A stretch of 64,000 nt of DNA from an uncultured Reyranella sp. (lineage in GTDB: Bacteria; Pseudomonadota; Alphaproteobacteria; Reyranellales; Reyranellaceae). The translations under genes were made by a program, and so were the position numbers. Each line of letters begins with the position of its first letter. Positions within the stretch are counted from its first letter, which is position 1. Below are positions 1 through 64,000 of this stretch, piece by piece. The stretch is from assembly GCF_945957355.1 (NCBI RefSeq), contig NZ_CAMFKM010000009.1, positions 1-64,000 on the forward strand. The letters run 5' to 3'. The notes beneath the pieces were generated by a model. It was not told where the DNA came from. It did no database searches and saw nothing but the letters and a program-made list of their open reading frames with translations.

Positions 1-73
1 GCCGGTACTGGTTGAACGACGGATCGAGCACGCGCACGGCCGGATCGGGGTAGCGCTCGCTGGGCTGCCACAT
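1..73 (-). CDS. SMP-30/gluconolactonase/LRE-family protein, N-terminal fragment cut by window edge
   Basis: Minus-strand ATG at 71-73 translates MWQPSERYPDPAVRVLDPSFNQYR, resembling the N-terminus of SMP-30/gluconolactonase proteins; only 24 codons visible. Confidence 0.5.
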   Translation of the reverse strand, partial: MWQPSERYPDPAVRVLDPSFNQYR

Positions 74-245
74 CTTGGTTTCCTCGTTTCTTTTCCGGCG
101 CAGAGACTAGCGCCAAGTGGAATGGCGCGCCTCCTTGGAATTGGCGGGGCCGCCGTGTGGGCATGGACGATCGGCCAGCTTCATCGCATGGTTGCAATGT
201 GCGGGCGGGATCTGCAACCTCTCTTCGTCAAGGGGGAGATCCAGG

Positions 246-1046
246 GTGAAGGTGTTCGGCTTGGTCAAACTGTTCGCGTTGCTGGTCATGATCGACCTGG
301 GAACGCTCGTGGCGCCCATGGCGCAGCCTGCGTCGCCGTCGACGAGCGAGGCCGACGACGTCATCACCTACTACTATCGCGATCCTCGGCCGGAGCGGCT
401 GGTCGGCGTGCTCGATGCCTTCGGCAAGAGGCATCGGGAGTGGGTCGCCTATCCGCCCGTCGCCGGATTTCTCGCCGTCGTGTTTGAGACCCAGCCGGGA
501 TGGATCGAGAAGCTCGTCCCGGCTCGACCCGATGCCCGCCTGGCCACGACGATTGCCGCGGCCCTTCAACTGGCCGGCCAGCCCGTCTCGAATGATTTGC
601 AGGCTCGCCTGGCTCAGGCCGGGACGGATCCGACACTGGTGGGCCAGTTCGCCGGCCTGCCAGGCCGGTTGACCGACCTCAGGATCGCGATGCCGACCCA
701 TCTCGACATCCTGTGGGGCGCGTCCTTCGCCAGCGGCGACGGCCGATATGCCCTCATGGTCGCCGACTTCTTCGCCCGGACGGCCAACCGTTCCGAGCCC
801 GTAGCCCTCGACATCACCCGAATCGTCGCGGGAATGGTGCGCCGGGACTACAGCGACCTGGCCAAGCTCAAGGACAAGTACGAACCCGCGCTCCTGCGCG
901 ACATGGTCTATGCCGCGACGGCGGCGTGGGCGCTTACCTCCAACGCGCGTCAGCATGCCTTCATCGACCGTGTCGTGAGCCGCTACGTCTCCCAGCATTC
1001 GGGGACACTGGCTGCAAAGGTGCTGACGGCGATGAAGGGGTCGTAG
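246..1046 (+). CDS. hypothetical protein with N-terminal hydrophobic/signal segment
   Basis: ORF in track (117..1046); GTG at 246 gives VKVFGLVKLFALLVMIDLGTLVAP, a plausible signal peptide or membrane anchor; no family recognised. Confidence 0.55.
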   Translation: MKVFGLVKLFALLVMIDLGTLVAPMAQPASPSTSEADDVITYYYRDPRPERLVGVLDAFGKRHREWVAYPPVAGFLAVVFETQPGWIEKLVPARPDARLATTIAAALQLAGQPVSNDLQARLAQAGTDPTLVGQFAGLPGRLTDLRIAMPTHLDILWGASFASGDGRYALMVADFFARTANRSEPVALDITRIVAGMVRRDYSDLAKLKDKYEPALLRDMVYAATAAWALTSNARQHAFIDRVVSRYVSQHSGTLAAKVLTAMKGS

Positions 1047-1203
1047 GGCCAGGCCTCGATCCGCCCCGGTTCCGGGGAGCGGCTTTGCGCCCGTCATACC
1101 CGCGAATAAATCGTGGGAATGGCCAGCCGTGCCTGTGATATACCGCCGAACCTGCTCGCCCGAACGGCGGGCCAATGTCTGCAAGTCCTATGGGATGGTT
1201 GTG

Positions 1204-3069
1204 ATGAAGCCGAAGTTTGTGACCATTGACCGGCACCCGGGTCGCTCGGCCCAGACCATCGGTGTCGCCCGCGCGCTCGGCACCGATCCGGACCTGATTC
1301 ACGAACCGTCGGTCGGCGTCGTCGGCACCAAGGGCGACAGCCAGTGCTATCTCGGCGTCCTGTCCAAGGTCGAGGCGATCCACGCCCAGCTCAAGGCCCG
1401 CATCGGCACGGGGCCGAACCAGCTCAAGATGCGCCTGGTGCAGCCCGAGTACACGATCGCCACCTCGGACGGCATCCGCAACGGCACGCGCGAGATGCGC
1501 TACTCGCTGATCGGTCGCGAGGTGACGCAGGACGCTTTGTGCGAACATCTGAGCGCCACCGGCCTCGCCGGCACGATTGCGGTCGTGGCCTGCGACAAGC
1601 CGCCGGTCGGCACGCTCTCAGCGTTGCTCGAGCATAACCTGCCGTCGATCATCATGTCGGACGGCGCGATCCATCCCGGCAAGGAGCCGAACACGGGCGA
1701 GGCGCTCGACATCGTGAGCGCCTACCAGGTCGCCGGCCATCCCGACGCCGACTACAGGCATCTCATCGCGTGCCATGCCTGCCCCGGCATCGGCAGCTGC
1801 GGCGGCATGTTCACCTACAACACCATGCAGACCTTCATCGGCGTGGTCGGCATGCAGCCGCTGCACATGGTGGCGCCGCCGTCCGACGATCCGCGCCGCA
1901 CCAACGAATTCGCGGCCGAACTGGTCGATCATCTGGCCAACCTGATGAAGAACGACCTGAAGCCGCGCGACATCGTCGTGCGCGATTCGATCCGCAACGC
2001 GGTGATCGTGGCGATGGCGGTCGGCGGCTCGACCAACGTCGTGCTGCACGCGCCGGAAATCGCCCGTGCCGCCGGCTACGGCGACTTCTGGAAGGACGTG
2101 ATGACGCCGGAGGAGTTCAACTACCTCTCGCAGAACATCGTCCCCGTGCTGACCGACGCACGCCCCTACGGCAAGTACTCGATGGTCGACATCGACAAGG
2201 TGGGCGGCGTGCAGGTGATCGTGCGCGAGCTGCTGGATGCCGGGCTGCTGAACGGCGACGTGCTGACCTGCACCGGCGAGACGCTCGCCCGGCAGGTAGA
2301 GCGGCTAGGCGCCAAGAAGGCCGACGGCAAGGTCGTCTACCCGGTCGAGAAGCCCTACAAGCCGACCGGCGGCCTGCGCATGCTTGGCGGCAACCTGTCG
2401 CCGGACTTCTCCGCCATCCTGAAGCTTGCGGGTGTCGAGGGTGGTCTCGAGAACAACCTGTTCCGCGGTCGCGCCCGCGTGTTCGAGGGCGAGCAGGGCC
2501 TGCTCAAGGCGCTCGACGAGACGCCGGAGACCTTCCAGAACCACGACATGATCATCGTGCGCTACGAGGGGCCGAGCGGTGCCCCCGGCATGCCGGAGAT
2601 GCTCGATCCGACCTCGCGCATCACGACGCTCTGCCGCGAGCGCAACATCGTCGTGGCCCTGATGACCGACGCGCGCTTCTCGGGCGGCTCGGTCGGCCTC
2701 GTCATCGGCCATGTCGGGCCGGAGGCGGCGATCGGCGGCCCGATCGGGCTGGTCGAAGAGGGCGACGAGATCGTGGCCGACCTCAACATCAACGAGCTGA
2801 ACTGCACCCAGCTCGCCGATCCGGCCATCTATGCCAAGCGCAAGGCGGCGTGGGACAAGGTCGTCGCCGACAATGGCGGCATCCATCCCAACTGCGGCAT
2901 CGCCGATACGCGTCTGCTCCATCGCGCCCGCACCAGCGCGGTGCCCGCGACGCGCGGCGGCGGCCTGCATCCCAACCGCGAGGTCTGGGTACGCGCGCCG
3001 CGCAAGGCCGAACGGCAGAACTTCAAGCTGCGCAATAAGCACCGCCCGGAGTTCGACAAGAGTTTCTGA
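1204..3069 (+). CDS. IlvD/Edd family dehydratase (divergent dihydroxy-acid dehydratase-like)
   Basis: Motifs VACDKPPVG, HACPGIGSCGGMFTYNTM, MTDARFSGGSVGLVIGHVGPEAAIGGPIGLVEEGDEI; start at the internal ATG preferred (MKPKFVTIDRHPGRSAQT). Confidence 0.85.
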   Translation: MKPKFVTIDRHPGRSAQTIGVARALGTDPDLIHEPSVGVVGTKGDSQCYLGVLSKVEAIHAQLKARIGTGPNQLKMRLVQPEYTIATSDGIRNGTREMRYSLIGREVTQDALCEHLSATGLAGTIAVVACDKPPVGTLSALLEHNLPSIIMSDGAIHPGKEPNTGEALDIVSAYQVAGHPDADYRHLIACHACPGIGSCGGMFTYNTMQTFIGVVGMQPLHMVAPPSDDPRRTNEFAAELVDHLANLMKNDLKPRDIVVRDSIRNAVIVAMAVGGSTNVVLHAPEIARAAGYGDFWKDVMTPEEFNYLSQNIVPVLTDARPYGKYSMVDIDKVGGVQVIVRELLDAGLLNGDVLTCTGETLARQVERLGAKKADGKVVYPVEKPYKPTGGLRMLGGNLSPDFSAILKLAGVEGGLENNLFRGRARVFEGEQGLLKALDETPETFQNHDMIIVRYEGPSGAPGMPEMLDPTSRITTLCRERNIVVALMTDARFSGGSVGLVIGHVGPEAAIGGPIGLVEEGDEIVADLNINELNCTQLADPAIYAKRKAAWDKVVADNGGIHPNCGIADTRLLHRARTSAVPATRGGGLHPNREVWVRAPRKAERQNFKLRNKHRPEFDKSF

Positions 3070-3081
3070 CGGGACTTCATT

Positions 3082-3143
3082 GGAGCGCGCCACTCCAGTG
3101 GCGCTCTTCCTCTTCATGAGGCGCCACTGGAGTGGCGCGCTCC
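3082..3143. repeat. Perfect 23-bp inverted repeat with 16-nt loop in convergent intergenic region
   Basis: GGAGCGCGCCACTCCAGTGGCGC (3082-3104) and its exact reverse complement GCGCCACTGGAGTGGCGCGCTCC (3121-3143). Confidence 0.9.
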
Positions 3144-3160
3144 ATGGCGAGTGGCGTGTC

Positions 3161-4846
3161 CTAATCGCCCTCGACGCCGTAGGCGGCCTTTGCTGCTTCC
3201 TTGCTGACGAGGCCCAGCTGCACGTCGCGTTTGACGGCTTCCGGATCGCGCGCGGCGGGATCGCCATAGCCGCCGCCGCCGGGCATCTCCACCACCAGCC
3301 GCTCGCCGGCCGGGATGGTCTGGAAGCCCTTGGCCTTCAGCTCCTGGCCCGAGGCGAGCGACAGGCGGCCGTTGGCGCCGGGCTTGCCGCCGTCGCGGCC
3401 GCGCGCCGGATACTTGACCCGCTCGAAGGTCGCGAAGATGCCGAAGGGCGCGCCTTCGCGATGCTCGACCTCCATCACCTGACCGAGGCCGCCGCGCTGT
3501 GCGCCGGCTCCGCCCGAGTCCTGGCGATACTCCTTCTTCCAGACGACGACGGGCGCGATGGTCTCGGTGATCTCGACCGGCACGTTGCGCACGCCGGAGG
3601 GGAAGGGCGTCGCGGAGAGTCCGTCGAGCGTCGGGCGTGCGCCCGCGCCGCCGGAGTGGAAGGTCGTCACCATGAAGGGGCGGCTGTTGCCAATCGTCCC
3701 GGTCATGCCGTGTCCGGCGCCGAGCTTCAGGTTCCAGAGGTTGGACGTGCCTTCCGCGGGAACCTGTCCCGGAATGACCTGATGCAGCGCGTCGAAGCAG
3801 ACGTCGGGCAGCATGTGGCCGATCGTGCTGCGTGCATTCACCGCCGCCGGGTAGAGCGCGTTGACGATGGTGTTTTCGGGTGCCGTGACCAGGATCGAGT
3901 CGAGCGTGCCGGCATTGTTCGGAATGGTCGGCGCCACCACACACTTGATGCCGAAGGCGGTGTAAGCCTCAGTGTAGCACATCGGCGAATTGATACCGTA
4001 GATAGACGAGCCCGAGGTGCCGGCATAATCGACCGAGATATGATCGGCATGGATCGTGACGGCGGCATGCAGGTCGATCGGCGCGTCATAGCCGTCGATC
4101 CGCATATGGCCCTTCCAGGTGCCGCGCGGCAGCTTGGATATGGCCGCGATCATGCCGGCGCGGCTCTTCTCGATGATGTGCGTGCCGAGCTCGTCGAGAG
4201 TGTCGATCCCGTGCTCCGCCATCATGTCGGAAAGACGCCTTTCGCCGATCCCGTTACAGCCGATCAGGGCGTGGATGTCGCCCTCGACCTGCACCGGCTC
4301 GCGCACGTTGGCGCGCACGATGCGCATCACGCTCTCGTCGATCACGCCCTCGCGCATCAGCGGCAGCAGCGGGAGGAAGAGTCCTTCATGGAAGACCTGG
4401 CGTCCGTCGGGCGACTGGCCGAGACCGCCGATGTCGACCACATGCGTGGTGCAGGAGAACAGCGCCACCAGCTTGCCGTTGTGGAAGGCGGGCGAGGTGA
4501 CGACGATGTCGTAGAGATGGCCGGTGCCTTTCCACGGATCGTTGGTCAGGTAGGCGTCGCCCGGCTTCATCGTCTCGACGGGAAACTCTCGGATGAAGTG
4601 GATGACGCTGCGCGCCATCGAATTCACGTGACCCGGCGTGCCGGTGACCGCCTGCGCCAGCATTCGGCCCTCGAGGTCGAACACGCCGGCCGAGATGTCG
4701 CCGGCCTCGCGCGCGCTGGTCGAGAAGGCGGTGCGTACCAGCGCCCGGGCCTGCTCCTCGACGACGGAGAGCAGGCGGTTCCACATGACCTGCAGGCGGA
4801 TATCACCCAGCGGTGATTTGGCTTGTGCTTGGGTGGTCGTGCTCAT
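3161..4846 (-). CDS. hydantoinase B/oxoprolinase family protein
   Basis: MWNRLLSVVEEQARALVRTAFSTSAREAGDISAGVFDLEGRMLAQAVTGTPGHVNSMA...GDAYLTNDPWKGTGHLYD is typical HyuB. Confidence 0.9.
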   Translation of the reverse strand: MSTTTQAQAKSPLGDIRLQVMWNRLLSVVEEQARALVRTAFSTSAREAGDISAGVFDLEGRMLAQAVTGTPGHVNSMARSVIHFIREFPVETMKPGDAYLTNDPWKGTGHLYDIVVTSPAFHNGKLVALFSCTTHVVDIGGLGQSPDGRQVFHEGLFLPLLPLMREGVIDESVMRIVRANVREPVQVEGDIHALIGCNGIGERRLSDMMAEHGIDTLDELGTHIIEKSRAGMIAAISKLPRGTWKGHMRIDGYDAPIDLHAAVTIHADHISVDYAGTSGSSIYGINSPMCYTEAYTAFGIKCVVAPTIPNNAGTLDSILVTAPENTIVNALYPAAVNARSTIGHMLPDVCFDALHQVIPGQVPAEGTSNLWNLKLGAGHGMTGTIGNSRPFMVTTFHSGGAGARPTLDGLSATPFPSGVRNVPVEITETIAPVVVWKKEYRQDSGGAGAQRGGLGQVMEVEHREGAPFGIFATFERVKYPARGRDGGKPGANGRLSLASGQELKAKGFQTIPAGERLVVEMPGGGGYGDPAARDPEAVKRDVQLGLVSKEAAKAAYGVEGD

Positions 4847-6909
4847 GCGCGGTCCTCCAGGACGATCTGACCCACCGCGTTGACATGGGCGATGAACCCG
4901 TTCGGGACGACGGTGGTGGTGCCATCCTCGACGATGAGTGCCGGACCGTCGAGCGCCATGCCCGGCTCCAGCAGCTTGCGCTCATGAAGGGCCGCGCGCT
5001 CCAGGAGACCGGTCGCGGGATCCAGCACCTCGCGGTGGCCCGACGCTGCCGGTGCCGCGACCCGGGCGACGGATGAGGCCGGCGGCGGCAGCGGCCGGTC
5101 GGTGCCGATCGACAGGGTCCAGGTCAGGGCCTCGACCTCGAGCTTGGGAATGGCGCGGCCGAACACCTGCTCGTAGGTCGCCTCGAAGCGGCGGCGCAGG
5201 TCGCTCGCGGCGTCAGCGCTGAACGGCTGGTTGGGCAGCGGCACGGCGATCTCATGGCCCTGGCCGCGATAGCGCATGAAGGCCTGGCGCGATTCCACCA
5301 GCGTCTCGCCTGGCGCCGCCGGCCGCACCACGGCCTCGGCCTCCGCCCGCATCGTCGCGAACAGCTCGTTCAACGTCTTCGCGTCGAACATGTCGAGCCG
5401 GACATGGCGCGTCCTCACCACCTCGTAGGCAATCGAGGCGCGCAGGAAGCCGAAGGCCGAACCGACGCCGGCGCCCATCGGCACGATGACCCGCTTCATG
5501 CCGAGCTTGCGGGCGAGCCGTGCGGCATGCAGCGGCGCGGCGCCGCCGAAGGCGATCAGCGTGCGATCGGCGGTGTCCTTGCCGTTCTCGACGGCATGCA
5601 CGCGGGCAGCGCTCGCCATGGTCTCGTCGACGATCTCCGCCACGCCGGCCGCCGCGCCCTGGGCATCGGTGCCGAGCGGGCCGGCCAGCGACTGCAGGGC
5701 GGCCTCGGCCTTGTCGCGGTGAAGCGGAATGGCGCCGCCCGCGAAGCGCGTGGGATCGAGGCGCCCCAGCGCCGTATCGGCGTCGGTCACGGTGGGCTCG
5801 GTGCCGCCGCGCCCGTAACAGGCTGGCCCCGGGACGCTGCCGGCGGAATCGGGGCCGACCTGGATGCGGCCCAGCGCATCGAGACGCGCGATCGAGCCGC
5901 CGCCGGCGCCGATCTCGACCAGTTCGATGACGGGAATGCGGACCGGCAGTCCGGAGCCCTGCACGAAGCGATAGGCGCGCGCGACCTCGAACTGGCGCGA
6001 ACGCTGCAGATCGAGATCGTCGAGGAGGGTGAGCTTGGCGGTGGTGCCGCCCATGTCGAAGGCGACGGCCTTGCGCGCATCGTTTTCGGCCGCTACCGCG
6101 CGCGCCAGGATGGCCCCGCCCGCCGGCCCGGACTCGACCAGGCGCACGGGGTAGCGGCGTGCCGTGTCGACCGTGGTGATGCCGCCCGACGACATCATCA
6201 GCAACAGCGGCGCCACGATGCCTTCCGCCCTGAGATCGGTCTCGAGCTGGCCGAGATATCCCTCCATGCGCGGCAGGACATAGGCGTTGGCGATGGTCGT
6301 CGAGGTGCGCTCGTATTCGCGGATCTCGGGGCAGACCTCGCAGGAGAGCGAGACGGCGATGCCGGGCAGTTCCTCGGCCAGGATCGCTCCGGCACGTCGC
6401 TCATGGGCCTCGTTGGTAAAGCTGTGCAGGAAGCAGACGGCGACCGCCTCGATCCTCTCTGCTTTCAGTCGTGCCGCGACGCGGCGCACAGCGGCCTCGT
6501 CGAGCGCCAGCAACACCGCGCCGTCGGAGGCCACGCGCTCCGGGATCCCGAAGCGCAGGTCGCGCGACACCAGCGGCTGCGGCCGCTCCATGTAGATGTC
6601 GTATTGCTCGAAGCGGTGCTCCCACGCCATCTCGACGGAATCTCGGAATCCTTCCGTCGTGATCAGTGCGGTGCGCGCGCCCTTGCGCTCGATCAGCGCG
6701 TTGGTGGCCAGCGTCGTGCCGTGAACCACGAGCGACACGTCCTGCGGCCGGCATTTCGCTTCGGCCAGGATGGAACGCACGCCCTCCAGCACGGCGCGTT
6801 CGGGCGCATCGGGCGTGGTCAGGACCTTGATGGCATGGGATTTCGTGCCGGTTTCGAGCACGACGTCGGTGAACGTGCCGCCGATGTCGACGGCCAGACG
6901 GGAGGACAT
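4843..6909 (-). CDS. hydantoinase A/oxoprolinase family protein
   Basis: LAVDIGGTFTDVVLE N-terminus, VESGPAGGAILA, FDMGGTTAKL, ...FGGAAPLHAARLARKLGM; overlaps the HyuB start. Confidence 0.92.
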   Translation of the reverse strand: MSSRLAVDIGGTFTDVVLETGTKSHAIKVLTTPDAPERAVLEGVRSILAEAKCRPQDVSLVVHGTTLATNALIERKGARTALITTEGFRDSVEMAWEHRFEQYDIYMERPQPLVSRDLRFGIPERVASDGAVLLALDEAAVRRVAARLKAERIEAVAVCFLHSFTNEAHERRAGAILAEELPGIAVSLSCEVCPEIREYERTSTTIANAYVLPRMEGYLGQLETDLRAEGIVAPLLLMMSSGGITTVDTARRYPVRLVESGPAGGAILARAVAAENDARKAVAFDMGGTTAKLTLLDDLDLQRSRQFEVARAYRFVQGSGLPVRIPVIELVEIGAGGGSIARLDALGRIQVGPDSAGSVPGPACYGRGGTEPTVTDADTALGRLDPTRFAGGAIPLHRDKAEAALQSLAGPLGTDAQGAAAGVAEIVDETMASAARVHAVENGKDTADRTLIAFGGAAPLHAARLARKLGMKRVIVPMGAGVGSAFGFLRASIAYEVVRTRHVRLDMFDAKTLNELFATMRAEAEAVVRPAAPGETLVESRQAFMRYRGQGHEIAVPLPNQPFSADAASDLRRRFEATYEQVFGRAIPKLEVEALTWTLSIGTDRPLPPPASSVARVAAPAASGHREVLDPATGLLERAALHERKLLEPGMALDGPALIVEDGTTTVVPNGFIAHVNAVGQIVLEDRA

Positions 6910-6911
6910 TC

Positions 6912-7889
6912 TTACTCGTCGATCTTGATGTTGCCCTTGCGTACCACGTCGCCCCAGGTAACTGAATCGCGCTTCAGGAAGGCCACGTATTCCGTCGGCG
7001 GCAGGAGAGCCGGGGTAAGGCCGCTCTCGTCGTATTTCTTCTTCACTTCCGGTTCGGCCAGCACCTTGGCGATGGCGGCGTATAGGCGGTCGACGATCGG
7101 CTTCGGCACGCCGGCCGGGGCGGCGAGGCCGTACCAGTTCTCCGCCTCGTAGCCCTTCACCGCTTCGGCGAGCGCCGGCGAGTCGGGCAGGACGGGCCAG
7201 CGCTCCGGCGACGTCACGGCCATGGCGCGCGCCTTTCCGCTGCGGATCAGGCCGAGCGTTGCGGGATCGCCGAAATAGGCGTCGACGATGCCGGCCGCCA
7301 GATCGTTCAGGGCCGGGCCGGTGCCGCGATAGGGAACGTGGATCATCTTCAGGCCGGACATCTGGGTGAAGAGCTCGCCGGCGAGATGCTGGCTGGTGCC
7401 GATGCCGCCCGAAGCCCAGCGCAACTCCTGCTTCCTCGCCAGCTCCATGAACTCCGGCAGGGTCTTCGCCGGCAGGTCGTTGCGCACCGCCAGGATGAAG
7501 GGCATTCGCACCAGTCGCGTGATCTGCGTCAGCGCCATCGGATCGTAAGGCATCTTGCTGCGCAGATGCGGGCCGGCGGTCAGCGTGCCGGCGCCGGTGA
7601 GCGACAGCGTGTAGCCGTCGGGCGCGGCATGCGACATCGCCTCGACGCCGATGATTCCTCCAGCGCCCCCCTTGTTCTCGATGATGATCGTCTGGCCGAG
7701 CTCCTTGGATAGCGGCTCCATCATGAGTCGCGCCGTGAGGTCGACACCGCCGCCCGGCGGGAAGGGTACGATCATCTTGATCGGCCGCTCGGGATACTTG
7801 CCCTGCGCCGAGGCGGCGCGGGAGATGAACGGCGAGGCGAGTGCCGTGACGAGAAGCTGCCCGAGGATGTGTCGACGAGTGTTACGCAA
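6912..7889 (-). CDS. tripartite tricarboxylate transporter substrate-binding protein (Bug/TctC family)
   Basis: Signal peptide then YPERPIKMIVPFPPGGGVDLTARL...VENKGGAGGIIGVEAMSHAAPDGYTL. Confidence 0.92.
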   Translation of the reverse strand: MRNTRRHILGQLLVTALASPFISRAASAQGKYPERPIKMIVPFPPGGGVDLTARLMMEPLSKELGQTIIIENKGGAGGIIGVEAMSHAAPDGYTLSLTGAGTLTAGPHLRSKMPYDPMALTQITRLVRMPFILAVRNDLPAKTLPEFMELARKQELRWASGGIGTSQHLAGELFTQMSGLKMIHVPYRGTGPALNDLAAGIVDAYFGDPATLGLIRSGKARAMAVTSPERWPVLPDSPALAEAVKGYEAENWYGLAAPAGVPKPIVDRLYAAIAKVLAEPEVKKKYDESGLTPALLPPTEYVAFLKRDSVTWGDVVRKGNIKIDE

Positions 7890-8008
7890 GTGCCGGTCCC
7901 TCTGTTACGCGCGCCGGCAAGATTTCGTCGGGCCAGCACCGCTCATCCGAATGCAATCACGATGCCATGGACGATCCGTGCTGCGCGAATACGCAGCGCG
8001 AGGCGATC

Positions 8009-9157
8009 CTACAGCGCGACCTTCCTGAACACCTCGACGAAGCGATCGACGTCCTGCTCGTCGTTGTAGACGTGCGGGCTGATGCGTAGCCGGCCGAGGC
8101 GCGGCGCCGCGTAGACACTTTCCGCGGCCAGCTTCTGCGGCAGGTCGTCGTCCATGCCCTTGGGGAACTGGAGGCAGAGGAGGTGCGGCGCGCGCAGCTT
8201 GCGGTCGATCACGCGAACGCCGGAGTTCGCGAGCCCGTCGGCCAGCCGATCCGTGAGCATGGTGAGCCGCGCAACGATGGGATCGTTGCCCCAACCTGCC
8301 ATCATCTCCATGCCGACGGCGGCCATTTCGAGGGTGATGAAATGGTCGCGTTCGCCCATGTCGTAGCGGCGGGCGCCGTCGGCATAGGAGAGGTCGCGGA
8401 AATAGACCTTCTGCTCCGCGGCCACGCCCTTGCGCGCCGGCGCGGTCTGCTCCAGCGGCACACCGTTCTGACGACGCTTGGCGACATACAGGAAGGCGCG
8501 GCCATAGGGACCCAGGACCCACTTGTAGGTTGGGAAGATCAGGAAGTCGGGATCGAGCGTCTTGACGTCGATGCGGCGGACGCCGGCATCGTGCGTCGCA
8601 TCGACCAGGAACGCCGCGCCCGACTGGCGTGCCGCTTCGGCAACGCGCGGCAGGTCGATGGCGCCGCCATCCGACCAATGCACGGACGAGATCGAGACCA
8701 GCGACAAGGGGGCCGCGCCCGCACGCGTCATCGCTTCCAGAACCGCCGAGGTCCAGTCACCGTCGGCGGGCTGTCTCACCTGCTCGACCGCAAAGCCGCC
8801 CTCTTCGGCGCGGCTCATCCACTCGAGCACCGGCGAGGTGTGGTCGTCCTGAAGCACAAGCACACGGCTGCCGCGCGGCAGGCTCATCACCTTGCCGGCG
8901 GTCGAGACGCCGTAGCCCACCGACGGAATCAAGGCGATATCGGCGGGATCGGCGCCGATCAACGCCGCCGCCGCGCGACGCGCGCGTTCGTACTGCTTCG
9001 ACATGAAATCGGCTTCGAGCTTCCAGGGCTGCCCTTTGCGCGCCACACCGATGCGGCCCGCTTCCTGAACGGCAAGCGGTAGCGGACTCCACGCGGCGGC
9101 ATTGAGGAAGCAGACGTCGCGCGGGATGTCGAAGAGTTCACGTTGGGAAGGAAGCAT
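8009..9157 (-). CDS. aminotransferase class V-fold PLP-dependent enzyme
   Basis: FLNAAAWSPLP, VDATHDAGVRRIDV, FPTYKWVLGPYGRAFLYV (PLP-lysine region); start taken at MLPSQRELF. Confidence 0.85.
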   Translation of the reverse strand: MLPSQRELFDIPRDVCFLNAAAWSPLPLAVQEAGRIGVARKGQPWKLEADFMSKQYERARRAAAALIGADPADIALIPSVGYGVSTAGKVMSLPRGSRVLVLQDDHTSPVLEWMSRAEEGGFAVEQVRQPADGDWTSAVLEAMTRAGAAPLSLVSISSVHWSDGGAIDLPRVAEAARQSGAAFLVDATHDAGVRRIDVKTLDPDFLIFPTYKWVLGPYGRAFLYVAKRRQNGVPLEQTAPARKGVAAEQKVYFRDLSYADGARRYDMGERDHFITLEMAAVGMEMMAGWGNDPIVARLTMLTDRLADGLANSGVRVIDRKLRAPHLLCLQFPKGMDDDLPQKLAAESVYAAPRLGRLRISPHVYNDEQDVDRFVEVFRKVAL

Positions 9158-9210
9158 GGGACCGCCATCTGGGAGATCCGGTACCCTAGGCCAAACGCGG
9201 AGCAAGAAAA

Positions 9211-9238
9211 AGGACGCCCGTCTTTCGGCGGGCGTCCT
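9211..9238 (-). terminator. Rho-independent terminator downstream of csbD-like gene
   Basis: AGGACGCCCG-tctttcgg-CGGGCGTCCT stem; on the minus strand followed by TTTTTCTTGC. Confidence 0.8.
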
Positions 9239-9265
9239 GCTCCGTGCAGATCAGGGATCGCGGGG

Positions 9266-9454
9266 TTAGCCGTCGATCGCCTTCTTCAGCGCGTCCTTGG
9301 TCTTGCCGACGGCCTGCTGCGCTTCGCCCTTGCGCTCCTGGATAGCGCCCTCGACCCGCATCTTGTCGCTGTCGACCATCTTGCCGATGCCCTGCTTGGC
9401 ATTGCCGATGGCCTCGTTGGTGACGCCCTTGATCTTGTCCGTGGTGCTGCTCAT
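9266..9454 (-). CDS. CsbD family general stress protein
   Basis: MSSTTDKIKGVTNEAIGNAKQGIGKMVDSDKMRVEGAIQERKGEAQQAVGKTKDALKKAIDG. Confidence 0.9.
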   Translation of the reverse strand: MSSTTDKIKGVTNEAIGNAKQGIGKMVDSDKMRVEGAIQERKGEAQQAVGKTKDALKKAIDG

Positions 9455-9497
9455 GACGGTCTCCTCTGTTGAGCGTTGAATGGCTTGGCGGCCTGTC

Positions 9498-9522
9498 AAC
9501 GCCCTTCCCCTGAGGACGTTCC
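9498..9522 (-). promoter_or_regulatory. EcfG (general stress sigma) type promoter for csbD
   Basis: Minus strand GGAAC-N16-CGTT (plus-strand AACG 9498-9501, GTTCC 9518-9522), about 45 bp upstream of the csbD ATG. Confidence 0.7.
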
Positions 9523-9580
9523 TCGGTTCGCGGCATTGCATCTCTTGCCTTGCTGTCGCCACAACACTGCGTCTTTTTGA

Positions 9581-9605
9581 GGAACCAATGTGGTCTTTCA
9601 GCGTT
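9581..9605 (+). promoter_or_regulatory. EcfG type promoter for the trehalose operon
   Basis: GGAAC (9581-9585)-N16-CGTT (9602-9605), upstream of otsB. Confidence 0.7.
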
Positions 9606-9718
9606 GGAAAGGCACGCGCCAGGCGCGGCCGCTTCACTCGGGACGGCCCCCGAATCGCGGCGTGTTGTGGTCAAAGGCCCCTTCGCGCCCCAGGCAACCA
9701 AGGCGCAAAGGGGACGAG

Positions 9719-10477
9719 ATGGCAGCAACGGAATTCGACTACGGCTCGGCACTCTTCCTCGATCTGGACGGGACCTTGCTGGAAATCGCCGCCACGCCGG
9801 AACTCGTGGTGGTTCCACCGGCGCTGCCGGAACTTCTTGCACACCTTCATGCAATCCTCGGGGGCGCGCTCGCGATCGTCAGCGGGCGGTCGCTCAAGAC
9901 GATAGACCAGCTCCTCAAGCCGTTTACCTCCGCCGCCGCCGGCGAGCATGGCGTCACCCTGCGGTTCAGCGACGGCACGGTCGAGGAGATGCCCGCCGGT
10001 CTTGCGGTGACGCAGGCTTGGCGGGACTCGCTGGTTGCGGCGACCGAGAGATGGCCAGGTGTGCTCATCGAACCCAAGCCGCATGGTTGTGCCATTCACT
10101 ATCGCCTGGCGCCGGAACGCCATGACGATGTGTGGCGGGTCGTTCGGGCCCTCGTGCCCGACGATCACCCGTGGTTTCGCCTGATCCCGGCGCGCGAGGC
10201 CGTGGAGATCGGCCCGCGGTCCACCTCGAAGGGGCACGCGGTGGAACGCTTCATGAAGGACAATGCCTTCAAGGGCCGGCGTCCCATTTTCGTCGGCGAC
10301 GATTTCACCGACGAAGCAGGCATGAGCGCCGCTCGTCGGCATGGTGGCGAGGGGCTGCGCGTCCAGGACGTATTCGATGGCGATCCGGCGCAGGTACGCG
10401 CCTGGCTCTCGCGCAATGCCGAGCGGCTTGCGGGGCGGCCGGCAACGCGGCAGGCGGCGACGGGAGCTTCGGCATGA
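9719..10477 (+). CDS. otsB: trehalose-phosphatase
   Basis: LFLDLDGTLLEIA (HAD motif), IVSGRSLKTIDQLL, FVGDDFTDEAGM. Confidence 0.93.
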   Translation: MAATEFDYGSALFLDLDGTLLEIAATPELVVVPPALPELLAHLHAILGGALAIVSGRSLKTIDQLLKPFTSAAAGEHGVTLRFSDGTVEEMPAGLAVTQAWRDSLVAATERWPGVLIEPKPHGCAIHYRLAPERHDDVWRVVRALVPDDHPWFRLIPAREAVEIGPRSTSKGHAVERFMKDNAFKGRRPIFVGDDFTDEAGMSAARRHGGEGLRVQDVFDGDPAQVRAWLSRNAERLAGRPATRQAATGASA

Positions 10478-12273
10478 GCACGCTCGATCTCGGCGTCGTC
10501 GGAAACTGTTCGATCGCGAGCCTGATCGACCGCAACGGTCGCCACGTCTGGCACGGCCTGGGCCGGCTCGATGGCGATCCGGTTTTCAATGCCCTGCTGG
10601 GCGGCAACGATCCGCAGTCGGGTTTCATGGACGTCGTCGTCGACGGCATGAAGGACAGCCGCCAGCGCTATGTTCCTAATACGGCGATTCTCGAAACGAC
10701 GATCGACGGCGCGGGCGGCACAGCGCGCATCTGGGATTTTGCGCCGCGCTTCCGCCGTTTCGGGCGCATGTTCCGGCCTCCCATGCTGATGCGCCGGCTC
10801 GAGCCCGTGGCTGGCCGGCCACGCATTACCCTGCGCCTGCGTCCCACCTTCAATTACGGTGCGCGCCAGTCGCAGGTCACGATGGGTAGCAATCACATAC
10901 GTTACTACGGCGATGACGCCGTGCTGCGGCTCACCACCGACGCCTCGCTGAACTACGTGCTCCACGAGACCGAATTCTCGCTCGACCGGCCGCTCACCCT
11001 CATCGTCGGGGCCGACGAGAGCATCACCGACAATGTCGATCAGCTGTCGCGCTCCTTCCTCAGCGAGACGGAGGTCTATTGGCAGGGGTGGGTGCGCGAC
11101 CTCAACATCCCGTTCGACTGGCAGGTTGCCGTCATTCGTGCCGCCATCACCCTCAAGCTCTGCAGCTACGAGGACACCGGCGCGGTACTGGCCGCCCTTA
11201 CGACGTCGGTGCCGGAGGCCGCGGGCACGGTGCGCAACTGGGATTACCGGTTCACCTGGCTGCGCGACGCCTTCTTCACGGTGACGGCGCTCAATCGCCT
11301 GTCGGCGACCCGCACGATGGAAAGCTATGTGCGCTTCATCATCGATGTGGTCGAGGCCGGCAGCACGCACGGCGAGGTTCACAATGTGGCGCCGTTGTTC
11401 CCGATCGCGCCGGGCACCGACACGCTGGAACGCCTGATCGATACGCTGCCCGGCTATCGCGGCTACGGGCCGGTGCGTATCGGCAACGCGGCCGTCGGCC
11501 AACGGCAGAACGACGTCTATGGCTCGATGGTGCTGACGGCGGCCCAGATGTTCTGGGACGAGCGCCTGCCACGCCAGGGCGATGTCGAACTCTATCGCCA
11601 GCTCTGCGTCGTGGGCGACGAAGCCCATCGCGCCGCGCTCACGCCCGATGCCGGCCTCTGGGAATATCGCGAGCGCGAGGAGATTCACACTTTCTCGGCC
11701 GCCATGTGCTGGGCCGCCCAGCACCGGCTGGGCCTGATCGCGCGACGGGTCGGCCTCGATGGCGAATCGCGCGAATGGCTGGCCAAGGCGGGCGTGCTGC
11801 GCCAGGAGATCCTCCAGCGGGGCACCACATCCGAAGGATGGTTGTCGGGCGTGCTCGATCGCGAAATGGCCGACGCTTCCAGCCTGGTGTTTCCCGAAAT
11901 TGGCCTGCTGCGCTCCGACGACCCGCGCTTCCACGCCACCCTCGACATGGTTTCGAAGAAGCTGATGAAGAACGGCTTCCTCATGCGCTACGTCGAGGCC
12001 GACGATTTCGGCGCGCCGTCCAACGCCTTCCTGCTCTGCACCTTCTGGTACATCGACGCGCTGGCCAGCGTCGGCCGCCGCGAGGAGGCGCTCGAGCTCT
12101 TCAACAACGTGCTGGCCCGGCGCAATCATGTCGGGCTGCTCTCCGAGGACCTCGATCCGCGCACCGGGGAACTGTGGGGCAACTTCCCGCAGACCTACAG
12201 CCAGGTCGGCCTCATCCTGTCGGCCATGCGGCTCTCGCGGAGCTGGGAGGAGGGGCTGTGGCACGCCTCGTGA
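10474..12273 (+). CDS. glycoside hydrolase family 15 protein (trehalase/glucoamylase-like)
   Basis: LGVVGNCSIASLIDRNGRHVWHGLGRLDGDPVF, WDYRFTWLRDAFFTV, EEIHTFSAAMCWAA; ATGA overlap with otsB. Confidence 0.9.
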   Translation: MSTLDLGVVGNCSIASLIDRNGRHVWHGLGRLDGDPVFNALLGGNDPQSGFMDVVVDGMKDSRQRYVPNTAILETTIDGAGGTARIWDFAPRFRRFGRMFRPPMLMRRLEPVAGRPRITLRLRPTFNYGARQSQVTMGSNHIRYYGDDAVLRLTTDASLNYVLHETEFSLDRPLTLIVGADESITDNVDQLSRSFLSETEVYWQGWVRDLNIPFDWQVAVIRAAITLKLCSYEDTGAVLAALTTSVPEAAGTVRNWDYRFTWLRDAFFTVTALNRLSATRTMESYVRFIIDVVEAGSTHGEVHNVAPLFPIAPGTDTLERLIDTLPGYRGYGPVRIGNAAVGQRQNDVYGSMVLTAAQMFWDERLPRQGDVELYRQLCVVGDEAHRAALTPDAGLWEYREREEIHTFSAAMCWAAQHRLGLIARRVGLDGESREWLAKAGVLRQEILQRGTTSEGWLSGVLDREMADASSLVFPEIGLLRSDDPRFHATLDMVSKKLMKNGFLMRYVEADDFGAPSNAFLLCTFWYIDALASVGRREEALELFNNVLARRNHVGLLSEDLDPRTGELWGNFPQTYSQVGLILSAMRLSRSWEEGLWHAS

Positions 12274-13643
12274 TCGTCTCCAACAGGGTCCCGGTGCCGA
12301 AGGCGCGGGGCGCCTCGGCCGGCGGCCTGGCGGTGGCGCTGCGCGACCTGATGACGCCCGGGGCGATGTGGTTCGGCTGGAGCGGACGGCTATCGTCAGA
12401 GCCCTCTGCGCAACCCGCCATCGTCGAGGCGCGCGGCGTAACCTACGCGACGGTCGATCTCACGCCCGAGGCCTATCGTGGCTTTTACGTCGGATTTGCA
12501 AACGGCGCCTTGTGGCCGCTACTGCACTTCCGGCTGGGGTTGATGCATTTCCGCCGCGAGGACTACGAGGGCTACCTCTCGGTCAACCGCTCCTTCGCCT
12601 CGGCGCTCGCGCCACTGCTGCAGGGCGACGACACGGTATGGGCGCACGACTATCATCTGATCCCGTTCGCCCGCCTGTTGCGTAATCGGGGTTTCCAGGG
12701 GCGGCTCGGATTTTTCCTGCACGTGCCCTTCGTCCCACCCTCGATGCTCGAGGCCATGCCGGTGGCGCGCGAGCTGGTCGCCGATCTCTGCGCTTACGAC
12801 GTCGTCGGCTTCCAGACCGAGGAACATGCCCGCGACTTTCGCGACTGTGCGCAACGCCTGCTGGGGGCCACGGTCGAGGGCGAGTGGATTCGCCTTGCCG
12901 GGCGGCGGGTGCGCGCCTTCGCCGATCCGATCGGCATCGATGCCCAGAGCTTCGCCCAGGACGCCGTGCGGGCCGAGAGCGACAAGGCGGTGCAGCGGGT
13001 TGCCGAGAGCCTGTCGAACCGCGCGCTCGCCATCGGCGTCGACCGGCTGGACTACTCGAAGGGCCTGCCGCACCGCTTCGAAGCCTTCGGCCGGCTGATC
13101 GAGAAGCATCCCGAGCACAAGCGGCGCATTCACTTCCTGCAGATCTGCCCACGCTCGCGCGAGGAGGTCGACGAGTATCGCAAGCTGCGCACCGAGCTCG
13201 ACCGGCTGGCTGGCCGCATCAACGGCCGCTTCTCGGAGTTCGACTGGACGCCGCTCAGGTATTCCACCCGGGCTGCGCCGCGCGCGACCCTGGCGGGACT
13301 TTACCGCCTCGGCCGGATCGGCGTCGTGACGCCACTGCGCGACGGCATGAACCTGGTCGCCAAGGAATTCGTGGCGGCCCAATCGGACGAGGATCCCGGC
13401 GTGCTGGTTCTGTCGCAGTTCGCCGGGGCTGCGCAGGACCTCACCGAGGCGCTGATCGTGAACCCGTTCGATCCCGATGCCATCGCCGATGCGATGCATG
13501 TGGCGCTCACCATGCCCTTGTCGGAGCGGCGGGAACGTCACAGCGTTCTGAAGGAGAAGGTCCTGCGCACGACGGCGGAAGCCTACTGCCGGCGCTTCAT
13601 CGAGGCCCTCGAAGCGCCGTCGGACGCGCGCGCGGCGGCCTAG
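12258..13643 (+). CDS. otsA: alpha,alpha-trehalose-phosphate synthase (UDP-forming)
   Basis: [68 protein letters not shown] start. Confidence 0.95.
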
Positions 13644-14170
13644 GAAACCAGGCCGAATGCTGTCGGATAGACGATCAGCCCGTCGTCTCCGTCGAGCGCG
13701 CCCGGCACCAGTTCCAGGGCCATGAACGAGTCGCCTTCGAACGGTGCGTCGAGGCCGCTGGCCAGCTCGGCCGAGAAGCCGAAGCGCGGATAGAATCCCG
13801 GATGGCCGAGTACCACGACGGCCTGCCACTCGCGGCGGCGCGCCAGGTCGAGCCCGGTCTCGACGAGGGCGCTGCCGATGCCCGCGTTCTGGTGGTCAGG
13901 ATGGACGCACATCGGCGCGAGCGACAGGGTCGGCACGGCGTCGTCGTCGACCATCGTCGTCAGCGCGCTGAACAGGATGTGTCCCACGATGGCGCCGTCC
14001 TCGACCGCCACCAGCTCGACCGCATCGATGAAGGCCTCGCGTAGCTCCTCGATCAGCTTGCCCTCGAACGGGCTACCGAACGCCAGGTCGTTCAGGCGGC
14101 GGATCGCCTCGTCGTCCGCCGGTTCGCGCTCGCGGATCACCACATCGTGGCCGCTGCCCGGCCCGGCCAT
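13640..14170 (-). CDS. GNAT family N-acetyltransferase
   Basis: LAPMCVHPDHQNAGIGSALVETGLDLARRREWQAVVVLGHPGFYPRFGF. Confidence 0.9.
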   Translation of the reverse strand: MAGPGSGHDVVIREREPADDEAIRRLNDLAFGSPFEGKLIEELREAFIDAVELVAVEDGAIVGHILFSALTTMVDDDAVPTLSLAPMCVHPDHQNAGIGSALVETGLDLARRREWQAVVVLGHPGFYPRFGFSAELASGLDAPFEGDSFMALELVPGALDGDDGLIVYPTAFGLVS

Positions 14171-14751
14171 TCGCGATCGTAGGTTTCGCCGCCAACTCTC
14201 TCGTTGCTCAACGCCGCCAGGATCTGGCCGGCGCTAGGCAACGACTTGGGATCGATGTGCCGCTTGGGGTTCCACAGCTCCGAGCGGACCAGCGCGCGAG
14301 CGCATTGAAAATAGACGGCATCGACCTCGATCACGGCCACCGAGCGCGGCGCCTTCTCCTCGACGGCGAAGGACTCCAGCAGATCCGGGGCGACGCTGAG
14401 ATGGGCGCGGCCGTTCACGCGCAGCGTGTTACCGACGCCGGGGATCATGAACAGCAGCGCCATCCGCGGGTCGCGCACGATGTTGCGCAGCGAATCGATG
14501 CGGTTGTTGCCGCGGCGGTCGGGCAGCATGAGCGTCTTCTCGTCATGTACCCGAACGAAGCCCGGCCGGTCGCCGCGCGGCGAGCAGTCGAGACCCTCGG
14601 GGCCGGACGTCGCCAGCGCCGCATAGGGCGACGCCTCGATGTAGGCGCGGTAGTGCGGCGTGATCCAGTTCACTTCCTTGACCGTCGACGCTTCGACCGG
14701 CCGACCGTAGATCGCCTCGAGCTCGGCTTCCGTTCTCAGGATGTCGGACAT
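14137..14751 (-). CDS. pyridoxamine 5'-phosphate oxidase family flavin-binding protein
   Basis: YAALATSGPEGLDCSPRGDRPGFVRVHDEKTLMLPDRRGNNRIDSLRNIVRDPRMALLFMIPG. Confidence 0.88.
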   Translation of the reverse strand: MSDILRTEAELEAIYGRPVEASTVKEVNWITPHYRAYIEASPYAALATSGPEGLDCSPRGDRPGFVRVHDEKTLMLPDRRGNNRIDSLRNIVRDPRMALLFMIPGVGNTLRVNGRAHLSVAPDLLESFAVEEKAPRSVAVIEVDAVYFQCARALVRSELWNPKRHIDPKSLPSAGQILAALSNERVGGETYDREWPGRAAATMW

Positions 14752-14755
14752 GCTG

Positions 14756-16132
14756 CTAGGCCCACTGCGCGGGAGAGGTGCCGAGAGGTTCGGCGGGACG
14801 GGCGTAATAGGCCGGTGTTTCGCCAAGCTGTACCACCGGCTTCAGGTGGCGCAGCCGGCCGAGCGGGCCGACGCTTTCGGTGAGGAGCGGCAGCAGCGTG
14901 CTCTCGGGCAGTTCGGCGGCGCCCTTGCCGGCGTCGACGAGGCCAAGGCCCGCGAGCCAGTGTGCGACCTGGACCAGCGAGACGCGGACCTGCCAGGAGC
15001 CGCCCTGCTCGACCCGGCGGGCCAGCGCCACCAGCGCGCCCAGCGCGCCGAGATAGCCCGCGATGTAGTCGAGGGCCTGGACCGGCAGGTTGCGCGGCTT
15101 GTCCAGCGAGCCTTGCGTCGCGGCAAGGCCGGTCACGTTCTGCACGATCGAGTCGAAGCCGCGGCGCGACGACCACGGGCCTTCATGGCCGTAGGCGCAG
15201 AGGCTGACGCAGACGATGCCGGGCCGCAGCGCCGCCACCTGCTCGGGCGAGAAGCCGCGCGCCGCGAGCGTGCCGGGGCGATAGCCCTGGGTGAAGATGT
15301 CGGCCTGCTTCAGGAGCGCCTTCATCGTTTCGACGCCGGAAGGGTCGCGCAGATCGATCCAGGCACAGCGCTTGCCATGGCCGGTGTCCATCAGCAGTTC
15401 GGCCTGGTAGGGCAGGTGAGGCGCCGCGACGTGCAGCACGTCGGCGCCGTTCTCCGCCAGCACGCGGCCACTCGTCGGACCGGCGAGCACACGGGTGAGA
15501 TCGAAGGCGCGCACGCCCGACAGCGGGCGCTCGCCCTTGGGCAGGGGCTCTGCCGGCGCGTCGCCGATCTTCACGATGTCGATCAGCGGCAGCTTCGCCA
15601 CCGCGACGCCGTGCGGGTGGGCGTTCCATTCGTCGCGGCTGCGTGTCAGGCCGCCGACGCAACCGCCGTCGGCGATCGCCTGCTCGATCGCGAGCCCGTC
15701 CCACTTGGCGACGGCGGCGGCCAGCGCCTCGCGCGTGTCGCCCTCGGCGCCGGCAATACGCAGCGCGCCCGCGCGATGGTGCGGATGGTTGGTATGGATG
15801 AACATGTGCCGACCGTCGCGCGTCGGATAGTGGCCGGACAGGGGATCCCACGACACCGGCCGTTCGCCGTTGCGCAGGACGTAGGTGTTGGAACGCAGCG
15901 ATGCAGTGGCAGCCGCGACGTCGACCGAGACCGGCTGGGGCCTGCCGGTCTTCAGCCGCCACAGGTCGGAGACGGCGAGACCGACGGCGCCCAGAGCCGC
16001 GGCGCCGGCGGTGCCGACGCGCCACGGGGTCTGGAACACCGGATCGTCGCCCCCCGCGATCGTGAGCCGGTCGTCGGCGCGCGGGCTGCGTCCGAGCTGG
16101 CCCAGGATCGAATAGGCCAGGTCGGTGTTCAC
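14756..16132 (-). CDS. CoA transferase (CaiB/BaiF family III)
   Basis: VRAFDLTRVLAGPTSGRVLAENGADVLHVAAP, LRDPSGVETMKALLKQADIFTQGYRPGTLAARGFSPEQ. Confidence 0.9.
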   Translation of the reverse strand: MNTDLAYSILGQLGRSPRADDRLTIAGGDDPVFQTPWRVGTAGAAALGAVGLAVSDLWRLKTGRPQPVSVDVAAATASLRSNTYVLRNGERPVSWDPLSGHYPTRDGRHMFIHTNHPHHRAGALRIAGAEGDTREALAAAVAKWDGLAIEQAIADGGCVGGLTRSRDEWNAHPHGVAVAKLPLIDIVKIGDAPAEPLPKGERPLSGVRAFDLTRVLAGPTSGRVLAENGADVLHVAAPHLPYQAELLMDTGHGKRCAWIDLRDPSGVETMKALLKQADIFTQGYRPGTLAARGFSPEQVAALRPGIVCVSLCAYGHEGPWSSRRGFDSIVQNVTGLAATQGSLDKPRNLPVQALDYIAGYLGALGALVALARRVEQGGSWQVRVSLVQVAHWLAGLGLVDAGKGAAELPESTLLPLLTESVGPLGRLRHLKPVVQLGETPAYYARPAEPLGTSPAQWA

Positions 16133-16845
16133 TTGCTGCCCGCCATGATCTTCGTCAGCAGGGCCATGAACTCGTTCGGGCAGGTGATGTGCGGGTTGTG
16201 GCTGGTGTCGAGTTCGTGGCAGGTCCAGCCGGCTTCGCTGCGCGCCCGGTCGGCGAACTGGCGGAACGGGTCGCCGGGGCCGTTGCGGGTCGCATAGATG
16301 AAATCGCGGGGCGGCAGGGGCTCCTTGGACTCGAGCTTGATCCTTTGCTCGAAGGTCTTGATCGGCTGCGGCCGGCGGCGCGGGCCGGCCCAGGCGACGT
16401 CCTCAGGAGAGGTGTCGGGCGGCATCGGATTGACGGGCATCTTCCAGCCGTCGCCCTCTCTCTCCGCGCCCTTGCGCATGTTGCCCTCGGCCTTCGGCCC
16501 GACCAGGTCGAACAGGCTCTGTCCGTCCCTGGGCGCGAAGGCGTCGACGTACACGATGCGTGCAAGACGGTGGGGGATCCTGTCGGCAACGCCGGTAGCG
16601 ACCATGCCGCCATAGGAATGGCCCAGCAGGACGACGTCGTTCAGGTCCTCGAACTCGATCTCGGAGACGATGTCCTGGATGTGGGTGGAGAGATCCACGG
16701 CGGGAGTGGCGAGGTGGGCGCGGGCACCGAGGCCGGTATAGGTCGGGGCATAGAACTGGTGGCCGGCCGCCTGCAGCAGCGGACGCATCTTCTTCCACGC
16801 CCAGGCCGCCGACCAGGCGCCGTGCGCCAGAACGATATTTGCCAT
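16129..16845 (-). CDS. alpha/beta fold hydrolase
   Basis: MANIVLAHGAWSAAWAWKKM, VVLLGHSYGGMVATGVADRIP, C-terminal histidine region HNPHITCPNEF. Confidence 0.87.
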   Translation of the reverse strand: MANIVLAHGAWSAAWAWKKMRPLLQAAGHQFYAPTYTGLGARAHLATPAVDLSTHIQDIVSEIEFEDLNDVVLLGHSYGGMVATGVADRIPHRLARIVYVDAFAPRDGQSLFDLVGPKAEGNMRKGAEREGDGWKMPVNPMPPDTSPEDVAWAGPRRRPQPIKTFEQRIKLESKEPLPPRDFIYATRNGPGDPFRQFADRARSEAGWTCHELDTSHNPHITCPNEFMALLTKIMAGSK

Positions 16846-16901
16846 TTCTCTACCTCCCGCTGGCACGCCAACTTTATCAATGCTACTACGACTTACTCTC
16901 A

Positions 16902-17180
16902 ATGAGCAGCGAACCAACCATAGCACTTGGCGCCGCCCCCGTGGGGTTTCGTGGGCGCATACAGGCCATCGCCGCGGGGCGTGTCGCCGCAGGTATGCCC
17001 GCGCCCGAACTGGAGCGCCGTCTGATCGAGCTGGGCTTCGTCGAGGGCGCCGACGTCGAAGTGCTGCACCAGGGCCTGTTCGGCCGCGATCCCATCGCCG
17101 TGCGCGTCGCCCACACCACCATCGGCCTGCGGCGTCGCGAGGCGATGGCCGTTCTCGTGAGTGTCGGAGCCGAGCCGTGA
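16902..17180 (+). CDS. feoA: ferrous iron transport protein A
   Basis: ELERRLIELGFVEGADVEVLHQGLFGRDPIAVRVAHTTIGLRRREAMAVLV; immediately upstream of feoB. Confidence 0.88.
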   Translation: MSSEPTIALGAAPVGFRGRIQAIAAGRVAAGMPAPELERRLIELGFVEGADVEVLHQGLFGRDPIAVRVAHTTIGLRRREAMAVLVSVGAEP

Positions 17181-19057
17181 GCGTCACCGCATCCACTGCC
17201 GCTCCGGTCGTCGCCCTGGTCGGCAACCCCAATTGCGGCAAGACGGCGCTGTTCAACGCGCTGACCGGCAGCCGCCAGAAGGTTGCCAACTATCCCGGTG
17301 TCACCGTCGAGAAGAAGGTCGGTCCGCTGACGACGCCCGCCGGCCGCACGGTGCGCATCGTCGACCTGCCCGGCACCTATTCGCTGCGCGCGCGCTCGCC
17401 CGACGAGGAGGTGACACGCGACGTCGTGCTGGGCCGGACCCAGACCGACGTGACTCCGGACCTGATCGTCTGTGTGGCCGACGCCTCCAACCTTCGGCTG
17501 GCGCTGCGCCTCGTGCTCGAGCTGAAGCAGGTCGGCCGGCCGGTCATGCTGTCGCTCAACATGATGGACATCGCGCGCAAGCGCGGCATCGAGATCGACA
17601 CCGAGAAGCTCGGCCGGGAACTGGGACTGCCAGTCGTGAGTTCGGTCGCGGTGCGCCGCGGCGGCACCGACTCACTGCTGGCCGAGATCGATCGGCGGCT
17701 GGCGGCCGCACAAGGCGCGACCGGAACCGTCTGGACCACACCCGATGCCTCGGCCCTGCGGCGCGCACAGAAGGAGGCGGATCGCATCCTGGCCTCGGTG
17801 GTGAAGGGACAAGGCAAGCGCGACAGCCTGACGGCGCGTCTCGACGCGGTGTTGCTGCATCCGGTGGCGGGCCTGGTCGTGCTGCTGGCCATCCTGTTCG
17901 TGATGTTCCAGGCGGTCTTCGCCTGGGCCGAGCCCGGCATGGATGCGATCGAGGCCGGTTTCCACTTGCTCGGTGACCTCGTCGCCGGGCTACCGCTGCC
18001 CGACCTGCTGAAGAGCTTCCTGAAGGACGGGCTGATCGGTGGCGTCGGCAGCGTGATCGTGTTCCTGCCCCAGATCGTGATCCTGTTCTTCTTCATCCTC
18101 GTGCTCGAGGACCTGGGATACATGGCGCGCGCGGCCTTCCTGATGGACCGCATCATGGGCGGCGCCGGACTGCACGGGCGCGCCTTCATTCCGCTCCTGT
18201 CGTCCTTTGCCTGCGCCATCCCCGGCATCATGTCGACGCGCGTGATCGACGACCGGCGCGACCGTCTCACCACCATCCTGGTGGCGCCGCTGATGACCTG
18301 CTCGGCGCGCATCCCGGTCTATACGCTGATCATCGGGGCGTTCATTCCCGACCGCGAGGTCTGGGGCTTCGTCGGCCTGCAGGGGCTGGTGATGTTCGGC
18401 CTCTACACGGTCGGCATCGCCAGCGCGCTCGCGGTATCGTTCGTAGTCAAGCGCTTGATCTGGCGCGGCCAGCCCGGCGAGCCGTTCATGCTCGAGCTGC
18501 CGGACTACAAGATTCCGCAGGCCAGGAGCGTCGCCATCGGCCTGTGGACGCGCGCCACGATCTTCCTGAAGCGTGCAGGCACCACGATCCTGTCGATGAT
18601 GATCCTGATCTGGGTACTGGCCTCCTTCCCGCAGCCGCCCGAGGGCGCCACCGAGCCCGCCATCAACTACAGCCTGGCCGCCCGGATCGGCACGGCGATC
18701 CAGCCGCTGACCGAGCCGCTGGGCTTCAACTGGCAGATCAACGTCGCGCTGATCCCGGGCATGGCGGCGCGCGAGGTCGCGGTCGGGTCGCTCGGCACCA
18801 TCTACGCGATCAGCGGCGGCGAGGAGGCCACCGACAAGATCGCCTCCGCGCTCAGCTCGCAATGGAGCCTGGCCACGGCGCTGGCCTTCCTCGCCTGGTA
18901 CGTGTTCGCGCCGCAATGCGCCTCGACCCTGGCGGTCATCCGCCGCGAGACCGGCGGCTGGCGATGGTTGTGGGTGACGTTCTTCTACATGCTGGCGTTG
19001 GCGTACGTGGCGGCCTTCCTCACCTATCGCATCGCCGTCGCGTTCGGCGGAGGGTGA
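17177..19057 (+). CDS. feoB: ferrous iron transport protein B
   Basis: VALVGNPNCGKTALFNALTGSRQKVANYPGVTVEKK, VDLPGTYSL, multi-TM C-terminus; GTG start. Confidence 0.95.
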   Translation: MSVTASTAAPVVALVGNPNCGKTALFNALTGSRQKVANYPGVTVEKKVGPLTTPAGRTVRIVDLPGTYSLRARSPDEEVTRDVVLGRTQTDVTPDLIVCVADASNLRLALRLVLELKQVGRPVMLSLNMMDIARKRGIEIDTEKLGRELGLPVVSSVAVRRGGTDSLLAEIDRRLAAAQGATGTVWTTPDASALRRAQKEADRILASVVKGQGKRDSLTARLDAVLLHPVAGLVVLLAILFVMFQAVFAWAEPGMDAIEAGFHLLGDLVAGLPLPDLLKSFLKDGLIGGVGSVIVFLPQIVILFFFILVLEDLGYMARAAFLMDRIMGGAGLHGRAFIPLLSSFACAIPGIMSTRVIDDRRDRLTTILVAPLMTCSARIPVYTLIIGAFIPDREVWGFVGLQGLVMFGLYTVGIASALAVSFVVKRLIWRGQPGEPFMLELPDYKIPQARSVAIGLWTRATIFLKRAGTTILSMMILIWVLASFPQPPEGATEPAINYSLAARIGTAIQPLTEPLGFNWQINVALIPGMAAREVAVGSLGTIYAISGGEEATDKIASALSSQWSLATALAFLAWYVFAPQCASTLAVIRRETGGWRWLWVTFFYMLALAYVAAFLTYRIAVAFGGG

Positions 19058-19059
19058 CG

Positions 19060-20349
19060 ATGGCGCAGGGACCGAAGCCGCAGCGGCGCACGTTCCGCTA
19101 CTGGCTGCAGCAGATCCATCTCTGGATTGGCCTGATCCTGCTGCTGCCCCTGGTGATGATGGGCATCACCGGCGCGGTACTGGTCTATGCGCACGACATC
19201 GAGCACCTGCTGGGCCAGGGCGAGCCCGAGGTCAGGACGGTGGGCGAGTGGCAGTCGGCGGGGCGGTTGATCGAAGCCGCCAAAGCGGCCAACAGCGAAC
19301 CGGGCCGTATCCCCATCGCGGTGCGCTGGCCGACCGAAGTGGGAGAACCTGCCGCGGTGCGACTGTCGCGTCCGGGGATGGCCGGCGAGCGGCCGCAGTT
19401 CCGCGGCGGCCAGCAGGGTGGCACCGGCAACGCGCAGCCCGGACAGCCGGCGCAGGGCCGTGTGCCGACACAGAGTCCGTTTGCCGGCAGCCTGCAGATC
19501 CTGGTCGATCCGGTATCCCTGCAGGTCCTCGAGACCCAGCAGGCGATGACGGGCTGGGTGCGCTTTTTCCACGACCTGCACGGCCACATCTTCATCCCCG
19601 GCGGCCTCGGCCGCGAGATCGTGGGCTGGCTCGGTGTGGCAATGCTCCTGCTGGGTTGTTCCGGCCTGTATCTCTGGTGGCCCAAGCCCGGCCAGTGGAA
19701 GCAGGCCTTCATGGTCCGCCGCAAGGCCAAGGGCCTGCGCCTGAACCGCGAGCTGCACGGGGCTGTCGGTATCTGGTCGCTGGTGATCTTCATGCTGGTG
19801 AACTTCACCGGCGTCTATCTCGCCTTCCCACAGCAGATCTCGGCCGCGGTCAATCTCGTGTCGCCGGGGCGCGACATGCGCGCAGCCATGTTCCAGGCGC
19901 GGGTCGAGCCGATGCGCGGTACGCCGGCCATGGGTGTCGACGAGGCGGTCGAACTCGCCAGGTCGCGCGTTCCGGGCACGCGATTCCTGAACGCCTTCCT
20001 GCCGACCCGGCCCGATCAGGCGTTGCGCGTCGGCCTGGTGCGACCCGACCATCGGGAGGGCGCGCCCATCGTCACGGTGATCGTCGATCCCTATCGCAGG
20101 ACCGTTGTCGACGTTTTCGATCCGCAGTCCATGTCGGCCGGCGAGACGATGATCGCCTGGCAGCGGGCGCTGCATTACGGCATTGGGCTGGGCGGCACCT
20201 ACAAGTTCCTGGTCTTCGTGTCGGGCGTCATCATCCCGATCTTCGCCGTCACCGGCTTCCTGATGTGGTGGATCAAGCGCCGCAATCGCCGGGCCGGCGA
20301 AAAGGCCCGGCAGGCCATACTGCGGGCCGCCGGCCAGGCGGCCGAATAG
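19060..20349 (+). CDS. PepSY-associated TM helix domain protein
   Basis: RYWLQQIHLWIGLILLLPLVMMGITGAVLVYAHDIE, HDLHGHIFIPGGLGREIVGWLGVAMLLLGCSGLYLWWPK. Confidence 0.88.
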   Translation: MAQGPKPQRRTFRYWLQQIHLWIGLILLLPLVMMGITGAVLVYAHDIEHLLGQGEPEVRTVGEWQSAGRLIEAAKAANSEPGRIPIAVRWPTEVGEPAAVRLSRPGMAGERPQFRGGQQGGTGNAQPGQPAQGRVPTQSPFAGSLQILVDPVSLQVLETQQAMTGWVRFFHDLHGHIFIPGGLGREIVGWLGVAMLLLGCSGLYLWWPKPGQWKQAFMVRRKAKGLRLNRELHGAVGIWSLVIFMLVNFTGVYLAFPQQISAAVNLVSPGRDMRAAMFQARVEPMRGTPAMGVDEAVELARSRVPGTRFLNAFLPTRPDQALRVGLVRPDHREGAPIVTVIVDPYRRTVVDVFDPQSMSAGETMIAWQRALHYGIGLGGTYKFLVFVSGVIIPIFAVTGFLMWWIKRRNRRAGEKARQAILRAAGQAAE

Positions 20350-20364
20350 GCGAGCGGCCCTCCT

Positions 20365-20727
20365 TCACCAGGAGGGTAGCGGTCCCCTGAAGATGAAGAA
20401 GGCGCCGCCGCAGATCATCGCGAAGCCGACGAGGTGGTTCGAGGTGATGCGTTCGCCGAGATAGAGGACGGAGAAGGCGGCGAACACGGTGAGGGTGATC
20501 ACCTCCTGCATCGTCTTGAGCTCGGCCGCCGAGTAGACCTCATGGCCGTACCGGTTGGCCGGAACCGCGAAGCAGTATTCGACGAAGGCGATGCCCCAGC
20601 TTGCCACCACCACCAGCCACAGCGGCTTGTCGGTGAACTTGAGGTGCCCGTACCAGGCGAACGTCATGAAGACGTTGGACACCAGCAACAAGACGATGGG
20701 CGTGATGGTGGCGGGCAAGAAGGACAT
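20365..20727 (-). CDS. DMT family protein (DUF486)
   Basis: VFMTFAWYGHLKF, ASWGIAFVEYCFAVPANRYGHEVYSAAELKTMQEVITLTVFAAFSVLYLGE. Confidence 0.9.
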   Translation of the reverse strand: MSFLPATITPIVLLLVSNVFMTFAWYGHLKFTDKPLWLVVVASWGIAFVEYCFAVPANRYGHEVYSAAELKTMQEVITLTVFAAFSVLYLGERITSNHLVGFAMICGGAFFIFRGPLPSW

Positions 20728-20735
20728 CGAGCTGG

Positions 20736-21719
20736 TTACTCCGGTTTGATCTGAAGCTTCTTGATGAGCGGCACGACCATCTTGTCCTCGGCGTCGAACA
20801 TCGCCGCGGTTTCCTGCGGGGTGGTCGGATAGGCCTCGGCCGTGAGGTCGGCGAAACGCTGGACGACGGCGGGATCCTTGAGGACCTTGACCATCGCCTC
20901 GTTGATCTTGGCGACCACATCGGGCGGCATCTTCGCCGGCCCGAACAGGCCGGTGAAGGTCGCGAAGGTGAAATTCTCGAGCCCCTTCACGCCGCTTTCC
21001 TTGAAGGTCGGCACGTCGGGAAGCTGCGGCACGCGCTTGTCGGACGACACGGCGATGGCGCGCAGCTTGCCCGACTTGATGTTGCCGATGGCGGCGTTGA
21101 GCTGGTCGACCTGGGCCGGCACCTGGCCCGCCATCACGTCGATCATGGCGGCACCCGATCCCTTGTAGTGGACCAGTGTGTATTTGGTGCCGGTGGCCTC
21201 GCCGATCAGTTCGATGGCGAGGTGATTGGTGGTGCCAACGCCGGAATCGGCGACCGCAAACTTGCCGTCCTTCCCCAGGGCGATGAAGTCGGCCAGGGTC
21301 TTGATCGGCGAGCTGGGCGGCACGACGAGCACGGCCGGCACGCGCTGGATGTGAGTGATGGGGGTGAAGGCCGTGCGCCAGTCATAGGGCGCGTTGCCGT
21401 AGATGGCGGGCACGGCAACCAGCGAATTGGCGGAGACCAGCAGGCTGGTCCCGTCCGGCGCCGAGCGGGCGACGATGTCGCTGCCGATCATGCCGCTGGC
21501 ACCGGCCTTGTTCTCGACGATGACGGTGGTCCCCGTCACCTCGCGCAGCTTGTCGGCGATGATGCGCGCGGTGACGTCGATGTTCCCGCCCGGCGCATAG
21601 GGCGCCATGATCTTGATGGGCTTGTCGAAAGTCTGCGCCAGGGCCGTTCCCGACCCCAGCACGAGCCCGGCAAGGGCTCCTGCGATGGCAACCAGACGCA
21701 TTGGATTCCTCCTGTTCAT
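20736..21719 (-). CDS. tripartite tricarboxylate transporter substrate-binding protein (Bug/TctC)
   Basis: DKPIKIMAPYAPGGNIDVTARIIADKL...VENKAGASGMIGSDIVARSAPDG. Confidence 0.9.
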   Translation of the reverse strand: MNRRNPMRLVAIAGALAGLVLGSGTALAQTFDKPIKIMAPYAPGGNIDVTARIIADKLREVTGTTVIVENKAGASGMIGSDIVARSAPDGTSLLVSANSLVAVPAIYGNAPYDWRTAFTPITHIQRVPAVLVVPPSSPIKTLADFIALGKDGKFAVADSGVGTTNHLAIELIGEATGTKYTLVHYKGSGAAMIDVMAGQVPAQVDQLNAAIGNIKSGKLRAIAVSSDKRVPQLPDVPTFKESGVKGLENFTFATFTGLFGPAKMPPDVVAKINEAMVKVLKDPAVVQRFADLTAEAYPTTPQETAAMFDAEDKMVVPLIKKLQIKPE

Positions 21720-21783
21720 GTTTGGGAGGAGCCTAGGAGAACGTCCGGGGCCGCGCAAAGCTCCCAGCCCGCGCTGCGGAGGC

Positions 21784-23217
21784 TCAGAGCGCCGGCGGCC
21801 GGTGCTGCGCCCAGGGCCTTGCGCCTTCGAGCAGGGCGCCCATCCGCAGCACGTCGGTCTCCGCGCCCCACTTGCCCACGACCTGGACGGAGGTCGGCAG
21901 CCCGTCGGCGCCGAATCCCGACGGGTAGGCGCAGGCGGGATGGCCGGTGAGGTTGAACGGGTACTGGTAGGAGGTCCAGCCCTGGCGGGTGATGCCGCAC
22001 TTCACGCCGTCGATCACGACCTCGTCGTTGGCCGCATCGTGCGTTACGTCGAGGGCGGTGCGCGCATTGGTCGGCATCACCAGGAAGTCGTAGCGCTCGA
22101 ACAGCGACTGGATCTTGCGGAACAGCGCGGTACGCGCGAACTGCGCGTTGCGGAAGTCGGCCAGGGTGAACTTGGCGCCGCGCTCCATGAAGGCGAGCGT
22201 CACCGGATCCATCTGGTTCTGCCATTTTGGCAGGTACTGCGCGCAGAAGACGGCGAAATTCGCCTGGTAGAGCACGCGGCCTTCGTATTCGATCCAGTCG
22301 ATCTTGTCGGTGACCTCCTCGACCTCGGCGCCCATCGCTTCCCAGGCGGCGAGCGCGGCAAGCGTGTTGGTGCGCACGTCGGCGGCCACGCGGGGATTGG
22401 CGGTGCGCTCGATGTAGCCGATGCGCACGGCGGCGAGGTCGTTGCCGGAGAGCTTCGGCGACAGCGGCTTCTGGGCACTCCCGGACAGGGTCCACGGATC
22501 CTTGTCGCTGGGGCCCGCCAGCACGGAATGCATGATCGCCGCGTCGGTGACGGAGCGCGCCAGCGGCCCGGCATAGACGTTGTTGCCGTAGGCATCGCGC
22601 GTGGTGTCGTAGGGCACGGCGCCCAGGGTGGGCTTGAGGCCGACCAGGCCCGAGCAGGAAGCGGGACCGCGCACCGAGCCCGCGCCGTCGGTGCCAAGCG
22701 ACAGCGGGCTGAGACCGGCCGCCACCGCCGCCGCGCCGCCGCCGCTCGAGCCGCCCGGCGTGCGCTCGAGATTCCACGGATTGCGGGTGACGCCGAATGG
22801 CCCGTCGGTCAGGCCCTTCACGCCGAACTCAGGCGTCGTTGCCTTGGCGAAGATGACGGCGCCGGCCTTGCGCAGGCGCTGCACCAGCAGATCGTCTGCA
22901 GCCGCCGGGCCGTTGCCCTCGAAGATCGCCGAACCGTGCCGCGTCGGCACGCCTTCGACGTCGACCAGGTCCTTCACGCTGATCGGAACGCCGTGCAGGG
23001 GGCCCAGCGTTTCACCGCGTGTGACGGCCTCCTCGGCCTTCTTCGCCTCGCGCCTTGCCTGGTCGACCATGACCTCGCGGAAGCAATTGATCCTGGGGTT
23101 GGCGCGCTCGGCGGCCTTCAGCACCGTGTCGAGATATTCGATGGGCGAAAGCTTCCGGGCGCGGATGAGCGCGGCCGCCTGAACGGCCGGAGTGAAGAGA
23201 AGATCGGTGTCGGTCAT
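21784..23217 (-). CDS. amidase (amidase signature family)
   Basis: GVPISVKDLVDVEGVPTRHGSAIF, ERTPGGSSGGGAAAVAAGLSPLSLGTDGAGSVRGPAS. Confidence 0.93.
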   Translation of the reverse strand: MTDTDLLFTPAVQAAALIRARKLSPIEYLDTVLKAAERANPRINCFREVMVDQARREAKKAEEAVTRGETLGPLHGVPISVKDLVDVEGVPTRHGSAIFEGNGPAAADDLLVQRLRKAGAVIFAKATTPEFGVKGLTDGPFGVTRNPWNLERTPGGSSGGGAAAVAAGLSPLSLGTDGAGSVRGPASCSGLVGLKPTLGAVPYDTTRDAYGNNVYAGPLARSVTDAAIMHSVLAGPSDKDPWTLSGSAQKPLSPKLSGNDLAAVRIGYIERTANPRVAADVRTNTLAALAAWEAMGAEVEEVTDKIDWIEYEGRVLYQANFAVFCAQYLPKWQNQMDPVTLAFMERGAKFTLADFRNAQFARTALFRKIQSLFERYDFLVMPTNARTALDVTHDAANDEVVIDGVKCGITRQGWTSYQYPFNLTGHPACAYPSGFGADGLPTSVQVVGKWGAETDVLRMGALLEGARPWAQHRPPAL

Positions 23218-23275
23218 GGCGGGCACACTAGCTCATCCTCGACACGGTCTGCACGCTGCGCTACGCCCGCGGCCG

Positions 23276-24031
23276 ATGTTTTCGCTTCCCGTAATGGCGG
23301 CGCTCGCGGTCGTGGCCGTCGTGACCTCGTTCGTCTCCGGCATCTTCGGCATGGCGGGCGGGATGCTGTTGATCGGCTTCCTGCTGCTGTTGTTGCCGGT
23401 GCCGGTCGCCATGGTGTTCCACGGGGTCATCCAGATCGCGGCCAATGGCTGGCGGGCCTGGCTGTGGCGCCGTCACGTGAACTGGAACGTCGTGCTGCAG
23501 TTCGGCGCCGGGGCCGGTTCCTCGCTGGTCGTCTTCTCCTTCTTCGACTTCGTGCCCGACAAGGCGCTGGTGCTGATGGCCGTCGGGCTCACGCCGTTCA
23601 TCGCCCTCGCGGTGCCGCAGCGCATCGCGCCCAACATCGAGCGTGGCGGGCAGGCCTTCCTGGCGGGCGCGATCGGCGGCGCCATCCAGCTGGTCTCGGG
23701 CGTCACCGGGCCGCTGCTCGACATTTTCTATGTCCGCACCGGCATGACGCGGCAGGTCAACGTGGCGACCAAGGCGGCGGCGCAGGTGCTGGGGCACCTG
23801 ACCAAGGTGCTCTATTTCGCGATGGTGATCGAGGGCCCGGCCGGCCGCGACCTCGAACAGTGGCTCGTCATGGGCTATGCCGCGGTCTTCGCCGTCATTG
23901 GGACGACGCTGTCGCGCAGCTTCCTCGACCGTATGTCCGACAAGCAATTTTATCACTGGACGCGCCGCGTGATCCTGGCGCTCGGCACGGTGTACATAGG
24001 GCAGGGACTCTGGCTGATGGTGACGCGATGA
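23276..24031 (+). CDS. TauE/SafE family sulfite exporter-like membrane protein
   Basis: VSGIFGMAGGMLLIGFLLLLLPVPVAMVFHGVIQIAANGWRAWLWRRHVN; multiple TM segments. Confidence 0.85.
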   Translation: MFSLPVMAALAVVAVVTSFVSGIFGMAGGMLLIGFLLLLLPVPVAMVFHGVIQIAANGWRAWLWRRHVNWNVVLQFGAGAGSSLVVFSFFDFVPDKALVLMAVGLTPFIALAVPQRIAPNIERGGQAFLAGAIGGAIQLVSGVTGPLLDIFYVRTGMTRQVNVATKAAAQVLGHLTKVLYFAMVIEGPAGRDLEQWLVMGYAAVFAVIGTTLSRSFLDRMSDKQFYHWTRRVILALGTVYIGQGLWLMVTR

Positions 24032-24228
24032 GCGATGTGAAGGATCAGGTCCGGGCCTTGCTCGACCGGTTGCCCGACGACTGCACCTTTGCCGACGTTC
24101 AACGCGGCATTGCCGTGATGATGTGGCCCAAGCGCGAGGATGGCAGCCTGGAGCCGCCCAAGCGCGTGGATCCGGAGGAAGTGAAGCGCCGCCTGCGCGA
24201 ATGGATGAAATCGGAGGGAGAGAAATGA
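24028..24228 (+). CDS. small hypothetical protein (66 aa)
   Basis: MSDVKDQVRALLDRLPDDCTFADVQRGIAVMMWPKREDGSLEPPKRVDPEEVKRRLREWMKSEGEK; ATGA overlaps with both neighbours. Confidence 0.65.
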   Translation: MSDVKDQVRALLDRLPDDCTFADVQRGIAVMMWPKREDGSLEPPKRVDPEEVKRRLREWMKSEGEK

Positions 24229-25040
24229 AGGACCGCGTCTCGATCGACTTCAAGGACGGCGTCGCCGACGTGCGCCTGATCCGCGCCGACAAGATGAACG
24301 CGCTCGACCCGGCGATGTTCGAGGGCATCATCGAGGCGGGCGCGAAGCTCGCCACCATGCCGGGTCTGCGCTGCGTCGTCCTGTCGGGCGAGGGCAAGGC
24401 CTTCTGCGCCGGCCTCGACATGGGCAGCTTCGCCGCGATGAAGGCGGCCGAAGACCAGGGGGGCGACGCGGTGCCGGGCGTTCGCGACCTCACCAAGCGT
24501 ACCCACGGCATCGCCAACCGGCCGCAGCAATGCGCCTGGCTGTGGCGCGAACTGCCGGTGCCGGTGATCGCCGCCGTCCATGGCGTGGCCTTCGGCGGCG
24601 GCTTCCAGATCGCGCTGGGACCGGACATCCGCTACGCCACCGCCGACGCGCGCTTCTCGGTGATGGAGATCAAGTGGGGCCTCGTGCCCGATCTCGCCGG
24701 CACGCAGCTCATGCGCCATCTGGCGCGCGAGGACATCGTGCGCGAACTCACCTACACCGGCCGCATCTTCAACGGCGTCGAGGCGCGCGAGATGGGCTTC
24801 GTGACGCGGGTGGTCGACGACCCGCGCGCCGCCGCGCTGGAGACCGCGCGCGAGATCGCCTCCAAGAGTCCCGACGCGATCCGCGCCAACAAGCGGCTGC
24901 TCAACGCCGCCGTCGCGACCGACGCCGCTTCGGGCCTGATGATGGAATCGGTCGAGCAGCAGAAGCTGATCGGCTCGCCCAACCAGCTCGAAGCCATCAT
25001 GTCCAACCTGCAGAAGCGCGCCGCGAACTACAGGGATTGA
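24225..25040 (+). CDS. crotonase/enoyl-CoA hydratase family protein
   Basis: LSGEGKAFCAGLDMGSF, PVIAAVHGVAFGGGFQIALGPDIRYATADARFSVMEIKWGLVPD. Confidence 0.92.
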   Translation: MKDRVSIDFKDGVADVRLIRADKMNALDPAMFEGIIEAGAKLATMPGLRCVVLSGEGKAFCAGLDMGSFAAMKAAEDQGGDAVPGVRDLTKRTHGIANRPQQCAWLWRELPVPVIAAVHGVAFGGGFQIALGPDIRYATADARFSVMEIKWGLVPDLAGTQLMRHLAREDIVRELTYTGRIFNGVEAREMGFVTRVVDDPRAAALETAREIASKSPDAIRANKRLLNAAVATDAASGLMMESVEQQKLIGSPNQLEAIMSNLQKRAANYRD

Positions 25041-25062
25041 GTGGACGTTCGACCACACACCC

Positions 25063-25174
25063 CCTCATCCTGAGGAGGTGCGCGTAGCGCACCGTCTCGA
25101 AGGATCGGCAATAGGCAAAGTGCGCATTCCCACCCTTCGAGACGCGCTCCTGCGGAGCGCTCCTCAGGGTGAGG
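25063..25174. repeat. REP-like imperfect inverted repeat in convergent intergenic region
   Basis: CCTCATCCTGAGGAGGTGCGCG...GTCTCGAAGGAT versus reverse complement of ACCCTTCGAGACGCGCTCC...GCTCCTCAGGGTGAGG. Confidence 0.85.
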
Positions 25175-25204
25175 TGATGTTGGTGAAGGTGGGGCGGGTG
25201 ACCG

Positions 25205-26017
25205 CTACCGCCCCTTGAACACCGGCTTGCGCTTCTCGACGAAGGACGCGACCGCTTCCTTGTGATCGGCGGTGCGCGACGACTGGACCAGGCGCTCGGC
25301 CTCGCGATAGTGCGCGTCCGAGTAATTGATGTGCAGGGCTTCGTCGAGATTGTCCTTCATGTGGCGCAACGCGACCCGCGGCCCTTCGGCGAGCGACTTG
25401 GCGAAGGCGAAGGCCTCGTCCTGCAGCTTCGCATCGTCGACCACGCGGTTCACGAGACCGATCTGTTCGCAGCGCTCGGCACCGACCTTCTCTGACGTGA
25501 ACATCAGCTCGCGTGCCCGCATCGGCCCCACGGTGCGCGTCAGCAGCCAGGAGATGCCGTAGTCGCCCGACAGGCCGATCTTGGCGTAGCCGGTGGTGCA
25601 GAAGGCCGACTTCGCGGCGATGCGGATGTCGCAGGCCAGCGCGATGGCGAGGCCCGCGCCGGCCGCAGCACCGGGCAGGGCCGCGATGGTGGGCTTGCGC
25701 ACGGCGACCAGCGCGCCGGTGAGGTGGGTCTGGCGCCAGCGCAGGTCGGCCAACCGCTCCTCGTAGCTCATCTGGCCACGCGGACCGCGGCCGCCCATGC
25801 CCTTCACGTCGCCGCCGCTGCAGAAGGCGGTGCCGGCGCCGGTGATCAGCAGCGCGCCCACGGCATCGTCGTCGCCGCGTGCCTTGATCTGGTCGCGAAG
25901 TGCCGCGGTGAGGTCGGGCGACATCGCGTTGCGCGCCTCGGGGCGGTTCAGCGTGATCAGGGCGACGCCGTCGCGGACGCTGCACAAGAGTTCGGTTGTG
26001 CCAGTATCGATTTCCAT
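25205..26017 (-). CDS. enoyl-CoA hydratase/isomerase family protein
   Basis: ALITLNRPEARNAMS, LLITGAGTAFCSGGDVKGMG, PTIAALPGAAAGAGLAIALACDIRIAAKSAFC. Confidence 0.92.
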   Translation of the reverse strand: MEIDTGTTELLCSVRDGVALITLNRPEARNAMSPDLTAALRDQIKARGDDDAVGALLITGAGTAFCSGGDVKGMGGRGPRGQMSYEERLADLRWRQTHLTGALVAVRKPTIAALPGAAAGAGLAIALACDIRIAAKSAFCTTGYAKIGLSGDYGISWLLTRTVGPMRARELMFTSEKVGAERCEQIGLVNRVVDDAKLQDEAFAFAKSLAEGPRVALRHMKDNLDEALHINYSDAHYREAERLVQSSRTADHKEAVASFVEKRKPVFKGR

Positions 26018-26034
26018 GTGACCTTCTCCTTCTC

Positions 26035-27057
26035 ATGACATTCCCGGTCACCGAACACACCGTCAAGACCGCCCGGCACACGACGGGCTATCTAGCCTGC
26101 GGAGCGAAAGACGCGCCGCTGCTGATCTTCGTCCACGGCTGGCCCGAACTGTCGCTGTCGTGGCGGCACCAGCTGCCGGCCTTCGCCGCCCTGGGCTTCC
26201 GTTGCATCGCGCCCGACATGCGCGGCTACGGCCGCTCGAGCACCTACGCGCGGCACGAAGATTTCGCGCAGGAAGAGATCGTGGCCGACATGGTCGAGCT
26301 GCTCTCGTTCCTCGGTCGCGACAAGGCGGTGTGGATCGGCCACGATTGGGGCAGCCCCGTCGTGTGGAACATGGCGGCGCATCATCCGGACAAGACGGTC
26401 GGCGTGGCGAGCCTGTGCGTGCCCTATCTCCCGACCGGCTTTACGCTCGACACCGTCGTGCCGCTGGTCGACCGCACGCTCTATCCCGAGGCGCAGTTCC
26501 CGGCGGGGCAATGGGACTATCAGTTCTTCTACGAGGAGAGCTTCGACAAGGCCTGTGCGGGGTTCGATGCGAACCCGCTCAACGTGGTGAAGGCGTTGTT
26601 CCGCAAGGGCGACCCGACGCGGGTGGGCAAACCGGCGCCGACCTCGATGGTGCGCCGCGCCGGCGGCTGGTTCGGCGGCGGCGCCTGCCCCGACATACCG
26701 CGCGATCCCGATGTGCTGACCGAGCAGGACATGGAGGCTTATGCGGCCGCGCTGACCAGGAACGGCTTCTTCGGTCCCGACTCGTGGTACATGAACCACA
26801 AGGCCAATGGCGTCTATGCGAAGCGCACGCCGAACGGCGGCCGGCTCGCCATGCCGGTCCTGTTCCTGCACGGCGCCTATGACACGACCTGCGAGACGAT
26901 GACCTCGAAGCTCGCCGAGCCCATGCGGCAAAGCTGCGACGATCTCACGGAAGTCGTCGTGGAGTCCGGTCACTGGATGGCACAGGAGAGGCCGGTCGAC
27001 GTGAACGCGGCTCTTGCGAAGTGGCTGGCCACGAAGCTGCCCGGCTACTGGACTTAG
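26035..27057 (+). CDS. alpha/beta hydrolase, epoxide hydrolase-like
   Basis: LLIFVHGWPELSLSWRHQLPAFAALGFRCIAPDMRGYGRSS, VWIGHDWGSPVVWNMA. Confidence 0.9.
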   Translation: MTFPVTEHTVKTARHTTGYLACGAKDAPLLIFVHGWPELSLSWRHQLPAFAALGFRCIAPDMRGYGRSSTYARHEDFAQEEIVADMVELLSFLGRDKAVWIGHDWGSPVVWNMAAHHPDKTVGVASLCVPYLPTGFTLDTVVPLVDRTLYPEAQFPAGQWDYQFFYEESFDKACAGFDANPLNVVKALFRKGDPTRVGKPAPTSMVRRAGGWFGGGACPDIPRDPDVLTEQDMEAYAAALTRNGFFGPDSWYMNHKANGVYAKRTPNGGRLAMPVLFLHGAYDTTCETMTSKLAEPMRQSCDDLTEVVVESGHWMAQERPVDVNAALAKWLATKLPGYWT

Positions 27058-27058
27058 A

Positions 27059-27550
27059 TCAGGACGCGCTCTTCGCCCTCAACACCGCAAGCCTTTCGAG
27101 GCTCTCCTTCGGCCAGAGCTGGTTGCGGTCATAATATTCCTCGACGGCCGGGACGCCGGTGGGAAGCACGACCCACGGCTGCTTGCTCATGGTGAAGATA
27201 TGGATGTCGGGCGGCAGCCGGTCGGGCTCGTCGAGCGTGCCGACGCGCACGAAGTGGATGCTCGGTCCGGCGCCGGAGTAGTTGCTCCACACCGCGATGC
27301 GGCATTTCGGGCAGCGCGCGATCTTCTGGCCCCTGCCGCTCAAGGTCGGCGTGTCGATCACCACGACTTCGCCGGCCAGCCGCTCGACCCGCTCGGCCTC
27401 GATCATCGCATTCATCGCGAAAGCGGTGCCTGAATCGCGCTGACACCAGCGGCAGTGGCAGCAATGCACGAACAGCGGCTTCGAGGTGAGGCGGTAGCGC
27501 ACGGCGCGGCAGGTGCAGCCGCCTTCGAACGTCTCGGTCTCGCTGGTCAT
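27059..27550 (-). CDS. GFA family (glutathione-dependent formaldehyde-activating-like) protein
   Basis: GGCTCRAVRYRLTSKPLFVHCCHCRWCQRDSGTAFAMNAMI cysteine pattern. Confidence 0.9.
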   Translation of the reverse strand: MTSETETFEGGCTCRAVRYRLTSKPLFVHCCHCRWCQRDSGTAFAMNAMIEAERVERLAGEVVVIDTPTLSGRGQKIARCPKCRIAVWSNYSGAGPSIHFVRVGTLDEPDRLPPDIHIFTMSKQPWVVLPTGVPAVEEYYDRNQLWPKESLERLAVLRAKSAS

Positions 27551-27606
27551 CGCCTTCGTCTCCCGGCTAAGGTCCGCGCCTGAAATCATCTGGGTGGAGA
27601 GTAGAC

Positions 27607-28395
27607 ATGGCCGGGCGGCTGCAGGGCAAGGTGGCGGTGGTGACGGGCGCGGCGCCGCGCGGCGAAGGTGTCGGCAACGGCATGGCGACGGCGCTGCTGT
27701 TCGCCAAGGAAGGCGCGAAAGTCGTGCTGGTCAACCGCAGCGCCGAGCGTGCCGAGGGACTGGCCAAACAGATCAAGGACGAGGGCGGCGAGGCGTCGGT
27801 CTTCGCGGCCGACGTGGCGCAGCTCGACGCCGCCGAGGCGATGGCCGACTTCGCGATGAAAAAATACGGCCGCCTCGACATCCTGCACAACAATGTCGGC
27901 ATCGGCGGGCCGGGCACGCCCGAGACGGTGACGCTCGAAACCTGGAACAAGGTCCTCGAAGCCAATCTCACGACGACGATGCTGTGCACCAAGTCGTGCC
28001 TGCCGCGCATGAAGGAAGGGGGCGGCGGGTCGATCATCATGGTGTCGTCGATCGCCGGCGCGGTCGGCCTGATGGGCAGCGCCGGCGCGGTGGCCTATGC
28101 GACGGCCAAGGCGGGGCTGCACGGCTTCACGATGTCGGTCGCGGCCGACTATGCGACGCAGAACATCCGCGCCAACTGCATCATCGTGGGTTCCGTGCAT
28201 ACGCCGATGGTGGCGCATCTCGGCGCAGAGGCGCGCGACCGGCGCAAGAAGATGGTGCCGATGCAGGTCGAGGGCACGGCCTGGGACATCGCCCATGGCG
28301 CGGTCTATCTCGCTTCCGACGAATCGCGCTGGGTGACGGGCGTGATGCTGCCGATCGACGGCGGCCTGGTGGCGTTGCGGGCCTGGCCGCGATGA
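27607..28395 (+). CDS. SDR family oxidoreductase
   Basis: KVAVVTGAAPRGEGVGNGMATAL, NNVGIGGPG, YATAKAGLHGF. Confidence 0.92.
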   Translation: MAGRLQGKVAVVTGAAPRGEGVGNGMATALLFAKEGAKVVLVNRSAERAEGLAKQIKDEGGEASVFAADVAQLDAAEAMADFAMKKYGRLDILHNNVGIGGPGTPETVTLETWNKVLEANLTTTMLCTKSCLPRMKEGGGGSIIMVSSIAGAVGLMGSAGAVAYATAKAGLHGFTMSVAADYATQNIRANCIIVGSVHTPMVAHLGAEARDRRKKMVPMQVEGTAWDIAHGAVYLASDESRWVTGVMLPIDGGLVALRAWPR

Positions 28396-28766
28396 TCCGG
28401 CCGCTTGCGGCGCTCCTCGCCTCCTTGGTGGTTTTCCAAGCCTCCGCCCAAGCGCAGAGTCAGATGGAACTCAATCAGCAGGCAGGCACGACGCTGCAGG
28501 ACGCCGACCGGCAGCTCAACGCCGCTTACACGAAGCTGCGGACGCGCCTCGGACCCGAAAGCCGGGCGCGCCTGCAGGCGGCCGAGGAGGCCTGGATCCG
28601 CTTCCGCGACAGGGAATGCGCCTTCATCGGCGGGCCGACGACCGGCGGTTCGATCCACGGGATGATCGTCGCCCAGTGCCAGGCCCGTCTCAGCCTCGCG
28701 CGCGTGAAGGACCTCGAAGCGCAGCTCAACTGCCCGGAAGGCGATCTGTCCTGCGTCAGGGAGTAG
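28392..28766 (+). CDS. lysozyme inhibitor LprI-like (DUF1311) family protein
   Basis: Signal peptide; LQDADRQLNAAYTKLRTRLGPESRARLQAAEEAWIRFRDRECAF. Confidence 0.85.
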   Translation: MIRPLAALLASLVVFQASAQAQSQMELNQQAGTTLQDADRQLNAAYTKLRTRLGPESRARLQAAEEAWIRFRDRECAFIGGPTTGGSIHGMIVAQCQARLSLARVKDLEAQLNCPEGDLSCVRE

Positions 28767-29649
28767 CGGTGGCACGCCGATCGTGGTGCCAGGTGTAGAG
28801 ACCCGAGGCCACGATCACGGCGGCCCCAGCCAGGGTCCAGTGGTCGGGGATGTCGCCGAAGACGATGGCGCCCAGGATCGTGACGAAGACCAGCAGCGTG
28901 TAGCTGTAGGGCTGGACCGACCCGGCCTCCGCGTAATCCAGCGCCTTGATCAGCGCATAGTGCGCCAGTGCCCCCAGCGAAGCGATGGCGAGCAGCAGCG
29001 CCCAGCCCTTCGCGTCTGGCCAGATCCATTGCCAGGGCCCGACCAGGGTCGTGGCGCCGAAGGCCACGAAGGCCGACCAGACGAGGGTCGTGTCGGGCTT
29101 GTCGCTGCGCGAGCAGAGGCGAACCAGGATCTGGTAGGCGCCCCACAGGATTGCGCCGGCGACGGGAATCAGAAGCGTCCAGTCGAGTTCGCGGAAGCCC
29201 GGGCGCACGATCAGCATTACGCCGGCGAAGCCCGCGCCGACGGCCGCCCAGCGCGCCGGCCCGGCCTTCTCGCCGAGGAACAGTACGCCGAGCGCGATTA
29301 CGATCAGCGGCGAGGTCGCGGCGATTGCATGTGTGTCGGCGAGCGGCAGGTAGCGGAAGGCCAGCACGAACACCGCGCTCTCGATCACCGCCAGCAGGGC
29401 ACGGCCGAGCTGTAGCCATGGCCGGTTCGAGCGTGCGGCCGTACGCAGGCCGCGGCGGCGCACGACGAGCCAGGCGAAAACGCAGAAGACGGCGTAGCGT
29501 ACCCACATCATCTGGCCGATCGGATAGTCGGCCACCATCCACTTGGTGATCGTGTCCATGCTGGCGAAGCCCAGCATGGCTAGCATCGTGAAGATCGCGC
29601 CGCGCGAATTGTTGTTGTTGCGGCCGATGGGGGCCGCCTGCGTCGTCAT
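28756..29649 (-). CDS. DMT superfamily transporter (EamA)
   Basis: AIFTMLAMLGFASMDTITKWMVADYPIGQMMWVRY...two EamA repeats. Confidence 0.9.
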   Translation of the reverse strand: MTTQAAPIGRNNNNSRGAIFTMLAMLGFASMDTITKWMVADYPIGQMMWVRYAVFCVFAWLVVRRRGLRTAARSNRPWLQLGRALLAVIESAVFVLAFRYLPLADTHAIAATSPLIVIALGVLFLGEKAGPARWAAVGAGFAGVMLIVRPGFRELDWTLLIPVAGAILWGAYQILVRLCSRSDKPDTTLVWSAFVAFGATTLVGPWQWIWPDAKGWALLLAIASLGALAHYALIKALDYAEAGSVQPYSYTLLVFVTILGAIVFGDIPDHWTLAGAAVIVASGLYTWHHDRRATATP

Positions 29650-30719
29650 TCCGCTGCGGCGACGCGCTGCGCCGGGGGCCGGAAGGCGGGGATCACGCGC
29701 TCGGCGAAGAGCTTCAGGCTCTTCATCGTCTTCTCGCGTCCGTAGTAGGGCGGATAGTGCAGCAGCAGCGAGGTCATGCCGGTGCGCGCCTGCATCTCGC
29801 GCAGCCGCGCGATCACGGTCTCGGCCGAACCGTGCAGCAGCGTGGTGTTCAGGAGTTCGTCGTAGCTCAGCTGAGTGCCCTTCTCCGAGACCGATCCGAG
29901 ATAGCCCGCCGTGCCGGTGCCACCGAAATGCGCGATGTGACGGACGATCGCTTCCTCGGTCTCGGCTCGCGCCTGCGCATCGCTGTCGGCGATGTAGACC
30001 CAGCGCGCGATGTCGATCTGGCCGGCGGCGGGATTCCGGGCGCGCTCGGCCGAGGCGGTCGCGAGTTCGCGCTTGTAGAGGGCGGTCTGCGCCGCCAGCG
30101 TCTCGATGCCGGGCAGGGTCGATAGCATCAGACCGAAGCCGTTGCGGCCGCAATAGCCGATCGAGCGGTCGGTGCCGCCCGCCATGAAGAGCGGCGGATG
30201 CGGCATCTGCACGGGCTGCGGCAGCATCTCGTAGGGCTCCGCGACGGTGCCGCTGAAATACTTGCCCTTGTGGTCGTAGCGATGACGATGGAAGGCATCA
30301 AACATCAGGCCGACGGCTTCCTCGACCATGTCGCGGCGGCCCTCGAAATCCTTGCCGAGGCCGACGAACTCATAGGGTCGGTAGCCCGAGCCGATGCCCA
30401 GCATGACCCGGCCGTTCGACAGGATGTCGACGAAGTTGGCGTTCTCGACGACGCGGATTGGATCGTAGAGCGGCAGGGTGATCACACCGGACGCCAGCTT
30501 GATGCGGCTGGTCTTGGCGGCGAGATAGGCCATGTAGGCGAAGCAGTCCGGCATGATGCCGTAGCCCGTCGAGAAATGATGTTCGGCGATCCAGGCGGTG
30601 TCGTAGCCCAGCCGCTCCGCCTCGATGATCTCGTCCGTCGTGCGCGCATGCACGGCACGATGCGGATAGGGCTCTTCCTTAGGATTGGGATGCGAGGTGA
30701 AGAGGATGCCGAATTCCAT
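29646..30719 (-). CDS. LLM class flavin-dependent oxidoreductase
   Basis: MEFGILFTSHP, AERLGYDTAWIAEHHF, LPLYDPIRVVENANFVDILSNGRVMLGIGSGYRPYEF. Confidence 0.9.
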   Translation of the reverse strand: MEFGILFTSHPNPKEEPYPHRAVHARTTDEIIEAERLGYDTAWIAEHHFSTGYGIMPDCFAYMAYLAAKTSRIKLASGVITLPLYDPIRVVENANFVDILSNGRVMLGIGSGYRPYEFVGLGKDFEGRRDMVEEAVGLMFDAFHRHRYDHKGKYFSGTVAEPYEMLPQPVQMPHPPLFMAGGTDRSIGYCGRNGFGLMLSTLPGIETLAAQTALYKRELATASAERARNPAAGQIDIARWVYIADSDAQARAETEEAIVRHIAHFGGTGTAGYLGSVSEKGTQLSYDELLNTTLLHGSAETVIARLREMQARTGMTSLLLHYPPYYGREKTMKSLKLFAERVIPAFRPPAQRVAAAE

Positions 30720-30871
30720 GCCGTTTCCTCCAGATCCATTCGTGTTTTGTGGCAGCATTCTTCACCACCTGAGTGCCGTTTTCGACCGTGTGCGCACGCC
30801 CCGTATCGCTCTGCACGGTCTTGTCGGAAACCGGAGCCGCGCCCGGCCTCCGGGGAGGCGCATCAATCGCC

Positions 30872-30900
30872 TTGACTTCGCTGCGCTGCAGCATCATATA
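30872..30900 (+). promoter_or_regulatory. Putative sigma-70-like promoter for the DEAD-box helicase gene
   Basis: TTGACT (30872-30877)-N17-CATATA (30895-30900). Confidence 0.45.
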
Positions 30901-31099
30901 CGCGCCAGCCCGCCGGTATGCGGGCCTACAAAGATTTCTCGCGATCGCGCGACGCGCCCCATTTCCTTTTTGACGGCGCCTCATCCCGAGACAATCCCCC
31001 AGGACAAGAGCCGTCCCAGCCGCGCGCGGGAACGGGCCTAACGCCGCCACAGATGCGCGTGCCCGGGATGGCATGCCGGGCGGCAAGTAAGGATTTTCA

Positions 31100-32880
<1,781 letters not shown>

Positions 32881-32884
<4 letters not shown>

Positions 32885-33813
32885 CTGAGAATTCCTTCCT
32901 CGCGGAAGATTTCCAGGCACTTCGAAAGAGCGCGCTCGTACCGGGCGCGCTCTTTTGCCATTGAGGCCTCGTCCCAGTCGAAGAACCCGCCCTTCGTCTT
33001 GAAGCCGATCCGCCCCTGGTCGACGTTGCGCTGAAGTACGGGCGGCGGTCCGTCGGCGTTGCTGAGATCGGGCCAGATGATCTTGGCGACGGCACAGGTC
33101 GTGTCCCAGCCCGAATGCTCCTTCTGCGTGATCGGACCGGCGGCGGCATAGCGAAAACCGAAGGAGAGACGCACGGTCGCGTCGATATCCTCGGGCGAGG
33201 CGACGCCCTCTTCGATCAGCCACAGCGCCTCGCGCATCAGCGCGCCCTGGATGCGGTTGCCCAGGAAGCCGATCACGTCCTTCTTCACCTGGACGGGGCG
33301 CTTGCCCAGTTCACTCATGATGGCGCCGACCTTCTCGGCCAATGCCACATCGGTGTGAACGGAGCGCACGACCTCGACTAGCGGGATGAGGTGGGCCGGC
33401 ATGAAGAAGTGGAGCCCCATCATGCGGTCCTGGCTCGCCAAGCCCTTGCCGATCTCGCTGATCGGGAAGCTCGACGAGTTGGAGGTGAGCGGCACGCCGG
33501 GGCGCGACAGCCGCTCCAGGTCGGCGAAGATCTTCTGCTTCAGCGCCAGATCCTCGGTGACCGTCTCGACCACGATGTCGATCTTCGACCAGGGCGCCTC
33601 CTCGAGCGTCGCATAGGTCGCGAGGCCCGAAACGTCATCCGGTCTTCCCATGGCCTGCAGTGCGCGGGATGTCGCCGCAGGCAGGCCATCGCGGGTCGAG
33701 GCGGAGCGCGACACGACGTCCACTTTCCAGCCACCGCCCAGGAACATGGCGATGATTCCGACGCCCATGGTGCCGCCTCCCAGCACCAAGGCGTGTCGTT
33801 CGCTTTGCGGCAT
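32881..33813 (-). CDS. 3-hydroxyacyl-CoA dehydrogenase family protein
   Basis: ALVLGGGTMGVGIIAMFLGGGWKVDVVSRS, GLHFFMPAHLIPLVEVV, GFLGNRIQGALMREAL. Confidence 0.92.
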
Positions 33814-33899
33814 ACCTTTTTCTCCCGTATCGACGCGTGACCCCTGCCGGGGCAGTATCCCGGCCAAGTTAGCCGGATTTTCAACGCGGGAGAAAACAG

Positions 33900-34673
33900 A
33901 TGAGCGCCACCTTCAAGGACATCGGGATCAGCACCGACGGCGCGGTCGGAATCGTCGAGATTCAGCGGCCGCCGCACAACTTCTTCGACAACTCGCTGAT
34001 CAACCAGATCGCCGATGCCTTCGAGGCGTTCGACCGCGACGACAAGATCCGCGCGTATGTGCTGTGCGCGCAGGGCAAGTCGTTCTGCGCCGGCGCCGAT
34101 TTCGCCAACCGCCCGCAGACCGGCGCGGCGGAGAGCGGCAAGCATCTCTACAAGGAAGCAACCCGCCTTTTCCGTTCGAAGAAGCCCAGCGTCGCCGCGG
34201 TGCAGGGCCCGGCGATCGGCGGCGGCCTCGGCCTCGCCCTGATGCCGGATTTCCGCGTCGCCTGCGCCGAGGCGCGCTTTGCCGCCAACTTCACGCGTCT
34301 GGGCTTCCACCCGGGCTTCTCGCTCACCTTCACGCTGCCGCGCCTGATCGGCCAGCAGAAGGCGAACCTGATGTTCTACACGGGCCGCCGCATTGGCGGT
34401 GAGCAGGCCTACGAATGGGGCATGGCCGACGTGCTGGTGCCGCTCGCCGACGTGCGCAAGGAAGCGATCAAGCTCGCGCAGGAGATCGCCGAGTCGGCGC
34501 CGCTCGCGGTGATGTCGACCCGCGAGACGATGCGCCGTGGCTTCGCCGATGCGGCCGAGATCGCCACCGAGCGTGAACTCACCGAGCAGGACTGGACGCG
34601 CAAGACCGAGGACTTCAAGGAAGGCGTCAAGTCGTACGCCGAGAAGCGCCCCGGCAACTGGAAGAACCGCTAG
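33900..34673 (+). CDS. enoyl-CoA hydratase/isomerase family protein
   Basis: VGIVEIQRPPHNFFDNSL, CAQGKSFCAGADF, PSVAAVQGPAIGGGLGLALMPDFRVA. Confidence 0.92.
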   Translation: MSATFKDIGISTDGAVGIVEIQRPPHNFFDNSLINQIADAFEAFDRDDKIRAYVLCAQGKSFCAGADFANRPQTGAAESGKHLYKEATRLFRSKKPSVAAVQGPAIGGGLGLALMPDFRVACAEARFAANFTRLGFHPGFSLTFTLPRLIGQQKANLMFYTGRRIGGEQAYEWGMADVLVPLADVRKEAIKLAQEIAESAPLAVMSTRETMRRGFADAAEIATERELTEQDWTRKTEDFKEGVKSYAEKRPGNWKNR

Positions 34674-34683
34674 GGAGCGTTCC

Positions 34684-35487
34684 ATGGCTCAGGTCTCGGG
34701 CAAGGTCGCCATCGTCACGGGCGGTGCTTCCGGCATCGGCGAGGCCTGTGCCGAAACGCTGGCGCGCGAAGGCGCGTCGGTTCTCATCACCGACATCGAC
34801 GACACCCTGGGCAAGGGTGTCGTCGAGCGCATCACCAAGGCGGGCGGCAAGGCACACTATCTGCGCCACGACGTGCGCGACGAGGCGGCCTGGCCGGGAA
34901 TCGTCGCCGACGCCGAGAAGCGCTACGGCCGTCTCGACATCATGGTGGCCAATGCCGGCATCGGCATCATGTCGCCGATCGCGACGATGACGCTGGCTGA
35001 CTGGCAGCGCCAGCAGGCCATCAATCTCGACGGCGTGTTCCTCTCGATCAAGCATTCGATCCCGGCGATGAAGCGCGCGGGCGGCGGCTCGATCGTGCTG
35101 ATGTCCTCGGTGGCGGGGCTGCGCGGTGCGCCGGGCCTCGCGGCCTATTCGGCGACCAAGGGCGGCGTGCGCCTGCTCGCCAAGTCGGTGGCGCTCGAAC
35201 ATGCGGCCGACAATATCCGCTGCAACTCGGTGCATCCCGGCATCATCGCCACACCGATCTGGGAGAAGATCCCGACCGGCGCCGAGGGCAATCGTCGCAA
35301 CGCGCCGATCGATCCGCGCGAGCGCGCCGCCGCCACGGTGCCGCTGCCGCGCGTGGGCGAGGCGCAGGACATCGCCAACGGCGTGCTCTTCCTGTGCACC
35401 GACGCCGGCAACTACATCACGGGCCAGGAGCTGGTGATCGACGGCGGCATGACGGCGGGCGGGCGACCGACCCGGCCGCTGCAATAG
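34684..35487 (+). CDS. SDR family oxidoreductase
   Basis: KVAIVTGGASGIGEACAETLAREGA, MVANAGIGIMSPI, YSATKGGVRLLAKS. Confidence 0.93.
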   Translation: MAQVSGKVAIVTGGASGIGEACAETLAREGASVLITDIDDTLGKGVVERITKAGGKAHYLRHDVRDEAAWPGIVADAEKRYGRLDIMVANAGIGIMSPIATMTLADWQRQQAINLDGVFLSIKHSIPAMKRAGGGSIVLMSSVAGLRGAPGLAAYSATKGGVRLLAKSVALEHAADNIRCNSVHPGIIATPIWEKIPTGAEGNRRNAPIDPRERAAATVPLPRVGEAQDIANGVLFLCTDAGNYITGQELVIDGGMTAGGRPTRPLQ

Positions 35488-35491
35488 TCTC

Positions 35492-35890
35492 ATGGGCGCC
35501 GCCGCGCGGCTCTGGATCGTCGTCGCCGCGCTGAGCGGCGCGATCTCGGTCATCGTCGGCGCCTTCGCCGCGCACGGTCTCGACCTGCGCACGGAAGCCG
35601 GGCTCAAGGCACGCGACTGGCTGCAGACCGGCAGCCACTATCAGATGGTTCACGCCCTCGCGATGCTGGGCGTCTGCGCCTTGGCGGGGGCGGAACTGCT
35701 CAACGCCCGCCTGACCATCGTCGCGCTGTGGCTGTTCCTCGCCGGCAGCATCCTGTTTCCAGGCGCTCTCTATTCCCTGTCGTTCGGCGGCCCGCGATGG
35801 TTCGGCGCCGTGGCGCCGGTCGGCGGTCTCGCCTTCATCGCGGGCTGGGTGTTCGTGGCGATCGCCGCGTTGAAGCGGCCGATCGGCTGA
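35492..35890 (+). CDS. DUF423 family membrane protein
   Basis: ALSGAISVIVGAFAAHGLDLRTEAGLKARDWLQTGSHYQMVHALAMLG...FPGALYSLSFG. Confidence 0.9.
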   Translation: MGAAARLWIVVAALSGAISVIVGAFAAHGLDLRTEAGLKARDWLQTGSHYQMVHALAMLGVCALAGAELLNARLTIVALWLFLAGSILFPGALYSLSFGGPRWFGAVAPVGGLAFIAGWVFVAIAALKRPIG

Positions 35891-35892
35891 CG

Positions 35893-36375
35893 TCAGGAAA
35901 GTTGCTCGTCGAGCAGCTTGAGGGCTTCGGCGGCGAAGGCGCGCATGTTGGCGACGCGATCGTCGGAGCCGGTGCGCAGGGTGCGGGCGACGCTGCCATT
36001 GGGGCCGACGACTGCTACGCAGGTGTGTCCCGCGGGATCGCCGTAGGAATTGCCCGTCGGGCCGGAGGCGCCGGTCTCGGCGAGCCCCCACGTGGTCTTG
36101 AGCCGGCCGCGGACATGCTCGGCGGCGAGCAGGGCCCACGGTTCCGAGGAGGAACGAACGCCGGCGCGCTTCTCGCGCGGCACGGCGAGGAATGCATCTC
36201 CGGCCGGCCGCGTGTAGACCACGGCGCCGCCCATGAAATAGGCCGAGGCGCCCGGCACGGCGAGCAGCGCCGCCGAGATCAATCCGCCGGCGGACGATTC
36301 GGAGATGCCGACTGTTTCCTTGCGAGCTTTCAGTTTTTCACCGACGCGCCGGGCGAGCGGGAGCAGGGAGTCCAT
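35893..36375 (-). CDS. CinA family protein (nicotinamide-nucleotide amidohydrolase/PncC-like)
   Basis: TVGISESSAGGLISAALLAVPGASAYFMGGAVVYT, TWGLAETGASGPTGNSYGDPAGHT. Confidence 0.9.
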   Translation of the reverse strand: MDSLLPLARRVGEKLKARKETVGISESSAGGLISAALLAVPGASAYFMGGAVVYTRPAGDAFLAVPREKRAGVRSSSEPWALLAAEHVRGRLKTTWGLAETGASGPTGNSYGDPAGHTCVAVVGPNGSVARTLRTGSDDRVANMRAFAAEALKLLDEQLS

Positions 36376-36379
36376 CAGG

Positions 36380-36724
36380 TCAATCCTTCTTCGTGAAGAT
36401 GTCGAGGACCAGCGGCACCTGCTGGCCCATCCAGATCGCGCGGTCGCGATGATCCTCGAGATCGTGCCCGGTGTTGGGATGAATGAACACCGTAAGTTCG
36501 CCGCGGTGGAGGGTGAGCCACGACATGACCGGAAGGAACTGTTCGTTCTTCAGGGCGACCTGATAGCTGAAGCGCGGATGCGGCCCGACCGGCTTCTCGT
36601 GAAAGCGGCCCATTTCGATCGGGAAGGTCTTCTCGATCCGCTCGCGCAGCGCCCATGCCGCATCGCGAGACGCTTCGTCGAAGTAGACGTGGGCATGCCA
36701 GTCCTTGATTTGGTCAGCATTCAT
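36380..36724 (-). CDS. DOPA 4,5-dioxygenase family protein
   Basis: DWHAHVYFDEASRDAAWALRERI, GPHPRFSYQVALKNEQFLPVMSWLTLHRGELTVFIHPNTGHDLEDH. Confidence 0.9.
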   Translation of the reverse strand: MNADQIKDWHAHVYFDEASRDAAWALRERIEKTFPIEMGRFHEKPVGPHPRFSYQVALKNEQFLPVMSWLTLHRGELTVFIHPNTGHDLEDHRDRAIWMGQQVPLVLDIFTKKD

Positions 36725-36809
36725 GACGTTCACCATATCGTTGCACAACCCGCCTGACGGAACCTAGAACCGTTCCCCGAGCCGAGCTTGCTTGCTAGGG
36801 TTGGGCATC

Positions 36810-37934
36810 ATGAACTTCGATTTCTCCGACGACCAGAAGCTGCTCAAGGAGCAGGTTCGCAAATTCCTCGCCGACAAGTGCCCCACCAAAGTGGTGCGGC
36901 GCGTGCTCGACGGCAACGAAACCCACGCGGACGATGTCTGGAAAGGGCTCGTCGATCTCGGCGTGCCCGCCCTCGGCATTCCCGAAGAGTATGGCGGTAT
37001 GGGCCTGTCGCCGCTCGAGGTCTGCGTCGCCGCCGAAGAGATCGGTCGCGCCGCGGCGCCAGTGCCGTTCGACAGCTCGGTGGTGCTGGCGACCGAAGCG
37101 CTGAAGCTCGCGGGCTCCGACGCGCAGAAGAAGAAGTGGTTGCCCGAGCTCGCGTCCGGCAAGGCGATCGGCACCCTGGCGATTGCCGAGGGCGCGCAGC
37201 CGCCGAAGCCGCGGAACATCCGCACCACCTTTGGCGGCGGTCGTCTGAACGGCAAGAAGCTTCCGGTGACCGACGGCGAGGCCGCGACCTTCGCCATCGT
37301 GCTCGCCAATACCGGGGGCTCAGGCGATCGCGCCGTGTCTCTCGTGCTGGTCGATCTCACGCAGAAGGCCGTGGCCAGGAAGCGCATCGAGACGATCGAT
37401 CCCGCGCGCAAGCATGCCGAGCTCTCCTTCAGCGACGCCTCGGCCGAACTGCTGGGCGCTGAGGGCGAAGGCTGGCGCCTGCTCGAGCGGCTGTACGATG
37501 CGGCGGCGGTCTACTTCGCCTTTGCCCAGGTGGGCGGCGCCGAGGCGGCGATGTGGATGGCGCGCGACTATGCGCTGCAGCGCAACGCCTTCGGCCGCGC
37601 CATCGGCTCCTACCAGGCGATCAAGCACAAGCTGGCGGACTGCTACGTCAAGCTCGAGCTGGCGCGCTCCAACGCCTACTACGGCGCCATGATGCTGACC
37701 GAGGACGGCGCCGACCTGCCGCTGGCCGCGGCGGCGGCGCGTATCGCCGCGACCGACGCCTACGACTTCGCGGCCAAGGAGAACATCCAGACCCATGGCG
37801 GCATCGGCTTCACCTGGGAGGCCGACACGCAGTTCCACTACCGCCGCTCGCGTTTGATGGCGCTGTCGCTGGGCGGGCCGATGGCCTGGAAGGACAAGCT
37901 GGTGACCCGTCTCGAACAGAAGAACGCGGCCTAG
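36810..37934 (+). CDS. acyl-CoA dehydrogenase family protein
   Basis: MNFDFSDDQKLLKEQVRKFLADK, GIPEEYGGMGLSPLE, QTHGGIGFTWEADTQFHYRRS. Confidence 0.93.
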   Translation: MNFDFSDDQKLLKEQVRKFLADKCPTKVVRRVLDGNETHADDVWKGLVDLGVPALGIPEEYGGMGLSPLEVCVAAEEIGRAAAPVPFDSSVVLATEALKLAGSDAQKKKWLPELASGKAIGTLAIAEGAQPPKPRNIRTTFGGGRLNGKKLPVTDGEAATFAIVLANTGGSGDRAVSLVLVDLTQKAVARKRIETIDPARKHAELSFSDASAELLGAEGEGWRLLERLYDAAAVYFAFAQVGGAEAAMWMARDYALQRNAFGRAIGSYQAIKHKLADCYVKLELARSNAYYGAMMLTEDGADLPLAAAAARIAATDAYDFAAKENIQTHGGIGFTWEADTQFHYRRSRLMALSLGGPMAWKDKLVTRLEQKNAA

Positions 37935-37943
37935 GAGGAAACG

Positions 37944-39167
37944 ATGGACTTCAACGATACCCCCGAAGAAGCCGCCTTCCGCCAGGAAGTGCGCGCCTGG
38001 CTCGACGCCAACGCCACGCGCAAGAGCGACGACACGCAGAGCAACCGCGCGCGCAACGACGATCCGGGACTGCTGCAGAAGGCCAAGGCATGGCAGGACA
38101 AGAAGGCCACTGCCGGCTACGCGCGCATGACCTGGCCGAAGGAATTCGGCGGACGCGGCGCCTCGCCCATCCTGCAGGTGATCTACCAGCAGGAAGAGTC
38201 GAACTACCTGGTGCCGCTGGGCTTCTTCGACATCGGGCTGGGCATGTGCATCCCGACGATGATGGCCTATGCGACGCCCGAGCAGCTGAAGCGTTACGTG
38301 AAGCCGGCGCTGCACGGCCAGGAGATCTGGTGCCAGCTCTTCTCCGAGCCGGCCGCGGGTTCCGACGTGGCGGGCATTCGCACCAAGGCCGAGCGCGACG
38401 GCGACGACTGGATCATCAACGGCCAGAAAGTCTGGACGTCGGGCGCGCACTATTGCGACTTCGGCATCGTGATCACGCGCACCGATCCGAACGTGCCGAA
38501 GCACGCCGGCCTCACCATGTTCTTCCTCGACATGAAGAGCCCCGGCGTCGAGGTCCGTCCGATCAAGCAGATGTCGGGGGGCGCCAACTTCAACGAGGTG
38601 TTCTTCACCAACGTCCGCATCCCCGACAGCCAGCGGCTGGGCAAGGTGGGTGAGGGATGGAAAGCCGCGCTCACCACCTTGATGAACGAGCGTCTCGCCG
38701 TCGGCCTGCCGTCGGGCGGCCTCGACATCGACGAGCTGATGGAGCTGGCGCGCGAGACCGAGCTGGAGGACGGCGCGGCGATCCGCAACCAGCAGGTCCG
38801 CTCTAAGATCGCCGACTGGTACGTCCAGCAGCAGGGCCTCAAGCTCACGCGCTATCGCACGCTGACGGCGCTGTCCAAGGGCCAGACACCGGGGCCGGAA
38901 TCCTCGATCATCAAGATCGTGGCGGCCCCCAAGATGCAGGACATGGGCGCCTTCGCGATGGAGCTGATGGGCCATGCCGGCATCATGAAGGAGGACGTGC
39001 CCTTCGCGGCCGGCTTCCAGGCTCAATGGATCGGCGGCGCCGGCTTCCGCATCGCCGGCGGCACCGACGAGATCCTGCGCAACATTGTGGCTGAGCGCGT
39101 GCTGGGACTGCCGGCCGACATCCGGGTCGATAAGGATATTCCGTTCAACAAGTTGACGCGCTCATAG
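37944..39167 (+). CDS. acyl-CoA dehydrogenase family protein
   Basis: MTWPKEFGGRGASPILQVIYQQEE, WCQLFSEPAAGSDVAGIRTKAERDGDDWIINGQKVWTSGAHY. Confidence 0.94.
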   Translation: MDFNDTPEEAAFRQEVRAWLDANATRKSDDTQSNRARNDDPGLLQKAKAWQDKKATAGYARMTWPKEFGGRGASPILQVIYQQEESNYLVPLGFFDIGLGMCIPTMMAYATPEQLKRYVKPALHGQEIWCQLFSEPAAGSDVAGIRTKAERDGDDWIINGQKVWTSGAHYCDFGIVITRTDPNVPKHAGLTMFFLDMKSPGVEVRPIKQMSGGANFNEVFFTNVRIPDSQRLGKVGEGWKAALTTLMNERLAVGLPSGGLDIDELMELARETELEDGAAIRNQQVRSKIADWYVQQQGLKLTRYRTLTALSKGQTPGPESSIIKIVAAPKMQDMGAFAMELMGHAGIMKEDVPFAAGFQAQWIGGAGFRIAGGTDEILRNIVAERVLGLPADIRVDKDIPFNKLTRS

Positions 39168-39265
39168 CGCGTCGGCTCGCGCGGTGCAGAATGGATAGGA
39201 AATCTGATCCTTATCCATTCTGCCCGGTGTGGGCTCTCGCGCCTATGAAGGCGCTGCCGCCCACC

Positions 39266-39287
39266 AGGGCTTTCTTACGAAAGCCCT
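39266..39287 (-). terminator. Hairpin overlapping the tctC stop codon, possible terminator
   Basis: AGGGCTTTC-TTAC-GAAAGCCCT; no clear U tract. Confidence 0.35.
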
Positions 39288-40251
39288 AGCGTTGCTTGAG
39301 CGCCCATTCTGTATATTTGGTCGCCGCCGCATGCGAGTCGGCGTAGTACTTGGCATATTCCGCCCCGACCATCGGCTTCAGCGCGAGGCCCTGTTCGTCC
39401 ATCTTCTTGATGTGCTCGGGATCGTTGATCGCCTTCAGGAAGGCGGTCTCGAGCACCTTGATCGCGTCGGCGGGTGTGCCCTTCGGCACGGCGATGCCGC
39501 GCGTCGAGGAGGAGATCACCGACGGCAGGCCGAGCTCCTTGGTGGTCGGCACGTCGGGCAGGAACTTGGAACGTACGTCGTCCGTCACGACCAAGGCGCG
39601 CAGCTCGCCCGACTTCACCCTCTTCACGATGCCGCCGACATTGTCGAAGGCGCAGTCGACATGGCCGCCCATGACGCCGGTGAGCTGCTGGGCGGAGCCT
39701 TCGAAGTGGACGATGCGGAAGTTCACCTTCGCCGCGTCGTCGACCATCAGGATCGCCAGATGGTCGTCGCTCAGGATGCCTGTGGTGCAGGCGCTGATCT
39801 TGCCGGGCGCCTTTTTGGCGGCGTCGAGCAGGTCGCCGAACGTCTTGTAGGGGCTGTCTGCCTTCACCCACACGACGCCGGGGTCGAGCACCTGGTTCAC
39901 CACGGGCACGAAGCTGTCCATCTTGAACGCCGCCTTGCGCTCGGGATCGAGCACGATGGTGCTGACGCTGGGCAGGTTGATGAAGGTCACGGTGTAGCCG
40001 TCGGGACGGGCGCGGGCGCCCTCGGTGAAGCCGATCTGGCCGCCGGCGCCGCCCTTGTTCACGACCGTAATGGGTTGGCCGAGGCCCTTCTCCGCGATCG
40101 AGGCCAGGATGCGTGCGCCGATGTCGGTGTTACCGCCGGCCGGGAAGGCGACGATCATCTGTACCGCCTTGCGCGGGAAGTTCTGCGCGAAGGCAGGGGC
40201 CGCGAGGGCCGTGGCGCCGGCAGCGGCGATCAGGGTGCGTCTGCGGATCAT
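39286..40251 (-). CDS. tctC: tripartite tricarboxylate transporter substrate-binding protein
   Basis: Signal peptide; KAVQMIVAFPAGGNTDIGARILASIAEKGLGQPITVVNKGGAGGQIGF; downstream of tctB-tctA. Confidence 0.92.
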   Translation of the reverse strand: MIRRRTLIAAAGATALAAPAFAQNFPRKAVQMIVAFPAGGNTDIGARILASIAEKGLGQPITVVNKGGAGGQIGFTEGARARPDGYTVTFINLPSVSTIVLDPERKAAFKMDSFVPVVNQVLDPGVVWVKADSPYKTFGDLLDAAKKAPGKISACTTGILSDDHLAILMVDDAAKVNFRIVHFEGSAQQLTGVMGGHVDCAFDNVGGIVKRVKSGELRALVVTDDVRSKFLPDVPTTKELGLPSVISSSTRGIAVPKGTPADAIKVLETAFLKAINDPEHIKKMDEQGLALKPMVGAEYAKYYADSHAAATKYTEWALKQR

Positions 40252-40265
40252 GGAAGTCCTCCTTT

Positions 40266-41765
40266 TCATTCGATGTCGGTTTGTCTCAGGCTGGCGAAGG
40301 CGCGCGGCCGCAGGGCGATGGCAGCCAGCACGATGAGCGGAATGGCAAGCAGCGCGAGCGCAAGCGGACGGTCGAGGAAGATCGCGAAGCTGCCGCCAGA
40401 GATTTCCAGCGTCGTCCGCAGCGACTTCTCCATCATCGGTCCCAGGATCAGCGCCAGGATCGCCGGTGCGATCGGGAAGTCGAGCTTGCGCAGAATGTAG
40501 CCCAACACGCCGAAGCCCAGCATGACCCAGACGTCGAACAAGCTCTGCTTCAGCCCATAGGCGCCGATGATGCAGAAGATGAGCACGCCGGTGCAGAGAT
40601 AGGCGAAGGGGATCTTCAGGAGCCGCGCCCACAGCCCGACCAGCGGCAGGTTCAGGATCAGCAGCAGCACGTTGCCGACGAAGAACGAGGCGATCACCGT
40701 CCAGACCAGCTCCGGCTTCTCCTGGAACAGGAACGGGCCGGGAGTCAGGCCATTGACGATGAAGGCCCCCATCAGCACCGCGATGGTGGGAGAACTCGGA
40801 ACCCCCAGCGCCAGCAGCGGCACCATGGAGCCGTTGGCATAGGCGTTGTTGGCCGTCTCGGCCGAGGCGACGCCCTCGATGGCGCCCTTGCCGAAGCGTT
40901 CCGGATTCTTGGAGACGCGCTTCTCCAGCACGTAAGCCATGAAGGTCGGGACGATGGCGCCCACCCCGGGGATCAGGCCCAGGACGAAACCGATCACGGT
41001 GCCGCGCCCGATGGCGCCGGACGACCGGCGCCACTCGTCGCGCGTCGGATACCACTTCTTGAGGTCGGCCTGGATCAGATGGCTCTGGCGTGCTTCCGCG
41101 GCCAGCAGGAGTTCGCCGACGCCGAACAGGCCCATCACGACCGGCACGAAGCCGATGCCGTCATAGAGTTCCTCGATGCCGAAGGTGAAGCGCGGCGCGC
41201 CGCGGACCGGATCCATGCCGATGAGCGACAGGAGCAGGCCCAGTGCCGTCATGAGCAGCGCTGCCAGGATGTTGCGGCCGGCCAGGCCGACCACGAGGCA
41301 GAGCCCCGCGACCATCAGGGCAAAGAACTCGGCCGGCCCGAACTTCAGCGCCAGGCTGGCCAGCGGTGCGGCGACGGCGACCAGCAGGATCGTGGCGACG
41401 ATGCCGCCGACGAACGAACCGATGGCGGCGATGGCGAGCGCGGAGCCCGCGCGTCCCTGCTTGGCCATCTGGTAGCCGTCGATGCAGGTGACGACCGAGG
41501 CGGCTTCGCCCGGTACGTTGATCAGCACCGAGGTGATCGTGCCCCCGTACATCGCGCCGTAGTAGATGGCGCACAGCATGATGATGGCGCCGGTCGCATC
41601 GAGATTGAAGGTCAGCGGGATCAGGATCGCGGTGCCGGCGGCGGGCCCGAGGCCCGGCAGCACGCCGATCAGCGTGCCCAGCACGCAACCCACGAAGGCG
41701 AACAACAGATTGTTGAACGACAGGGCCGCCCCGAGCCCGGCCATCAGATATCCGAGCGATTCCAT
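40266..41765 (-). CDS. tctA: tripartite tricarboxylate transporter permease, large subunit
   Basis: LLFAFVGCVLGTLIGVLPGLGPAAGTAILIPLTFNLDATGAIIMLCAIYYGAMYGGTITSVLINVPGEAASVVTCIDGYQMAKQG. Confidence 0.95.
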   Translation of the reverse strand: MESLGYLMAGLGAALSFNNLLFAFVGCVLGTLIGVLPGLGPAAGTAILIPLTFNLDATGAIIMLCAIYYGAMYGGTITSVLINVPGEAASVVTCIDGYQMAKQGRAGSALAIAAIGSFVGGIVATILLVAVAAPLASLALKFGPAEFFALMVAGLCLVVGLAGRNILAALLMTALGLLLSLIGMDPVRGAPRFTFGIEELYDGIGFVPVVMGLFGVGELLLAAEARQSHLIQADLKKWYPTRDEWRRSSGAIGRGTVIGFVLGLIPGVGAIVPTFMAYVLEKRVSKNPERFGKGAIEGVASAETANNAYANGSMVPLLALGVPSSPTIAVLMGAFIVNGLTPGPFLFQEKPELVWTVIASFFVGNVLLLILNLPLVGLWARLLKIPFAYLCTGVLIFCIIGAYGLKQSLFDVWVMLGFGVLGYILRKLDFPIAPAILALILGPMMEKSLRTTLEISGGSFAIFLDRPLALALLAIPLIVLAAIALRPRAFASLRQTDIE

Positions 41766-42235
41766 CAGACAGCCCAGGGTCCGGGCGGCAGCAGCACGTC
41801 GAGCCAGCGCGTGAAGACGTAGTAGACGCCGAAGCTGCCGGCGATGGCGAACAGGCCAATTGCGTACCAGCGCCGTTCGCCCAGGGCGAAGGTGAGCACT
41901 GCGATGAAGACCAGGATCGCCAGTTCGAAGCCCAGCCAGCCCATCAACAGGGTCGCGCCGGCCACCGCACCGATGATGATCATGACGCGGAAGGCGCTTT
42001 CGCCACGCGGGAAGAGAGTCTCGTCGCTCTCGATCGGCGGCTTGCGCCACACGTCGAGCATCAGCAGGCCGGCGAACAGGACGCCGAGCAGTGCAAGCCA
42101 GAAGGAGAAGAAGCCGGGACCGGGGCCCAGCCGGTCGGTCAGCGACAGCAGGAGCGATTGCCAGATGGCGAAGACGCAGATCGACATCATCGTCGCCGTC
42201 GCGACAAGCCAGCCGCGTCGCGCGTTTCGCGACAT
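41765..42235 (-). CDS. tctB: tripartite tricarboxylate transporter small permease (TctB family)
   Basis: About 156 aa, multi-TM, GPGFFSFWLALLGVLFAGLLML; adjacent to tctA. Confidence 0.88.
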   Translation of the reverse strand: MSRNARRGWLVATATMMSICVFAIWQSLLLSLTDRLGPGPGFFSFWLALLGVLFAGLLMLDVWRKPPIESDETLFPRGESAFRVMIIIGAVAGATLLMGWLGFELAILVFIAVLTFALGERRWYAIGLFAIAGSFGVYYVFTRWLDVLLPPGPWAV

Positions 42236-42337
42236 GGATCAATTTCCTCCCGGAGGTTGTTGTCGTCGGCGTTGTACCTTGCGCGGACCATAGCGGCTTT
42301 GAGATGGTCGGTAAAATAATCAGGAGGAAGACGTGCA

Positions 42338-43141
42338 ATGAACAGGCTCGATGGCAAGGTAGCGTTCCTGTCCGGCGCCGCGCGCGGCATCGGCGGCGAG
42401 GCGGCGAAGCTCATGGCGAGCGTCGGCGCGAAGGTGGCGATCGGCGATGTCCTCGAGGAGCGTGGCAGGCAGACCGCGAAGGAGATCGAGGCTGCGGGCG
42501 GACAGGCGTTGTTCGTTCCGCTGGACGTTACGCAGGAGGCCAGCTGGTCTGCCGCGATTGATGCGACCACCAAGAAGTTCGGCGGCCTCGATATCCTCGT
42601 GAACAATGCCGGCATCTTCGTCGGCAAGGGCGTCGAGGAAGCGTCGATGGATGAGTGGCACAGGCTCGTCGCCGTCAACCTGACGGGCGTCGTGCTGGGG
42701 ACGAAGATAGCGCTTCCGCATCTCAAGGCGCGAGGTGCTGCGAGCGCGCACGGATCGGCGATCGTCAATCTCGCTTCGGTGGCAGGGCTCGTGGGCTCGC
42801 AGCTCGATCCGCTCTATTCGCTGACCAAGGGCGGCGTCACGCTGTTCACCAAGTCGACGGCGCTGGAGTTCGGCCGCAAGGGCTATCGCATCCGCGTCAA
42901 TTCGATCCATCCCGGCGTCATCGACACCGACATGGGTCAGCAGACCTTCGCGATGCGGGCGCGCGCCCTCGGCACCAACGACACCGAGGCTACGCGCAAG
43001 ACGTCGCTGGCCATGCATCCGATCGGCCGGCTGGGTGTTGCCGGGGACGTCGCCAAGGGCATCGTGTTCCTGGCATCCGACGATGCGGGCTTCATGACCG
43101 GCTCGGGCCTCGTCGTTGACGGCGGCTACACGGCGCAGTGA
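42338..43141 (+). CDS. SDR family oxidoreductase
   Basis: KVAFLSGAARGIGGEAAKLMASVGAKVAIGDV, LVNNAGIFVG, YSLTKGGVTLFTKS. Confidence 0.92.
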   Translation: MNRLDGKVAFLSGAARGIGGEAAKLMASVGAKVAIGDVLEERGRQTAKEIEAAGGQALFVPLDVTQEASWSAAIDATTKKFGGLDILVNNAGIFVGKGVEEASMDEWHRLVAVNLTGVVLGTKIALPHLKARGAASAHGSAIVNLASVAGLVGSQLDPLYSLTKGGVTLFTKSTALEFGRKGYRIRVNSIHPGVIDTDMGQQTFAMRARALGTNDTEATRKTSLAMHPIGRLGVAGDVAKGIVFLASDDAGFMTGSGLVVDGGYTAQ

Positions 43142-43156
43142 TCCGGGGCCAGTGGC

Positions 43157-43615
43157 TCAGAAGATGCCGGCGGCGAGGCCGGCCGCCATGGCGGCGCCCA
43201 GTTCCTCGCACTGGTCGACGAACCCGGACTGCCAGGGCCCCTTGCACAGCAGCGGCTCCTGGACGGCTCGCCAACGCAGGCCGGTCAGGATCGTCTTGAC
43301 GCCGCGACGCGTGCCGGTGCCGTCGCTGCCGGCCCGGATGTAGAGGGCGCAGGGCATCCCCTGGGTCTTCTCCAGGCAGGCATTGTAGCTGCGGTCGAAG
43401 AAGTCCTTCAGGGCGCCGCTCATGTAGCCCAGGTTCTCCGTGGTACCCAGGATCACCGCCTGGGCGGCCAGCACGTCTTCCGGGCCGGCCTGCAGCGGTG
43501 GGATCACCCGGACGTCGATCCCCGTTTCGCTGCGCGCGCCGCGTTCCACCGCCTCCCGAAGGGAGAGGGTGTTCTGCGACGGGGCGTGCGCCACAATGAG
43601 CAGCCTTTTCGACAT
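43157..43615 (-). CDS. flavodoxin/NAD(P)H-dependent FMN reductase-like protein
   Basis: MSKRLLIVAHAPSQNTLSLREAVERGA, AVILGTTENLGYMSGALKDFFDRSYNACLEKTQGMPCALYIRAGSDG. Confidence 0.82.
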   Translation of the reverse strand: MSKRLLIVAHAPSQNTLSLREAVERGARSETGIDVRVIPPLQAGPEDVLAAQAVILGTTENLGYMSGALKDFFDRSYNACLEKTQGMPCALYIRAGSDGTGTRRGVKTILTGLRWRAVQEPLLCKGPWQSGFVDQCEELGAAMAAGLAAGIF

Positions 43616-43640
43616 GGAGGGGGTTCTACCCCACGCTGAC

Positions 43641-46600
43641 ATGCTCAAGAAACTCCTGATCGCCAACCGTGGCGAGATCGCCATCCGCATCGCCCAGGCC
43701 GCCGCCGAACTCGGCATCGCGACCGTGGGCATCCATTCGGAGGACGACGCGACTTCGCTGCACGTTCGGCGGGTGGATGAAGTGCGGCCGCTCAAGGGGC
43801 GTGGCGCTGCCGCCTATCTCGACATTGCCGGCGTGATCGCGGCCGCCAGGGATGCGGGCTGCGACGCTGTGCATCCGGGCTATGGCTTTCTCTCCGAGAA
43901 CGCGGCCTTCGCAAAAGCCTGTGCCGAAGCGGGGCTGGTCTTCGTCGGCCCGACGCCCGAGCAACTCGACCTGTTCGGCGACAAGGCGCGTGCACGCGCC
44001 CAGGCGATCAAGTGCGGCGTGCCGGTCCTGCCGGGAACCGACGGTGCGGCCGACGTGGCGGGTGTGAAGGCCTTCTTCGACGGGCATCGCGGCAGCGGCA
44101 TTGTCATCAAGGCAATCGCGGGCGGCGGCGGGCGCGGCATGAGGATCGTCACGCAGGAAGGCGAGATCGACGAGGCTTTCGCCCGGGCCTCGGCGGAGGC
44201 GAAAGCGGCCTTCGGCAATGGCACCCTCTATGCCGAGAGATTGATCGCCCGGGCGCGCCATATCGAGGTGCAGATCGTGGGCGACGGAAACGGCGGCATC
44301 GCTTCGCTCGGCGAGCGCGAATGCACGATCCAGCGCCGCAGCCAGAAGATCGTCGAGCTGGCGCCCAGCCCCAATCTGTCGGAGGCGATGCGCGCGCGGA
44401 TCGTGGACTCTGCCGTCAGGATGGCGAAGGCCGTGAACTATCGCAGCCTCGGCACCTTCGAATTCCTGGTCGACGACGCGGCCCCGGATTTCTTCTGCTT
44501 CATCGAAGCCAATCCGCGCCTTCAGGTCGAGCATACCGTCACCGAGGAAGTGTGGGGCGTCGACCTGGTGACGACGCAGTTGCGGCTGGCTGGCGGGGCG
44601 CCGCTCGATGAGACGGGCGTCCGCACGGCTGCGCCGCGCGGTCACGCCGTCCAACTGCGCGTGAACATGGAGACCATGGTGGCCGATGGTTCGGCCAGGC
44701 CGGGAGGCGGGACGCTCACGGCGTTCGAGCCGCCGTCGGGACCGGGCGTGCGCGTCGACACCTATGGCTATGCGGGTTATCGCACCAATCCCAACTTCGA
44801 TTCGCTGCTGGCCAAGGTGATCGTGCATGCGGCCGATTTCGATGGCGCCCTGCAGCGGGCCGAGCGGGCCTTGGCGGCGTTCCGGCTCGAAGGCGCCCCC
44901 TCGAACATCGCCTTCCTGCGTGCCCTGATCGCCCACCCCGATTTCCGAGCCGACGAGGTCCATACGCGCTTCGTCGACCAACAGGCCGTGCCCCTGATTG
45001 AGACGGCGGCCAAGCTGAAGGCCGGGCTCTATTTCGAGGCGGCGGCTCCCGCTGCCTCCTCGACGCGGCAGGCCGGCGCACGGGTCGACAGCGTCGATCC
45101 GCTGGCGGTGCTGGCGTTCGGCAAGACGCGGTCGGAGACGGCTTCACCCGGCATGACGACCGACGCGCCGGAAGGGACGGCCGCCGTGCCTGCGCCGATG
45201 CAGGGCACCATCGTGAGCCTGTCAGTGACGGAAGGCGACGCGGTTGCGGCGGGCCAGGCGCTGCTGGTCATGGATGCGATGAAGATGCAGCACGAAATCC
45301 GCAGCCCCGTGCGTGGCTATGTGCGGCGCATCGCGGTCGAGGCCGGCGAGACGGTCTATGAGGGCCATTCGCTGCTGTTCGTCGAAGAGGCCGATGTCCA
45401 AGTGAAGGGCACGGCGGTCGAGGAGGCGATCGACCTCGACCATATCCGGCCCGACCTCGCGGAGTATTTCGAACGCCGCGCCCTGACGCTCGACGAGAAG
45501 CGGCCCGAATCCGTGGCGCGGCGGCGCAAGACCAACCAGCGGACGGCTCGCGAGAATCTCGAGGACCTGGTCGATCCCAACAGCTTCGTCGAGTACGGCG
45601 CCTTTGCAATCGCGAGCCAGCGTACGCGCCGAACCGTCGAGGACCTGATCGAGAAGACTCCAGCCGACGGCCTGATCACCGGCATTGGCCGGGTCAACGG
45701 TTCGCTGTTCGGGCCCGAGCGCAGCCGTGTTGCCGTTGCCCATTACGACTACACGGTGCTGGCGGGCACCCAGGGCAAGAACAATCACCACAAGAAGGAC
45801 CGGCTGTTCGAGATCGTCGAGAAGCAGCGGATTCCGCTGGTCTTCTTCACCGAAGGCGGCGGCGGGCGGCCGGGCGACATCGACGTGCAGTCGGTGGCCG
45901 GCCTCAATACCATGGCCTTCCACATCTTCGGGCGCCTGAGCGGTGTCGCGCCGCTGGTCGGCATCAACTCCGGCCGCTGTTTTGCCGGCAATGCGGCGAT
46001 CCTGGGCTGCTGCGATGTCGTGATCGCCACCAGGAATTCGTCGATCGGCATGGGCGGCCCGGCGATGATCGAGGGCGGCAATCTCGGCGTCTTCTCGCCC
46101 GAGGAAGTCGGGCCGATGAACGTGCAGGTCCCCAACGGCGTGGTCGACATCGCCGTCGAGGACGAAGCCGAGGCGGTCGCGGTCGCCAAGAAATACCTGT
46201 CCTACTTCCAGGGCGCGCTGCCCGAGTGGCGCGCGGCCGACCAGCGCCTGCTGCGACGGGCGATCCCGGAGAATAGGCTGCGGGTCTACGACGTGCGCGA
46301 CGTGATCGCCACGCTGTGTGACGAGGACTCGGTGCTGGAAGTGCGCCGCGCCTTCGGGCCGGGCATGGTGACGGCGTTTGGCCGTATCGAGGGAAAGCCG
46401 CTCGGTATCGTGGCAAACAATCCGGTTCATCTGGCGGGCGCCATCGACAGCGACGCCTCGGACAAGGCGGCGCGCTTCCTGCAGCTCTGCGATGCCTTCG
46501 ACATTCCGATCCTGTTCCTGTGCGACACGCCGGGCATGATGGTCGGGCCCGAGATCGAGAAGACCGCGCTGGTCCGCCACTGCTCGCGGCTGTTCGTGAC

Positions 46601-47000
46601 CGGCGCCAACCTCACCGTGCCGTTCGGCACCATCGTGCTGCGCAAGGCCTATGGGCTGGGTGCGCAGGCGATGGCCGGCGGCTCTTTCCACGCGCCGGTC
46701 TTCGCACTCTCCTGGCCGACCGGCGAGTTCGGCGGCATGGGCCTGGAAGGCGCCGTGAAGCTCGGCTTTCGCAAGGAACTCGAGGCGGTGAGCGATCCGA
46801 ACGAGCGCCGCGCGCTGTTCGACAGGATGGTCGCGGCCGCCTACGCGCGTGGCAAGGCTCTGAGCACCGCGACCTACTTCGAGGTCGACGAGGTGATTGA
46901 TCCCGCAGATTCGCGGCGCTGGATCGCGACGGCTCTGCTGGACGCCAAGCCGCGGCCACCGCACAGCCACAAGAAGCGGCCGAACATCGACACCTGGTAA
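43641..47000 (+). CDS. single-chain biotin-dependent acyl-CoA carboxylase (biotin carboxylase + BCCP + carboxyltransferase)
   Basis: KKLLIANRGEIAIRI; IKAIAGGGGRGMRIV; FIEANPRLQVEHTVTEEV; biotin site LLVMDAMKMQHEIRSP; CT domain KTNQRTARENLEDLVDPNSFVEYG...FFTEGGGGRPGD...LCDTPGMMVGPEIE, continuous frame. Confidence 0.93.
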   Translation: MLKKLLIANRGEIAIRIAQAAAELGIATVGIHSEDDATSLHVRRVDEVRPLKGRGAAAYLDIAGVIAAARDAGCDAVHPGYGFLSENAAFAKACAEAGLVFVGPTPEQLDLFGDKARARAQAIKCGVPVLPGTDGAADVAGVKAFFDGHRGSGIVIKAIAGGGGRGMRIVTQEGEIDEAFARASAEAKAAFGNGTLYAERLIARARHIEVQIVGDGNGGIASLGERECTIQRRSQKIVELAPSPNLSEAMRARIVDSAVRMAKAVNYRSLGTFEFLVDDAAPDFFCFIEANPRLQVEHTVTEEVWGVDLVTTQLRLAGGAPLDETGVRTAAPRGHAVQLRVNMETMVADGSARPGGGTLTAFEPPSGPGVRVDTYGYAGYRTNPNFDSLLAKVIVHAADFDGALQRAERALAAFRLEGAPSNIAFLRALIAHPDFRADEVHTRFVDQQAVPLIETAAKLKAGLYFEAAAPAASSTRQAGARVDSVDPLAVLAFGKTRSETASPGMTTDAPEGTAAVPAPMQGTIVSLSVTEGDAVAAGQALLVMDAMKMQHEIRSPVRGYVRRIAVEAGETVYEGHSLLFVEEADVQVKGTAVEEAIDLDHIRPDLAEYFERRALTLDEKRPESVARRRKTNQRTARENLEDLVDPNSFVEYGAFAIASQRTRRTVEDLIEKTPADGLITGIGRVNGSLFGPERSRVAVAHYDYTVLAGTQGKNNHHKKDRLFEIVEKQRIPLVFFTEGGGGRPGDIDVQSVAGLNTMAFHIFGRLSGVAPLVGINSGRCFAGNAAILGCCDVVIATRNSSIGMGGPAMIEGGNLGVFSPEEVGPMNVQVPNGVVDIAVEDEAEAVAVAKKYLSYFQGALPEWRAADQRLLRRAIPENRLRVYDVRDVIATLCDEDSVLEVRRAFGPGMVTAFGRIEGKPLGIVANNPVHLAGAIDSDASDKAARFLQLCDAFDIPILFLCDTPGMMVGPEIEKTALVRHCSRLFVTGANLTVPFGTIVLRKAYGLGAQAMAGGSFHAPVFALSWPTGEFGGMGLEGAVKLGFRKELEAVSDPNERRALFDRMVAAAYARGKALSTATYFEVDEVIDPADSRRWIATALLDAKPRPPHSHKKRPNIDTW

Positions 47001-47004
47001 AAGA

Positions 47005-47036
47005 AAAGGCCCCTCGCAGGAGGGGCCTTTCGTTTT
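47005..47036 (+). terminator. Rho-independent terminator after the carboxylase gene
   Basis: AAAGGCCCCT-CGCAGG-AGGGGCCTTT followed by CGTTTTT. Confidence 0.85.
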
Positions 47037-47048
47037 TCGGCATGATCG

Positions 47049-48953
47049 CTACTGCGCGATCCAGAACGTGTCCGGCTGGTAGAGGCCGATGTAACCGCCC
47101 GGATCCCAGGCGTAGTAGCCTTCCTTCGGGACGTTGCGGACCTTCGGACCGACCACGATCGGCTGGCGGACGCCGTTGACCGTGCCGATGGAAAAGACCT
47201 CGTCGGCATTGGTGGCGAGGATCTTCTCCCAGGCCTTGCGGCGGTCCTCCTCGGTCGCGCCCGTCTCCCATTCCTTCACGTAGTCGAGCAGCTTGCAGGC
47301 CGAGTCGAGGTCGCACTTCTCGCCCTGCCTGCCCTTCGACTCGACGAACATGCCCCAGCGCGACCATTGCAGGCCGCCCAGCATGGTCGGTGCGAACTCC
47401 TTGGGGCTGGTATTGGGCGTCGGGACCGCCGTGACCGCGCCCGCGAAGGCCGTCATCACGGCTTCACCCGAGGCGGTGCGGAGCCGGAAGTTGTCGCGGG
47501 TCTGCGGCTTGGTCAGCATCTTGATGCCGATCTTCTTCCAGTTGTCGGCTATCAGCGCGAGCGCGTCGCTGTCCTCGGTCTCCTCGCTGGAATGCTCGAC
47601 GACGATCGTCGCCGGCCGGCCGTCGGGCAGCAGGCGGATACCCTGGCTGTCCTTCTTCGTGAGGCCGATCTCGTCCAGAAGCTTGTTGGCGAGCTTGGGG
47701 TCGTACTGTGCCCACTTGCTTGCATACTCGGGCTTGTACAGTTCCGAGCGCGGCATGATCGTGTTGTTCGACGGCCTGGCCAGGCCGATATAGACGACCT
47801 GGTTCAGCTCCTCGCGGTCGATCGCCAGCGAGAGCGCCCGACGGAAGCGCACGTCGCGCATGAGCTTGCGCCACTCGGCATCGTTGGCGTTGAGGTTGGG
47901 ATAGAGCGCGAGCTGCGAACCCGAGCCCGCCTCCCACAGGCGCACGTTCACGCCCGAGGACTGGGCGCTCTTCTGCAGGAACGTGTAGTCGCGCATGTTG
48001 AGGTAGCGCGGCTGCAGGTCGGCCTCGCCGAGGCCAGCCTTGGCCGGCACCAGGTTGGCGGCTGCGACGGTGAAGATCACCCGGTCGACATAGGGGAGCT
48101 GCTGCCCCTTCTCGTCGATCCGGTGATAGTAAGGATTGCGCTGGTAGACGAAGCGCTGCGCCGGAGACGGCGTGGTGGAGACCCACGGGTTCAGCGTCGG
48201 CAGATCGATGTTGTCATTGGCGTACATCACGTCCAGGCGGCGATAGACCGACACCCAGCTCTGCTGGCCGCCCTTGGCGGCTTTCAGGATCTCGGCCTCC
48301 GGCGTGTACTTGGCATGGAACTTCTTCAGGTAGTGCGCCGGCCGGAAGAGGAAGAGGGGGGCGGCGCGCGCCTGGCTCTCGATAAAGTACGGATTAGGCT
48401 TGTCCCACGTGTACTTGATGGTGAGCGGGTCGATGATCTCGACCCTAGGCGGTTGTCCGTCGACCAGAAGCTCGACGTTGGGCCCTCCCGAGGAGAGGTC
48501 CTTGTTGTTGGCGACGTCCTCCCAGAAGAAGCGGAAGTCCTCGGTCGTGAAGGGATGGCCGTCGGACCATTTGTGTCCGGCCCGCAGCTTGAGCGTGAAC
48601 TCGCGGCCGTCCTTTTCCTCGTAGCTCTCGAGGATGTCGGGGTGCAGCTTGAACTTGTCATCGTAGACGATCAGTCGGGTGTAGCTGAAGATCGTCATCA
48701 AGCGCGTGTCGCGCGCGCTGGCCACCAGCATGTTGAGCTGGCCCCCCTGCTGGCCGGGACCGTCCCCGCCTGCGAAATTCTTCACGACCCAGGGCTGCTC
48801 GGGAACGCGCTTGTCGACCGGCGGCAGGGCACCCGACTTCACCTGGTCGGCAAACATCGGCGTTTCCTTGAGGGCGGGCACGGGATCGGCGGCGAGGACC
48901 GGCCCCGCCATCCATCCGAAGACCAGTGCTGCCGTCAGAACGCGTCTCTTCAT
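47049..48953 (-). CDS. ABC transporter substrate-binding protein (family 5, peptide type)
   Basis: Signal peptide; LRAGHKWSDGHPFTTEDFRFFWEDV; RDVRFRRALSLAIDREELNQVVYIGLARPSNN. Confidence 0.92.
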   Translation of the reverse strand: MKRRVLTAALVFGWMAGPVLAADPVPALKETPMFADQVKSGALPPVDKRVPEQPWVVKNFAGGDGPGQQGGQLNMLVASARDTRLMTIFSYTRLIVYDDKFKLHPDILESYEEKDGREFTLKLRAGHKWSDGHPFTTEDFRFFWEDVANNKDLSSGGPNVELLVDGQPPRVEIIDPLTIKYTWDKPNPYFIESQARAAPLFLFRPAHYLKKFHAKYTPEAEILKAAKGGQQSWVSVYRRLDVMYANDNIDLPTLNPWVSTTPSPAQRFVYQRNPYYHRIDEKGQQLPYVDRVIFTVAAANLVPAKAGLGEADLQPRYLNMRDYTFLQKSAQSSGVNVRLWEAGSGSQLALYPNLNANDAEWRKLMRDVRFRRALSLAIDREELNQVVYIGLARPSNNTIMPRSELYKPEYASKWAQYDPKLANKLLDEIGLTKKDSQGIRLLPDGRPATIVVEHSSEETEDSDALALIADNWKKIGIKMLTKPQTRDNFRLRTASGEAVMTAFAGAVTAVPTPNTSPKEFAPTMLGGLQWSRWGMFVESKGRQGEKCDLDSACKLLDYVKEWETGATEEDRRKAWEKILATNADEVFSIGTVNGVRQPIVVGPKVRNVPKEGYYAWDPGGYIGLYQPDTFWIAQ

Positions 48954-49112
48954 CTCGAGTCCTTCACCGATTGCCTGCGGACAGCAGGCCGTCTCCGCTG
49001 GTTCCGCCGGGCGGATGCCCGGCGGCGATAAAATCGTCCCGAAGTGCCAACGTCAATGCTGGGCGCCACCTGTGACGCCACGTTGACGGGACGCAGGAGA
49101 CGCGCAAGAAAA

Positions 49113-49137
49113 CCCTCGAAACCGGAAGATTCGAGGG
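49113..49137 (+). promoter_or_regulatory. Hairpin overlapping the ribosome-binding region of the downstream alpha-hydroxy-acid oxidase gene
   Basis: CCCTCGAA-accggaaga-TTCGAGGG, perfect 8-bp stem ending 4 nt before ATG 49142. Confidence 0.55.
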
Positions 49138-49141
49138 AACG

Positions 49142-50236
49142 ATGACGAGCGGCCTTGAGAGCGAGTTCGTGACGCTACACGAGATCGTAAAAGCGGCGAA
49201 AATCAGGCTCAATCCCAACATCTGGGACTATTTGATCGGCGGTACCGAGACCGAAACCACGCTGCGCCGTAACAGGCTGGCGCTCGACACGATCGCCTTC
49301 AAGCCCCGCGTATTGCGCGACGTTTCGAAGATCGATCCGTCCTCCGAAATCCTCGGAAAGAAGATCCGCCTGCCGGTGATGCTGGCGCCCGTCGGATCGC
49401 TCGAATCCTTCGAGGCCGGCGGCGGCATCACCGTCGCGCAGGGCGCAGGTTCCAGCAATGTCGCGATGCTGATCAGCTCGGTGACCACGCTCAAGCTGCA
49501 GGACATCGTGAAGGGCGGCGCCGGCCCCAAGATCTACCAGCTCTATGTGCGCGGCGACGATGCCTGGGTCGCGGACCGCGTGAAGGAGGCGATGGACGCC
49601 GGCTACGATGCCTTCTGCATCACCGTGGACACGCAGGTCTACAGCCGGCGCGAGCGCGACATCGCCAAGCGCTTCGTCAAGTCGTGGCGCTCCTCGGCGA
49701 CCGGGCAGGATCACCAGGCGGCCTTCTCCTGGAAGAACTTCATCGCCGTGCGCGAGAAGTTCCCCGACGTGAAGTTCATGCTGAAGGGGATCGGCACCGG
49801 CGAGGATGCCGAGCTGGCCTGCCAGAACGGAGTCTGGGCGGTTTACTGCTCCAACCATGGCGGCCGCCAGCTCGACCATGGACGCGGCTCGGCCGAGGTG
49901 CTGCCGGAGATCGTCGAGGCGGTGGCGGGTCGCGCCAAGGTGGCCGTCGACGGCAGCTTCAGCCGCGGCAGCGACATCGTGAAGGCGATCTGCATGGGTG
50001 CCGACTGGGTCGGCCTCGGCCGTCTTTACTGCTACGGCCTCGCCGCCGCCGGCGCGGCCGGCATCGAGCGTGTGATCGAGCTGCTTGAGGAGGAGATGAA
50101 GGAGGTTATGGGCCTGCTCGGCGTCACCTCGTTGTCGCAGCTCGACAAGAGTTACATCGCGAGGAGCATGCCGACCAACCTGACCGGCGTGCACAGCGCG
50201 TTCCCGCTGCTCAACCTGCAGGACGAGGGGTACTGA
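49142..50236 (+). CDS. alpha-hydroxy-acid oxidizing protein (FMN-dependent L-lactate dehydrogenase-like)
   Basis: LPVMLAPVGSLESFEAGGGITVAQGA, VYCSNHGGRQLDHGRGSAEVLPEIV, VAVDGSFSRGSDIVKAICMGADWVGLGR. Confidence 0.93.
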   Translation: MTSGLESEFVTLHEIVKAAKIRLNPNIWDYLIGGTETETTLRRNRLALDTIAFKPRVLRDVSKIDPSSEILGKKIRLPVMLAPVGSLESFEAGGGITVAQGAGSSNVAMLISSVTTLKLQDIVKGGAGPKIYQLYVRGDDAWVADRVKEAMDAGYDAFCITVDTQVYSRRERDIAKRFVKSWRSSATGQDHQAAFSWKNFIAVREKFPDVKFMLKGIGTGEDAELACQNGVWAVYCSNHGGRQLDHGRGSAEVLPEIVEAVAGRAKVAVDGSFSRGSDIVKAICMGADWVGLGRLYCYGLAAAGAAGIERVIELLEEEMKEVMGLLGVTSLSQLDKSYIARSMPTNLTGVHSAFPLLNLQDEGY

Positions 50237-50251
50237 GGCTAGCGCTGCGCG

Positions 50252-51004
50252 CTAGCCTCTACCAACGAACGGCATCTTCGTCGCCATCACGGTCATGAAC
50301 TGCACGTTGGCGTCGAGCGGCAAGCTGTCCATGTAGAGGATGGCGTTGGCTACCGCGGAGACGTCCATGCGCGGCTCGGCGATGGTCGTGCCGTTGGGTT
50401 GCAGGACACCCTTGGTCATGCGGTCGGTCATCGGCGACACGGCGTTGCCGATGTCGATCTGGCCGCAGGCGATGTCGTAGGCGCGGCCGTCGAGCGAGGT
50501 CGACTTGGTGAGGCCGGTGATGGCGTGCTTGGTCGAGGTATAGGCGACCGAGAAGGGCCTCGGCGCATGCGCCGAGATCGAGCCGTTGTTGATGATGCGG
50601 CCACCGCGCGGCGTCTGGTCCTTCATGATCTTCATGGCCTCCTGCGTGCAAAGGAACGGACCGGTCAGGTTCGCCGCCACGACGCTCAGCCACGTCTCGT
50701 AGGGCAGTTCCTCCAGTGGCACGGGCGGGGCGCCGCCGCCGGCATTGTTGAACAGCAGGTCCAGGCGGCCCCAGGTGGCCTTCACCTTGGCGAACAACGC
50801 CAAGATGTCGTCGCGCTTCGTGACGTCCGTCGGCACGGCCAGCGCGTTCGGTGCGTTGTTGCCGGCCATCGACGCCGTTTCGTCGAGCGCATCCTTGCGG
50901 CGGCCTGCCAGCGCGACCTTGTAGCCGTTGTTCAGCAGGGCCAGCGCCGAGGCGCGGCCAATGCCGCTGCCCGCGCCGGTGACGACGGCGATCTTTCCAC
51001 TCAT
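50252..51004 (-). CDS. SDR family oxidoreductase
   Basis: [57 protein letters not shown]. Confidence 0.93.
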
Positions 51005-51071
51005 GGGTTCGTTTCCTCCTCGAAGGAGCGGACCCTAGCAGACCGGCGCCCCGCAGTTGAAGGGCCGCGGG

Positions 51072-52847
51072 CTAGGACAGGGTCTTCAGATAGGCCCGCC
51101 AGCCGCCCAGCGCGGTGATGTCCTTCGCGCCCTCGGCGGCATGTGCCTCGCAAAGGAAGCCCGGTACCGAAGCTCCATTCGCCAGGCTCACAGTGCCGAG
51201 GCCGAGCGGCGAGGGGATCTGGCGCAGCAGGGCGCCGATTTTATCGGCGGGCAGGCTCCACACTTCCAACTCGATCGCGCCGCCGCCCTCGGCCACACGC
51301 ACGATGCCCGGCCGGTGAGGCGGGCCGCCAGGCAGGGCGTAGAAGCGGTAGGCGGGCGCGGTCTTGCCAGTGCTCTCCAGCCGGCCTCCCAGTTCGACGA
51401 GCTGGCCGTTCAGCGGAAGGCCGCTCATATGGGCGCCGACCACGGCGACGGAGATGCGATCCTCCACCACGACGGGATCGCACTCGGGTTGTGGCAGCCG
51501 GCTCATTGTCTTTCCGAGCGGCAAGGGCACCGCGCGCTGCCACCGCGCGCCGAAGGCCAGCAGGGCGCGCTCGGCGTTGGCGCGCGCGATCAGGGTAATG
51601 CCGAACGGCATGCCGTCCGGGCGGAAGCCGGCCGGCACGGCAAGCGCCGAAAGGCCGAAGAAGTTCACGAAGTTCGTGTAGTGACCCAGATGCGAGTTGT
51701 AGAGCACCGGCTCGCGCTCGAGATCGGCCAGCCGGTAGATCGTGCCGGCGGTCGGCACGGCCAGGAAATCGAGGCCCTTCATTTCGGCGAAGGCACGGGC
51801 TTTCAGTTCGGCGAGCCGATACTGGCCCTCGAAGGCATCGACGGCGCTGTACTCGAGGCCGCTCAGGACGATCTGCCGGGTGGTTGGCCAGACGCCCGCC
51901 GTGTCGTCGGCGCCCTCCATGAAGGCGCCGACCGCCGCGGTGCGTTCGGCGACCCAGGGACCGTTGTAGAGAAGCTGCGCGGCATCGCGGAACGGCGCGT
52001 AGTCGATCTCGACCGGTGTGCCGCCCAGGCCCTTCAGCCGTTCGATCGATTGCGCATAGAGTGTCGCGTAGGCGGCGTCGCCGAAGAACTCCGCATCCCT
52101 CGCGCCCACGATGCCGAACCGGAAGGTCCGGCCGATGGAAGGTGTCGCGTGCGGCTCGGCGACGACGGCCAGCACCGCATCGGCATCGGCGCAGGAGAGA
52201 GCGAACACTGACGTGCAGTCGAGCGAGCGGCAGGCCGGCACCATGCCCTCGTTGCTGAGCAAGCCAGGAGTCGGCTTGAGGCCGACGATGTTGTTGAAGC
52301 CGGCGGGCACGCGGCCCGATCCTGCGGTGTCGGTGCCCAGCGAAAAGCTCACGAGTCCCGACGAGACCGCGACCGCCGATCCCGAGCTGGACCCGCCGGG
52401 CACATATGACGCATCGAACGGATTGCGCGGCACACCGTATGGCGAGCGCACGCCCACGAGGCCGGTGGCGAACTGGTCGAGATTCGTCTTGCCGACCATG
52501 ATCGCGCCGGCATCGACGAGCCGCTGCACGACTGCGGCGGACGTCGTGGCCTCGTAGGCGAAGCCCGGGCAGGCTGCCGTCGTCACCATGCCCGTGACGT
52601 CGAGATTGTCCTTCACCGCGAAGGGCACGCCATAGAGTGGCAGCCGGTCGATCTCGTCGCGCCGCGCATCGAGCGCAGCCGCTTGCGCGCGAAGGTCCGC
52701 GTCGGACGCGCGCGAAATCCAGACCTTGTCGTCTCCTGCCAGGCCGATGCGTTTCAGCACCTCGTCGATCGTCTGCCGCACGTCGAGCGTGCCGGCGCGA
52801 TAGGCGCGGTGCAACGCATGAACACCGAGGTCGAGAAAGGCTGTCAT
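51072..52847 (-). CDS. atzF: allophanate hydrolase
   Basis: Amidase signature domain (GVPFAVKDNLDVTGMVTTAACPGFAYEAT, VPGGSSSGSAVAVSSGLVSFSLGTDTAGSGRVPA) plus the allophanate-hydrolase C-terminal domain (VAVVGAHMSGLPLNGQLVELGGRL...PSPLGLGTVSL...VPGFLCEAHAAEGAKDITALGGWRAYL). Confidence 0.93.
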   Translation of the reverse strand: MTAFLDLGVHALHRAYRAGTLDVRQTIDEVLKRIGLAGDDKVWISRASDADLRAQAAALDARRDEIDRLPLYGVPFAVKDNLDVTGMVTTAACPGFAYEATTSAAVVQRLVDAGAIMVGKTNLDQFATGLVGVRSPYGVPRNPFDASYVPGGSSSGSAVAVSSGLVSFSLGTDTAGSGRVPAGFNNIVGLKPTPGLLSNEGMVPACRSLDCTSVFALSCADADAVLAVVAEPHATPSIGRTFRFGIVGARDAEFFGDAAYATLYAQSIERLKGLGGTPVEIDYAPFRDAAQLLYNGPWVAERTAAVGAFMEGADDTAGVWPTTRQIVLSGLEYSAVDAFEGQYRLAELKARAFAEMKGLDFLAVPTAGTIYRLADLEREPVLYNSHLGHYTNFVNFFGLSALAVPAGFRPDGMPFGITLIARANAERALLAFGARWQRAVPLPLGKTMSRLPQPECDPVVVEDRISVAVVGAHMSGLPLNGQLVELGGRLESTGKTAPAYRFYALPGGPPHRPGIVRVAEGGGAIELEVWSLPADKIGALLRQIPSPLGLGTVSLANGASVPGFLCEAHAAEGAKDITALGGWRAYLKTLS

Positions 52848-52852
52848 GTGCT

Positions 52853-52866
52853 GCTTGTAGACAAGC
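52853..52866. promoter_or_regulatory. Palindrome resembling a GntR-family operator core
   Basis: GCTTGT-AG-ACAAGC (TTGTNNACAA core) 6 nt upstream of the atzF start. Confidence 0.4.
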
Positions 52867-52902
52867 GCCACACCGATTGCAGCTCCCAGATGCGCGCAGT
52901 GA

Positions 52903-52919
52903 TTGGCACGGTCCTTGCC
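52903..52919 (+). promoter_or_regulatory. Putative sigma-54 (RpoN) -24/-12 promoter
   Basis: TTGGCACGGTCCTTGCC; GG-N10-GC spacing, close to YTGGCACGRNNNTTGCW. Confidence 0.65.
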
Positions 52920-53114
52920 TTCTCGGCCGAACGGGGAAGCAGGAAGCGAGGATGTGCCATGAAGCGTCGCGCGCATGAAATGGCGGCCGGGCTGGCAATC
53001 CTGCGACTTCTTCGGCAGCTTGGACGGGAACTGGGCGCGAGCTACCGGCTCGTATGCCGCGATCTCCATATTGTCTGAAGACCGCGACCTCGATGGAATG
53101 AAAGAAGGAAGCGC

Positions 53115-53303
53115 ATGGCCGAAGAGAAGCGTGACGTGGCGCGCATGGTCGAGGAGGGCGCGAAGACCGCGGGCCTCGCGATCGCACCCGAATATCTCCC
53201 CAACGTGATCCTGAACGTCGAGCGCTCGCTCCTGATCGCGCGACCGTTGCTCGAACTGGACCTCGAGGACGATCTGATGTCCGCTCCGGTTTTCCGGCCA
53301 TGA
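53115..53303 (+). CDS. atzG: AtzG-like (DUF4089) small protein
   Basis: MAEEKRDVARMVEEGAKTAGLAIAPEYLPNVILNVERSLLIARPLLELDLEDDLMSAPVFRP; overlaps the AtzE-type amidase start. Confidence 0.82.
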   Translation: MAEEKRDVARMVEEGAKTAGLAIAPEYLPNVILNVERSLLIARPLLELDLEDDLMSAPVFRP

Positions 53304-54682
53304 GCGATCCCACCTCGAAGGAAGCGACCGCGACCGAGATCGCGGGCGCGGTGATGAGCGGCAAGGTGAAGGCAGCCGCCGTGATCGACGCCACCCTCAA
53401 GCGAATCGAAGCGGCCGAGCCCACGGTGAACGCGTTCACCGATATCGTGGCCGAACGTGCCCGCAAGCGCGCGGCGGAAGTCGATGCGGGCCTGCATCGC
53501 GGGCCGCTGCTGGGCGTGCCCTTCGCGGTGAAGAACCTCTTCGACATCGCCGGCCTGCCGACGCGCGCGGGCTCGAAGATCAACGTCGACGGCCACAGGG
53601 CCGAGCGTGACGGCGCGCTGGTGCGCAAGCTCGAGGCGGCCGGCGCCATCCTGGTCGGTGGCCTCAACATGGGCGAATACGCCTACGACTTCACCGGCGA
53701 GAACGCCCATTACGGGCCGTCGCGCAATCCGCACGATCCCACGCGCATGTCGGGCGGCTCCTCCGGCGGCTCGGGTGCCGCGGTGGCGGCGGGGGAGGTG
53801 CCCCTGGCGCTGGGCTCCGATACCAACGGTTCGATCCGCGTTCCGTCCTCGCTCTGCGGCCTGTTCGGGCTGAAGCCGACCTATGGACGGCTGAGCCGCG
53901 CCGGGTCCTTCCCCTTCGTGGATTCCTTCGACCATCTCGGTCCGATCGCGCGTTCGGCGGAAGACCTGGCACTTTCCTTCGACGCCATGCAGGGCTGGGA
54001 CTCGGACGACCCGGTCTGTACCGACCGGCCAGCCGATCCAACCCTGCCGCGCCTGGTCGAGGGCGTCGATGGACTGCGCATCGCCATCGCCGGAGACTAT
54101 TTCGTGAAGGGCGGCGAGCCTGAGGCGTTCGAGGCCGTCGCGACCGTGGCCAGGGCACTGGACGCCACGAAGACCGTCGTGCTGCCGCAGGCGGCCGCGG
54201 CACGCGCAGCGGCCTATGTCATCACGGCGATCGAGGGCGCGCAGCTTCATCTGCCGCGCCTGCGGACGCGGCCGCAGGATTTCGATCCCGACACGCGGGA
54301 GCGCTTCATGGCGGGCGCGCTGTTGCCGGGCGCCTGGTACGTGAAGGCCCAGCGTTTCCGCCGGCAGTACCGCGCTCACGTGCTGAAGCTGTTCGAAGAG
54401 GTCGACGTGATCCTGGCGCCGGCCACGCCCTGCACTGCGCCGAAGCTCGGCCAGACCATGATGGTGCTGGACGGCGTCGAGCTGGCGGTGCGCGCCAATC
54501 TCGGCATCTACACCCAGCCGATCTCCTTCATCGGCCTGCCCGTCGCCGTGGCCCCTTTGCAACGGCCGGGTAGCCTGCCGATCGGCGTGCAGCTGATCGC
54601 CAGGCCCTACAACGAACAGGCCGCGTTGCGCGTGGCCGCCCATCTGCAGAAGCTCGGCGTGGCCGCCGCGCCGCCCGCGTAA
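53300..54682 (+). CDS. atzE: AtzE-type amidohydrolase (amidase signature; 1-carboxybiuret hydrolase-like)
   Basis: GVPFAVKNLFDIAGLPTRAGSKIN, RMSGGSSGGSGAAVAAGEVPLALGSDTNGSIRVPSSLCGLFGLKPTYGR; paired with the AtzG-like ORF. Confidence 0.88.
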   Translation: MSDPTSKEATATEIAGAVMSGKVKAAAVIDATLKRIEAAEPTVNAFTDIVAERARKRAAEVDAGLHRGPLLGVPFAVKNLFDIAGLPTRAGSKINVDGHRAERDGALVRKLEAAGAILVGGLNMGEYAYDFTGENAHYGPSRNPHDPTRMSGGSSGGSGAAVAAGEVPLALGSDTNGSIRVPSSLCGLFGLKPTYGRLSRAGSFPFVDSFDHLGPIARSAEDLALSFDAMQGWDSDDPVCTDRPADPTLPRLVEGVDGLRIAIAGDYFVKGGEPEAFEAVATVARALDATKTVVLPQAAAARAAAYVITAIEGAQLHLPRLRTRPQDFDPDTRERFMAGALLPGAWYVKAQRFRRQYRAHVLKLFEEVDVILAPATPCTAPKLGQTMMVLDGVELAVRANLGIYTQPISFIGLPVAVAPLQRPGSLPIGVQLIARPYNEQAALRVAAHLQKLGVAAAPPA

Positions 54683-54691
54683 GGAGTGGAC

Positions 54692-55090
54692 ATGGAGATC
54701 AACATCCCGGATGTCGTTGCCGAAGTGACGGCGGCTTTCAATCGCTACGAGGCGGCGCTCAACAGCAACGACGTCGCGGTGCTGGACGAACTCTTCTGGA
54801 AGAGTCCGCACACGCTGCGCTACGGCGTCGGCGAGCAGCTCTACGGCTACGACCAGATCGCCGCCTTTCGTTCCGGCCGCAACCCGCAGTTCGTGCCGAA
54901 CCGAGACCTGCTGAAGCTCTGGATCGTCACCTACGGCCGCGACTTCGGCACGGCGAACTGCGAATTCCAGCGTCACGGCGCGGCCAAGCCCGGCCGCCAG
55001 AGCCACACCTGGATGCGCACTCCCGACGGCTGGCGCATCGTCGCCGCCCACGTCTCCCTGCTGGGCGAGGCGACGCCGATGAAGAGCTGA
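54692..55090 (+). CDS. atzH: AtzH-like (DUF3225, NTF2-like fold) protein
   Basis: [50 protein letters not shown]...[19 protein letters not shown]. Confidence 0.82.
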
Positions 55091-55120
55091 CGGGCCGTCG
55101 AAAAGTCGGGGTCGGGGTGG

Positions 55121-55156
55121 ATAAACGAAATAAACGCAATAAACGAAACAAATGAA
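55121..55156. repeat. Four 9-bp tandem repeats in an AT-rich island
   Basis: ATAAACGAA ATAAACGCA ATAAACGAA ACAAATGAA. Confidence 0.9.
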
Positions 55157-55293
55157 GTGAGAGTCGCGCCCCCCCCGAATCACGGGCCGCGGTGACCGTC
55201 GGCGCAACAATGTTGCTCCTCGACCCTTCTAAAACGCTTGTTTCGACCGTCCGGTGGGTTCTTTCGCTGCGCCGCCGTCGTAAGCTCGGCGGC

Positions 55294-56274
55294 ATGAAGA
55301 AGCTTCTCCTGACCCATGTCCCGCTCGCGCGCCGGCAGTATTACGGCGCCCGCGCACTCGCCCGATTGCAGGAACTGGTCGACGTCGTCCTGCACGAGGG
55401 CGAGGCGCCGCTCGATCCGCAGGGCGTGATCGGGATGGCGCGCGGCGTCGATTTCATCGTGGCCGATCGGGCGACGGCGATACCGGCGGTCGTGTTCGAA
55501 AGCCTGCCGGGACTGCGTGCGGTGATGCGGAGCGCCATCGACATCCGCAACATCGACGTCGCGGCGGCCACGAAGGCGGGCGTACTGGTGACCCACGCGG
55601 AGGCGGGCTTCGTGCCGTCGGTGGTCGAACTCACGCTGGGTTTCCTGGTCGATCTCTCGCGCGGGATCACGCGGGCGGCGACCGCCTATCACGAAGGGGT
55701 GAAGCCCGAGATCAGGGTCGGACGGCAGTTGGGGGGGGCGAGCGTCGGTATCATCGGCTACGGCCGGATCTCGCGCGCGCTGGCGCCGCTACTCGCCCAG
55801 CTCGGCATGACGGTTCTGGTGTCGGATCCCTACGCCCAGGTCGACGACCCGCGCTTCGTGAAGCTGCCGATGGAGGACCTGCTTGCCAGCGCCGACTACG
55901 TGATCTGCCTCGCCATCGCCAACGAAGAGACCGAGAACCTGCTCGACGCGGCGGCCTTCGCCCGCATGAAGCCCGACGCTTTCTTCATCAACTTGTCGCG
56001 CGGCAACCTGGTCGACGAGGCCGCGCTCGCGAAGGTCCTGATCGAGGGCCGCATCGCGGGTGCGGCAATGGATGTCGGCCGGGCGCCGGACCAGATGCCG
56101 TCACCCGAGCTGGCCCGCCTGCCCAACGTGATCGCCACGCCGCATATCGGTGGCCTGACGCCGCCCGCCAGCGAGAGTCAGGCGATGGACACGGTGCGCC
56201 AGGTCGCGGCGCTGATGAAGGGCGAGGTGCCGCCGGGGGCGGTCAATCTTCCAGGCTGGACGCGGCGTACCTGA
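55294..56274 (+). CDS. D-2-hydroxyacid dehydrogenase (NAD-binding, phosphoglycerate dehydrogenase-like)
   Basis: GASVGIIGYGRISRALAPLLAQLGMTVLVSDPYA, FFINLSRGNLVDEAALAKVLIEGRIAGAAMDV, NVIATPHIGGLT. Confidence 0.92.
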   Translation: MKKLLLTHVPLARRQYYGARALARLQELVDVVLHEGEAPLDPQGVIGMARGVDFIVADRATAIPAVVFESLPGLRAVMRSAIDIRNIDVAAATKAGVLVTHAEAGFVPSVVELTLGFLVDLSRGITRAATAYHEGVKPEIRVGRQLGGASVGIIGYGRISRALAPLLAQLGMTVLVSDPYAQVDDPRFVKLPMEDLLASADYVICLAIANEETENLLDAAAFARMKPDAFFINLSRGNLVDEAALAKVLIEGRIAGAAMDVGRAPDQMPSPELARLPNVIATPHIGGLTPPASESQAMDTVRQVAALMKGEVPPGAVNLPGWTRRT

Positions 56275-56308
56275 TGGCGGGGTTGAAAAGCCTCCCAGGC
56301 GGGCGCAT

Positions 56309-56500
56309 GTGCACTTCATGCGCATGCCGAAGGATCTGATTGCCGTCCATGTCCCCAGCGAGGATCTGGGCGACTACAACCTCACCCAGACCGGATGGTA
56401 TGCGATGGACGATGGCGGCCACGTCATCCTCGGGCCCTTCGAGAGCCTTGCCCAGTGCGACCGGGCGATCCGCGACCGGTTGCAGCAGCAGAAGTCCTGA
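56309..56500 (+). CDS. small hypothetical protein
   Basis: ORF in track, MHFMRMPKDLIAVHVPSEDLGDYNLTQTGWYAMDDGGHVILGPFESLAQCDRAIRDRLQQQKS; no family recognised. Confidence 0.5.
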   Translation: MHFMRMPKDLIAVHVPSEDLGDYNLTQTGWYAMDDGGHVILGPFESLAQCDRAIRDRLQQQKS

Positions 56501-56515
56501 GCCGAGAGCGCCGGC

Positions 56516-57547
56516 TCAGTTGCCGGGGCCGCGTTCCATCGAGAAGGGCTGCCAGCGCTGCAGCTTGGACTTCTCCAGCACCATCGGATTGACGCAGGCG
56601 CGCGGCCACTTGCCGCCCAGGACCAGCGCCAGTTCGGCGCCGACGCGGCGCTTGCGGGCGGGATCGAAGCGGCTCGAGGCCGATGCGACATGAGCGGTCA
56701 GGATGACATTGTCCATGCCGAGCAACGGATTGTTGTGGCCCACGGGCTCGGTCTCCAGCACATCGAGGCCGGCGCCAGCGATCCAGCCCTCCTGCAATGC
56801 CTTGATCATGGCCGGCTCGTCGACCGTCGAGCCGCGGCCGGTGTTCACGAACAGCGCCGTCTTCTTCATCTGGCGGAAGTGCTGTTCCTTCATCAGGTGA
56901 TGGGCATCCTTGGTACCGGGCGCATGCATGCTCACGATGTCGGACCGCTGCAGCAGCTCCTCGTAGCCGACTGGCTGGACGCCGTAGTCGGACATGACCA
57001 GCTCCTCGATATAGGGATCGTAGGCCAGCATCTGGAAGCCGAACGGCGCGGCGCGCTTGGCGACGGCACGGGCGACATGGCCGAACGAGATGAAGCCCAG
57101 GGTCATGCCCATGAGACGCGGGAACTGGTAGAGATGCGGCCGGCCCTTGGTCCACTCGCCCTTGCGCACCATCTGGTCCTGCACGACGAGCCGCCGCCAG
57201 CTCGCGAGGATCAGGGTCATGGCATGGTCGGCCACCTCCTCGATGAAGGTGTCGGGCACGTTGGTGACCGGGATGCCGAGCTGGGTGGCTGTCTCCACGT
57301 CGACCGAATCGACGCCGACGCTGCCCAGAGACACGACCTTCAGTTTCTTGCCCGCTTCGATGATCTTGGCTGTGATCCGGGGACGGCCCTTGCCGTAGAT
57401 GGCGTCGGCGTCGGCCACCGCCTTGATGAGTTCGCTCTCGTCGCCCGAAACCTCGACGATCTCCGCGCCGACGGACGCGAGCGCCTCCATTTCCAGAGAA
57501 TGGTCGGTTTTTCCCGGTCCGGTCGTCACGATCTTGAAACGCGCCAC
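56516..57547 (-). CDS. D-2-hydroxyacid dehydrogenase family protein
   Basis: LGSVGVDSVDVETATQLGIPVTNVPDTFIEEVADHAMTLIL, LGFISFGHVARAVAKRAAPFGFQMLAYDPY, FVNTGRGSTVDEPAMIKALQEGWIAGAGLDVLE; GTG start. Confidence 0.9.
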   Translation of the reverse strand: MARFKIVTTGPGKTDHSLEMEALASVGAEIVEVSGDESELIKAVADADAIYGKGRPRITAKIIEAGKKLKVVSLGSVGVDSVDVETATQLGIPVTNVPDTFIEEVADHAMTLILASWRRLVVQDQMVRKGEWTKGRPHLYQFPRLMGMTLGFISFGHVARAVAKRAAPFGFQMLAYDPYIEELVMSDYGVQPVGYEELLQRSDIVSMHAPGTKDAHHLMKEQHFRQMKKTALFVNTGRGSTVDEPAMIKALQEGWIAGAGLDVLETEPVGHNNPLLGMDNVILTAHVASASSRFDPARKRRVGAELALVLGGKWPRACVNPMVLEKSKLQRWQPFSMERGPGN

Positions 57548-57612
57548 GTGTTGTCTCCTCCGTCGCTTTGGCGGCACTCTATCGCAATCCTGCCGCCGTC
57601 CAACCTCGGTGA

Positions 57613-59151
57613 ATGAACATGCCTGCGTCCAAGAATGTCCTGTTGATCGTCGTCGACCAGTGGCGCGGGGCGATGCTGCCCAAGCTCGGTGCCGACTACC
57701 TGAAGCTGCCCAACATCGACCGGCTATGCGCCGAGGGTGTGACCTTCCGCAACCATTTCACCCAGGCCGTGCCCTGCGGGCCGGCGCGCGCCAGCCTGCT
57801 GACCGGACAATACATGATGAATCACCGCGCGGTGCAGAACACCATTCCGCTCGCCTCGCGCTTCACCAACCTGGCGCACGAGCTGCGGCGCGGCGGCTAC
57901 GATCCCGCTCTGGTCGGGTACACGACGACGACGCCCGATCCGCGCCAGACCGCGCCCAACGATCCGCGCTTCTTCGTGCTGGGCGACATCATGGAAGGCT
58001 TCCACCCGGTCGGCGCCTTCGAGAATCGCGATGCCTATTTCGGCTGGGTTGCGAGCCAGGGATTCGAACTGCCCAAGATCCGTGAGGACATCTGGCTGCC
58101 GAAAGGCGCGCCGGGCGCCGGCGCGACGGGCCGGCCGGCCGTCATTCCCAAGGAGCTGTCGGACACGGCCTGGTTCACCGAGCGCGGGCTCGACTATCTC
58201 CGGGGCCGTGGCGACAAGCCTTGGTTCCTGCATCTCGGCTACTACCGGCCGCATCCGCCGTTCATCGCGCCGGAGCCCTACAATTCCCTGTATCGCCCCG
58301 AGGACATGCCCAGGCCGGTTCGCGCAGCCTCGCCCGCGGAAGAGGGCCGGCAGAACGCGCTGACCGACTACTATGTGCGCAACATCAAGCAGGCGAGCTT
58401 CTTCCAGGATGGACAGGCGCTCGGTTCGGACATGACGGAAGCCGAGGTCGCGCAGATGCGCGCCACCTATTGCGGCCTGATGAGCGAGATTGACGATCAT
58501 CTCGGCCGTGTCTTCGACTACCTGAAGGAGACCGGACAGTGGGACGACACGCTGATCGTGTTCACCTGTGACCATGGCGAGCAGGGCGGCGATCATTACC
58601 TGCTGGGCAAGATCGGCTACTTCGACGAGTCCTATCGCATCCCGATGGTGATCCGCGATCCGCGGGCCGAGGCGAACGGGACCCGCGGCACCATCGTCGA
58701 TCGCTTCACCGAAACGATCGATACCATGCCCACCCTCCTCGAATGGATGGGGCTGCCGGTGCCGCGCCAGTGCGACGGCCGCTCTCTGCTGCCGTTCTGC
58801 GAGGGCAACGTGCCGGCCGACTGGCGTACCGAGGTTCATTACGAGTTCGACTTCCGCGACCTCCATTACAGCAAGCCCGAATCGGCGCTGGGCGTGCCGA
58901 TGGACAAATGCTCGCTGGCCGTCGTGCAGGACGAGAAATTCAAGTACGTGCACTTCGCCGCCCTGCCGCCGCTCCTGTTCGATCTCGCGAAGGACCCCGG
59001 CCAGTTCGTCAATTGCGCGGCCGACCCGGCCTATGCCGCGACGGTCGCCGACTATGCCCGCAAGATGCTGGACTGGCGGCTCGGCTATGCCGAGCGGACA
59101 CTCACCGGCTACCGCGCCACGCCGCAGGGGCTGGAGGTGCGCGCCGCCTGA
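57613..59151 (+). CDS. sulfatase-like hydrolase (alkaline phosphatase superfamily)
   Basis: NVLLIVVDQWRGAMLP, CxPxR motif in QAVPCGPARASLLTGQYMMNH, VFTCDHGEQGGDHYLLGK. Confidence 0.92.
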   Translation: MNMPASKNVLLIVVDQWRGAMLPKLGADYLKLPNIDRLCAEGVTFRNHFTQAVPCGPARASLLTGQYMMNHRAVQNTIPLASRFTNLAHELRRGGYDPALVGYTTTTPDPRQTAPNDPRFFVLGDIMEGFHPVGAFENRDAYFGWVASQGFELPKIREDIWLPKGAPGAGATGRPAVIPKELSDTAWFTERGLDYLRGRGDKPWFLHLGYYRPHPPFIAPEPYNSLYRPEDMPRPVRAASPAEEGRQNALTDYYVRNIKQASFFQDGQALGSDMTEAEVAQMRATYCGLMSEIDDHLGRVFDYLKETGQWDDTLIVFTCDHGEQGGDHYLLGKIGYFDESYRIPMVIRDPRAEANGTRGTIVDRFTETIDTMPTLLEWMGLPVPRQCDGRSLLPFCEGNVPADWRTEVHYEFDFRDLHYSKPESALGVPMDKCSLAVVQDEKFKYVHFAALPPLLFDLAKDPGQFVNCAADPAYAATVADYARKMLDWRLGYAERTLTGYRATPQGLEVRAA

Positions 59152-59172
59152 GCGGGCGCTAAGCTCGGCGGC

Positions 59173-59877
59173 ATGAAAGAGGAAACGTACCGCCGGCCTG
59201 CGCCGGGAGAGCACCATCCACCAAACCGCTCGCCTGCCTACAAGTCGACGGTGAGCCGTTCACCGTCGAAGCCGGCGATCGTGCTGCCGCACACGCTGTC
59301 GGAAATCACCGGGCCACTCCTGCGCGAGGAGCGGCTCGATGCCGGCGAGAACGATCTCACGCGCCAGCGCATGGGCGAGCCCCTGGGGGAGAGGATCATC
59401 GTTCAGGGCAGGGTCCTCGACGAGGATGGCCGGCCGGTGGCCGGGGCCCTGGTCGAGATCTGGCAGTGCAATGCGGCCGGTCGCTATCATCATCCCGGTG
59501 ACCAGCATGATGCGCCGCTCGATCCGAATTTCCAGGGCGGGGGCCGGACGCGCGCCGATGCCGACGGCCACTACGAATTCATCACAATCAAGCCCGGTGC
59601 CTATCCCTGGGGCAACCACCACAATGCCTGGCGGCCGGCGCATATCCATTTCTCGCTGTTCGGGCCGGCCTTCGCCACGCGCCTGATCACGCAGATGTAT
59701 TTCCCGCAGGACCCATTGCTGCTCTTCGATCCCATCTACAATTCGGTGCCCGAAGGCGCACGGGCCCGCCTGCAGGCCGCCTTCGATATGGAGGCGACGC
59801 AACCGGGCTGGGCGCTGGCCTATCGCTTCGACATCGTGCTGCGCGGCCGCAACGCCACGCCGATGGAGAACACATGA
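59173..59877 (+). CDS. pcaH: protocatechuate 3,4-dioxygenase subunit beta
   Basis: ERIIVQGRVLDEDGRPVAGALVEIWQCNAAGRYHHPGDQHDAPLDPNFQGGGRTRADADGHYEFITIKPGAYPWGNHHNAWRPAHIHFSLFG. Confidence 0.94.
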   Translation: MKEETYRRPAPGEHHPPNRSPAYKSTVSRSPSKPAIVLPHTLSEITGPLLREERLDAGENDLTRQRMGEPLGERIIVQGRVLDEDGRPVAGALVEIWQCNAAGRYHHPGDQHDAPLDPNFQGGGRTRADADGHYEFITIKPGAYPWGNHHNAWRPAHIHFSLFGPAFATRLITQMYFPQDPLLLFDPIYNSVPEGARARLQAAFDMEATQPGWALAYRFDIVLRGRNATPMENT

Positions 59878-60437
59878 GCCGCCTGCTGACCCCGTCGCAG
59901 ACGATCGGTCCGTTCTATTTCGGCACGGTCACCAACACCTGTCACCAGGACCTAGCGGCGCCGGGCGTCGCGGGTGAGAGGATCGAGATCGCCCTCACCC
60001 TGCATGACGCCGACGGCGCGATCGTGCCTGATGGTCTGTTGGAGATCTGGCAGGCCAACAGCCATGGTCGCTACAACCATCCCGAGGATCGCCGCAACCT
60101 GCCGCTCGATCCCGGATTCGAGGGTTTCGGACGCGCGTCGACCGACACGATGGGATGCGCTCGGTTCGGCACGGTGAGGCCCGGCCGCGTGCCCTGGCCG
60201 GCCGGCGGCCTGCAGGCGGCGCACATCAACATCTCCGTGTTCGCGCGTGGCGTCCTCAATCGTCTGGCGACGCGCCTCTATTTCGAGGGCGATCCGGCGC
60301 TGGCCGAAGATCCTGTGCTGGCGCTCATCGAGCCGGCGGGGCGCGCCACGCTGATCGCAACGCGCGATCGCGACGGCGTGTGGCGGCTGCCGATCCATCT
60401 CGGCGGTCCGACCGAAACCGTCTTCTTCGACTGCTGA
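59874..60437 (+). CDS. pcaG: protocatechuate 3,4-dioxygenase subunit alpha
   Basis: TPSQTIGPFYFG, LLEIWQANSHGRYNHPEDRRNLPLDPGFEGFGRASTD, VRPGRVPWPAGGLQAAHINISVFARGVLNRLATRLYF. Confidence 0.94.
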   Translation: MSRLLTPSQTIGPFYFGTVTNTCHQDLAAPGVAGERIEIALTLHDADGAIVPDGLLEIWQANSHGRYNHPEDRRNLPLDPGFEGFGRASTDTMGCARFGTVRPGRVPWPAGGLQAAHINISVFARGVLNRLATRLYFEGDPALAEDPVLALIEPAGRATLIATRDRDGVWRLPIHLGGPTETVFFDC

Positions 60438-60441
60438 ACGC

Positions 60442-61743
60442 ATGGCCGTTCGTCTCGTCTCTGCGCTGGGTTCCTCGGCCGCCACGGCCGATTGCTTCTC
60501 CGACACGGCAACCTTGCGCCATATGCTGAGCTTCGAGGCGGCGCTCGCCGAAGCAACCGCGGCTGCCGGCCTGATCCCGAAGCGCGCGGCGTCGATCATC
60601 GCCAAGGCCTGCGATCCGTCCCTGTACGATCCCGCGCCGCTCGCTGCCGCTGCGCGCCGGACGGCGACGCTTACCGTGCCGGTCGTGAAGGCGCTGACCG
60701 AACAGGTCCGTCAACGCGATGTGAAGGCGGCCGACTATGTCCATTGGGGTGCCACCAGCCAGGACGTGATCGACACGGCGATGGTGCTGCAGCTCGGCGA
60801 GGCGCTGCCGCCGCTCCTGAAGACGCTCGATGGTATCGTCGCGGCCCTTGCGCGTCTGGCGAAGAAGCATCGTGCGACGCCGATGCTGGGACGGACGCTG
60901 CTGCAGCCGGCAACGCCGCTGGCGCTGGGGCAGAAGATCGCCGGCTGGGCTTCCGACATCGCGCGCGCGAAGCGCCGGCTCGCAGAGAGCTTCGACGAAA
61001 CGCAGGTTCTCCAGTTCGGCGGCGCGTCGGGAAGCCTGACGGCGCTGGGTCCGGAAGCCGGCCAGGTCATGCAGGTGCTGGCGAAGCGGTTGAAGCTCGC
61101 GCTGCCGCCGGGGCCCTGGTTCACGCAGCGCGTGCGTGTCGCGGCGGTCGCGCAGGATTGCGCCCTGGTCGTCGGTTCCCTCGCCAAGGCGTCGCGCGAC
61201 ATCGCCTTGATGATGCAGATCGAGGTGGGCGAGGCGGCGGAACCGTCGGGTCCCGGTCGCGGCAGCTCATCGACCATGCCGCACAAGCGCAACCCGGTCA
61301 GCGCCGCGCTCGTCCTGTCGGCGGCGACGCGGGCGCCGATGCTGGCCGCGACGATCGTGGCGGCCATGCCGCAGGAGCATGAGCGCGCGCTGGGCGGATG
61401 GCAGGCCGAATGGCCGACCCTCTCCGCGCTGGTCGAATGCCTGGGATCGGCCGTAGAGGCGATGGCGGAAGTGGCCTCCGGACTGGTCCTCGAGCCCGAC
61501 GCGCTGCAGGCCAACATGGATGCCGCCGAGGCCGCCGTCCTCGCCGAGCGCGCAACCTTCCTGCTGGCCCGGAAGATGGGCAAGCACGAGGCGCACGCGC
61601 TGGTCGAGAAGGCGCTGGCCCGGGGCGGGTCCTTCGTCGAGGCGCTCGGCCGGCTCGAAAAGGAACTGGCCGACGAAGCCGCGCTCCTCGGCTATTCGCC
61701 GGCGTTCGTCGATCGTCTGCTGGCGGACCTCAAACGTAAGTGA
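60442..61743 (+). CDS. pcaB: 3-carboxy-cis,cis-muconate cycloisomerase
   Basis: Fumarase/aspartase family signature GSSTMPHKRNPVSAALV, VHWGATSQDVIDTAMVLQ; downstream of pcaHG. Confidence 0.9.
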   Translation: MAVRLVSALGSSAATADCFSDTATLRHMLSFEAALAEATAAAGLIPKRAASIIAKACDPSLYDPAPLAAAARRTATLTVPVVKALTEQVRQRDVKAADYVHWGATSQDVIDTAMVLQLGEALPPLLKTLDGIVAALARLAKKHRATPMLGRTLLQPATPLALGQKIAGWASDIARAKRRLAESFDETQVLQFGGASGSLTALGPEAGQVMQVLAKRLKLALPPGPWFTQRVRVAAVAQDCALVVGSLAKASRDIALMMQIEVGEAAEPSGPGRGSSSTMPHKRNPVSAALVLSAATRAPMLAATIVAAMPQEHERALGGWQAEWPTLSALVECLGSAVEAMAEVASGLVLEPDALQANMDAAEAAVLAERATFLLARKMGKHEAHALVEKALARGGSFVEALGRLEKELADEAALLGYSPAFVDRLLADLKRK

Positions 61744-62281
61744 CCTTCAGGATCTCGATCTCTTCCTCGCCGCCGGGCGTGTTCATCCGCACGGCGTCGC
61801 CTTCATGGGCCCGCATGACGGCGCGCGCGATGGGCGAGATCCAGCTCACATGGCCGCGACCCGGATCGACCTCGTCGACGCCCACGATCTTGATGGTGCG
61901 TTCCTCGTCCTTCGAATTGACGTAAGTCACGGTGGCGCCGAAGAACACCTGGTCGGTCTTGGGCCGCTTGGCCGGATCGACGACCTCCGAACGCTCGAGC
62001 CGCTTGCTCAGGAACCGGATGCGGCGGTCGATCTCGCGCAGGCGCTTCTTGCCATAGAGATAGTCGCCGTTCTCCGAGCGGTCGCCATTGGCCGCCGCCC
62101 ACGACACGACCTGCACGACCTCGGGGCGCTCCTTGCGCATGAGCGTCATCAGCTCGTCCCGCATGCGCTCGAAGCCCTGCGGGGTCATGTAGTTCTTGGC
62201 GCCGGCCGGCAATCCCCCGACATCGTCGGGCAGGTCGTCCTCGTCGCCGTCGTCGCTTTCCTTGGTGAAGGCCTTGCTCAT
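61730..62281 (-). CDS. greB: GreA/GreB family transcription elongation factor (GreB-like)
   Basis: YMTPQGFERMRDELMTLMRKERPEVVQVVSWAAANGDRSENGDYLYGKKRLREIDRRIRFLSKRLERSEVVDP. Confidence 0.9.
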   Translation of the reverse strand: MSKAFTKESDDGDEDDLPDDVGGLPAGAKNYMTPQGFERMRDELMTLMRKERPEVVQVVSWAAANGDRSENGDYLYGKKRLREIDRRIRFLSKRLERSEVVDPAKRPKTDQVFFGATVTYVNSKDEERTIKIVGVDEVDPGRGHVSWISPIARAVMRAHEGDAVRMNTPGGEEEIEILKVTYV

Positions 62282-62311
62282 TCTGGTCCTTAATCTATCA
62301 AGTCGGAGCCG

Positions 62312-63142
62312 ATGACCACCAGCCCGTCTCCGACCCCATCCCCCCGCATGCAGCGTGCTTCCGGCGAAAGCCGGGTCACCTTCGACCTGCGGGACGGCAG
62401 GACTCGCCTGGGCGACCTCTATCAACGCGATCCCTGCCGGGTCTTGTTCCCGAAATCCGAGCCGGGCGAACCGCCGCAGGCGGTCATGATCACCACCTCA
62501 GGCGGCGTGACGGGCGGCGATGCCCTCAGGATGGCGGTCGAGATCGGGCCCGGTGCCGCGGCGGTGGCAACCACCCAGGCGGCCGAGAAGATCTATCGCG
62601 CCTCGAAGGGAAGCGATCCCTGCGCGATCGACGTCGACGTGCGGGTCGGCGAGGGCGCGGCGCTTGACTGGCTGCCGCAGGAGACCATCGTCTTCGAGGG
62701 CGCGCGGCTGAAGCGCCGAACGGTGGCCGAAGTGGTCGAAGGTGGCTCGCTGCTCGCCTGTGAAATGGTGGTGCTGGGGCGTGGCGCTTCGGGTGAGCGT
62801 TTCACGTCCGGCCTGTTGCTGGACGCCTGGTCGGTGCGCCGCCCGGGCCGCCTGGTCTGGACCGATACGCTGCGGGTTGAGGGCGAGACGCCCGATGGCG
62901 CCGGTTTCGGCGCGGCCAATGCGCTGGCGACGGTGATCGGCGTATGGGATGCGCCGCAAGTTCATTTCGAGAAGGCGCGGAGCCTGCTCGACGCTGCAGA
63001 CGAAGTGCGTGCGGGCGTCACCGTCGTGAACGGCATCCTGGTCGCGCGCCTGCTGGGCGAAGCAACCGCGGTGAGGCAGGCGACCATCCGTTTTCTCACC
63101 GAGTTTCGCGGCCGCCGGCTGCCCCGCGTTTGGCATGTTTGA
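62312..63142 (+). CDS. ureD: urease accessory protein UreD
   Basis: PPQAVMITTSGGVTGGDALRMAVEIGPGAAAVATTQAAEKIYRAS...LDWLPQETIVFEGARLKRR. Confidence 0.93.
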   Translation: MTTSPSPTPSPRMQRASGESRVTFDLRDGRTRLGDLYQRDPCRVLFPKSEPGEPPQAVMITTSGGVTGGDALRMAVEIGPGAAAVATTQAAEKIYRASKGSDPCAIDVDVRVGEGAALDWLPQETIVFEGARLKRRTVAEVVEGGSLLACEMVVLGRGASGERFTSGLLLDAWSVRRPGRLVWTDTLRVEGETPDGAGFGAANALATVIGVWDAPQVHFEKARSLLDAADEVRAGVTVVNGILVARLLGEATAVRQATIRFLTEFRGRRLPRVWHV

Positions 63143-63146
63143 TGCA
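63130..63146 (+). promoter_or_regulatory. Possible weak sigma-54-type site upstream of ureA
   Basis: TTGGCATGTTTGATGCA; GG-N10-GC spacing with mismatches to consensus. Confidence 0.3.
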
Positions 63147-63194
63147 AACTGGGTCGCGCTATAGTCGGGCCCAACCGGCAGGGGGAAACGGTCG

Positions 63195-63497
63195 ATGAAT
63201 TTGACGCCGCGCGAGAAAGACAAGCTTCTGGTGGCCATGGCGGCCGTGGTGGCACGCCGTCGTCTGGAGCGCGGCGTGAAGCTCAATTATCCCGAGGCGG
63301 TGGCGCTGATCACCGATTTCGTCGTCGAGGGCGCGCGCGACGGCCGTTCGGTCGCCGACCTGATGCGCGACGGCGCCCACGTGATCTCGCGGGCCCAAGT
63401 GATGGACGGCATCGCCGACATGCTGGCCGAGATCCAGGTCGAGGCGACCTTTCCCGACGGCACCAAGCTCGTCACCGTCCACGCGCCGATTCGCTGA
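63195..63497 (+). CDS. ureA: urease subunit gamma
   Basis: [57 protein letters not shown]...[14 protein letters not shown]. Confidence 0.96.
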
Positions 63498-63508
63498 GGA
63501 GAGACGCC

Positions 63509-64000
63509 ATGATCCCGGGTGAAATCTTCCCCAGCGCCGGTGAGCTCGAACTCAACAAGGGCCGCAACCCGATCACCATCGAGGTCGCCAACACCGGCGA
63601 CCGCCCCATCCAGGTCGGCAGCCACTATCATTTCTTCGAAACCAACGACGCGTTGAAGTTCGACCGCAAGCGGGCGAAGGGCATGCGGCTCGACATCGCC
63701 GCCGGCACCGCCGTGCGTTTCGAGCCCGGCCAGTCGCGCACCGTGCGGCTCACGCCCTACCTCGGCGGGCGCGAGAGCCACGGCTTCCAGGGCAAGGTGG
63801 GCGGCAAGCTGGGCCCGATCGCCAAGGTCGGACCGTCGAGCGAAGGCCCGACGCGAATCTCGCGCTCGGCCTATGTCCACATGTTCGGGCCCACCGTCGG
63901 CGACAAGGTGCGGCTGGCCGACACGGACCTCTTCATCGAGGTCGAGAAGGACCACACGATCTACGGCGAGGAGGTCAAGTTCGGCGGCGGCAAGGTGATC
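63509..64000 (+). CDS. ureBC: urease beta-alpha (UreB-UreC) fusion, 3' end outside window
   Basis: ATG 63509; open to window end: [19 protein letters not shown]...[129 protein letters not shown]; UreB then UreC N-terminus with no stop. Confidence 0.88.

Follow-up and report, generated by a model that had tools for sequence, protein, structure and literature searches.

The window (the whole stretch of 64,000 nucleotides analysed here) contains two divergently oriented transcription units. On the minus strand lies csbD (positions 9266 to 9454), encoding a CsbD-like stress protein of 62 aa (Pfam PF05532, 55.9 bits against a cut-off of 40), with an intrinsic-terminator-like hairpin and T tract (9211-9238, minus strand) 27 bp beyond its stop codon. 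On the plus strand lie otsB (9719-10477; trehalose-6-phosphate phosphatase; Pfam PF02358 (Trehalose_PPase), 98.4 bits; TIGR00685 above cut-off), a glycoside hydrolase family 15 (GH15) gene (10474-12273; Pfam PF00723), with a 4-base overlap between its start and the otsB stop, and otsA (12267-13643; trehalose-6-phosphate synthase, GT20; Pfam PF00982, 386 bits; TIGR02400, 538.5 bits, slightly below the equivalog cut-off of 564.85). From the csbD start (9454) to the otsB start (9719), the divergent gap spans 264 bp. The closest relatives of OtsB showed 85-96% identity, and the named records among them were Reyranella; the search for relatives placed the genome in one large genus.

The gap carries one exact GGAAC-N16-CGTT match in each outward direction. 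The csbD-facing site (9498-9522, minus strand; GGAACGTCCTCAGGGGAAGGGCGTT) has its -35 box GGAAC at 9522-9518 and its -10 box CGTT at 9501-9498, and the end of the -10 box is 43 bp from the csbD ATG. The otsB-facing site (9581-9605, plus strand; GGAACCAATGTGGTCTTTCAGCGTT) has GGAAC at 9581-9585 and CGTT at 9602-9605; the distance from its -10 box to the otsB ATG, 113 bp, is longer than usual, a little above the norm of about 100 bp. The two -35 boxes are separated by 58 bp. A sigma-70-like promoter was also searched for in the gap, and none was found. Both matches agree in position and strand with the first-pass annotation, which had also judged two exact matches in one 264-bp divergent region improbable. 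These are the only exact GGAAC-N16/17-CGTT matches in the window; when the window was shuffled, the mean was 0.75 exact matches and two or more were obtained in 15 of 100 shuffles, so the bare count is unremarkable. The chance of one match in each outward direction inside a 264-bp divergent gap was, however, calculated as about 2e-6 per gap, in agreement with that earlier judgement. Thus, the remarkable feature of the pair is its position (one site per direction in one gap), not the count in the window.

The first-pass annotation had read the two sites as EcfG general-stress promoters, and had named a genome without ecfG, phyR and nepR as a finding that would speak against them. PhyR, NepR, a kinase and two EcfG-like sigma factors were found to share one locus (contig 6, 124000-143000, hereafter L032; positions are counted within it). 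On its minus strand are a HisKA_2/HWE kinase gene (4424-6151), which matches the PhyK model over nearly the full length with 215 bits, far under the 750-bit cut-off, and is therefore named PhyK-like only, and phyR (6166-7155), whose product combines a sigma-like domain and a receiver domain (NF006623, 298 bits against a cut-off of 240; two PhyR-specific Pfam domains above cut-off; solved relatives including 4qic, named anti-anti-sigma factor PhyR). The plus strand holds two genes for ECF sigma factors (7342-7902 and 8030-8617), which share one chain, PDB 5uxx, as closest solved relative, and nepR (about 8737-8964; above the curated cut-off). From their place beside nepR and their similarity, the two sigma genes are classed as putative EcfG-like genes. 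NepR was detected in 17 of the 25 genus members searched (E <= 0.001), a number to be read with the caution that the domain is very short and weaker copies can be missed.

As for motifs within this locus, no exact match was found upstream of nepR or the ecf genes themselves. One exact match (L032:7306-7330, minus strand) falls in the interval from phyR to the first ECF gene; a possible ORF for a 27-aa membrane peptide (7188-7271, minus strand) is 35 bp away, and the PhyR start is about 320 bp downstream. Another, near the 3' end of nepR (C6:133139, minus strand), points away from every called gene start in the surrounding 400 bp and was left out of the promoter-placed set. About 5 kb separate the phyR/nepR locus from a second CsbD gene of the genome (L032:1208-1528, contig 6, minus strand; PF05532, 75 bits); sites are present at L032:1554-1578 and 1801-1826, and GCAAC-N16-CGTT is found 26 bp from the predicted start.

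A genome-wide scan for the motif, proposed in the first-pass annotation for defining the regulon, was also performed. The raw count (73 exact copies against 66 for the reversed motif) was uninformative, being barely above the control since coding sequence makes up most of the genome, and was replaced by a placement test, in which the genes around the matches were called by a simple codon-usage model (the two sites in the window were included). A correctly oriented gene start was found within 300 bp for 33/72 motif copies, against 2/64 for the reversed control (Fisher p = 2e-9), and 39/72 copies were intergenic, against 7/64 (Fisher p = 7e-8). The scan thus revealed a real promoter-placed regulon. 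The genes downstream of the placed motifs (LigD, DUF1328, DUF3309, DUF4142, PRC-barrel, a mechanosensitive channel, a general-stress-protein-26-like flavin fold, OmpA, AI-2E, EncFtn-like, glucose dehydrogenase and others) are typical of a general stress regulon. The GCAAC variant was also in excess genome-wide (99 against 63 for its control).

Conservation of the sites was evaluated with the otsB loci of 30 Reyranella species. Of these, 26 carry an exact otsB-facing site (N16 in 25, N17 in one), three carry a site with a single mismatch, and one (L164) has no recognisable site before otsB. When the 28 N16 sites were aligned on the motif, mean pairwise identity was 0.98 in the boxes and 0.34 in the spacer, with 0.31 in the 20 bp upstream and 0.45 in the 20 bp downstream; the value for the boxes is partly by construction (sites were picked by the motif), yet 25 of the 30 loci have the exact N16 form at a similar distance. 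csbD adjoins otsB in eight of the 30 loci, and in all eight G[G/C]AAC-N16-CGTT faces csbD, 34-43 bp from the ATG, with a varying spacer. Phylogenetic footprinting thus supports both predicted promoters. If both matches were products of chance in GC-rich DNA, as the 15 shuffled windows and the near-control genome counts might suggest, neither this position-specific conservation across the genus nor the strong promoter-placement bias would be expected, and we regard chance as scarcely credible.

It is also conceivable that the otsB-facing site alone works, the csbD-facing match being coincidental and csbD being read from another promoter. The limited number of loci in which csbD adjoins otsB (8/30) and the -35 box of the csbD-facing sites, which is GGAAC in only three of the eight and GCAAC in five, would fit such a case. 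Against it, the site on the csbD side is kept in 8/8 loci at nearly the same distance from the ATG despite the varying spacer, and the other csbD of the genome likewise has GCAAC-N16-CGTT close to its start. Furthermore, according to a report on Sphingopyxis granuli TFA (PMC7083833), the -35 boxes seen most often in the general stress response (GSR) are GGAAC and, in second place, GCAAC, and csbD is a direct GSR target, with a transcript value of 0.00 in the ecfG1 ecfG2 double mutant. A functional otsB-facing site with a coincidental csbD-facing match is, in our judgement, improbable, and we retain outward promoters on both sides.

Some further elements were noted around the otsB-facing site. 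A box at 9546-9567 of the window, some 15-35 bp ahead of the otsB -35 box, has an 11-bp period and approximates CGCC-T/A-CA-N3-TCGCCACA; it is found again in most species, L164 with its missing EcfG site among them, and is possibly a binding site of another regulator. A 9-bp inverted repeat around the plus-strand promoter (CCACAACAC, 9559-9567; GTGTTGTGG, 9662-9670) was taken as chance, the halves not co-varying in relatives. In about 13 species (L135-L164), GGAACGAGGC-N11-GCGTT occurs at one position inside the CDS of the next gene, about 1.9 kb beyond the otsB start, and this recurrence most likely reflects codon conservation rather than a promoter.

Because exact sites, their placement and conservation, a full regulatory set and a genome-wide regulon are all present, the gap is very probably a bidirectional GSR control region driven by sigma-EcfG; the original reading of the sites as EcfG general-stress promoters is thus supported by the regulators in the genome, the placement bias and the footprint of both sites. 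As judged from the protein families, the HWE/HisKA_2 kinase would phosphorylate PhyR under stress, and phosphorylated PhyR would bind NepR and free an EcfG-type sigma factor; which of the two ECF sigma genes acts here is likewise inferred from families. RNA polymerase with sigma-EcfG would then start outward transcription at both sites in vivo, giving a csbD mRNA leftward and an otsB-GH15-otsA operon mRNA rightward, and the hydrophilic CsbD protein and trehalose would be expected to rise together.

If transcription starts just past 9605, as we infer, the genus-conserved stretch 9606-9718 (plus strand; aligned for 24 species) would form the otsB 5' UTR (about 105 nt). It contains a genus-conserved element (9655-9713, plus strand), composed of the block GCGGCGTGTTGTGGTC and the hairpin arms CCCCTTCGCGCC (9678-9689) and GGCGCAAAGGGG (9702-9713), the latter with a Shine-Dalgarno-like AAAGGGG five bases before the otsB ATG. 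Transcription might depend on EcfG while otsB output is set mainly post-transcriptionally, with the hairpin covering the ribosome-binding site until heat, a small RNA or another signal opens it. The Shine-Dalgarno-like tract in the 3' arm beside the ATG would suit such a role, and so would conservation: block and arms are kept in about 20 of the 30 species, and a covariance model of the leader gave strong matches at Reyranella otsB (down to E = 2e-18), all matches with E<1e-6 being at Reyranella otsB except one in an unrelated coding gene. Occurrence of the element away from otsB was dismissed, the best outliers lying inside unrelated coding genes. Several species (L158-L162 and L164) are, on the other hand, without the hairpin. 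Pairing is retained in 88.5% of cells, no more than column composition predicts, and one pair of the stem changed on both sides, which is not above shuffles. In energy, the hairpin comes 10th among 179 starts of the genome, unexceptional for GC-rich composition, and the overall fold of the leader has z = -1.1. The Shine-Dalgarno-sequestering hairpin and an alternative GGCGTG/CGCGCC pairing, which exclude each other, are both well formed, but covariation supports neither structure, and a search of 9606-9718 against Rfam gave no match, even with E values up to 1 allowed. We accordingly describe the leader as conserved sequence in which a regulatory hairpin is possible, and not as a demonstrated RNA switch, and mainly post-transcriptional control of otsB appears rather unlikely to us; sigma-EcfG control from the gap is preferred.

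Note that csbD and ots are already known EcfG targets in other alphaproteobacteria, and the region is thus ordinary in kind; its setting is slightly more interesting. Sphingopyxis granuli TFA, as described in PMC7083833, is similar in the GGAAC-N16-CGTT motif with its GCAAC variant, in csbD as a direct target and in a nepR/ecfG/phyR/HWE-kinase locus with two ecfG genes; however, it belongs to another order than Reyranella, no pairing of csbD with ots was seen in the part consulted, and the word "trehalose" is absent from the paper. In Bradyrhizobium diazoefficiens (PMC8092242), otsA/otsB are under sigma-EcfG control as well, and the trehalose-6-phosphate route serves osmotic stress tolerance; there otsC precedes otsB (otsCB-otsA), whereas the order in Reyranella is otsB-GH15-otsA with a gap common to csbD. 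In Sphingomonas melonis Fr1 (PMC6599016), the motif is GGAAC-N17-20-GTT, the best EcfG sites mostly lie no more than 100 bp from the start codon, and GSP26, PRC-barrel and MscS are among the targets, as here, but trehalose is made via the maltooligosyl route and not via OtsA/OtsB. In the open-access literature searched, we found no general-stress study of Reyranella; the present data extend the PhyR-NepR-EcfG regulon, with its consensus and a likely target list, to this genus, and tie trehalose synthesis and CsbD to one switch.

Back-to-back pairs were also counted in the whole genome, with GGAAC and GCAAC sites pooled (172) and one site required per outward direction within 300 bp. Outward site pairs are present at nine divergent gene pairs (0.36 expected; convergent, 0), with ten site pairs in total since one region has two plus-strand sites, and the reversed-control sites (129) gave no back-to-back pairs. 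The excess corresponds to a Poisson p of about 2e-10, a value that ignores the concentration of promoters in divergent gene pairs. In every one of the nine, the flanking called genes point away from each other, with the plus-strand site of one (L226) inside a short, weakly scored ORF; the paired genes include GSP26-like with a DAO-family oxidoreductase, DUF1328 with a small ORF and DUF2177, DUF2846-like with an EncFtn-like protein, and MdoG with an unknown gene. Between a GSP26-like gene and a FAD oxidoreductase gene (G000:C1:489765-489813; L224/L225), two GCAAC sites (489765/489788) overlap in head-to-head orientation, and one GTTGCAAC palindrome provides both -35 boxes. A strict tight pattern (0-30 bp between -35 boxes), outside which the csbD/ots pair falls with its 58 bp, was found in 18 of 25 genus members (one control match) and, in the class, in 35 of 385 genomes against about 11 with a control match. 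Back-to-back pairs are thus far commoner than chance in this genome and common across the genus. The excess is due in part to promoters lying in divergent gaps, a share not separable from that of selection for pairing; it poses a concrete, testable question on coupled stress promoters. Tentatively, Reyranella may hold an unusual share of its stress regulon as tight EcfG pairs, in which two genes would fire coupled, together with a genus-specific translational leader at ots. A further exact GGAAC back-to-back pair (G000:C3:33046-33137; L018) lies between genes of 420 aa and 322 aa, both without a Pfam match.
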